From Dictyostelium firmibasis (taxonomy: Eukaryota; Evosea; Eumycetozoa; Dictyosteliales; Dictyosteliaceae): a stretch of 64,000 nt of DNA. Made by a program: the position numbers and the translations under genes. Below, piece by piece: positions 1 to 64,000 of this stretch (positions are counted from its first letter, which is position 1; every line of letters starts with the position of its first letter). The notes under the pieces were generated by a model. The model made no database searches. It was given only the letters and a program-made list of their open reading frames with translations, and had not been told where the DNA came from. The stretch spans positions 2,652,501 to 2,716,500 of the forward strand of contig CM069767.1 of NCBI GenBank assembly GCA_036169595.1, given 5' to 3'.

Positions 1-1
1 A

Positions 2-424
2 TGGGGTCCAGCCGATAAAAAAAGCGCTTTACCAGTTGAAACCACTGTAGTCACACCAACTTCAACATCAACACCAGCCACATCAACCTCAAATGTTGCT
101 GCTTCATCATCATCAACCTCTACTGCTACTGCCACTCCAACCACCACTACCACCACTACAACTGCTGCATCAACCAATGCTCCATCAAACAAAAAATCAA
201 CTGCTCAATCATCTCAACAACCAAAGAAATCACCATCAAAAGTAGAGGATAAATCGAAAACTGTTCCAACCCCAGCTGCCCCAGCCACCACTGAATCATC
301 AAACGAAAAGAAGCAACCAACCTATGCTGATATGATCGCTATGGCTTCAAATAACACTTTACCAGTTGCTCCAGTCGTCACCGTCGTCACTGAAACCAAT
401 GCTACTCCAGTCGAACAACAATAA
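2..424 (+). CDS. 3' end of an unidentified Ser/Thr/Pro-rich protein (partial)
   Basis: An open frame enters from the left edge and ends at TAA 422-424. It gives about 140 residues starting WGPADKKSALPVETT and ending ETNATPVEQQ. The stretch is rich in Thr, Ser, Ala and Pro, with Lys patches (NKKSTAQSS, KKSPSKVEDK) and a short less repetitive segment, KKQPTYADMIAMASNN, near the end. Codon use (many GCT, GCC, ACC, GTC) is less A/T-biased than in the low-complexity genes further right, which suggests a well-expressed gene. The folded part lies outside the window, so I cannot assign a family. Long A-runs follow the stop, as in other 3' flanks here. Confidence 0.75.
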   Translation, partial: WGPADKKSALPVETTVVTPTSTSTPATSTSNVAASSSSTSTATATPTTTTTTTTAASTNAPSNKKSTAQSSQQPKKSPSKVEDKSKTVPTPAAPATTESSNEKKQPTYADMIAMASNNTLPVAPVVTVVTETNATPVEQQ

Positions 425-3219
<2,795 letters not shown>

Positions 3220-3364
3220 ATGTTATATTGCGGATCCACAGGAGGTCATTATATGATGACAACGAACAATAATAATAATAGTAATAATAATATTAATAAT
3301 AATAATAATAATAACAATAACAATAACAATAACAATAACAACAATAATAATAATAATATTAACC

Positions 3365-3407
<43 letters not shown>

Positions 3408-5023
3408 TCAACATCAACATCAACACCAACATCAATATCAACATCAACATCCACAGCAGCAACAACAACAACATCATCATCATCATCATCAACATCAACA
3501 GCATCAACATCACCAACAACAACAACAAAATAATTACGGAGAGAGTACAACATCTACTTCTATGGTCCCTCCCTCTATTACAACCTCATTAACACCAACT
3601 TTATCATCTCAACCACAAAATATACCACCACAACAACCACAACATCACCATCACCATCATCAACAACAACAAATACTATCACCAATGATGGGAAGTAAAA
3701 GAAAATTAGAGGAGGATATGGGTGTTGGACAACCAACCTCCAATTTAACCAACGAGTATTTAATGAATAATAACAGTTTGAAACCAATATTGGTGTCATC
3801 ACCTCTTTTAACACCATTATCAGCATCACCCGGTTTGACATCAATGCAAATGGCATTTGCAAACGCATCATTATCAGCACCTTCAACCCCATTAAGTATG
3901 TCACCTTCATTGGGACCATGTTCAGCACCAATGTCACCCTCTAAAAAGAGTAAAAACAGCAGGGGTAGTAGTAAAAGTAAGTATCAAAATTCAGAGGAAA
4001 GATGGCAGTCCACAAGTAGTAAAGATAATGGTAAACCTTCAAGTCCTGGTATAGTTAAAGGGCCTTGGAAGGACGAAGAGGATGCAAAATTAGTGGAGTT
4101 GGTAAATAAATGTGGACCAAAGGAATGGTCTTCAATAGCAGCTAAAATACCAGGTAGAATCGGTAAACAATGCAGAGAGAGATGGTTCAATCACCTCTCT
4201 CCCGAGGTTAGAAAAACAAATTGGACACCAGAGGAGGACAAAATCATTATAGATGCACATGCCTCATTGGGTAATAAATGGACTGCAATCTCTAAAATGT
4301 TGGATGGTAGACCTGCCAATGCAATTAAAAATCATTGGAACTCTACCCTCCTCAAAAAGATTGGTGGTGATTCAAAATCCTCAAGTAAAGAAAAAGATGA
4401 TGACGATGATGATGATGACGAAGCAGAGGATGGTAGTTCTCCAGTTTTATCACCAATATCTTTATATCAATCCACTTCATCTACAATAAATTCTTCTGAA
4501 AAATCAAATATACCCCCATTTGCATTGTCTGGCAGCACTTCAACCACTACCACCACTACAACTACTACCACATCTACAAACAATTTAAATAATAGTACAA
4601 ATAGTACCAATAGTAACAGTAACAACAATAACAATAATAGTAATACCAACGCAACAGCAATAACAACCAATGAACCATTGGTTGCACCTAAAATAATTAG
4701 GGCTCAAACGACCCCAAATTCTTCCCCATCTCTTTCCTCCAAAAAGACACATGATAAGCAAAAAGTACCCCAATCTCCAAAAACTTCAAAACAACAACAA
4801 CAACAAACTCAACAACAAACACAACAACAAATACAACAACACATTCAACAACAACAAATGCCTGTCATATCTCAACAACCTCATATTCAACAGCTACCAA
4901 TTGATCAACAAATTCAAAATGCTCAATTCCAACAATTCCAATTGCAACAACCTTCAATGCCATCTTCAACATCTGTAAATATCATTAACCCAAATCAATC
5001 GGCTATGGACCAACATTATCATC

Positions 5024-5082
<59 letters not shown>

Positions 5083-5242
5083 TATTTAATGCAACAACAA
5101 CAACATCAATATCAACAATATCAATTAATGCAGCAACATTATCAACAGCAATTATCACACCAACAGACACAGCACCATCCACAACAACACCATCCACAAC
5201 AAGCACAACAACACCATCAACAACATACAACCGCACACAACC

Positions 5243-5292
<50 letters not shown>

Positions 5293-5874
5293 ATTAATAG
5301 CACACAAATAAATAGTAATAATACGGATACAACATTCTCTAATAGTCACCCAATTGAGCCACACGAGGTACCATACTATTATGATTATTGGGGGTCTTCC
5401 ACATCTGGTTCTCAAACATTGATTCCTTCTGATAGTACAACCAATACCTATACAATTGAAACTAATAACGATTTTTTACTCTTTGATGATAGCCAACATA
5501 GGATACAACCATTACAACAACACCAACATATTAAACAAGAACATGCTCAAATGAGTCATTTACCTTATCATCCCACCCAACCAAATAATTTAAATAATAA
5601 CAATAACAATAACAATAACAATAACAATAATAACCATAATAATAACAATAATAATAATAATAACCATAATAATAATAACAATAGTAATATTAATAATAAT
5701 AATAACAACACCACCCCAAATATGTCGGCTTCAACCACTGGCATAAATCACATTCATCAAACACACCACCATTTAACTCCATTATCACAATCAACACCTT
5801 CAGTTTCAACAGATCAAAATAACTATATCAACTACGATATTTCTTCGTTGTTTTCGCTTCCAAATGAAATTTAA
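3220..5874 (+). CDS. R2R3 Myb-like transcription factor
   Basis: An uninterrupted 884-residue frame. The ATG at 3220 has the usual A-rich leader (aataacaaaaATG). Two Myb/SANT repeats lie at about residues 280-381. The first has KGPWKDEEDAKLVELV and ends GRIGKQCRERWFNHL; the second has TNWTPEEDKIIIDAH and ends GRPANAIKNHWNS. These match the R2 and R3 DNA-binding repeats of c-Myb in spacing and tryptophans (the last repeat starts with W). The remainder is low complexity: Asn/Gln/His tracts at the N terminus, an acidic Asp run after the Myb domain (about residue 391), then Thr, Gln and Asn tracts. Expected role: sequence-specific nuclear regulator. D. discoideum has a lettered series of such genes (mybQ is one candidate), but I cannot fix the letter from sequence alone. 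Confidence 0.9.
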
Positions 5875-6162
5875 ACCTAAAATAGTTTAAATAAACCCAA
5901 ATCAAACTGAAAAACAAAAAAAAACATAAAATAAATTACGTTTTTTGTATAGAGAATATATTTTGTATATAGCAAAAATTTAGAATTTAAAATGGTTTCT
6001 CATTTATTTTTATTTATTTTCGATATTACTAATAATATTAAATATGACTGTTATTTTTTAATTGGTTTTTTTATTTTTATTTATTTTCGATATTACTAAT
6101 AATATTAATAATTTTACCACTTTAAAAATTATTTCTAATTTTATATTTCCAATGAGTTATTA

Positions 6163-8467
<2,305 letters not shown>

Positions 8468-8795
8468 ATTACTACATATAATAAATAAATAATACACAAT
8501 GAAGAGAAAAGAGGTTTACAAACTGACCAAAAATAAAAAAAATAAAAAAAAAAAATTGACCAGCCAAACAGTCGCCCCTTCCTAAAAAAAATTGCAAGTT
8601 TTTTATAAAAAAAAAAAAAAAAAAAAAAATTGAATCAATACAAAGTTCCAAAAAAAGTTAGAGATATTAAAATTTATATCTTTTAACTTTTTTTTTTTTA
8701 CTTAGTTTTTATATTTTTTAATATTATTATTGTTTTTTTTTTATTAATTTTGTTTTTTTTTTTTTTTTTTGTGATATTTAATTATGTTTATTTTT

Positions 8796-8849
<54 letters not shown>

Positions 8850-9536
8850 TGGTTAATGTGGAAGTGCGCCTAAAAAGTGGGTGAATAGAAATTCTTTTTC
8901 ATTTATTTTTTCTATCCAAATTTTAATGAAAAAGGTATTTACTCTTTTTAATGTTGTTAATTTTATTTTTTTATTTTTTTTTGTCGTTTTGACTTTTGGT
9001 ATTTTTTTTTAAAGTTTTTATTTTTTTTTTTTTTATTTTTTTTAAAGTTTTTTTTTTTTGCCTATTATCCTAATGGTTAAAATTAATTACCTTGCGTTGT
9101 TATTATTATAATAATAAAATCTCGCCTGATGAAAAAAAAATTTGATGAAAAATTTTGCAAAAAAAAAAAAAAAAATAAAAAAAAAAAAATAAAAAAAAAT
9201 AAAAATAAAAAAAAAATAAAAAAAAATGCAAAAAAATTTGATCTAAGAGAGGTCGTGGTACCAACCTAACAAAAAAAAAAAAAAAGATCTTTTTAGACTA
9301 TACCATCATTTTTTTTTTTTATTTTAAAATTTTTTTTGTATTTTTTTTTTTTTTTTTTTTTCCTCCAACCATTTTAAAATACTAATAGAATCCAATGATT
9401 ATTTAATTTGATAAGTTTTGGGAGAATATAAAAATAATATTTAAAATTAGAAATTAAAATAATTTATCAAAAAAAAAAAAAATAAAATGAAAAAATTCAA
9501 AATAAATTTATTTTATTTGTAGAACTTGAAATTTTT

Positions 9537-9580
<44 letters not shown>

Positions 9581-11082
9581 AAAAAAAAAATTCTTAAAAA
9601 TGGAAAATGAAAAAAAAAAAAAAAACAAAACTCTTTCGTTGAATATCACATAAAAGGATTGAAAATTATGATTCACATAAAAAAGCTTTTGAATGGAAAG
9701 ATTGCCTATTATTTCGTACGACATTTACGTGTCCCTGATAACGGTTTGGTGTATCACTACAAAAAAAAAAAAAAATGCTCAAAGAATTACAATTTGTGTC
9801 AAGAGAATTTTTTCTTAAATAAAAAGACGGTCAACTTCATTAATCATTATTTTTAAAAACACAAACAAATAAAAATAATTATCATGCAACAGATTGAAAT
9901 ATATGAGAAACTTTTTTGAAAGTATAGAGAAACTGCGTAATACATAAAATCATTTCCGATGAAATCGATAGTGGTTGCGCTAAATCTCATCTGCTCAATT
10001 CTTCTCGTAGAGAAAACAAGTTCCTGCCACGGCACACCTCAAGTCTTTTGACGCTGTGACAATGCCATTCAGATACGAGGGTTTTAGGCTTGTCGAAAAC
10101 AGACTAAAAATAATGGATGAACAAGAGAAAGAATTGTGAATCAAAAAGAAAAAGGAAATGCGAAAATTAAATAAAATGAATATATCAATATATCAATATG
10201 AACAATGGATTAAGATAAGAAATAGATATAATTTACCCGAAAATCTACGTAACTTGGTATGGTTGTAGTTTCTCACTGCTTTTATAATTATTAGATTTAT
10301 TGGATTTTTTTTTGTACTATAAATTTATAATATAAAATTAATTAGTTTTTTTGTTTTTTTTTTTTTTTTAACTGTATCTTTTTTTATTTTTTTATTTAAA
10401 AAATATATCAAATTTACAAATTGTATTTTTTGACAGTTAACAGGAAATAAATAAATAAATTAATAAATAAAATAATTATTTCATAATAATATAAAAAAGT
10501 GTTATTCCAGCACATACAGGCTGTGTGAAAAAAATTATTATTTCCAAAAAAAAAAAAATAAAAAAAAATTAATTATTGTCAAAATATAATAAAAAGTTTT
10601 GTGGAATGTAATTTTTTTCAATAAAAAGTTAAATTTGGTCAAAAGTAAAAACACCTTTTATCTTGTGAATCTAAAAAAACATTTTTTTTTTTTGTCATAA
10701 TTTTTTGTAAAAAATTAAAGAAACAACACACCAAAAAAAAAAAAAAAAAATAAAAAAAAAACATATTCCAACATCATTTTCAACTCTTTTCATAAATAAA
10801 AAAAATATTCAGGAGATATAGGTGGGATTTTTTTTTCAATACACACTTGCTGTGGTTATATGAACTGATAAAAAAAAACTCTTTTCTCATGATGGTATTT
10901 TTGTATTGCCCATCAACAAACCTCTATTAAATAGTATTTGAATTTAATTAAATTTCTTTTTTTTTTTTTTTGTCATAATAAATAAAAAATATAAATAGAC
11001 AACATTTTTTTTCAATTTTTCAATTACAAAATATTATTAAAAATATATCCTCTTCTTAGTTTTATTAATTTAATAATTAAAA
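8468..11082. other. Intergenic region between divergent genes
   Basis: Mostly homopolymer A/T. The left end carries the promoter of the minus-strand methyltransferase gene and the right end (about 10800-11082) that of the endotoxin-like gene. Small islands of ordinary composition occur at about 8515-8600 and 8850-8890. A larger one at 9600-10280 is listed separately. I find no tRNA or convincing gene. Confidence 0.6.
9600..10280. other. Composition island, possible gene relic
   Basis: About 650 bp is far less homopolymeric than its surroundings and contains GC-rich words (tcctgccacggcacacctc near 10021). No frame is open for more than about 65 codons. Several short frames look protein-like: on the plus strand the segment HIKKLLNGKIAYYFVRHLRV (about 9670-9735) and a 30-residue frame from 9959 beginning MKSIVVALNLICSILLV. 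I do not recognise a family. It could be a decayed gene, an RNA gene or a regulatory block. Confidence 0.3.
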
Positions 11083-12575
11083 ATGGCAGCTATTAAACCT
11101 AGAGATATGTACTCAGACTCTATCAACCAAACAAAAAAAGATTTGAAGGCTTCTGAAGATGAACAGGCTATGGAAAACGTCGGTGAACTTATTAGCGGTA
11201 TGGTGGGCTCTATTCCAGTTGTATGTATTAGTTATTAATAACTGATTTATATATTTATATATTTATTATTAACAATTTAAAATTTGAAATTAGGTTGGTT
11301 CTATGCTTGGCGGTTTATTCAATGTCTTTTGGGGTGGTCCAAATTATTTAACTGTCGAAGACTTTGAAAAAAGAATGAAACAATTCATGAAAGATGTTGA
11401 AAAAATGATCAATGAATCGATTGCAGAAGCAATTTCGGAACATGAATACCAAGATCTAATGGATACCGTTCATACTAGAATGGTTGGTTTACATCGTCAT
11501 TCCAATAATTACACCAACGCAATTAATGATTTCGCAAAAAAGAAAAATGTCACACCAAATGCAAAGAACATCGATGGTGATGTTAGTTCATTGGGTGAGA
11601 ATACTATCATAGAGCGTTATTTTGATATTTCAAATTATGCTGCTGAAACCGTTGAGTTATTTTCAAGACCAAGAGGTGCAAAGTTTATGGCAAAATCTCT
11701 AACCTATGCTATGTCTATTTATTTTGCTGTTCAGGTCGAGGCCATGGTCAATGGTCTTGAGTGGGGAATGGGTAAAAGCACTCATGGTATGTTTATTCAC
11801 AAAAAACCTATTAAAAATAAATTTTTATTAACTTTTAATTCCAAATAGATTCCATCAAACCAACTCTTAAAGAAAGAATTAAACGTTTTCATTATGAACT
11901 TGGAAAATGTGTTAGTGTAAGTACTCTATACACGGAGGAAATTATTTATTGGGTACTAATACTTTTATCTTTTATTAGGAACTCGAAAAAAAGGATCCAG
12001 GGTGCAGACCAAATTTAAACGATACCTTCACTACAGCAGGATATTTTAGGGATTTTGATAGTGAAAAGAAGATAATTAGAATAGAAAAAGAAAATGAACG
12101 TTTAGAGGTTGGTAAAAAATATAGAATTGCTTTTCCACTAACCGCAAATGTAGGTATAGCTGCTAATGTAGTTGATCATGTATCTGGGACTTATATTACC
12201 CATTTAACTGCAAAACAACCAAATGATGCTCTTTCTCTTGTACCAATTGTTGGTGTAACCATGGAATACATTATTACTCTAACTGTTGGTTCTTCAGATT
12301 CAAATAATATATTTGGTTTAACTGTAAACATAGGTGAGAATTATTTCTCTCATAATTTCAAAGTTAGCGAATTTGAACATAAGTATCCCTCATCTATTGA
12401 ATGCTGGCGTATAGCTGATGGTAAACCATACACTTCCGGAACATATACACTCGCTTTCCATCACACCGTTGATTTTTCTAATCATCACCCTCTCGATATA
12501 ACTTTTAGATCTGATGGAGAGAAAAAGGAATGGATTTACATTACTGATATAACCATTGAAGCACAACAAAAATAA
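11083..12575 (+). CDS. Protein with delta-endotoxin N-terminal-like helical domain
   Basis: Four exons: 11083-11220, 11294-11786, 11849-11916, 11979-12575, giving 431 residues. The start is the ATG of MAAIKPRDMYSDSINQTKKD. Residues about 40-60 read VGSIPVVGSMLGGLFNVFWG and are followed by FEKRMKQFMKDVEKMINESI and a long amphipathic helical stretch. This order (IP-x-VG hydrophobic helix ending FWG, then a VEK-INESIAEA-type helix, then a Leu/His-rich helix) resembles the helix bundle of bacterial crystal delta-endotoxins (Pfam Endotoxin_N). The C-terminal half (about 180 residues) is beta-rich and ends in TDITIEAQQK, like a carbohydrate-binding or C2-like sandwich. The gene looks whole, has ordinary host introns and host codon use, and has no signal peptide. 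I infer old acquisition from bacteria; its role in the amoeba is unknown. Alternative: an unrelated amoebozoan helical family. Confidence 0.7.
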
Positions 12576-12849
12576 TAACCAAAGAACGGTATAGATTTTA
12601 ATCACCGGTGGTGATAAAAAATAGAAAAAAATAAACAGAAACATGGTGCTAATGAATTAATAATAAAACACCTTTAATTACTCTTATAAAAATAAACTTT
12701 CATCTCACTTTCCAAAAAAAAAAAAAAAATGGGTTGTTTTTAATTATATTTTATATTTAATGTTAACACTTTTAAAACATGGGAATATTTAATTTAATAA
12801 AATAATTTGTGTTAAAAAAAATTTTTTATATGAAATAAGGTGGATGGAA

Positions 12850-13940
12850 ATAATATGAGGTCAACCAAATATAATTGGTGGATCAATAGGAACCAGCAGC
12901 TGCATTACAAGAGGTATTACGAGTAAAAGGGACTGAAACAATATGGGAAGCAGTTTGAGCAGCAGTTTGAGCAGTAGATCTGATGAATCTGATAAATCAA
13001 AAGTTGGGAAATAATGAATATCGCCATCAACAACAATATTTGTGCCAAGGAATCTTTTTGTGATTGTCTTTCTGAATCTTTGAGTGTCTTCTACTGGATG
13101 TTGATGCTTATATTCAGCATAGGTGGTGAGTAATGATCTCCAAAATGTATTTGTGTTGAAACGATAGTCTGATTTTCTAACATGTCTTTTAATGAGTTGG
13201 TGCCTTTTTCAATACCAAAATTTGCAACTCTGAACCTTTTGCTTTATTTAAAAAATACCCTGTATGTTCAATAAATATGGATATACGATGATAAATGTTT
13301 AACACCAAATATGTGAAATGTTTTACCAAACTCTCTTGCATATTTTCTATATGTTACCTCTGCAATTGTATGATCATCACTTTGTATTAACTTAACAAAA
13401 AATACAAATTGTTGCCAACAAACCCTAATCTATAAATAGTGGTAATAATAAATTATAATCAATACTCGTTTTTACTGTGTTGTTGGAAAAAATTATATAG
13501 TGGTATAAAGTGGAGTTGTGATATCATGTTCTTCTGAACTTGAGTCCATTTCATCTTCTTCATCAGTTTCATATCCATTACCTCGTTATTGTTGTCATTA
13601 TCATTATCACTATAATTATCATTATCATTATCATTATCATTATCACTATCACTATCACTATCACTATCACTATCACTATCACTATCACTATCACTATCAC
13701 TATCACTATCACTATCACTATCACTATCACTATCACTATCACTATCACTATCACTATCACTATCACTATCACTATCACTATCACTATCACTATCACTATC
13801 ACTATCACTGTCATTATTGCAATAACATATACCAAAAATATTCTTAAATCTATCATTAAATCTGATAATTCTTTGCATAGTTCATGACCACAAACTATAC
13901 GATTTGGATGGGAAATATTGGTATTATTATTACCATCCAT
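12850..13940 (-). pseudogene. Decayed minus-strand gene with Asp-Ser repeat
   Basis: Protein-like sequence runs through several frames on the minus strand. It begins near MDGNNNTNISHPNRIVCGHE (13940), passes the Asp-Ser/Asp-Asn hexanucleotide tract, then an acidic segment (TDEEDEMDSSSEEHD). It continues in pieces such as HTIAEVTYRKYAREFGKTFH, FGIEKGTNSLKDMLENQ, NTNTFWRSLLTTYAEYKHQH and FLGTNIVVDGDIHYFPTF. The frame changes a few times and at least one in-frame stop is present, so no single product is encoded. The last pieces resemble the C-terminal region of multicopy transposase-like genes of Dictyostelium, but I cannot name the family. Alternatively it is a dead member of a host gene family. 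Confidence 0.6.
13603..13810. repeat. Hexanucleotide (ACTATC/ATTATC)n microsatellite
   Basis: About 27 ACTATC units preceded by a few ATTATC units. On the minus strand these read GATAGT, that is Asp-Ser, and Asp-Asn in the flanking variant. The array is uniform in its middle and degenerate at the left edge. Confidence 0.95.
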
Positions 13941-14457
13941 TATTTAATTACTGAATTTTGTTGTTAACCTTAACTAAATTTTGTGATAATCTGCTATGTA
14001 TGTGCCATATAATTATATATATTCATATTTATATAATACTACTATTATTTATATATTGCTTTAAATAAACCAATGTTAATATTAATATTAAAATCATTAA
14101 AAAAAAAAAATATAAAAAAAAATAAAATATTAAAAAAAAATCATTTTATAAAAACAGATATTTAAAAACAAAATATTTACAGTATTTATTAAAAATAAAT
14201 AATATAATATGTGTTTCGTTGTTCATTTATTTGTTTATTAAAAAAATGAAAAAAAATTAAAATAAATCAAATTTAATTAAAAAAATAAAAATTTGGTCGG
14301 AAATTTTTTGTATGGCATTCAATTCTCCCATTTGCAAAATTAGTGTGGTCCCATACAAAAAAAAAAAAATGAGTTGAAAAAAAAAAAACAATTAATATTG
14401 ATAGAAATGATAAGGGAAATAATATTTTTATATATATAATTTTTTAATATATGAAGG

Positions 14458-14496
<39 letters not shown>

Positions 14497-14762
14497 GTTG
14501 AATTATTTGTTTGACGATCATTTTGAAATGCAAAAAAAAATTTTCACCTTTTTTTTTAAATTTTTTTTTTTTTTTATTTTTTTTTAAAATTTTTTTTTAA
14601 TTTTTTTTCATTTTTTTTATATTTTTTCGTTTCCATTTATATATAGAACATTCCTTTTTTTTTTTTAAAAAAAAAAAAAACAAAATTGCTTTATAAAATT
14701 TACTATAAAATTAATTGGTTTTGACTCATAGAAGGCACACACATATATATATAAAATAAAAA
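13941..14762. other. A/T-rich intergenic region upstream of drg1
   Basis: Homopolymers and A/T words only, apart from a short mixed island at about 14296-14365 (ttggtcggaaattttttgta ... gtggtcccatac). It presumably contains the drg1 promoter. No gene seen. Confidence 0.6.
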
Positions 14763-16486
14763 ATGAGTCTTGTACAAAAAATCAAAGAGGTAGAGGAGGA
14801 GGTAAGTTAACAAAGGTTTATAATTTTTTTTTATTTTTTTTTTTTATTATTTTGGGTAAAATGAATATCTGATTGTTCATCATCGTTACAATTGGGATTT
14901 AAAAATGAATATAAAGTTGGCGATATGAATATGAAGAAAGGTCATATATTTTAAAATAGAATAAAATTTTATTACTGCGAACGATTAATTGTTAACCAAT
15001 CAATCAATATTGAAAAAAAAAAAAAAAAAAAAAATAGATGGCTCGTACCCAAAAAAACAAGGCAACAAGCTTTCATTTAGGTGTATTGAAAGCTAAATTA
15101 GCCAAATATAAAAGAGAATTATTATTAGGACCAAGTAAAGGTGCAGCAGCAGGTACAGGTGAAGGTTTCGATGTATCAAAAGCAGGTGATGCTCGTGTTG
15201 GTTTAATTGGTTTCCCATCTGTCGGTAAATCAACTTTATTAACCAAATTAACTGGTACACAATCTGAAGTTGCCTCATACGAGTTCACAACCTTAACTTG
15301 TATTCCAGGTGTAATTAATTATAAAGGTGCTAAAATTCAAGTAAATATTTATATCTATCTATATATTTAATTTATAATATAATGGTGAACTAATTTAGTG
15401 ATTTATCTTTTTATTTTTTTTTATTTTTAAAATAGTTATTAGATTTACCAGGTATTATTGAAGGTGCTAAAGATGGTAAAGGTAGAGGTAGACAAGTTAT
15501 TGCAGTTGGTAGAACATGTAATCTTATTTTAATTGTATTGGATGCTATGAAACCATTGGTACATAAAAAGATTATAGAGAGAGAGTTGGATGGTTTCGGT
15601 ATTAGATTGAATAAACAACCACCACTAATTTCATTCAAAAAGAAGGAGAAAGGTGGTATTAACTTTTCACATACACCAAATGTTAATCCAACTCATTTGG
15701 ATAGTGAAACTGTAAAGGCAATCTGTGCCGAATATAAAATTCATAATGCTGATATCACATTACGTGGTAATTGTTCAGTTGATGAATTCATTGATGTCAT
15801 CGAAGGAAATCGTATTTATGTTCCATGCATTTACGTTTTAAATAAGATTGATGCTATCTCTATCGAAGAATTGGACCTTTTAGATAAGATCCCTCATTAC
15901 GTTCCAATCTCTTCCCATTTAGAGTGGAATTTAGATGCTCTTCTCGATAAGATTTGGGAATACTTGAAATTAATTAGAGTTTACACTAAACCAAAAGGTC
16001 TCATTCCAGATTACAATGAACCAGTCGTCATTAGAGGTGGTGAGGAAGCTTCAATCGAAACTTTTTGTAATCATATTCATAATTCAATTATTAGACAATT
16101 TAGATAGTAAGTTATTATTGCTATTATTACTACAAAATTTTATTTTTATTATTATAACTGTTGTTGTTCATTTTATTTTGTTTGTTTTTATCCACACCAC
16201 ATTCCCACATACCCCACATCCACTTTTAAACAAACAAACAAACAAACAAACACACCCCCCCACATAAATAAATCATTTTTCAATTTTAATTTATTATTAT
16301 CTATTATTATTATAAAAATAATATTATGTTTTATTAATAATCAATTTTTATTAATATTTTTTTTTTTTTTTTTTTTCCCTGTTTAGTGCTTTGGTTTGGG
16401 GTTCTTCTGCTAAGCATAACCCTCAACGTTGTGGTAAAGATCACGTTTTGGCAGATGAAGATATTGTTCAAATCGTTAAAAAATAA
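14763..16486 (+). CDS. drg1: Developmentally regulated GTP-binding protein 1 (DRG1)
   Basis: Four exons: 14763-14801, 15038-15340, 15436-16106, 16387-16486, total 370 residues, the usual DRG1 length. The first exon encodes only [13 protein letters not shown]. GTPase motifs are G1 GFPSVGKS (about 71-78), G3 DLPGIIEGA (117-125) and G4 NKID (250-253). The DRG-specific N-terminal helix-turn-helix ([20 protein letters not shown]), the S5D2L-type insert and the C-terminal TGS domain ([10 protein letters not shown] onward, ending [10 protein letters not shown]) are all present. DRG1 is a potassium-stimulated, ribosome-associated GTPase that works with DFRP1/ZC3H15. The codon use is that of a well-expressed gene. 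A second in-frame ATG starts exon 2 (15038), and an unspliced transcript would start there. Confidence 0.97.
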
Positions 16487-17340
16487 GATAAAAAAAAAAA
16501 AATAACAATAAAAAAAAAAAAAAAAAGTTTTAAAAAAATAATATAAAAAAAAAAAAAAAAAAAAAGTAAAGAAATTTTAATTTATATTTCCTCGGGTACA
16601 TAGAATTTTTTCACCATTTTTTTTTATTATTTATTTTTTAATATTTTTTTTTTCTTTTTTTATTTTTTTATATTTTTCAAATAAAGATTTTTTTTTTTTA
16701 AATTTTATTTTAATTTAAATTTCTCAGAGGAAAAAGATGTGGGGGGATTTTAGTATCATTGTTTTGGTTTTCTTTATATCCAAACATTTTTATTTTTTTT
16801 TTTTTTAATTTTTTTTTATTTTATGTACTTTTTTTTTATTTTTTTTTTATTTTTTTATTTTTTTATTATAAAAGTACAATATTTTTTTTAAAATAAAAAT
16901 TTTAAATTAGTTTCAATTTTATCCAACACACTGATAAACAAGTAAGAAGTGGCAAACAACATATAGAATAAAAAAAAAAAAACAATCTGGTTTAAATTTT
17001 AAAAGTATAATTTTTTATAGTTTTTAAATTAAAAATAACTAATATTATTTATTTCTTAATTTTTTTTATATTCTTTCTCTTTTTGGAATGAAAAATAGGA
17101 GGTTTAGAAAAATATGATATCGGATTCTTTGTTTCAAAAATTGTTGGTTTTTTTTAACATTTTAATTTAAAATTTATTTTCTTAAATATTGAATAGGAGG
17201 GTTAAAAGAGTAATAAAAAGATTTTTACTCCAAAGAATCATAAAGAGGATACATCAAATAACTGTAATATAAAATTTTTACTCAATGGAGAAATTTTATA
17301 TAGTTTTTTAGATGCTCAAATTCTTTTATATTTTCTTTGT

Positions 17341-17494
17341 ACTCAGGTCGTTTGAAGCCAAAATCATTAGTTCCATTATTGATGGTGAATGATTAGTGCT
17401 GTGATTAGTTAAAGTGGGCAAAGTTGGAGAATCAGACATGTATTCTCAACCTAATTAAGGAACGACTGACCACTCCTCATTTACTTTTTTTTTT
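17341..17494 (+). ncRNA. Candidate structured ncRNA (core block b, copy 1)
   Basis: The core can fold. Arms AATCATT (17362-17368) and AATGATT (17388-17394) enclose a second pair, CCAT/ATGG (17373-17376 and 17382-17385). Arms GTTGGAGAAT (17423-17432) and ATTCTCAAC (17442-17450) form a second hairpin with one bulge. GGTC near 17346 and GACC near 17469 could close the domain. It ends in a T-run at 17485, compatible with pol III termination if transcribed on the plus strand. I do not recognise U1-U6, SRP, RNase P or a canonical snoRNA. The strand is uncertain: the minus strand carries a 37-codon frame here, broken in copy 2. Confidence 0.4.
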
Positions 17495-17750
17495 TTTCTT
17501 TTTTATTAAAAATGAAAAAAAAAAAAAAAACTACAAACATCATTTTAATTATTATTATGATTGTAGTGTAAATGTGCTAATTAGAATATTGTAAATCCAG
17601 AGTATTACCACTTTTTAATATTTTTTAAAAAAAAGTTTTAAAAAAATTATTAAAAGAAAAACTTCAATAACTCTCCAGAAATTCTAATGACAGTCTTTTA
17701 GTTTTTATAAGTAAAAGTTTAGTTTACAATCACTTTGTATTTTTTTTTTT

Positions 17751-17812
17751 GAGAAGTAAAGAGGGTGGACCTACTCGTGGTGCTTCTTGTTTTCGCTAAC
17801 TCGTCCTCATTG
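17751..17812. other. Block d, copy 1: possible pseudoknot-forming motif
   Basis: AGAAGTA (17752-17758) can pair with TGCTTCT (17781-17787), and GAGGGTG (17761-17767) with CGTCCTC (17802-17808), using G-U pairs. The arms cross, so together they would make a pseudoknot or two alternative folds. Function unknown. Confidence 0.35.
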
Positions 17813-18712
17813 TTAATCAATAATAAATATAAATATTAACCTAAAAAAACAAAAAAAAAAAAAAAAAAAACTTTAACAATTAGTTTATAAAATTTCTTTA
17901 ATATTAAGGATATTTTTTATTTTTTAATGAGGTAGAAATTATTTTCACACTTATATTTCATTTAAAAAAAATATAAATTATTAAAAATGAAATAAATAGG
18001 TTAAAAACCAATACCATATTAAAATTTTTATGGTTAAAATAAAAATATCTTTAACAATAAAAAAACAAAAAAAAAAAAAAAAAAATAGGGGTGGGTAATA
18101 GATAATTAAATTTAGTTTAATCTATAAAAATTTCATTTTGATTTGAATATATTCAATTAATATTTTTTTTTAATTTTTTCTTTTTAATTTTTTATCACAC
18201 ACATTTTTTTTATCTTTTATTTTCTACATTAACGCAAAAAAAAAAAAAAAAAATTTTTACATTACCAAATGGGGGGTAAGAGGATTTTTTGTTATCACTG
18301 ACAACCATGGAAAATATTTTAAATTTTTATTTATTTTTTATTTTATTTTTGTTATTTTTTTTATTTTAATTTATTTATTTTTATTTTTATTTTTTAATTT
18401 TTTTTTTTTTTTTTTTGTTTAACCTTATGTTTATCTTTTTTTTTTTTTTTTTTTTTTGTTGTTTTAAATGTTCATTTTTAAACATTACTATTAAAGGCAT
18501 CGATTTCTACTATATAAATATTATTAAAAAAAATTAAGAAAAAAAAAAAAGTATTCCTTTAATATTTCATTTTATTTAATATAACTAACATTTTTTTTAT
18601 TTTTTTTTTCTTTATACTATTTATTAAGGTAAAAAAAAAAAGAAATGCTTAAAATTCCTTTTCCAATTGGTGTCTCTATTTTTTTTTTTTTTAATTATAT
18701 AACAATTTTAAA

Positions 18713-19459
18713 GAGGGTTAAAAGAGTAATAAAAAGATTTTTGCTCCAAGGAATCATAAAAAGAATACATCACACTATACAGATTTTTTTAAAGGAACTC
18801 TAACAAAAGAATAATTATCATTGTGATAAAAACACAAATATTTGATTGAAAATTTCCTTCAAATTAATGATAATATTTTAGAGTTTTTATTTAAATTTAT
18901 TTTTTTATAGTTTTTGATGTTTAAATTCTTTTATATTTTCTTTGTACTCAGGTCATATGAAGCCAAAATCATTAGTTCCATTATTGATGGTGAATGATTA
19001 GTGCTGTGATTAGTTAAAGTGGGCAAGTTGGAGAATCAGACATGTATTCTCAACCTAATTAAGGAACGACTGACCACTCCTCATTTACTTTTTTTTTTTT
19101 TTTTTTTATTAAAAAAAAAAAAAAAAAACTACAAACCTTATCATATTAATTATTATTATGATTGTAGTGTAAATGTGCTAATTAGAATATTGTAAATCCA
19201 GAGTATTACCTCTTTTTTAAATTTTATGTCAAAAGAAAAAAAAAAAAACTGAAGGATATCCAAAAGATTAAGGCCATTCAAAATCCATCGTTATTTAAAG
19301 CTTTATTCTACTTCTATTTTTTTTTTTTTTTTCAATTTTTTTCTTCTCTATTTTCTCTTGGTAAACACTCCAAACTATAATTTAAATTCTTTTAAATTTT
19401 GAGAAGCAAAGTGGATGGACCTACTCGTGGTGCTTCTTGTTTTCGCTAACTCATCCTCC
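18713..19459. repeat. Conserved four-block element, copy 2
   Basis: Same order of blocks as copy 1: a 18713-18772, core b about 18905-19089, c about 19128-19212, d 19400-19459. The core differs from copy 1 by only a few bases and a one-base deletion (gggcaag for gggcaaag) between the two hairpins. The copy ends 275 bp before the med21 start. Confidence 0.8.
18951..19089 (+). ncRNA. Candidate structured ncRNA (core block b, copy 2)
   Basis: Both hairpin arms of copy 1 are kept exactly, and the core again runs into a T-run (19089 onward). The single-base deletion lies between the hairpins, where an RNA would tolerate it but a reading frame would not. Not matched to a known RNA class. Confidence 0.4.
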
Positions 19460-19734
19460 CAAACTATTATTATTATTCAAGAATTTTTCTAATAAAAACA
19501 AATATCAATTTTTTTTACTCTTTTTTTTTTTTTTTTATTATTTTTTTAACCTTCATATATTATTGTTTTTATTCTCTTTGTGTGAAATTAATTTAAAACC
19601 AAATAAAAAAAAAAAAAAAAAAAAAAAAAATAATAAAAAAAAAAACAAAAAAAAAACAAAAACTTCATTTTTTTTAAATTTTTTTTTTCATTTTTTAATT
19701 TTACTCATTACCAATTCATGAACACTTATCAATA

Positions 19735-20359
19735 ATGGATCTTATAACTCAACTACAGGATAAATTAGATCACTTATTATATGTTTTTGGTACATGTATT
19801 GGTGTTTTACAGCGTGATGCTCCCCCTTCATCATTTTTCAATAATCCTCAAAATCAACCACAACAATCACAACAATCACAACCACAGCAACAGCAGTCAC
19901 AACCACCACAACAAACATCACAACAACAATCACAACCACAACAACAGCAGTCACAACCACCACAACAAACATCACAACAGCCAGCAGAGGAATGGGATGC
20001 ACCATCGAAAATGGCATTACAAGTTATTGAAACATCAAAAGTTATTGAATCCTATATTGAAAAGCTACCGGGTTTTGATAAAACAGAGGACCAACAATAC
20101 GAAGACCTAAAAAACTTAAATACTCAATCAAAAAAGGTTTCAAACGAATTATTATCATCCAGAAAAGATGCCAGTAAGTTTCAAAAATCATGAAAAAAAA
20201 AAAAAAAAAAAAAAAAAAGAAAAAATAATAACTTTTACTTTTTTTTATTTTTTTTTTTTAACTATAGTTGAATTATTAAAAATGGTAAAAGAGTCAATTC
20301 GTTATATATCGGAAGAGTCTAAAAATGAAGAAAATCAAGAACAACCAATGGAACAATAA
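19735..20359 (+). CDS. med21: Mediator complex subunit 21
   Basis: Two exons, 19735-20173 and 20268-20359, encode 176 residues. The N terminus MDLITQLQDKLDHLLYVFGT and the following GVLQRDAPPSSF match the conserved MED21 start (MDRLTQLQD ... IGVLQ..PPxSF). The central region is a Gln/Pro/Ser-rich insert (about residues 42-85). The C-terminal helices (KMALQVIETSKVIESYIEKL, then a heptad-rich segment ending in ESIRYISEES) correspond to the coiled coil that pairs with MED7. It acts in the nucleus as part of the Mediator middle module that bridges activators and RNA polymerase II. The Gln-rich insert makes it longer than the roughly 144-residue human protein. Confidence 0.9.
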
Positions 20360-20657
20360 TTCAAACCATTTTATGTGGAAATGAAAAAAAAAAAAAATTA
20401 ATTTATTTTTTTTAAATTTTATTGGCGCCCACGGAAATTTAGAAAAAAAAAAAAAAAAAAAATTTGTTTATCAGTTCTTTAAAAAGTTATTCACATGTAC
20501 ATATAAAAATAAAAAGGAATAAAAAAAATAAAAAAAAGAAAAATAAATAAATAATATATTTTATATAATAATAAGGCTATTTAAGTAATTTGTATTCAAA
20601 TAAATAAATTCCGTAATAATATAATAATAGATAATAATAATAATAGTAATAGTAATA

Positions 20658-21683
20658 ATGAGTCAACTTCAAGCAGATAGTTTACCACAATTGACTGATG
20701 TAGATAAAATTCTGTCAAATTGTGAAAAACTAAAAAAGATGTTGGAAAAAAATGAACAAAGTATAAAACAGGCAGCATTAAGTTTAGCAAATGTTTTAGG
20801 TGATGAACCAAACATCAAAGAGATAATGGATAGTATTGATAAATCTTTTCTCACCACAATCGCATTGGAAGAAGCAGTTAATGTCTATGGTGGGAATGCG
20901 ACACATTTAAAACAACATGTAGAAAGAGCGGTACGATCACCTCAAATTAATGATAATAATAATAATTTTAATAATAATAATAATGTCGAAGTCTCTCAAT
21001 CTTTGGATTCTATAACAAACTCTTCTAATATGACTAATGATACTATGAATGATGAAATTGATTATGAGGATATAGATGTATGCACTTTTGCGTGGTATAT
21101 GAGAGAAAGAGGGAAAATAGGAAAGATGATGAGGACTTGATAGGAGAAAAAAAAAAAAAATAAAAAAAAAATTAATATTAACATATTTTACTAATTTTAG
21201 ATAAGAGGTAATTTAAATTCACAAGATAGAATTGGAATGGGAGAAAATTTAGCAGATAAATATTTAAAAGATGATTATAAGAAACCATTGAATATAGAGA
21301 AACAAAAGTCCAATTCAAAATATAAAGATTTAAAGAGAGAGGTACACAGTGTCAACCATTCAACACCATTGGACGGATTAAATGATGAGGATGAGGATTT
21401 AGTTGTAGCTTCTCAAACTATTAGTATTATATGTCCATTGTCACAAGGTATTTTGAATGAACCAGTTAGAGCAGAGATTTGTGGTCATGTTTTCTCCAAA
21501 AATATAATACTTCAAATGTTTAGAAATTTCGCTCAAATTCCATGTCCAATCGCTGGTTGTGGTCGTCAAATCAATAAAAATCAATTAAAAAGAGCCATAG
21601 ATATTGAAGAGACTGTTAAAAGAGAACTCAGGAAAAGAGAAAATCAACAAAGAAGAAACGATGAAGACATTACTGAAGTTTAA
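20658..21683 (+). CDS. NSE2/MMS21-type SUMO E3 ligase (SP-RING)
   Basis: Two exons, 20658-21077 and 21201-21683, give 300 residues. The C-terminal SP-RING zinc-binding region starts at about residue 218: CPLSQGILNEPVRAEICGH ... IPCPIAGCGRQI. It has the Cys, Cys-x-His and CP..GC ligands of the Nse2 class, followed by the typical KRAIDIEETV helix. The N-terminal half is helical (LSNCEKLKKMLEKNEQSIKQ), as needed to dock on the SMC5 coiled-coil arm, and contains short Asn runs. The family adds SUMO within the SMC5/6 complex during DNA repair. The intron donor GTATGC is slightly unusual, but the frame runs in smoothly (DYEDID then IRGNLNSQ). Confidence 0.85.
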
Positions 21684-22044
21684 TTTTTTTTGGATGTTTT
21701 TTTTTTCTTTTTTTTTTAAAAAAAAAATAAATCTTTATTATTTTTTAAAAAAAAAAATTATCATTTATTGACAAGTTTGTTTATTTTTTTTTTTGAGTAA
21801 TTTATGTGTCAACCCCTTATTAATTTTAATTTTTTTTATTTTTTTTTTATTTTTTTTCATTTTTTTTCTTTTTTAATTTTTCATTTTTTTTATATTTTTT
21901 TATTATTTTTTTTTCTTAATTTTATAAAAAAAATTTATTGTCATTGTTATATTTAATTGAACAATCAAATTAAAAAAAAAAACAAAAAAAAAAAAACATA
22001 AATTAAATATATTTTATATAAAAATATATTATATAAAATTTTAA
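21684..22044. other. A/T-rich intergenic region
   Basis: Only homopolymer and A/T simple sequence between the SUMO ligase stop and the next ATG. Nothing else seen. Confidence 0.7.
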
Positions 22045-24716
<2,672 letters not shown>

Positions 24717-25891
24717 ATGTCAAAAACAAATAAATATGGGTTAAAGGTGGGATTTGGAAAATTTCCAGGCTATCCAATTTGGCCATGTAGAACAGCGATT
24801 GAAACAGAAGTTGGACCAGAGGTATTAAAATCCAAAAAAGAAAACACAATTTTAGTATACTTTTTTGGAAGCAAAGATTAGTATGTATGATAAAAAAAAA
24901 AAAAACACAAAATTTTTGGTTATATTATCAAAATCTAATATCGAAAAAAAAATAAACAAACACCATTAGTGCATATATAAAAGACTCAAACTTTTATGAG
25001 TATTCAAAAGAGAACATAGAGAAATACTCTGGTCAAAAATTAAAACTTCATATTAGAGGTCTTGAAGAGATAGAAGAATATAATAAGAATCCAACAGCAT
25101 CACCAGTATTCAAAGAGAAATCAAAAAAATCACCAACTTTATCATCAACTTCAACATCATCGTCATCTTCTTCAAAACCAACAACTACATCAAAATCTAC
25201 AAATAAGAATAATAATAATATAAATAGTCAAAAAGAGGAGGAAGGCGGAGATTCACATTCATCATATTCAGGTTCATCATTTTCAGATTCATTATCACAT
25301 CCATCTAGTTGTTCTACATGTTTAAATCATGGTGTCGATTGTAGCACTTGTAGTGAAGGAGAGAGTGGTGATGATGAAGGCTCAGCTGCTGCTATTAATA
25401 AAAAATTAAAAAAACAAGCAGCATCCAAATCATCTAAATCCTCAAAGGTTCAAATATCAAAAGATACACATCCATCATCATCAAATTCAACCTCTAAATC
25501 TACTTTAACATCAAAGGATTCAAAAGATTCAAAAGATTCAAAATCTAAATTAAACGATACAAAATCTAAGGATAGTAAAGATACAAAAGATAAAGACGCA
25601 AAAGATAAAGATAATAAAGATGATAGAGATAATAAAGATGTAAAAGATTCTAAAAAGACGACAACAACGACAACGACAACGACAACAGTAACCTCAAAGG
25701 CACCAAAGTCATCATCAAATAGTAAACAAAGTAATGGTAACGGAGTTTCAAACAACGGCGAAACAAGTAAAAAGGTTTCAAAAACTAAATCTGATAAACC
25801 ATTATCAAAAGAACAAAAAAGAAAAGAGTTTAGAGACAAAATCAAGAGAAAAATTGGTATACTTTCACCTATTGTTGTTCCTGATCAATAA
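24717..25891 (+). CDS. PWWP-domain nuclear protein
   Basis: Two exons, 24717-24880 and 24970-25891, give 361 residues. The start is the ATG of MSKTNKYGLKVGFGKFPGYP, chosen because the PWWP fold begins immediately after it. The upstream in-frame sequence is Phe/Lys homopolymer. VGFGKFPGYPIWPCRT is the PWWP-type signature (xWxK-P-x-W). The intron splits the codon of FFGSKDY|AYI, after which ENIEKYSGQKL closes the domain. The rest is a Ser-rich and Lys/Asp-rich tail with a small Cys cluster (SCSTCLNHGVDCSTC, about residues 194-208) and repeated KDSKD units. A second basic helix (EQKRKEFRDKIKRKIG) precedes the end. PWWP domains read methylated histone tails and bind DNA, so a chromatin role is likely. 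No catalytic domain is visible. Confidence 0.88.
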
Positions 25892-26156
25892 CTAAATAAA
25901 TAATGAAATTTCAGTGGGTAATAACCTCATTGTGATTTAAAAAAAAATCAGTCAATAATGAATATCTTTAATTACATATTACATTATGAAAACCATTTGT
26001 AATTTTATTTTTAGTCATACCGTTGAAAAAAAAAAATCAGTCTAATTTCTTAATTATTCCAACCTATTATTTTATTCAATTTTTTTTTTTTTTTTAAATA
26101 TTTATTCCTAAAAAAATAGAATATATTTATATATTTTTTATTTTTTATTTGATCAT

Positions 26157-26995
26157 TTAAAAATTTGAAGATACTATCAAAATTATAGAAAGTATTAATA
26201 ATATAAATATCAATAAATTATTGTGTTTTAAGAAGTTTGAATTATTTGCTCCATTTCCTCTATAGAACTCTGGATCACCAAAAAGATAATGAGAGGAATA
26301 ATTATACTCGGGGTCATACATCACTCCAATTGATAATGAATTATTTGATATTAACGTTTGACCTGTTTGATAAAGTGTTAATTCAAATTTTAAAAGATCA
26401 CATTTTAGACATGCAAAATCTCTATAACAATATTCGTTTCTATAAACATTTAATACTTCTGGTGTTGTATCAATAGATAATTTCATTCTAAAAAACAATT
26501 AAAAATTAATAGTAGTTTATTGTTAGATTATGAGAAATAAAGCTAAAAAGTTTTTTTTTCTTTTTTTTTTTTTTTTATAATAAAAAATAATTACCCTTCT
26601 GAAACAACACAATATTTACTTTCTAAATAATTTAATTTTTCATATGCCAATTTTTCACCATTAATACATTGGTTAACCTTGAAATATATTTTACAAGATG
26701 ATGAAGTACAATTCTTTGGATACCATGCACATGGATAATCTGGAAAATTAATTTGATCTAATTCTGTGGAATTACAATTCAAAGTCCTATATCCATCATC
26801 CCATATAAATAAAAAATCACTTTTAACTGGTGATCCAAATAATACTCTATGGATCTTAACCTCTCCTGCACAGTTCGGATTATCATAAGTTTTAATCATA
26901 TAAACTTTTGGATTATAATACCCAAAAATATTAAAAACTCCAAAAATTAAGATTAAAAATGATATTATTAAACTATTTTTATTTATTATAATCAT
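26157..26995 (-). CDS. Secreted or surface Cys-rich protein, Dictyostelium-type
   Basis: Two exons on the minus strand, 26995-26595 and 26487-26157, give 243 residues. Residues 1-25 (MIIINKNSLIISFLILIFGV...) are a signal peptide. The mature part has about 11 Cys with pairs such as CSS-free spacing NCTSSSCKIYF and CYRDFACLKC, and several N-x-S/T glycosylation sites. The last 18 residues (LLIFILLILSIILIVSSNF) are hydrophobic, preceded by NNSN, fitting a GPI-anchor signal or a C-terminal membrane segment. I recognise the style of lineage-specific amoeba surface proteins but no named family or function. Confidence 0.8.
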
Positions 26996-27048
26996 CTTTT
27001 AATAATTATTTTATTTAAAAGTACGAATTTAATTTTATTAAATTTTAT

Positions 27049-27088
<40 letters not shown>

Positions 27089-27416
27089 ATTTTTAAAAAA
27101 TTAAATAAATAAATAATATAAATAAATAATATAAATAAATAATTTAAATAAATAATATAAATAGATGTTATTTAATTTAATTTATTATATTTTTATAACT
27201 ATTAATAGAATATAGTTATTGGTGATTTTTGCGGTTTTTCTTTTATTTTTTTTTTTTTTTATTTTTTTTTTAATAATATATTTTTAATTAACATAAGTTG
27301 AATAAAAATAAAAAATAAAAAATAAAAATAAAAATAAAAAAATAAAAAATAAAAATTAAAAATTAATTAAAAAAAAAATAAAAAAAATAAAATATTAAAT
27401 ATAATCAGATCTATAT

Positions 27417-27457
<41 letters not shown>

Positions 27458-27587
27458 ATTTTTGGTATTACTAATATACATAATATATGTGTATAAAAAA
27501 AAAAAAAAAAAAAATTAAATTCTTGTTTTACACGGTATATTGTTTGTGTGAGTTTTTTTTTGATTATGAAAAGGTTTTCACCAACAC

Positions 27588-27626
<39 letters not shown>

Positions 27627-27937
27627 TTTATGAGCATTAGAGAGTGTGTGTTAATTTTGAAACTGATATATTAATTTCAATTTTATTTAATTTTTATTAT
27701 ATAGGTAGGGTTAGTTAGTTGTGTTTAAAATAAAATAAATAAAAAAAAAATAAAAAAAAATGTCAGATTTTTTTTTTATAATTTAGTCTTTTTTTTTTCT
27801 CTGAAAGCTTTGTCCCAAAGAAGATTTGTTTTTTTTTTTTATTTTTTTTTTATTTTTGTTTTTTTTTTTTAAATTTTTTTTTTTTTTTCTGCACGCTTTC
27901 CAAAGCTATTTAAAATAAAAAAAAAAAACAAATAAAA
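26996..27937. other. A/T-rich intergenic region with a 13-bp tandem repeat
   Basis: Homopolymers dominate. A 13-bp unit (aataaataatata and close variants) is repeated four times at about 27112-27164. Mixed islands near 27530-27570 and 27780-27830 (gaaagctttgtcccaaagaa) probably belong to the phospholipase promoter. No gene seen. Confidence 0.7.
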
Positions 27938-29389
27938 ATGGTATCAGTTAGAAATGCAAAGATTATCTCATTGATTTATCAAATATTTGCAATTTTAGGT
28001 GAGATTATTTTATTATTACTATCGCCAAATGATAAAGATGAAATTGAATTTAATTTCCCAAATGGTGCATCACCAATTTCATCACCCTCTTCCAATAGTT
28101 CAACTCCACCAGTGTCTTCATCAAAATTACATAATCAAACATCTTTACCTTCAACCTCAACTTCATTGTACGATTCACAACAAGCCACAAATGACTCAAT
28201 TGAGATTGCTAGTATATTAACCAAAGCAATCTCAATTGCAACTTTACAAAATTCATTATTACCACATAACCAAATCATTGCAAGATCATTAGCACCAAAG
28301 AGAATGACTAGAAAGAAAGTTATAGTTGTAACATTAGATGGTGGTGGTATTAGAGGTATTGTAACCTTAACAATTTTAAGAGAGTTACAAAAGATGATGG
28401 GAATCGATATCATTGATAAAGCACATATGGTTTGTGGTACTAGTACAGGATCAATTATTGCAATGGGTCGTTCTAAACCATTGCCCTATGACGAAATTGT
28501 TGAAATTTACAAAAACTTTGGAAAGGTAATTTTCAAAGGTACAGTTAAAAACTTTTTCGTTGGTGCAACACTTGCAAACTCTGATAAAAAAGAACAAGAG
28601 TTAATTAAAGTTTTTGGTAATAGTACAATGGGAGATTTTGCTCAAAATAAAAAGGTGTTTGTTGTAGTTTCAAAATTAAAACATAACAACTCACTCTTAC
28701 AACAACAACAATTACCACAACAAACATTTATTAATCAATCAACACCATCATCATTACAACAACAACAACAACAACAAATTTTAATCAATCAGCAACAAGG
28801 TGAATTTAAAACTAAAATCATTTCAAATTATAATAAAAAGTATGAAACCGTTAAAGTTTCTGAGGCATTAAATGCATCATCAGCCGCTCCAATCTATTTC
28901 AAACCAGTTGAAATTAATGGTCATAAATATGTTGATGGTGGTATTGGTTATCAAAATAATCCAATTTTATTGGCTCATAAAGAATGTTTAAAACTCTATG
29001 GTGATATGACTGAATATGTATTCATCTCATTGGGTACTGGTACTTTTGAAGCAGCTAGCACAGTTTTATCTCCAAGTAGTAATAAATTATTATTCCAAGC
29101 CCAAGAAACTTTTAAAAATGCAGTTGGTCTAATTAAAAATGCCGCATCAAGTATTGGTGATTCCGAAACACCCCATCAAATATTTAAGCAAATGTCAAAT
29201 TATAAAAATGTCAGTTACTATCGTTTCAATCCAAAACTTACTCAAAACTTTTCTTTATCCGATACAAGTAAAACAAGTTTAAGTGCTATGGAAACTGAAG
29301 CTTGTCAATATATGCAATCTCAAGATATGATAAGAGAAGTTCAAAATCTTAAAAATGAAATTGAATCAATAATTAATTCTTCAAACTAA
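27938..29389 (+). CDS. Patatin-like phospholipase
   Basis: A single exon of 483 residues. The N-terminal segment (AKIISLIYQIFAILGEIILLLL) is hydrophobic and may be a signal anchor. The patatin domain starts at about residue 128: oxyanion-hole motif DGGGIRG (about 134-140), nucleophile elbow GTSTGS with Ser near 168, the ASSAAPIYF block, and catalytic Asp in VDGGIG (near 332). The Ser-Asp dyad is therefore complete. A Gln-rich insert (about 250-285) interrupts the domain at a surface loop. Such enzymes release fatty acids from phospholipids or galactolipids. The gene could serve lipid turnover or digestion; nothing in the context narrows it. Confidence 0.92.
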   Translation: MVSVRNAKIISLIYQIFAILGEIILLLLSPNDKDEIEFNFPNGASPISSPSSNSSTPPVSSSKLHNQTSLPSTSTSLYDSQQATNDSIEIASILTKAISIATLQNSLLPHNQIIARSLAPKRMTRKKVIVVTLDGGGIRGIVTLTILRELQKMMGIDIIDKAHMVCGTSTGSIIAMGRSKPLPYDEIVEIYKNFGKVIFKGTVKNFFVGATLANSDKKEQELIKVFGNSTMGDFAQNKKVFVVVSKLKHNNSLLQQQQLPQQTFINQSTPSSLQQQQQQQILINQQQGEFKTKIISNYNKKYETVKVSEALNASSAAPIYFKPVEINGHKYVDGGIGYQNNPILLAHKECLKLYGDMTEYVFISLGTGTFEAASTVLSPSSNKLLFQAQETFKNAVGLIKNAASSIGDSETPHQIFKQMSNYKNVSYYRFNPKLTQNFSLSDTSKTSLSAMETEACQYMQSQDMIREVQNLKNEIESIINSSN

Positions 29390-29441
29390 AAACTAAAAAA
29401 CAAATTGTATTTCTAATTATCTTTAATTGAAAAATAAAGAA

Positions 29442-29476
<35 letters not shown>

Positions 29477-29807
29477 GAAAAAATCAATTTCAAAAAATAA
29501 TAATAAATAATAAATAACAAACAATCATTAAATTTTGAATAAAAGAAATAGTCCTATATTTTTTCTTTCTCAAATTATTAATTTTTGTGAAAGAAAGAAA
29601 AAAAATGAAAAAAATTCGCACATAATTGATTTGCACAAAAAAATGGCAGTTGATCAAAAAAAATCCAACGTTCATCGAAAAAATCAATTTTTTTTTTATT
29701 TTTGTTATTTTTTTTTTTTACAAAAAAAAAAAAGAAATCTAAATAAAAATCAATTTTTTTTTTTTTTTTTTTTTTTTATATATTTTTAATAAGATAAAAT
29801 AAATAAA
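29390..29807. other. A/T-rich intergenic region
   Basis: Homopolymer A and T with a short mixed stretch (29530-29690). One 84-codon frame there is Lys/Phe/Asn low complexity and not supported as a gene. Contains the promoter of the comC-like gene. Confidence 0.65.
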
Positions 29808-32800
29808 ATGAAAAATGGTGGATTATTTTTAAAGGTAATTTTAATATCAATTATCATACAATTTTCAAACTCTCAAAGTTTATCAAACTCCGAAAAAAGC
29901 TGTTTGACGAACTTGACAAATAAAATTTCAAACTACAGGGATTCCAATACGTGGTGCACCTCTTTTACTTGTGACCTATCTCCAGACTCTTCATATTTAT
30001 ATATCAAAAAATTAAAATTGGAAAATACTAATGGAGCAACCGCAAGTTTATTTTATTCCGACTTTAGTTGCTTCTTAAATTTGAGTTCATTGTAAGTATT
30101 AAATATATTTTAATTTCTTTTTTTATAGACAAATAATTTATTAATTTTAATTTCTTTTCGAATAGGGATTTAACTTATTACACTTTGAGCTATAGTTCAT
30201 TTTTTGGAGAAAGTACTCAAAAAGGTTTGGCAATATCAATCATGTTAAACAAAACCTTTAATCTAGATTTTCCAAAATATGTTAACTTTCCAACAACATC
30301 TTTGTATGTATTATTTTTTATATCAAAATGAAAAAAAAATTATTTAAAAACCAAAACTAAAAAAAAAAACTACCTGCATTTGAAATTAAAAAGGTCATTT
30401 GTTTTGGCAAATACTCCCTTCACTGTTTCAAAATTCAACGCAAGTTCTATTGGAAATCTAAAAACTTTAATTTTTTCGACCGAATTATCTGCAATACCTA
30501 GCAGCATGAATCTTCCAATTTTAAACAATGATTTAACATCAAACACTATTATTCACCTAGAGAATTTTCAATTTCTCACAAGAGATGTACCCAACCTTAA
30601 TAATTTTAACATCACCACTTTGTATGTATTTTTTAATGATCTTTAAAAAAAATCAAATAATAAAAAGAAAGGTAATAAATATTAATATTAAAAAATCTAT
30701 TAGAGGTTTGGTTTTACAACAAAATATAACAGGAACAGATAACTTTCCTACATTCACAACCATTCAAAATTTTTATTTACTTATTAATGAAACACAAACT
30801 ATTAACTTCCCTGATATTTTTAAAATGAGTAATAAAATCGAAAATGCGTAGGTATCCATTAATAGTTCAAATAATTATTTAAAATATTAACATTTTCATT
30901 TAAGTGATTTGACAGGAAAATTTAATATTCCTACCTCTATTATAGATATAACACCTTCTTCAAATTTAAAAACTTTGTAAGTTTTTTATTTATTTGTTTA
31001 TTAATTTATTTTTTCGAGCATCCTTTATTAACAAATCAATTATATTGGTCGTTTCCTTAGGAGATTCACACAATTAACTTCAGGAATATATAATAATTTT
31101 GCCTATCCGCAACCAAGAGGTTTCCCATTGATTCTTCCACAATCAATTCAATATATTGATATGCCAAAATCAGGTATTGATTTACCACAATTAGATACAT
31201 TACCAAATTTAGCATATATTAATTTTCAAGGAAATTCTATCAATGGATATTTACCTTCAAAAATTAGCCCATCTATTAAATTAATGTAAGAATAAGAGTT
31301 TTTTTTGAAATTGTTTAAAAAACATTTCTTTAACATTTCTTTTACTATTTCAATTTTAAAACAATAGGGATCTTTCGGGAAATTCTATAACTGGAACAAT
31401 TCCATCACTTTACTGTAATACTATGATTAACGTTGGAAATAATCAAATCAGTGGGTCTTTACCAGAATGCTTCCAATGTAATGTGTTAAAATAATATTTT
31501 ACTTCATGTGATGATCATTTTCTAATTATTTTTTTTTTGAAAAAAAAAATAAATAAATAAAAAAAAAAGGTTACTACGCAACTCAGCAAATTTTATTTGT
31601 GTATTTTATTGGTAATCCAAATTTAAATGTAGCAGGACCATGTACTTTAAAAGCAATTCCAAATTTCATTTTAGATCCAGCCACTAAAATATTTAAGTTA
31701 TGGGGTTCAAACTTAGGATACTCTTATCCTGCTTCTTCTGCAAATGTTTCATTTACATCAATTTTAGCCATAAATTCAGAGTTTGTTGGTACCTATAACG
31801 ATTCAATGACTGCATCAATTATAAAATTTGCTTTCATGGGTTCAAATTATACATTAGCCTTAACCCCAACAGCTCCTAACATTATTAATATCAGTGGAAA
31901 TGGTGTTTCGTCATACACATTTAATGGTCAATACTTTTCCTATAATAAAAGCGACATATCGATTACAGTTGGAGGATCTGCATGTCAAATAACCAGTGCA
32001 GCTTTTTCATCCGTAGTTTGCACAGGTGCAACTTTCCAAAATGGTTCTGAACTAGTGGTAATTTTTAGAGTAGGAGATCTTTCAACCCAAGTTTCGCTGA
32101 TATCTGGTGCGTCATTTAATGCTGTTGCAATGTGCTCGCATAGTTGTAATCATGGTTTTTGTAGTACTGTTGGAAGTGTGGGTAAATGTGTATGTGACCC
32201 AACATATGTAGGTAGTGATTGTTCAATTTCAAACCCATGTGCATCAACTTGTTTGAATGGGGGCAATTGTGACTATTTATATGGATCATGCAATTGTACG
32301 TCAAATTGGGTAGGTAGTGATTGTAGTACACCATATATACCATGTGTGGATGTTTGTCTCAATGGCCTATGTAATAATCAAACAGGTAAATGTGTTTGTA
32401 TAATTGGTTGGTCAGGAAAAACATGTGAAGAAGTTTCACTCGATTGCCCAAAGAATTGTAGTTTTTCAACTGGAGGTGGTGTTTGTAATCGTACAATTGG
32501 TGAATGTATATGTAATTCAAACTATCAATCAAGTGATTGTAGCTTACCTTATGTTCAGTGTAATAATGATTGTAATAGAATTTCAAATGTTGGAAATAAA
32601 TGCAATAACCAAACTGGTGCATGTACCTGTTCAACAAATTGGCAAGGTACTTCTTGTGAATTCCCAAGCCAATACATTTCATCGATTCAACCCACAACTA
32701 CTGAAGGTGGATTTGTTTTAATTTATGGTTGGTTTGGTGGTAGTGGCGATCATAGCAATTTAATTGTAATGATTGGAACATTAGAATGCAGTGTAAATTT

Positions 32801-34076
32801 AATTAATGAATCTTTAATTAATTGTACAATCGGTAGTGGTTCAGGAACCAAATCAGTTTCAATTCAACAAAATGGCTACACATACACGGGAAAAGATATT
32901 TTTCACTACACCGATATTACCTATAAATGCCCTAATGATTGCTCTGGACATGGAACCTGTAACAATTTAGTAGGTCAATGTAAATGCTATATTGGATGGG
33001 GTGGTTTTGATTGTAATGCTAAGAACACAATTCAATCACCTTCAACATCAACAACATCAACTTCTACATCCTCTTCAACTACTACTACCACTGGTACTTC
33101 AACCCCTGAGCCAACAAAAGATCCAATAGTTATTCCAGAGACTACAACAAAAGTTAATACAACTATTGGTTCAGCAATAATTAATAATGAAGAAACATCA
33201 TATGAAATTAGAATTATATCATTAGTAGAAATGGATTACAATGGTGTTGCAGTTAAAACAATGAACTTAACAGAGAAATGGGATGTTGAAAAATTAACAC
33301 AAAACAATACATTCGTTTTCATGCAAAAACTGAATGGTACAAATTGTACAGTGACATATTCAATTGAAGAGGTTGAAAAAACGAGAGATTATAATTTTGC
33401 AGGATTAGATTTAACATTGGATGCCGGTGGTATTAAAATTACGGTTAAAATTGAAAACTATCAATATTTAAATTCATTAAATACACTACAACTTCAATTT
33501 GAATCATTAGTTGGTTCAACAAATAAGAATAGTGATGTTAATGATGATTGTAATAAAGAGAATTTATCAGTTGATACAAATGAAATGAATAAAGATCAAC
33601 TATTAAATTATATAACAATTTCAAAAGATCAAAAAATATTATATGGTAGATTTATTAATAGAGTAATTAGTGATACTAGACCAACATTTATTACAACATC
33701 AATTGTTTCAAATAAGGAAAATTCAGTTATACTTGGTTTAAATTTACCACATTGCATAGATTCTTGTTTAATTGATCCTGGTATGTTTTTTTTTTTTTTT
33801 TTTTTTTTATTTAAAAACTCTAATTTTTATTTTTATTTTTATTTTATTTTTTTAGATTTCTCTGTTTTAGTTTCATCATCTTATAAAACTTGTGGTGATT
33901 CCGATGAATCAGGTAGACCAGCTTGGTTTTTACCGGTAGTTATTGTCGTACCTTGTGTTGCTGTTGCTTCAATAATTATTATTGGTGCTGTAATTTATAG
34001 AAAAAATAGAATGGCCATTTTACTTGCTAAGGATAAATATTCATTTAGTCTTAGGAAATTATCTAGAAACAAATAA
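29808..34076 (+). CDS. comC-like EGF/LRR transmembrane receptor
   Basis: Nine exons: 29808-30091, 30166-30303, 30394-30621, 30704-30847, 30905-30976, 31061-31285, 31368-31477, 31570-33780, 33856-34076. Together they keep one frame and give 1210 residues. Order: signal peptide (FLKVILISIIIQFSNSQS); an N-terminal leucine-rich repeat-like region spread over exons 1-7 (for example LDLSGNSITGTIPSLYC); a stalk; then six EGF-like modules such as CNHGFCSTVGSVGKCVC and CSGHGTCNNLVGQCKC. A TIG/IPT-like segment (YISSIQPTTTEGGFVLIYGW) lies between EGF 5 and 6. A Thr/Ser-rich spacer, the comC-type juxtamembrane domain, one membrane helix (PVVIVVPCVAVASIIIIGAV) and a short basic tail follow. The comC family acts in cell communication and adhesion during development. 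Introns 1-6 all fall after the second base of a codon. Confidence 0.88.
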
Positions 34077-34251
34077 ATCACAAAAATAAAAGAAAATTCA
34101 TTTTTTTCACCTGTAAAAAAATAGTCGAGTTTTTTATTTTTTTTTTTTTTTTAATTTTTTTTTTTTTTTTTTTTTCGTTTAAACTAAATTAATTTTTTAA
34201 TTTTTTTATAATTTTTTATAAATTTTGCATACCTGCACACTATTAGTGATC

Positions 34252-35214
34252 ATGTCTAAATTATTTAATAATTTATTATTGAAAACGAATAAGATACAAT
34301 CTATTCAATCATTTTCAACAAAACCTCAATCAAGCAATATTTTCAACAACAGTATTATTAAAAATGGAAATAGATTACCCACAAACCCCATTTTATATAA
34401 ATCACAACCATCATCATCTCCATTATTTATAAATAATATTTTTAAAAATGATAAAAATATTTTTATAATAAATAATTTTAATTATAATAAAATAAAATTT
34501 ACAACTCAAACCCCAAATCCTACTCCAAATCCAACTCCAAATCCAAATTCAAATCCAAATAATAATAATAATAATAATAATAGTAATAGTGATAATAGTA
34601 ATAATAACAATAATAATAATAATGATTTTAAAGAAGAGCAAAAAAAAATATTACAAGAAAAGAATAAAACTATTGGATTATATGTTTTAATTACAATTAT
34701 TGGTATTTTAGGTTTATCATATGCAGCAGTACCATTGTATAGAATATTTTGTAGAGCCACTGGATATGGTGGTACTACAAGAGATGCGGATGAATTTGAT
34801 GTGACAAGGAAAAGAAATTTAGATAGAACTGTCTATCCAATTAAAGTTACATTCTCTGCATCGACTGCAAATAAAATTCCTTGGACATTTAAACCAACAC
34901 AAAGTACAATCGAATGTTTACCTGGCGAACCAGTTTTATGTTTTTATAGAGCAACTAACAATACTGACACTCCAATCATTGGTGTTGCCACTTACAATAT
35001 CACTCCAATGAAAGCTGGTGCTTATTTCACTAAAATTCAATGTTTTTGTTTCGATGAACAACGTATTAATGCTCATGAAACAATTGATATGCCTGTATTA
35101 TTTGTAATTGAACCTGAACTCCTTGATGATAAAAATATGAAAGGTGTTTCTGATATAACATTATCTTATACTTTCTTTAAATCAAATGATCAAGGTGAAT
35201 TAGAAGAAATTTAA
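34252..35214 (+). CDS. cox11: Cytochrome c oxidase assembly protein COX11
   Basis: A 320-residue single exon starting at the ATG of MSKLFNNLLLKTNKIQSIQS, a basic, acid-free presequence suited to mitochondrial import. An Asn/Pro-rich insert (about residues 83-125) precedes the single inner-membrane helix (TIGLYVLITIIGILGLSYAA). The soluble copper-binding domain follows: AVPLYRIFCRATGYGG, then IPWTFKPTQ, and the copper ligands KIQCFCFDEQ with CFCF at 264-267, ending in ITLSYTFFKS. COX11 delivers copper to the CuB site of cytochrome oxidase from the intermembrane space. All copper-binding Cys are present. Confidence 0.96.
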   Translation: MSKLFNNLLLKTNKIQSIQSFSTKPQSSNIFNNSIIKNGNRLPTNPILYKSQPSSSPLFINNIFKNDKNIFIINNFNYNKIKFTTQTPNPTPNPTPNPNSNPNNNNNNNNSNSDNSNNNNNNNNDFKEEQKKILQEKNKTIGLYVLITIIGILGLSYAAVPLYRIFCRATGYGGTTRDADEFDVTRKRNLDRTVYPIKVTFSASTANKIPWTFKPTQSTIECLPGEPVLCFYRATNNTDTPIIGVATYNITPMKAGAYFTKIQCFCFDEQRINAHETIDMPVLFVIEPELLDDKNMKGVSDITLSYTFFKSNDQGELEEI

Positions 35215-35451
35215 GTTGAAAAAAGAGAACCAATTTAAAAAAATAGAATAAAATAAAAAATAAAAAAATAAAAAAAAAGATTTAATTAAAGTTTAAAAAA
35301 AAAAAAAGTTAAATAAATGATATTTTTTTTTTTTTTTTTTTTTTATTATTTCTCTATAATTAATATAGTTATCAAGGTATTGGATATGTATATTATTATT
35401 ATTTTAGTTTGGGTTTTTTTTTTTAAATATTTTGTTTTTTTTTTATTAATT

Positions 35452-36936
<1,485 letters not shown>

Positions 36937-37674
36937 TTCTTTATACTTTAAATTCTTTTTTTAATGTTTTTTCTTTTATTTTTTTTTTTTTTCTAAAAAT
37001 TATTATTTTTGAAGTATTGTTACAATTGTTCTTTTTTTATTTATTTTTTTTTTTCTTTGTTTTTTTCCTGGTTTTATTTGCTTTTACTTAAATAATATTA
37101 TAGTTTTTATATATAGTTTTTAAAACTATAATTTTAATGTTTTGTTATTAATTTGAAATTATAAAATAAAATTATTAATATTAATTCTTTCTCTATGGGG
37201 TTTTTTTTTATTTGTTTTTTATATTTTTATTCAAATTTTATTTTGTGTGGTGTGTTGTTGTTGTATGTGTGAGGAGTGGGTGTGGAAATAAAGTTGTTAT
37301 TGTTTCTACAAACTGTATGTGTATGTCTATGTATTTTTTTTTTTTTTTTTGTTTGATAATTTAATATAAAATTTATAAAAAAAAAAAAAAGACGATGAAT
37401 AAATTATTATTTTGATATATATATTTTTGTTTTATATTATTTATTTCTATGTGTTCAGTCGCCTGTTTTTTATTTTTATTAGATTGAAAAAAAACAATAA
37501 AAAAAAATAAAATAATAAATTAATCTAAAAAATAAATAAAAAATAAATAAATAAATAAAAATAAATACTTTTAAAGATCTTTTAGTTTTTTAAAAAATTA
37601 AAATTAAAAAAAAAATAAAAAATAAAAAAAATAAAAAATTTAAATTATTTTTTTTTCATGTTCATGTTCCACAC

Positions 37675-37726
<52 letters not shown>

Positions 37727-38317
37727 GAGAAACCACTAAAGAACACAATCAATGTGGTTTTAAAAAAATATATATTTATTATTAAATATTATTAATAAAT
37801 TTATGTGAATTATAATATTATCTTTCATACACAGGTCTTTTTTTTTAGTTAAAACAAAAAAAAAAAAAAAAAAAAAAAAGTTTTGATTTCTTTTTAATCC
37901 CGTTAAAAAATGCGCCAGGTGGTCAAAAATAAAATAAAATAAAATAAACAACTACTACTTACATATTAGATTATTATTTTTTTTAGTTTTTTATTTATAT
38001 TATTTATTTATTTATTTATTTATTTATCTTTTTTTATTATTTTTGTTTTATTGTATGGTGTATATATATATGGATAATATTATTTTTTATTTGCAATATA
38101 AAAAAAATTGAACTGGTGTTATCTAATTAATTATTTTCAACCATTTAAAAAAATAAAAAATAAAAAATAAAAAAATAAAATAAAAAAAATAATAAAAAAA
38201 AAAAAAAAAAATAAAAAAATTTATAAAAAAAAAAAAGAAGACCAATTATGAAGAGTGCAATTGCATCATAATTCGAGACGAACAATTTGGCAAAAATTTT
38301 CAAAGAAATGCATTAAA

Positions 38318-38353
<36 letters not shown>

Positions 38354-38661
38354 ACATTTTTGAAATAAGAAATAATATCTTTATATAAAATACCATCACA
38401 ACAAATTAGTTTTATAAAATATTTTGATTCGGGGGGTTTTTTTTTTTTTTTTTTTTTTTTATATTTCTTTTTTATTCATTATATTAGATTTATTATTTTA
38501 TTATTTTATTTATTTTTTATTTTATTTTAAAATTTTTTTTTTTTTTTCTTTTTTTTTTTTTTTTACGGCACGAACGAAACTTTTTTTTTTATTTTCTATT
38601 TATTTTTTTTATTTTTTTTGAATATTTAATTTAAAAAAGTTAAGAATAAAAAAATAAAAAA
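36937..38661. other. Divergent intergenic region (syntaxin / methyltransferase promoters)
   Basis: A/T homopolymers with a G/T-rich island at about 37245-37330 (tgtggtgtgttgttgttgta ... gaggagtgggtgtgg), which is the only guanine-rich block, and small islands at 37725-37760 and 38240-38300. No coding potential beyond Phe/Lys strings. Confidence 0.65.
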
Positions 38662-40482
38662 ATGATAAATACTTTATTCATTTTTAAATATAATAATAAA
38701 CAATTATTTTCAAATTCTATTATATCATCACAAAGATTATATTCAATCACAAAAAAATCTAAAAATTTAAAAAAACCAATTGAACATGTAAATAAACCAT
38801 CAATATCAAATGAAGAATCATTATTCCAAATATTTGAAAAATATGAATTTAATAAAAGGGAACTATCTAATCAAACCATTTGGTTACCAATTTTAAAAAC
38901 TCAAAATTATAATTTCAATCCTCTGAATCCAAAAGACTCTGATATCTATCATCAAAACTTTGATTTTAAATTATTGAATACATTTAAACAAAATCTATCT
39001 AAAGAATTAAGATCAATAAATAAAGATGATCCAAAAAAACTACAAAAACAAAAAGAAATTTTCAAAATTGAAAAATCATTATTTATTACGGAAGCAAATC
39101 AACAATCACCACAATTACAATCACAATCACAGCAGCAACAACAACAACAACAACAACAACAATATAGTTTAAAACCAATTTCAGCTAATATTGAAAAACC
39201 TGAGGATTTTTTAGATATAGATAAATGTAAACCATTAAAATCTTATTTAAGTAAAAGTATATATAGTATGAATCAAATTATTGGTAATGATGATCATAAT
39301 AATATAGCATTAGTATGGACTCAACAAATTTTACCAAACAGTTATAGAATTCAAAGATCACCAAATAGTTCAATAAAAGATTTAGCCACCGAATGTTTTA
39401 ATTATCTTTATCCAATTTTAAATTTTTTGAATTACATTTATAGAGATCAATTTTCTTATGTATTTCATCCAATTACAAATTGTAGAGAGGATGATGATAA
39501 TGAAAAGGAATTAAAATTAAAAGTAAAAAAAATTCGTAGAGCTGTTGAATCAAAAATTGAGGATGCTAGAAAAAGAATTTATAAACAACAATTTAATCCA
39601 CTCAAAGAAACAGTTGGTATTGTTTATGATAATATTACTAATTTAAATGGTTTAAATCAATTTATATCAAATAATAATAATAATAATACCAATAATGATA
39701 TAGAAGAAAAGAAGAATAATAGCAATAATAAAGTTTTATTTGTAATTCAATTATTATTAACAACAGAAACAAATGATTTATATGTATCAGTTGGTAAAAC
39801 CAATCATACAGATGGTAAAGGTTGGTCATACCCACTACCATACCCTCAAGGTGTTGTATCACTTGAACGTGACACAAAACCACCAAGTAGAGCATATAAA
39901 AAATTAATTGAAGCTTTTCAATTAATGGGTACAACACCATTACCTGGTTCAAGAATCGTTGAATTAGGTAGTTCACCAGGTGGTTGGACTTCAATTATAA
40001 ATCGTCTTCATAATAACAATTATGGTGAAGAATCAGAATTTAACGAGGAATCACCAGAATCACCAGAATCATCAGAATTATCAGAGTCACTACATGGTGC
40101 ACCATTTGAAATTCATTCAATTGATAGAGTAAAATTAGCTCCACAATTTAATAAATGTAAAAATATTCATCAATATCAAGAGAATGGCATGAAATGGTTA
40201 CCACCAAATTTTTTAGAAGGTTTAGATAGAAGACCAGTTAATTGGTTATTAAATGATATGGCAGTAGCACCAAAAAATAGTTTAGAGACTTTAGAGAGAT
40301 GGATTAAAGATAAACATGCTCAATATTTCATTTGGGCTATTAAATTCACTGGTGAAGAATCTTATAAATCAATAGTTTTAGATTCCTATAGTTTAATGGA
40401 AAAATATAATATTAAAGATTTTAAAATTAAACATTTAACATATCAAGGTAATGAAATTATGTTAATGGGTAAAATTTATTAA
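38662..40482 (+). CDS. Mitochondrial FtsJ/RlmM-like rRNA methyltransferase
   Basis: A 606-residue single exon. The N terminus (MINTLFIFKYNNKQLFSNSI, then SQRLYSITKKSKNLKK) is a mitochondrial-type presequence. The C-terminal third is an FtsJ fold: SAM-binding VELGSSPGGW (about 433-442), acidic DRVK after motif II, NDMAVAP with Asp at about 532, and the late Lys in WAIKF (about 561). The order VELGxxPGGW - WLxxDM - K resembles the bacterial RlmM family, which 2'-O-methylates C2498 in the peptidyl-transferase centre of 23S rRNA. The middle is helical with a Gln run (about 153-167) and an acidic insert. I infer a mitochondrial large-subunit rRNA target. A different FtsJ subgroup is possible. Confidence 0.8.
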   Translation: MINTLFIFKYNNKQLFSNSIISSQRLYSITKKSKNLKKPIEHVNKPSISNEESLFQIFEKYEFNKRELSNQTIWLPILKTQNYNFNPLNPKDSDIYHQNFDFKLLNTFKQNLSKELRSINKDDPKKLQKQKEIFKIEKSLFITEANQQSPQLQSQSQQQQQQQQQQQYSLKPISANIEKPEDFLDIDKCKPLKSYLSKSIYSMNQIIGNDDHNNIALVWTQQILPNSYRIQRSPNSSIKDLATECFNYLYPILNFLNYIYRDQFSYVFHPITNCREDDDNEKELKLKVKKIRRAVESKIEDARKRIYKQQFNPLKETVGIVYDNITNLNGLNQFISNNNNNNTNNDIEEKKNNSNNKVLFVIQLLLTTETNDLYVSVGKTNHTDGKGWSYPLPYPQGVVSLERDTKPPSRAYKKLIEAFQLMGTTPLPGSRIVELGSSPGGWTSIINRLHNNNYGEESEFNEESPESPESSELSESLHGAPFEIHSIDRVKLAPQFNKCKNIHQYQENGMKWLPPNFLEGLDRRPVNWLLNDMAVAPKNSLETLERWIKDKHAQYFIWAIKFTGEESYKSIVLDSYSLMEKYNIKDFKIKHLTYQGNEIMLMGKIY

Positions 40483-40570
40483 TGAATTATAAAAATAAAA
40501 AAGTTTTTATTTTTAATTTATACTACAAAATGATTTTATTTGTTATTTTTTTTTTACACTGATTTTGTTT

Positions 40571-41871
40571 TTATGCAGTTAATAAAATTTCAAATGCATG
40601 ACTTGAACCGTTTTCTAAAACTCTAATGATTGGAGTATATTGACAACGTTTGTTGTTTGTTAAATATTGAGTAGCATGATCGAAAGCGAATTTCTTTTCA
40701 TTTGGAGATGATTTTGAACCGATCCAAGTATAGATTTCATTTCCTAAATCAATGATGAAAACATCTTCAGATTTCAATGAGGATTTATTGATTTTACCAC
40801 GTGAAACCTCTGTGAATTTAAGGGCACCAGAAGCGTCTGATAATTGGAATAAAGCTTTTTCAGATTTAGTTGGAGCGGTTTCATGTTTGGCAGCAATTGC
40901 ACCTTTACCACCTAAAAGTTTCCAAAATTCGTCTGGAATATCAGCATCGGTTTCAGAGTAAACCTCAACCTTTGGTAAACCTTTTCTTTCGGCATCGATT
41001 GCACGTGCAACTTCAGCTGCTTTAATCTTTTCTTGTGGACTTGATTTACTACCATTGAATTGATAAATGGTTAAACCTGCATCCAAAAGGAAACAATCAC
41101 CACTATTCAATGAACTGGTTGAAAGTGGTACTTGGGCAACTTTGGCACTCTTATCACCACTGATATGTAATAATCTTGGTTTATATTCAGTTGGTTTAAC
41201 ATGATTAAATCCTGATTCAACACCACCAGATAAAATGAAATATTTTGGGAACAATTCTAAAAAGCTTGGACTTTCAAATGATTGGCATTGACGATATTGA
41301 ACTGGAGCACCACCTAAAAAATCATCTAATTCAACTCTTTATAATATATAAAAAATATTTATATTAATTTTAATTTTTCTTAAATAAATTAATTATAAAA
41401 AAATAATAAAATAAAAATTTACGTTTTATAAGCAGCAGTTCCAGCTTCATCTTGTGTAGTGAAAGTACCTAAAAAGAAATGAATATCATGTTTAAGGGCA
41501 TTACCTTCTTTAAAGGTGTGTAAAATGATATAACTATCACCGTCATAGAATTTTCCATATGAGGCTTCAGGGACTGGAACAACTTTAAAGTTTTCAATTC
41601 TCCAGATTTTTAAACCTGGTTGGGTTCCAACACCCTTCCATTGAGCTTCAGTTGATGCAGCATCCAATCTACATTTCTTATCTAAATCTGTTCCAATTCC
41701 AGCTTTAATAATTTTTAAAAAAAAAAAATAATAAAAAAAAAAAAAATTTTTAATATTCGTTAGTTATTGAAAGAAGAGAAGAGAGAGAAATAAGAAGAAA
41801 AAAAAAAAAAAAAAAAAAAGAAACCTACCAACATTGGTGGCACTAATATCTAATTTTCTGTTTTTAATCAT
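40571..41871 (-). CDS. sevA: Severin, F-actin fragmenting protein
   Basis: Three exons on the minus strand, 41871-41829, 41702-41423 and 41336-40571, total 362 residues, exactly the known severin length. The start [14 protein letters not shown], the core [20 protein letters not shown] and the blocks [19 protein letters not shown] and [20 protein letters not shown] mark three gelsolin repeats. Severin cuts and caps actin filaments in a calcium-dependent way in the cytoplasm. The protein is nearly that of D. discoideum as I recall it, with scattered differences in the last repeat (for example HAFEILLTA at the end), which is one reason to think of a sister species. Two short introns use GTAGGT and GTAAAT donors. 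Confidence 0.97.
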
Positions 41872-42578
41872 TTTTGTATTTGTTTTTGAAATTGGTTTTT
41901 TAATTAATGATTTATTTTTGTAAAAAAAATTATAAAATAGTTTTTAAAAAAAAAGAAAAAAAAAAAAAAAAATAAATATCAAAAAAAAAAAAAAATAAAA
42001 AAAATAAAAAGTTTTTTTATTAAATGAAAAAATCCAATTTTCATATAAAAAAGTTTTCATTAGATCCTTTAACATTTTGGTGAACGATTGCCTTGAGATC
42101 TGGAGATATCACCAACTTTTTTTTTTTTTTTTTTTTTTTATTTATTATTTTTTTAAAAAAAAAAAAAAAACCTCCTTTAGTTTTTTTTTTATTATCATAA
42201 AATCATTGATTACTATCATTAATTTTTTTTTATTTTTTTAATATATTTTTAAAAATAAAAACTATTTGATACTTTTTTTACGATAAAGCTTTGATTTCTT
42301 TTGAATTGCCCGCAACCCCGAAAATGGTTTGTTGTTATAATTCAAAGTTTTTCTTTATTTAAAAAATTATAATAACAAAAAAAAAAATTATTGATAAATT
42401 CTTTTCTTATACTTTTTATATTTCCAATAGAGAACCATTTTTTTATTTTTTTTTATTTTTTATTTTTTTTTTTAATTTATTTTTCTTGGCGACTTTGGTG
42501 TTGTGGAATATCAATTAGTTCAAAAAAAAATTAAAATGACCTGTCATAATTTTTTTCTTTTTTTTTTTAATTTTTTTT

Positions 42579-42610
<32 letters not shown>

Positions 42611-42646
42611 CAATTTTAACTTCTTCTATAAATAAATAAAAACATA
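41872..42646. other. Divergent promoter region between sevA and the UIM gene
   Basis: A/T homopolymers with three mixed islands: 42056-42118 (tttggtgaacgattgccttg ...), 42275-42335 (acgataaagctttgatttct ... ccgcaaccccgaaaatgg) and 42485-42550. These are likely promoter elements. No gene seen. Confidence 0.6.
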
Positions 42647-43370
42647 ATGAGTAATAATAAAAATAATAATAATAATGATAATGGTAGCTTTGGTATTTGG
42701 GAAGAACCAGATGATGATTCAACCAATGAAAATGAGGAATTATTTAATAATTTAATAACTAAAACTACAAAGTTTATAGATGATGATGAAGAAGAGGAAG
42801 AATCTTCATGGGATAATTTATATGCTAAACATGTTGAAACTACTGGTACTACACAATCATTCAATAACAATACCAATAGTAATAATAATTTCCAAACAAC
42901 AAATATTTCAACATTAAATCCAAATTATAACACTAATAATAGAGGAGTTAGAACTCCAAGAGGTACAAAATCCAGTGAAGTATCATCATCATCATCATCA
43001 TCATCAACAACAATAACAACGACAACAAAAAAGAATGAAACAACTCACAAAGAAGTTAATAGTGACTTATCTGAGGGTTTCACTCTTATTGATTCTTCAA
43101 ATGACAGTAGCGCCAATAATAAAAACAATAACGAGGAAGATGATGATGATGAAGAGGAGTTCCCAACTCTTTCAAAAAAGAATCAAAAGAGAAAACCAAA
43201 GAAATCATTATCTCCAACTGTATCACCACAATCACCACCACAAGTACAACAACCAGTTTTAAAGGTTAATGAAAGCTCTCTGGATGTTAATCCATCCTCT
43301 GGTAAACAATCTTGGAGTGAATTATTAAAGAACGTAACAGATGAGGATATTAGTAATAATAACAATAGTA

Positions 43371-43436
<66 letters not shown>

Positions 43437-44242
43437 GCTATTACCAACAAGAAGAAAACTACTACGATAGTGATGATTATGATAGTGCTCCATTTGCAAT
43501 TATTAACCATACTCCTGCCACTACTACTACCACCACTACAACTACCACCACAACGAACACTTCTTCACCAATTGTAAGTTCATCAACAACTCCATTATTT
43601 GAAGAAGGTGAAGAAATTACATCAGATGTAAAGATTAATATTAAACCAAAAACAGTTAATGTTCCATTCCAGTCAACTCTCTCTCAAAGAGCAAGAGCAA
43701 AACAAATTAAAAAAGCAAAGGAACAATCCTCAAAATCAAAATCAAATAATAATAATAATAGTAATAGTAATAATAATAATAATAATAGCAACAAAACTTT
43801 AGATAATAATCCATATGCAGGATTAGAAGAAGAAGAAAGAGAACTCCAATTCGCTATTAAAGCCTCACTCCTTTTAAATAATCCAGTTAATTTTGGTTCA
43901 AAACAATCTGAGTCTCAACAAACTACCACAACTGCTTCATCATCAAAAACCCAACCATCTAAACCAACAGCCACTTCCAATAAAACCGCAACAACAACAA
44001 CAACACCAACAACTTCAAACAAAAAGGCTAATAAATCAAATAAAACACCATTAACTGCCACTACCACCACCACCACCACCACAGCCTCATCAAAAAAGAA
44101 TAAATCTAAACCTACCACAAATTCAATCGCTCCATCAGTAACAGAAAATAATACTAGCGGAGGTGGCTTTACCAAAAACGCAGTTGTATTCATTTTTATT
44201 CTCATAGTAATCGTTGTTGGATTTAAATTTTCACAACTTTAA
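42647..44242 (+). CDS. Tail-anchored protein with a ubiquitin-interacting motif
   Basis: A 531-residue single exon. Most of it is low complexity: Asn, Thr, Ser and acidic runs. Three ordered pieces stand out. Near the N terminus is SFGIWEEPDDDS. At about 393-410 LEEEERELQFAIKASLLL fits the ubiquitin-interacting motif (acidic run, then L-Q-x-A-I-x-x-S-L). The C terminus KNAVVFIFILIVIVVGFKFSQL is a single hydrophobic helix followed by a short tail, the plan of a tail-anchored membrane protein. There is also a basic helix, LSQRARAKQIKKAKEQS, before the UIM. I infer a ubiquitin receptor on the ER or another membrane. No enzyme domain is visible and I know no named homologue. Confidence 0.85.
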
Positions 44243-44408
44243 ACTATTGAAACATTAGATACTAAATAAAATAATAAATAAGCATTTTTTTTTTTCAGAG
44301 AATATAATATACCAAACCTAAAAAGATTTTTCCTAATAATATCAACATTATGAATAATCTTGATATTCAAAAGAAAACTTGGAAATTATTTTTATTTTTT
44401 TATTTTTT

Positions 44409-44624
44409 TTATATTCCACATGGCTTCATACAAATTAAAGCATAGTAGCCGGAAAAGAGTGTTGTACATCTCTTAATACACTCTAATTTTGGGTCATTCA
44501 TCGGAGGTACTGTGTATGAATTTATATCTTTGGTATCTTCAGTGTTTTCATTCGAAAGTACAAAATTCACTGAGAATATTACATAAACAATAACTATTAA
44601 AAAAACAAAGAATTTTTGTACCAT
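44409..44624 (-). CDS. Small secreted peptide with twin CX3C motif
   Basis: A 71-residue frame on the minus strand, with the ATG at 44624 in an A-rich context and stop next to the flanking T-runs. Residues 1-24 (MVQKFFVFLIVIVYVIFSVN...) form a clear signal peptide. The mature part is acidic (NENTEDTKDINSYTVPPM) and ends in ECIKRCTTLFSGYYALICMK-PCGI, that is C-x3-C-x11-C-x3-C. That spacing is the signature of helical-hairpin (alpha-hairpinin type) disulfide peptides and similar CX3C/CX3C folds. The gene lies tail to tail with the UIM gene. No named homologue is known to me; an antimicrobial or signalling role is only an inference. Confidence 0.75.
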   Translation of the reverse strand: MVQKFFVFLIVIVYVIFSVNFVLSNENTEDTKDINSYTVPPMNDPKLECIKRCTTLFSGYYALICMKPCGI

Positions 44625-45343
44625 ATCTTTTCTTTTTTATTTCTTTTTAAATTTCTTTATTAATAAAATAATATTTGAAAATAGAAAAACAGAGAAAAAC
44701 AAAAAAAATTGTTTTTTTATTTATAATGAAAAATTTATTGTGAAAAAAAAATAAATATAATATTTAAAAAAAAAATAAGTTTATATTAATTCAATCATTA
44801 ACTATTTGTTAAATTAAATTAAAATGGTAAAAAAAGAATATCTATTGTGAAAATAATAATTTCCCAAAAAACACAATAAAATCTTCATTTCTCTCTTTTT
44901 TTATTTTTTTTTTTACTTTTTTAATTTTCAAAACTTGTTTTTTACACCCCTTTAATTTTTTTTTATAATTTTTTTAATTTCACACAAAACATGTTGAACA
45001 TTAAAACGTAAAACTAAAAAAAAAAAAAAAATATAAAATGAGTGTAGATATTTTAAAACAAATATAATACTCAAAACTAGTGTTCAATTTAAAGGTAAAT
45101 ACTCTTAAACATTTGTTTTTTTTTTCTCAATTTATTTTTATTCATTTCTTTTTATTTCAATTTTATTCAAATAAACTCTATAAATTGTTTTATTTTTTTT
45201 TATATTTACTATTAATTATTTTATTATCTCTTTCTTTAAACTATTATTTTTATTTTTAAAAAACTATCTTATTAAACATAATAATATTTCCGTATATTCC
45301 ACTTATAAAATTTTTTTTTTTTTTTCAATATTAATTAATTTAT
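44625..45343. other. 5' region of the ABC transporter gene
   Basis: A/T-rich promoter and leader. A ten-codon upstream frame (ATG 45038 to TAA 45067, MSVDILKQI) precedes the main start by about 300 bp. The sequence tttaaaggtaaata at 45089 resembles a splice donor, so a 5' UTR intron is possible. Nothing else seen. Confidence 0.5.
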
Positions 45344-50014
<4,671 letters not shown>

Positions 50015-50264
50015 TCTAGAATTATTTTCCTTAATAATAGAGTTTTAAATATTTAATATATTTATTTTAAAATAAAATAAAAAATAAAAATAAAAATAAA
50101 TTAGAAGTAAAAAATAACACATAAAAAATTCTTTAAAAATAAAAAATGAAAAACTTTGTTAATTGTTGAAATTTCATTATTTTTTATTATTATTTATTAC
50201 ACTAAATAAGAATAATCAATAAAAAAATAAAAAAAAATTATAAATAAAAATGAAAAGATTTTTT

Positions 50265-50864
50265 TTATTTTTTGAGAACATTCGAAATCCAATCGAAACC
50301 TTCATAAATTCCATTACCAAGAACTGCACTACATGGTTGGATGTACCATTTTCTATTTTTAATTGAATTTAAATCCAATGAATCTACTAATTCTGCAGTT
50401 GTCATTGCTCCATGCATATCTTGTTTATTTGCAAATATTAATAATGATGCATCACGTAATTCATCTTGAAAAATGATGTTATTAATTTCCTCTTTAACTT
50501 CATCTATTCTCTCATGATCAATACTATCAATCACAAAAACAACTGCATTGGTACCTTGATAATAATGTCTCCATAATGGACGAATTTTGTGTTGACCACC
50601 AACATCCCAAACATTCATTGATAAATTTTTATATTCAACTAAAATAAAAAAAATAAAAAAAAAAAAAAAATTGGTTGATTAAAATTTTAGTTTAATTCAT
50701 CAATATAATTTTTATAATTATTGTTCACACATACTTGTTTCAACATTAAAACCAATAGTTGGAATTGTTGCAACTACATCACCAATTTTTAATTTATATA
50801 AAAGTGTTGATTTACCTAAATTTTATTTATTTTTTTTAAAATAATTAATTATTGGAAATAATTA

Positions 50865-50895
<31 letters not shown>

Positions 50896-51012
50896 ATACA
50901 CACCTGCACCATCTAAACCAATCATTAAAATTCTAGTGTTTCTTTTTCCCTCAAATAATGAAAATATATTTCCAAAAAATGAAGCTATATTATTAAAAAA
51001 TTCTGATAACAT
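50265..51012 (-). CDS. Arf-family small GTPase lacking Gly2
   Basis: Three exons on the minus strand, 51012-50904, 50735-50815 (middle) and 50638-50265, total 187 residues. Motifs: P-loop GLDGAGKST (intron inside the motif), switch [10 protein letters not shown], interswitch [21 protein letters not shown]4 NKQD, G5 SAVLGNGI. The body is very close to ARF1 (for example [20 protein letters not shown]). The N terminus is [20 protein letters not shown] instead of MG..., so the usual myristoylated Gly2 is absent while the amphipathic helix remains. It would act in vesicle budding or membrane recruitment, with a different anchoring mode. D. discoideum encodes several Arf-related proteins; I cannot assign which. 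Confidence 0.92.
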
Positions 51013-51501
51013 TTTTTTTTATTTTTTTATTTAAAAAGGTTTTAATCTTAATCTTTGTTGTTTTGTTTTTTTTTTTTTTTTTATTTGTTTTGAATGAATA
51101 ATATATTTTTTTTTTTTTTTTTTCATTTTATAGTGGTGAAAATGGGGAAATAAAAGTTATGACTGTATAATTTAAACATTGAAAATGTATCGCTGGTAAT
51201 TTCAAAACAATATAAACCACATAAAACTAAAAATATATTCAAAAACTCAACACCTCGATTTTAATTTTTTTTAATTTTTTTTTAATTAATTTTTTTTTCA
51301 TATTTTTTTTTCACAAAAAAATTTTATATTTATTTTTTTTATATTTTTAAAGAAATAAACAAGAAATATTATTATTTTATATTACATAATAATAACTAAT
51401 AAAGAAATTTAATTTATTTATTTGGTTTATTTTTATTTAAAAAAAAAAAAAACATTAAAAAAAAAAAAAAAAAAATCAAAAAAAAAAAAAAAAATATCAA
51501 A

Positions 51502-51555
51502 AAAGACTTTTCATATGCAAAGATACAGCGGGTACACTAAAACCCTTCGTCTTTA
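51502..51555 (+). ncRNA. Candidate small RNA, class I-like hairpin
   Basis: The ends AAAGAC (51503-51508) and GTCTTT (51549-51554) can form a closing stem, with GGGT/ACCC (51530-51533 and 51542-51545) inside. A TACAGC word follows the 5' part. Dictyostelium class I RNAs are 42-65 nt with a short terminal stem and a conserved motif containing TTACAGCAA, so there is partial likeness. I see no matching upstream DUSE box (CCCATAA-like), so this is tentative. Confidence 0.25.
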
Positions 51556-51794
51556 AAAAAAAAAAAATAAAAAATAATTGTAAAAATAATAATAAATGAT
51601 TAGAAGAAAGAAAAAAGTAAAGTATTTGAGGATTTTTTTATATATGTAAAGTATAAAAAAATCCAAAAATAAATCAAATGTGTCACAAGATCATAATGTC
51701 TTTTTTTGTTTATGATATTTCAAGAAAAAATTAAAAAACAAACGAAAAAGGTCAGAAACAAAAAAAATTTTACTTGAAAATTTAAAATTAAAAT

Positions 51795-51842
51795 GACTAT
51801 GCATAGCACCATCTTGTGCAGTTGCTCAGAACTCTCTTCTGG
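51795..51842. other. Compact non-A/T island, possible structured RNA
   Basis: The sequence around gcaccatcttgtgc contains a GCAC/GTGC hairpin and an overlapping CACCA/TGGTG pairing, embedded in A/T filler. Unassigned. Confidence 0.25.
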
Positions 51843-52114
51843 TGAAAAAAAATTTAAAAAAAAAATTAAAAAAAAAAAACACATTTGAAAAACAATTAAA
51901 AATTTAATTAAATTTTTAATTTTTTTTTTTTTTTTTTTTTTTTTCTCATTCTTTTTTATTTTTTTTTGAATTAAATAGAAAGATAATTATTTAGTGTGTG
52001 TTACTTCACTTTTTTTTTTCATTTTTTTTTTTTTCATTTAAATTTTAAAATTTATACACATTTCAACAGAAATATAAATAGTGAATAATAAATAATATAA
52101 TAGAATAGAATAAT

Positions 52115-53432
52115 ATGAAACCAGGTCAATATAATATTCCACCACAAGGCCCACCACAAGCAGGTCAATATGGTGCACCACCACCACAAGCAGGTCAATA
52201 TGGAGCCCCACAATATGGTGCACCAGGTCAATATCAACCACCATTAGGCCCACCACAAGCAGGTCAATATGGTGCACCACCACAAGCAGGTCAATATGGC
52301 GCACCACCACAAGCAGGTCAATATGGCGCACCACCACAAGCAGGTCAATATGGCGCACCACCACAAGCAGGTCAATATGGTGCACCACCACAAGCAGGTC
52401 AATATGGCGCACCACCACAAGCGGGTCAATATGGTGCACCACCAGGTCAATATGGCGCTCCAGGTCAATATGGTGCACCACCACAAGCAGGTCAATATGG
52501 TGCGCCACCAGGTCAATATGGTGCGCCAGGTCAATATGGCGCACCACCACAAGCAGGTCAATATGGTGCACCACCACAAGCAGGTCAATATGTCCCTCAA
52601 CCACAATATGGTGCTCCACAAGCAGGTCAATATGGTGCTCCAAATCAATATGGAGCCCCAAAAGCAGGTCAATACGGTGCACCACCACCACAAGCAATTC
52701 AATATGGCGCACCAAAGCCACCATCAATGGGAGGTGTGTCATTGGTTAAATTCTTTGACCATGTTAGAAACCATTATGCAAGAGATTATACTTTGGTTAT
52801 TGATAAATCAGGTTCAATGTCTGGCTCTTTATGGAAACAAGCTGAAACTGCTGTTGCAAAGATTGCTCCATTCGCTTGTCAAGGTAAACTATTATTATTA
52901 TGTTTTTATAATATCTTTCTCTACATATACAATTGAAATATTAATTTTTTTTTTTTTATTGAATACAGCTGATCCAGATGGTATTAATATTTATTTCTTT
53001 TCAAGCCCAAGTTCTAGACATCCAAAATATGAAAATATTAGAGATGCAAATACAGTAATGGGATTATTTGCAAGAGAAAAACCAAGTGGTACTACAGATT
53101 TATATGGTGTTTTAAATCAAGCTATTAATGACCATTTTGCAAAAGGAAATAAACCAGAAACTATTTTAGTAATTACTGATGGTATTCCAAATTCAGAATC
53201 TGATGTTAAGAAATTAATCATTTCAACAACTAAAAAACTTCCAAGAGATGAAGATCTTTCAATTTCATTCATCCAAATTGGTACTGATAGATCAGCAGCT
53301 AAATTCTTAAAGAAATTGGATGATGATTTAAAGAAACAAGGAGCTCGTTTCGATATTGTAGATACATGCACTTTAGAAGAAATGAAACACTTAACATTCG
53401 AACAATTGATTGATAAATCAATTTACGATTAA
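52115..53432 (+). CDS. von Willebrand factor A protein with GQYGAP repeats
   Basis: Two exons, 52115-52883 and 52969-53432, give 410 residues. Residues 1-205 consist of about 25 repeats of GQYGAPPQA and shortened forms ([12 protein letters not shown]), like other Gly/Pro/Gln/Tyr-rich sequences that coat membranes or phase-separate. The vWA domain follows: [14 protein letters not shown] with MIDAS residues D230-x-S-x-S, the later Thr in SGTTDLYG and the Asp in ITDGIPNS, so metal binding should be intact. The domain ends near the stop with [13 protein letters not shown]. The repeat has drifted little at DNA level. It is probably a cytosolic protein, with no signal peptide. It may be related to Dictyostelium copine-like or inter-alpha-inhibitor-like vWA families; the exact partner is unknown. 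Confidence 0.88.
52118..52725. repeat. 27-bp-period coding tandem repeat (GQYGAPPQA)
   Basis: The units share caagcaggtcaatatgg and differ mainly at third positions (ggtgcacca, ggcgcacca). Because the period is a multiple of three, long stop-free frames also appear on the other strand. They are artefacts. Confidence 0.92.
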
Positions 53433-53575
53433 ATTCAAAATTAAAAAATTTTATTTATTAAATAGTTTATAAAATAAAAATATATGTATTTTTAAAAAAA
53501 ATATTGCCATCTAACATTGCCAATTATTGACTAGTATGAGGTGTTGTATTTTTTATTTATTTTTTTATTAATAAT

Positions 53576-55138
<1,563 letters not shown>

Positions 55139-55268
55139 TTTCTTTTTTTTTTTTTCTTTTTTTATTTTTTTTTTTTATTTTGAAATGTTAAATTTTTTAT
55201 TTTTTTTATTTATATTTCTATGTATAATTTTATTTTATTTAATTATTAAAAAATAATAGTTTAGGGAG

Positions 55269-55306
<38 letters not shown>

Positions 55307-55652
55307 AAATTGAAGATTTTATGTGTAAAACATAACTTGTTTTTGCACTAATATAGTAAAATTTTTTATTTTTTTAAAAATGTGGTAACATTAATTTTTT
55401 TTTTTATTATTATGTGTGAACAAAATAATGTGGTGATTTGTGTGTGTGTGTGAGTGTGGGCTTGGTTTGCGAATATAAAATAATTAAAAATATTTCATAT
55501 TGATATAAAAAAAATATAAAAATATAAAAAAAAATAAAAAAAAACTAAATAAAAATGGTGAAATTAACAATATGAAAATATAACACATTTTTAAAATATT
55601 ATTCATTAATTTATTTGTTTTTTATCTTATTATAATAAGTGGTTTTTAAAAT

Positions 55653-55698
<46 letters not shown>

Positions 55699-56005
55699 GA
55701 TCGTTGATAATCATTAATTTGAAACTTTAATTTATATATTGAGGTACACATATTTAATAAAATTCAGTGCAATATTATTTTCAACCAAAATGGCTTTAAT
55801 TTTTTTTTTTTTTTTCATAATAAAATTTTATATTTTTATTTTTTATTTTATTTTTTATTTTTTATTTTTTGTCTAAAAAAGATTTTTTTAGATCGACAAA
55901 ACGATTAATTTTTTGAATTTTTTGAATTTTTTTTTTTAAATTTTTTTTTTGTTGATTTTTTTTTATTTTCATTTATTTTTTTAATTTTTCAATTATCTAC
56001 ACACA
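55139..56005. other. Divergent intergenic region
   Basis: A/T homopolymers. A GT-rich island at 55425-55475 (gatttgtgtgtgtgtgtgag) probably belongs to the receptor promoter, and 55685-55790 is of mixed composition. No gene seen. Confidence 0.65.
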
Positions 56006-59000
56006 ATGAAAGACCGAGAAACTTCTCAAAAACTCCATACTACTACAGTTGCTCCTCCACAAATAAATTTTATTAAAAACAATCAAAATATTTTCCAACC
56101 AAAACCGATTACAGTTCCTTCAATAACTACAACTACAGTACAACCACCAATTGTATTATCAACACCAATAACAGTAAAACCACCAGCTATAGCTTTTCCA
56201 AAAACAACAACGACAACAATACCACAAGAAACAATTGTACCACCTATTATTGGTAATATAATAATTGAAAATAATTTAAATATACCTAATCCCCCCAACA
56301 ATAATAATAATAGTAAAAGTTTAATTGATATAATAAACAATGATAACGAGAATGAGTTTGATAAAAATTTAAAAGTTTCAAAAGAAGAGTATCAAACCCA
56401 AATTGAAATCCAGCAACAAATTCAAAGACAACAACTTTTAGAGAGACAACAACTTTTACAAAAAAGAAACAAAGAACAATTAGACCTATTTGAGAGACAT
56501 AACGAATATCAAGAGTTGATAAATAGCCATCAAAATTTTGTAACATCTAATAGATTCTCTCAACAGATTCAAGTATCACAATCACAGCTTAAACAACAAC
56601 AACAACTTTCATCTAAAGAATCCTTACTTCAAATTCAACAAAAATCTACACAGCAACGACTACTTCAGCCTCAACAATATCAACAACCTCGAAAGTTTCA
56701 ACAACCTCAACAGTTTCAACAACCTCAACAGTTTCAACAACCTCAACAGTTTCAACAAGCTCAACAAAAATATCAAACAGAAAATGAAAAAATAAATGAA
56801 TTAAGAAGACAAAAAAGAAAAAAAGAATTTCATACAGATGAATATAAAGATGATGAACTTTATTTAGATAATATTATTAAAGGTATTGACATTAGAAAAT
56901 TAGAGAAATTAACTGCAGTAGAGATGAAAAAGGTTGGTAAGACATTGGGTCTACCAATGAACAACTATACAAAAGGAGAAACATTTGAAAGGATCAAATC
57001 ATTCCTTGAGAATCATAAGAAAAAAAAACAAAAATATAAAGAGTATCAAAGTGAAAAAGATGAACAACAACAAAAATCAAAAAGTAAACCATTGGTTAAC
57101 AATAGTACAATTTATGATTTACCAATTAAGGATATAGATAATTCTGAACAACTATTTTGGAGGATCTTTAGAAATATTGTATTGTTTAGAAAGATCATTG
57201 GTAATCTATCAAGAGGTGGATTCTTTGATCAAATTACAAGTGACGATAAATTCTTTTATTGCTATAATTATATCTTTAGTAAAACCTATAAATACGATCA
57301 AATCATTCATGTCTCTTGGATTGTAGATTCAAATTATTTCGGTCTATTAAAATATAAAGTTAAAAGAGGTGATCTATTGGTGTTTTGTAATCATAATATT
57401 ACCAATGACAATGATGAAGATGAAGATCATAGTACAAACTATGAATTTTGTAAAATGTTAAGAAAGATCTTCAGCTCAATTCGGTCAACACAAGATAAAG
57501 AATTCTATAGGGATTTGTTTACAATTTACTCTGATTTCATTTTTGATAGAATTAACAAACGATATCCTATCGATATTTATTTGGTTGGTTCATTGGCTAT
57601 AGAATGTAATTGTTTGGTAGCCACCAAATTGTTAATATCAGAATTTCAATTTAGACCCATAATGAATCATTCTCTACAGTTAGCAATCAAAAGTGGTTCT
57701 TATAAAATGGTTAAATTAATTGTATCAACCATCCATCGTCAAATGTCAATAAATCCGAATAATAAACCATTCGATATAGAAATATTTTCAAAAATTCATA
57801 ATCCATCGATTAAAATTATAAATCTATTGATTCAATTAAGACTATTCACCTATTCAAATATTATTAATTTAGTAGTAGCTGATGCAAAATTAATTTTTGA
57901 TGAAAATGACTCGTCATCTTCATCTTCATCATCAGCATCGGCATTAGCATCAGCATCATCATCATCATCATCTAAAAAATCATCAAAAACAAATGGTTCA
58001 ATCAATCTAATATACAATACTATATCATCAGCATCAGCATCAGCATCTACTTCTTTTTTAAATACTGTTAATAATCAACTAACAAATACAATTGCAACAG
58101 AATATTCAAAGAATAAAATCAATACAGTGTTCAACCAATATACTATTAAAAAATTGATAAACTCATGTAAATTAATCGTTACATTCGATTTAAAGAATCA
58201 ATACCAACAACAATATTATCGTAGACATTATGAAGATAGTGACAACGAAGATGAAGAGGATATCACCCAATCTTCATTTACAATCAATACAATGGCAGAG
58301 ATTGAATTTATTGAAACCCAAATTACCAAAGAGGAAAAATATTGTTTAATAAAAAATGTTATACAAAAACAATTGCTAAAAGAAGGAGAAAAAGAAGACT
58401 ATGATTGTGTAAAGAGATTAGTTGAACTCTATGTATCACTAAATCCGCATCTAAAAGTTTATTGTAACTTTATGTACAAGATAATCTATGGTAATGAAAA
58501 TTGCTATGATGAGGATTTGGATGATGAAGATTTATTCGACTATAGAGTGACTAGAGTATTCGATGGTAATTGTTTTAAACAATCGTTAAAGTATGGTTCA
58601 CCAGGTTACTGGATCGAATATAAAGAAGTAGAAATGAAATATCCTTTTCTTTCAAATAAATATCGTAATGAGATTACTCCAAATCTACTCTTTAAATATG
58701 TTTCAGCAAATAATTTTAAAAAACAATTAAAATTTGTTAAACAAATCTATACATCATCATTTTATCATGGTACAACTGTAGTAGGTGGTATTTTAGATAG
58801 ACTATTATTATTTTATCTTTTGATTGAAACCGATAATCTCCAATTAATATCGATAGTTGTAAAAGAATTCCCATTGATTCCAAATTTTTGTGATGTTGCC
58901 AAAAGTAATAGTGAAATTTATAATTTAAAAATTCAAAGATTCATCAGATCCACCGAAATGTTAGAATATTGTTTTCAAAGTTTTAAAGATCATTTTTATT

Positions 59001-60028
59001 TACCACAAACAAATTCCATATCAGATTTTTACGGTTTTCAAAATGTAGATCTCTTGAAAAAACATGATCAGTTGATGGTTCTAGATGATATTGATATGGG
59101 TGTAATTGTTTCTAAAAAAATTAGAGTCTCATTCGATGATTTTCATTTCAAATTCGAGTGGGGTTCTTCATTGGAAAACTATAATAACTATTTGAAAATG
59201 TTGGCCTACTTATTCGAAGATCCATATGGCCTATATGGAATTATCAGCAATGAAGCTTTGCTACTCTCTGCAATATTATCACCTACCTCTTCATCAGGTG
59301 AACCTTTATTAAATTTAAATATAAAAAGGCAATTGATTTTTGATGAGATACTCTCAAGTTTTTCAACCATTTTAGAAGGAACAGAATTGAAATACTATCC
59401 AGAGCAAATGTTTCAAGAATCAACTCATCTCAAAAGATTCTTTGATTGGATCTTTGAAAAAAGAAATGAAGATTTGTTGATTGGTGGTAGATGTGTAATA
59501 TCACCAAATGTTCAAAGTCATCTACTATACCGAGCTGGAAGATTAGATATTGTATTGAGAAAAGGTTATTACTATGATGACACTTCCGATGGCTCAAAGA
59601 AAATAATGCCAATGGGTTTGACTTTGGTGTTGGACGACATCGGTAAATATGGTGATGTGGTTGCCCTTGAAAAATATATCAGATGTTGTATACCTTTAAT
59701 GAAACAGCAATCAGATTTATCATCATTAGTGGACAAAGATGAACGGGAATCCAGAGCTTGTTTCTCACAACTACAACGCCATTTTTCTTCATTACTATCA
59801 AAGGCGTCTATCTATGGTAGAGTAAATATCTTTCAGCATATATTTTATAATCACCAATTCATTTTTGATAAGAAGACATTATCAGTCTCTAGAAGAGGTT
59901 TCCTATCAAAAATGAGTTTTAAGAAACTGATTCTAGAATGTCATTATCATAAACAGAATCATATTTTGGATTTTATTCAAAACGTGATTGGTCTCGATAT
60001 AACTCCAAAACAAATTAAAAGCGTTTAA
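56006..60028 (+). CDS. SAP-domain, poly-Gln protein of a Dictyostelium-specific family
   Basis: A 1340-residue single exon, ATG at 56006. Residues 1-110 are Thr/Pro/Ile-rich; 125-260 are a Gln-rich coiled-coil region with the short repeat FQQPQQ. A SAP-like helical pair follows (about 295-335: DIRKLEKLTAVEMKKVGKTL ... ERIKSFLE). From about residue 380 begins a large helical region starting LFWRIFRNIVLFRKIIGNLS. That FxxIFRNxxLFxKI block is how many amoeba-specific ankyrin-like proteins begin. The following segments (for example SLAIECNCLVATKLLISEFQ and LQLAIKSGSYKMVKLIVST) resemble degenerate ankyrin-type repeats. Ser/Ala and acidic inserts interrupt it. A nucleic-acid-binding scaffold is plausible; no enzyme is visible. 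Confidence 0.85.
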   Translation: MKDRETSQKLHTTTVAPPQINFIKNNQNIFQPKPITVPSITTTTVQPPIVLSTPITVKPPAIAFPKTTTTTIPQETIVPPIIGNIIIENNLNIPNPPNNNNNSKSLIDIINNDNENEFDKNLKVSKEEYQTQIEIQQQIQRQQLLERQQLLQKRNKEQLDLFERHNEYQELINSHQNFVTSNRFSQQIQVSQSQLKQQQQLSSKESLLQIQQKSTQQRLLQPQQYQQPRKFQQPQQFQQPQQFQQPQQFQQAQQKYQTENEKINELRRQKRKKEFHTDEYKDDELYLDNIIKGIDIRKLEKLTAVEMKKVGKTLGLPMNNYTKGETFERIKSFLENHKKKKQKYKEYQSEKDEQQQKSKSKPLVNNSTIYDLPIKDIDNSEQLFWRIFRNIVLFRKIIGNLSRGGFFDQITSDDKFFYCYNYIFSKTYKYDQIIHVSWIVDSNYFGLLKYKVKRGDLLVFCNHNITNDNDEDEDHSTNYEFCKMLRKIFSSIRSTQDKEFYRDLFTIYSDFIFDRINKRYPIDIYLVGSLAIECNCLVATKLLISEFQFRPIMNHSLQLAIKSGSYKMVKLIVSTIHRQMSINPNNKPFDIEIFSKIHNPSIKIINLLIQLRLFTYSNIINLVVADAKLIFDENDSSSSSSSSASALASASSSSSSKKSSKTNGSINLIYNTISSASASASTSFLNTVNNQLTNTIATEYSKNKINTVFNQYTIKKLINSCKLIVTFDLKNQYQQQYYRRHYEDSDNEDEEDITQSSFTINTMAEIEFIETQITKEEKYCLIKNVIQKQLLKEGEKEDYDCVKRLVELYVSLNPHLKVYCNFMYKIIYGNENCYDEDLDDEDLFDYRVTRVFDGNCFKQSLKYGSPGYWIEYKEVEMKYPFLSNKYRNEITPNLLFKYVSANNFKKQLKFVKQIYTSSFYHGTTVVGGILDRLLLFYLLIETDNLQLISIVVKEFPLIPNFCDVAKSNSEIYNLKIQRFIRSTEMLEYCFQSFKDHFYLPQTNSISDFYGFQNVDLLKKHDQLMVLDDIDMGVIVSKKIRVSFDDFHFKFEWGSSLENYNNYLKMLAYLFEDPYGLYGIISNEALLLSAILSPTSSSGEPLLNLNIKRQLIFDEILSSFSTILEGTELKYYPEQMFQESTHLKRFFDWIFEKRNEDLLIGGRCVISPNVQSHLLYRAGRLDIVLRKGYYYDDTSDGSKKIMPMGLTLVLDDIGKYGDVVALEKYIRCCIPLMKQQSDLSSLVDKDERESRACFSQLQRHFSSLLSKASIYGRVNIFQHIFYNHQFIFDKKTLSVSRRGFLSKMSFKKLILECHYHKQNHILDFIQNVIGLDITPKQIKSV

Positions 60029-60068
60029 TAAATTTTTTTTTTTTACCCATGATAAGACGAGGTCTATT

Positions 60069-60121
<53 letters not shown>

Positions 60122-60170
60122 TAGGTGAATCATATTATTGTTTCTCCCGCTTTTATTACTCCTAACAAAT

Positions 60171-60581
60171 TTATTGTTTTGAAACGTATTCCATTAAGAA
60201 TTTGTAATCGTCTGATTCTTTACCGAAAGTTTTGATGACCAATGATGAACAAGCAACAACTTTACGAGCAGCGAGATCTTTGTCTAATTTGCAGAGACCA
60301 GCCCATTCACCTAAAGCTTTGTTATCTGGGACTTCAACTAATGGGATGGAGTGTTCAGTGCAGAGGGCTTTAACTAAACGAACGTAGTTTGGTTCATCAC
60401 AGTTTGAAGCTAAAACGCAGAGACGAGCAGTACGTTTGTCGAGGGCTTTGACGGTTTCATGGAGACCACGAGCAACACCTTGGACGGCTAAAGCTTCTTT
60501 GATAACCTTTTGGAGGGCAACCATTGGGTCAGTGTTTTTCTCTAATGGGTTAGCGGCAATAACTGGGGCATCTCCTTCCAT
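60171..60581 (-). CDS. rps12: 40S ribosomal protein S12 (eS12)
   Basis: A 136-residue single exon on the minus strand starting [20 protein letters not shown]. The eS12 core is plain: LKKVIKEAL-type helix ([20 protein letters not shown]), [40 protein letters not shown] and CKLDKD. It has the length of other eukaryotic S12 proteins. Codon use is strikingly richer in GC (GCC, GTC, AAC, CTC) than neighbours, as expected for a highly expressed gene. It is part of the small-subunit beak. A T-rich stretch follows the start on the upstream side. Confidence 0.97.
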
Positions 60582-60837
60582 TTTTTTATTATTCTATATT
60601 ATATTAAGAAGTCCTTAATGCTGTTTCAAATATGAATGGGTCTATTGGTTGTTAATCAAATGAAATTATGAACCCTCTGTTTCCAAATTGTTGTTGTGGT
60701 ATTGGTTTTTTTATTGCGGCCAGACTTTTTTTTTTTTTTTTAATATTAATGATTATTGTATGACCTTAGTCATTAAATATCCTGATTGGTATCTTGAAGC
60801 TTCTTTGTAAATTTGATTTCAAATCCATATCCAAATT

Positions 60838-60840
<3 letters not shown>

Positions 60841-60874
<34 letters not shown>

Positions 60875-60958
60875 TATTGGGATTAGAATTTCTAATCACC
60901 ATGTTTTTTTTTTTTTGTTGTTGTTTTTTGGAAGTCGAGCTTTTTTCCGGTTGATTAT

Positions 60959-60994
<36 letters not shown>

Positions 60995-61083
60995 TATTGG
61001 GATTAGAATTTCTAATCACCATGTTTTTTTTTTTTTTTTGTTGTTGTTTTTTTGGAAGTCGAGCTTTTTTTCCGGTTGATTAT
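60841..61083 (-). repeat. Two tandem copies of a ~120-bp A-rich tail unit
   Basis: Copies at about 60868-60959 and 60988-61083 share the sequence taatattattgggattagaa and the perfect palindrome GATTAGAA-T-TTCTAATC. They also share a long T-run, gttgttgtttttt, ggaagtcgagc and ccggttgattatg. Read on the minus strand they are A-rich and directly follow the tRNA-like units, as a tail would. A Lys-rich open frame here is an artefact of the A-runs. Confidence 0.85.
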
Positions 61084-61497
61084 GAGGTGTGTTATTTATG
61101 ACCACGTTACTTCGTGGTATGACCTAAGGCTCGAACCAAGGCCACGGAGACTGTGTGATTCAGCGCAGAACCACTACGTATAGCCTCCAATAATGAGGGT
61201 TTAATTATGACCACGTTACTTCGTGGTATGACCAAGACTCGATCCCAAGGTCTTGACCACGGAGGCTTGTGATTCAGCTGAACCACTACGCTAAGCCCCC
61301 CGGGGTTGATTATGAGGTGTGTTATTTATGACCACGTTACCTCGTGGTATGACCTAAGGCTCGAACCAAGGCCACGGAGACTGTGTGATTCAGCGCAGAA
61401 CCACTACGTATAGCCTCCAATAATGAGGTTTTAATTATGACCACGTTACTTCGTGGTATGATCAAGACTCGATCCAAGGTCTTGGCCACGGAGGCCA
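61074..61497 (-). repeat. Tandem array of tRNA-like (SINE-like) units
   Basis: Four units on the minus strand: A 61097-61188, B 61206-61304, A' 61327-61418 and B' 61436-61495 (cut short). A and B alternate, so a dimer of about 230 bp is repeated (61074-61303 and 61304-61497). Unit B has a perfect pol III A box TAGCGTAGTGG (61283-61293) followed 37 nt later by a B-box-like GGATCGAGTC. Unit A has a good B box GGTTCGAGCC. Each unit ends in the hairpin ACCACG/CGTGGT (gaccacgttacttcgtggt). Acceptor stems do not close, so these are tRNA-derived rather than tRNA genes. Length, box spacing and the following A-rich tail fit a SINE. Confidence 0.65.
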
Positions 61498-61559
61498 AAT
61501 TTATTGGTTATAATTGAGTATTATTTTTTTTTTATTAATATTATTGACTTATCCACCAA

Positions 61560-61569
61560 GGATCGAACC
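61560..61569 (-). promoter_or_regulatory. External B box downstream of tRNA-Lys
   Basis: On the minus strand GGTTCGATCC lies 32-41 nt beyond the tRNA 3' end, within a CCAGGG/CCTTGG stem. Dictyostelium tRNA genes are known to carry such an extra B box downstream, where it can bind TFIIIC. A relic of a second tRNA is the alternative. Confidence 0.6.
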
Positions 61570-61600
61570 CCTGGTCTAAGGTTCTGCGATCGAAATATTT

Positions 61601-61673
61601 CGCCCAAAGGGGGGCTCGAACCCCCGACCACAAGGTTAAAAGCCTTGCGCTCTACCGACTGAGCTATCTGGGC
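61601..61673 (-). tRNA. tRNA-Lys (anticodon UUU)
   Basis: 73 nt on the minus strand with all arms: acceptor GCCCAGA/TTTGGGC, D arm GCTC...GAGC with AGTCGGTA loop, anticodon stem CAAGG/CCTTG around loop CTTTTAA, variable TGGTC, T arm GGGGG-TTCGAGC-CCCCC, and discriminator G. The anticodon TTT reads AAA/AAG, the most used Lys codons in this genome. No intron. No T4 terminator follows on the transcribed side for about 1 kb (see findings). Confidence 0.97.
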
Positions 61674-61687
61674 ATTTTTGAAATTCT

Positions 61688-62156
61688 TGTAATAATAGAG
61701 GTTGAACGTGGTTATAACGAAGTGGCTAAATATTGTCAACTTATTATTACAAATTATAATTATGAGTCCGAATATATTTATATAATTATTTTTATTATTT
61801 ATTTATTATTACTTAATATTACTTTAGTTTAATATTTAATTTTAATATTTATTTATTTTATATTTATTTATTTTTATATTTATTTTATTTATATTTTATT
61901 TATTTATTATATTTATTTATTTTTATATTTTATTTATTTATTTTATATTTGATTGTAAATTGAAAAGACTGCCGAAAATAAATAAATTTATTTTCTTTTT
62001 ATACTGAGTCTTAAACGGTGACTCAATATAATTACGAGTAAAGAAGGATCCAAAAGAATGTTCTAGAACACAGCTGACGTTGAGATTACGGATTATAATA
62101 AACGACATATTGATACATAATTAACTGATATAAATTATGTTACCAGTTCTATCACA
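61688..62156 (-). repeat. Putative solo-end 3' LTR of the Ty3/gypsy remnant
   Basis: 469 bp bounded by TGTGATAGAACTGG (at 62156, minus strand) and ...CTCTATTATTACA (at 61688), a TG...CA LTR shape with short imperfect inverted ends. It begins immediately after the purine tract, as an LTR should. The matching 5' LTR is not in the window. Confidence 0.65.
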
Positions 62157-62960
62157 TTCACCCCTCCTTTAAATTTTATGCTGGGTTTCTTCTTGGAAGT
62201 ACAACCGGTAAAGTGGCAACTGCTGGACCTTGGACATAATTTGGTAACTGTCTATCTTGAGTTGTTTCTTGGATTCTACTAGCATTTTGGACCGGAGTTC
62301 GAGGGATATAATTATTTGGAATGTTGTTATCAGTTCTGGCTTCTCTAGACGAAGGTTGAGAATTAACTACCGGCGAAGGCGTTGGTAAAGTTGGAACTCT
62401 TTTTTGAATTACGGGTGGAATATTGAGAATTAATTTGGCTAATCTATGAATATAAACTTTACAATTATCTACATTTTGTAATGGTGAAGCTTTTGAATTT
62501 AACGGTAATTCAATTCTGACAACCTGTGGAGAGAGTATCTCAATAACTTTAAATGGGCCTACCCATTTTGGAAGAAATTTATATGTTTGTAAATCTTCTG
62601 GAGCTGATCTGTTTTTAAGGAGTATAAAACAACCAATAGTAATCTTTGAAATATTGTATTTTTTCTTACTTCTTTTTTCAATTGATTCGGAAATATTTCT
62701 TTTGGCGGTACTAATAGATCTTTTAACCATTCTTTTAACTCTATCACCATATGCTTCGCCTGTTACTGTTCTGGCTGGGAATATATTTTGATCAACTAAC
62801 AAATCCAAAGGAACGGTGGGTTCTCTACCATAAAGTAACCTGTACGGAGTAAAGCCTGTGGACGTTTGTATAGCCATTCTATAAGCAAATCCCTCCGAAA
62901 TAAAGTATTTTTATGGTGTCTTTGGTGCATTGGTTTGTTCAGCAAAAATAATCGATCTGC
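61688..62960 (-). mobile_element. 3' remnant of a Ty3/gypsy LTR retrotransposon
   Basis: A fossil on the minus strand. Parts: the C-terminal piece of an integrase frame (62176 to about 62940) with the motif STGFTPYRLLYGREPTVPLD and a GPY/F-like module around FLPKWVGPFKVIEI; a purine tract (about 62157-62171); and the 3' LTR (61688-62156). The rest of the element is missing from this site, so it is broken, and what remains shows about one to two breaks. The LTR lies 14 bp upstream of the tRNA-Lys. Dictyostelium LTR elements such as DGLT-A and Skipper-2 insert in that position, so one of those groups is likely. The open integrase remnant suggests moderate age. Confidence 0.8.
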
Positions 62961-63180
62961 ACGCGAAACGGCATAATTTAATTAAAAAATATAAAATTTA
63001 AATCGAAAAAATTAAAATTTGTGTTTTTTAAAAATAAAAATCTCATATTTTAATTAAAATTAATTTTTTTATTTTTTTTTATTTTTTTTTATTTTTTTTT
63101 ATTTTTTATTTTTTTTATTTTTTTTTATTTTTTTATTTTTTTATTTTTTTTGACAAATGGTATTATATTTGAAATATTGA
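62961..63180. other. A/T-rich filler next to the element remnant
   Basis: Homopolymer-dominated sequence (attttttttt repeats at 63060-63150) in which I see no feature. Confidence 0.6.
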
Positions 63181-63189
63181 TACAATAAA

Positions 63190-63277
63190 GACGATGAAAC
63201 AGAGATGGAAGATTGGGTTGAGGAACTATTTGATCAAATAGTTCCTCATTCCAATCTCTATCTCTGTTTCATCGTCT
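63190..63277. repeat. 87-bp imperfect palindrome
   Basis: Left arm gacgatgaaacagagat...(63190-63233) and right arm ...atctctgtttcatcgtc (63234-63276) are inverted copies meeting at TTTGATCAAA. They differ by a few substitutions and one indel. Each arm reads as an acidic peptide outward-in (DDETEMEDWVEELFD from the left, DDETEIEIGMRNYLI from the right), so the palindrome is an inverted duplication of coding sequence. Confidence 0.9.
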
Positions 63278-64000
63278 TCGTCTTCGTAGACATCCTGGTT
63301 ATCATCTGGATTGTTTTTAGTTTTGATTATTATTATTTTGACTTTGATTTTGATATTGGTTTTGAGAAAATTGATGATCAATTTGTAAATGGTTAGTGAA
63401 GATCACAATTATTCATATGATAATGATGATGATGCATCACCCATTAATACGTTTTTGGATCGTCAAATATTGAATTCAGAAATCTATTTGATTTAAATAA
63501 TACCAATACACTTCTACTACTACTACCTCTTCATCCATCACCTTCCAATAATCCTGCTTCTTCATCAAGATCATCACTACTCCTGCTTCACCACCGCTAC
63601 TACCTCTTGATCCACCATCTAATACTCCTGCTTCTTCATCATGATCATCCAATACTCCTGCTTCTTCATCACAATAACAAACTCTCTTTAAATAATACCA
63701 ATACTACTTCTACTACCTCTTCATCATCACCACCATTGAATACACCTGCCTCTTTATCAAGATCATCCAATATCACCACTACCCTACCACTGCTACTGCT
63801 ACTGCTACTGCTACTGCTACTGCTACTGCTACTGCTACTGCTACTGCTACTGCTACTGCTACTGCTACTGCTACTGCTACTGCTACTGCTACTGCTACTG
63901 CTACTGCTACTGCTACTGCTACTGCTACTGCTACTACCTCTTCTTCATCACCACAATCTAATACACCTGCTTCTTCATAACAATCATCTAATACACCTAC
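63278..64000. pseudogene. Decayed low-complexity gene sequence running off the window
   Basis: On the minus strand near 63280-63390 are Gln/Asn and acidic pieces (HQFSQNQYQNQSQNNNN, then NNPDDNQDVYEDEDDETEIE) in different frames. On the plus strand, SEDHNYSYDNDDDASPINTF (63398-63458) is followed by repeated degenerate units encoding NTPASSSRSS (about 63535-63775 and again at 63955-64000). Stops and frame changes interrupt both. It looks like the debris of one or two S/T/P-repeat genes. The window ends before the far side is visible. Confidence 0.5.
63788..63934. repeat. (ACTGCT)n hexanucleotide microsatellite
   Basis: About 24 nearly perfect units. Depending on frame it reads Thr-Ala, Leu-Leu or Tyr-Cys on the plus strand; the surrounding NTPASS units suggest Thr-Ala was the original reading. 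Confidence 0.95.

Follow-up and report, generated by a model that had tools for sequence, protein, structure and literature searches.

Social amoebae are the hosts of the best studied LINEs that target tRNA genes. Close behind a tRNA-Lys gene of Dictyostelium firmibasis, short units with A and B boxes of the RNA polymerase III type follow one another in series, which raises the question of whether they are members of a mobile family or the product of a local duplication, and of what sets their position next to the gene. The window, that is, the whole analysed stretch of 64,000 nucleotides, corresponds to C3:2652501-2716500 of the genome searched, which has 31,455,843 bases in 12 contigs, the largest of 9,412,997. 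Strain TNS-C-14 was described with 31.5 Mbp in 12 contigs, six of them main contigs of 9.4 to 3.9 Mbp, and 379 tRNAs (PMC11193728); contig C6 of the analysed assembly has 2,984,280 bases, compared with 3.9 Mbp for the smallest main contig in that description. In the same work, the search for transposable elements used tblastx and Repbase entries from D. discoideum, and the word SINE is absent from its main text. The term was not found in PMC5035012 either. Default RepeatMasker runs gave 88 "SINEs" in D. discoideum and 57 in D. purpureum, with no family named (PMC4683709). Among the matches listed for the open-access literature, a scope outside which most subscription papers and preprints fall, no described dictyostelid SINE family was present. 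In what follows, G1 to G5 and SINE-2 are labels coined in this analysis, and L with a number denotes a fetched genome stretch.

A SINE inside a SINE behind a tRNA-Lys gene

Two dimers of about 230 bp lie at 61074-61497 with the minus strand as the sense strand, sharing 172 nt at 98% identity and a spacing of 230. An earlier note on this DNA had described alternating units with hairpins ACCACG/CGTGGT, and these were found at 61101-61118, 61210-61227, 61331-61348 and 61440-61457. Its observation that one unit has the good A box and the other the better B box holds as well. In the younger of the two elements, unit A (unit B of the earlier note) carries the A box TAGCGTAGTGG at 61283-61293 and a weaker B-box core, GATCGAGTC, at 61236-61244, and unit B carries the B box GGTTCGAGCC at 61128-61137; the same better B box recurs in unit B of the second dimer at 61358-61367.

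All features of the array are on the minus strand, and its target gene, tRNA-Lys (ttt), lies upstream at 61600-61674 (ARAGORN; Rfam RF00005, 72.6 bits). Behind the gene, a motif search located an external B-box-like motif, GGGGTTCGATCC, at 61560-61571, analogous to those at TRE3 targets (PMC5911963). The array starts about 105 bp behind the gene, where the 5' copy of an 11-nt target-site duplication, AATAAATTTGG (61495-61505), precedes an older dimeric SINE that is 5'-truncated and starts within unit A. The 5' part of this older SINE spans 61304-61494, and closes with the 11 nt CATAATCAACC (61304-61314), the 5' copy of the duplication that arose with the insertion of a younger, full-length dimeric SINE at 60960-61303, which is composed of unit A, unit B, a 3' module, the tail CATGGTGATTAGAAATTCTAATCCCAATAATATT (60990-61023 by pattern search, with a predicted hairpin) and a poly(A) of 30. 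The second copy of CATAATCAACC (60949-60959) begins the 3' part of the older SINE (60842-60959), with its 3' module, tail (60870-60903) and poly(A), and the 3' copy of AATAAATTTGG follows at 60831-60841. Adjoining the insertion point of the older SINE is a 3' fragment of the TRE3-like LINE G1 at 60726-60836 (BLASTN to L046, 96% over 51 nt and 79% over 70 nt).

The earlier note had taken the dimer itself to be duplicated. When the inner SINE and one copy of CATAATCAACC are removed in silico, a continuous older SINE is restored, and the duplicated dimer is therefore a nested insertion, with a full-length SINE sitting in an older, 5'-truncated copy and a separate target-site duplication for each; a tandem higher-order repeat is ruled out by this empty-site join. 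The interval 61074-61497 proposed before does contain the dimers, but the elements extend through the 3' module, the hairpin tail and the poly(A) to 60842.

Several other features were seen around the array. Beyond the SINEs and the LINE fragment, a minus-strand frame of 136 aa at 60171-60581 matches the L7Ae/L30e/S12e family (Pfam, 91.1 bits) and looks like ribosomal protein S12. A minus-strand frame upstream of the tRNA-Lys gene (62176-62910) shows a weak match to SH3_Tf2-1, the end of an LTR-retrotransposon integrase, at 21.9 bits with a cut-off of 30; no long terminal repeats of at least 60 nt were found around the integrase fragment in L045:2600-8501. An old fragment at 50992-51137 resembles the 3' end of LINE G5 at 69%, and the genome's best RVT_1 match is outside the window at C3:2719232-2719705.

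A dispersed family with marks of retroposition

A search of the same assembly, which the earlier note had suggested, gave at least 58 matches to a 227-base dimer query (40 of 262 candidates scored). Pattern matches over the genome numbered 106 for the dimer head, 129 for the tail and 143 for the 3' module, with zero for the reversed-pattern controls, and heads and tails are spread over contigs C1 to C6. In viral contigs, one 26-base pattern had no match. From the surroundings of the dimer matches, 37 stretches were taken for study, chosen for their dimers, and the 44 best copies, including the inner copy of the window, were selected by length (more than 210) and identity (more than 90%). The pairwise identity of these 44 bodies has a median of 98.7% and a minimum of 96.05%, in a choice of best matches that favours young copies.

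The element is about 340 bp long and ends in poly(A). The 5' start is common to 43 of the 44 copies within 4 nt (exactly GGGGGGCTTAGCG in 36), the 3' module GCTCGA(C/T)TTCC is present in all 44, the tail core in 42, and a poly(A) of at least 6 behind the tail in 43; the copy in L035 has an interrupted tail. For 31/44 copies, the flanks hold an exact target-site duplication of 8 nt or longer; when the flanks were permuted (200 runs), the number of such copies averaged 0.3 and never exceeded 3. The A and B boxes stand at tRNA spacing, with one good and one weaker box in each unit, and TTTT is found in none of the 44 bodies, which is compatible with transcription by RNA polymerase III. Given the dispersed matches and the duplications, the dimers at 61074-61497 are copies of a tRNA-like dimeric SINE, a retroposon dispersed in the genome, as the earlier note had supposed. 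Copies confined to this locus, or a pseudogene cluster lacking dispersed relatives, which it had named as grounds for giving up the SINE reading, are not what was found.

Descent of the units from tRNA, also proposed there, is borne out in part. In L030:1700-3500, which holds copies of the dimer, of a monomeric sister SINE and of a third family, SINE-2, Rfam at E<=10 returned the true tRNA-Asn and scored no tRNA match in the units, in agreement with the claim that they do not fold as tRNAs. In comparisons with local tRNA genes, the monomer unit scored best against tRNA-Trp at 57.3 (maximum of 100 shuffles, 54.9), and one SINE-2 unit reached 56.9 against tRNA-Asn (maximum of 100 shuffles, 50.8). 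By contrast, unit A (48.8, shuffle maximum 56.0), unit B (50.5, 53.9) and the other SINE-2 unit (51.6, 55.1), each with 100 shuffles and local tRNA genes, did not exceed their controls, and for units A and B the likeness to tRNA genes was not significant against shuffled sequences.

Placement at tRNA genes and the partner LINEs

In the 37 stretches, 34 of the 44 dimers follow a tRNA gene called by ARAGORN at a distance of 52-368 bp, and all 34 have the orientation of the tRNA. The other ten comprise five at 442-1110 bp behind a same-strand tRNA gene, three with the nearest gene on the other side, and two with none in the piece. A test blind to SINEs used tRNA matches scored by Infernal (63, of 2401 candidates), from which nine on contig C12, which we take to be mitochondrial, were dropped and 54 kept. 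Within 500 bp of these 54 genes lie at least 15 dimer heads (100 of 106 taken), all of them downstream and on the same strand, with 14 heads at 67-169 bp behind the gene and one at 448, while random relocation of 100 elements placed a mean of 0.18 and a maximum of 4 near the 54 genes (2000 runs). The nearness to tRNA genes is weakly supported by a B-box distance test, in which a B-box-like motif occurs within 300 nt upstream in 35/44 copies, against 18/44 on the opposite strand of the flanks and 9% of random windows. The placement is that of TRE3 LINEs of D. discoideum, which sit about 40-150 bp downstream of tRNA genes in the same orientation, behind an internal or external B box (PMC5006619, PMC5911963).

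The sister monomer (for example L030:3030-3230) resembles unit A at about 78-82% and a part of unit B at 83-86%, with 145 heads and 233 tails matched in the genome, the tails including the LINE's own and truncated copies. At least 13 of its heads (100 of 145 taken) are within 500 bp of the 54 tRNA genes and all are upstream, 12 on the opposite and one on the same strand; ten of the 12 lie at -49 to -72 from the gene. In the 37 stretches chosen for dimers, 20/21 monomers are upstream and opposite, one is upstream on the same strand, and none is downstream. Duplications of at least 9 nt were seen in just 6 of 13 scorable monomers, two of them being T runs. The tail of the monomer, ...AGATTCGAACACATCCAATTGGATGAGGTTATT-An, is identical to the 3' end of LINE G3, a LINE with an open frame of 1159 aa. 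A possible origin of this tail from SINEs sitting in the LINE was tested and set aside, because the end of ORF2, the UTR and the tail are contiguous in seven G3 matches (76-100% identity). A G3 copy in L038 stops 47 bp before tRNA-Glu on the opposite strand, and a LINE of another group, G5 (L071), is about 50 bp upstream of a tRNA gene, again on the opposite strand. The monomer, G3 and G5 thus occupy the positions of TRE5 LINEs, about 50 bp upstream in the opposite orientation, as given in PMC5911963 and PMC5006619.

The 5' end of G3 was seen to consist of tandem modules of about 180 bp (L038:1242-1795 and L070). To us these modules are reminiscent of the A-modules of TRE5-A.

SINE-2 has 43 genome matches (for example L026:1950-2060, and in L042, L011, L024, L030 and L061), measures about 233 nt before the poly(A) and contains two B-box units. 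It ends in ATAGGT-An like LINE G4, with which it shares the closing stem and the end motif. Eight of the 43 have one of the 54 tRNA genes no more than 500 bp away, and these eight all lie downstream on its strand, with the 5' end estimated as 52 nt before the pattern.

For the dimer, the candidate partner is LINE G1, with an open frame of 1229 or 1244 aa in which a reverse transcriptase (125.8 bits) and no further Pfam domain were found; the protein matches unnamed proteins of D. discoideum with 59-61% identity over 64-86%. Two G1 copies lie behind tRNA genes and on their strand, one starting 99 bp from tRNA-Gly and the other 120 bp from tRNA-Gln with a piece of SINE-2 in between, and this placement is TRE3-like. 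The likeness between the G1 end (a hairpin and TAATATT-An) and the dimer tail is confined to the form and the final 7 nt. In local alignment, the dimer tail scores 18 against the G1 end, below G3 (30), G2 (21) and the A-rich G4 (48) and G5 (51), and among the LINE ends examined none bears the dimer's tail. The partner is most likely a TRE3-like LINE such as G1, a choice made from target position only. The tail with CATGGTG was at one point taken for the 3' end of G1 and was rejected: the sequence of G1 copies closes with ...TAATAT(T)-An, and where such a tail follows, as it does in some copies, it is that of a 5'-truncated SINE sitting in the poly(A). Eight further tail matches that lacked a listed head were examined and each was a SINE copy, complete or truncated, and in a ninth stretch a G1 end precedes another such SINE tail.

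Many dimers stand in or behind older elements. The left flanks of 18/44 dimers match a SINE or LINE piece (five dimer, eight SINE-2, two G1, two G4 and one G2), although one G4 match, at L012:2356, is A-rich and that dimer actually follows the tail of another dimer. Of the 13 flank hits to SINEs, six break off behind the B box of the first unit, at positions 90-96 of the dimer or 86-90 of SINE-2. In L046, L048, L051, L052, L055 and L058, 5'-truncated dimers are inserted right in the G1 poly(A), which seems to be an extra landing site.

These observations bear on other readings of the family. In the first, the dimer would be a relaxed SINE whose partner reads the poly(A) end alone, the downstream side being due to the state of chromatin or DNA behind genes of RNA polymerase III. 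The tail without significant match to the LINE ends examined and the insertions in LINE poly(A) stretches speak for it, but the tail core is kept in 42 of the 44 copies, and the monomer also ends in poly(A) yet lies on the other side of tRNA genes, so that poly(A) alone does not set the side; we hold this reading to be doubtful. A short, internally deleted LINE and no SINE at all, comparable to TRE5-A.2 of D. discoideum or the SIDEs of Drosophila, is a second reading, and a very improbable one: deleted LINEs moving in trans do exist in D. discoideum (PMC5391098) and the 3' end of the monomer is LINE sequence, but the body of the dimer has tRNA-like A and B boxes at tRNA spacing and, in a window search that included one complete G1 LINE, matched SINEs alone, the matches to G1 being an A-rich spacer and the LINE 3' fragment. 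Finally, a tRNA pseudogene cluster or a local or segmental duplication, suggested by units in series close to a tRNA gene, can practically be set aside, as the copies are dispersed with the same ends, poly(A) and differing flanks with target-site duplications rather than local copies without marks of retroposition, and the local doubling is a nested insertion.

Proposed course of retroposition and its meaning

The explanation preferred here, and regarded as highly probable as a whole, is a dimeric tRNA-derived SINE that is copied by a LINE and targets tRNA genes, on a side that follows from its tail. The 3' tail, the targeting of tRNA genes and the sister families are additions to what the earlier note contained. 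RNA polymerase III would transcribe the dimer from its internal A and B boxes. A LINE reverse transcriptase, most likely of a TRE3-like element such as G1, to judge from the target position, would then take the 3' end of the RNA, and the poly(A) and the target-site duplications suggest conversion to DNA by target-primed reverse transcription. The target of the new copy would be either a tRNA gene, with insertion about 50-230 bp downstream, or another B-box unit, with insertion behind it, and the copy would have the orientation of its target. Since a SINE itself carries B boxes, each copy may become a landing pad for further SINEs, and the targeting of TRE3 behind an internal or external B box (PMC5911963) fits such self-targeting. 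In the window, the presumed order is the tRNA-Lys gene, then the older SINE behind it, then the younger SINE in the older one. The monomer, with the same kind of body and the tail of a TRE5-like LINE, would be led to about 50 bp upstream in the opposite orientation. From the placements of dimer and monomer it would follow that the side of the tRNA gene goes with the tail, and hence with the partner LINE.

Parts of this scheme are known from other systems. With tRNA-derived SINEs, dimeric ones included (PMC3414825), the dimer has in common its shortness, the lack of an ORF, A and B boxes, a tail, poly(A), duplications and dispersal; it differs in that its position next to tRNA genes is fixed in side and strand, that it belongs to a dictyostelid and that its units score no tRNA match. 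TRE3 codes for ORF1 and ORF2, whereas the dimer of about 340 bp is non-coding, with a tail that differs from the end of the TRE3-like G1. TRE5-A.2 is mobilised in trans to its parent's target and is a LINE without ORF2 (PMC5391098), whereas the monomer is a tRNA-like body with the LINE tail only. In the R2 and R2/R1 hybrid SIDEs of Drosophila, as here, a foreign head on a LINE 3' end goes to the target of that LINE; unlike the SINEs described here, these SIDEs have 28S rDNA as target, a ribozyme head, co-transcription with rRNA and no RNA polymerase III promoter (PMC3414825).

A natural tail swap is a somewhat favoured account of the two placements: one kind of body of the RNA polymerase III type, in which the tail sets the side through the partner LINE and the element's own B boxes let arrays grow while sparing the coding genome. 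If this is true, the choice between about 50 bp upstream on the opposite strand and about 100 bp downstream on the same strand is decided by the 3' tail. SINEs sorted by their tails to fixed sides of tRNA genes would pose a testable question in a tractable haploid, namely whether the LINE machinery picks the site and the RNA tail merely picks the machinery. In the same way, self-targeting through B boxes, if true, would explain why a compact genome has nested arrays next to its tRNA genes.
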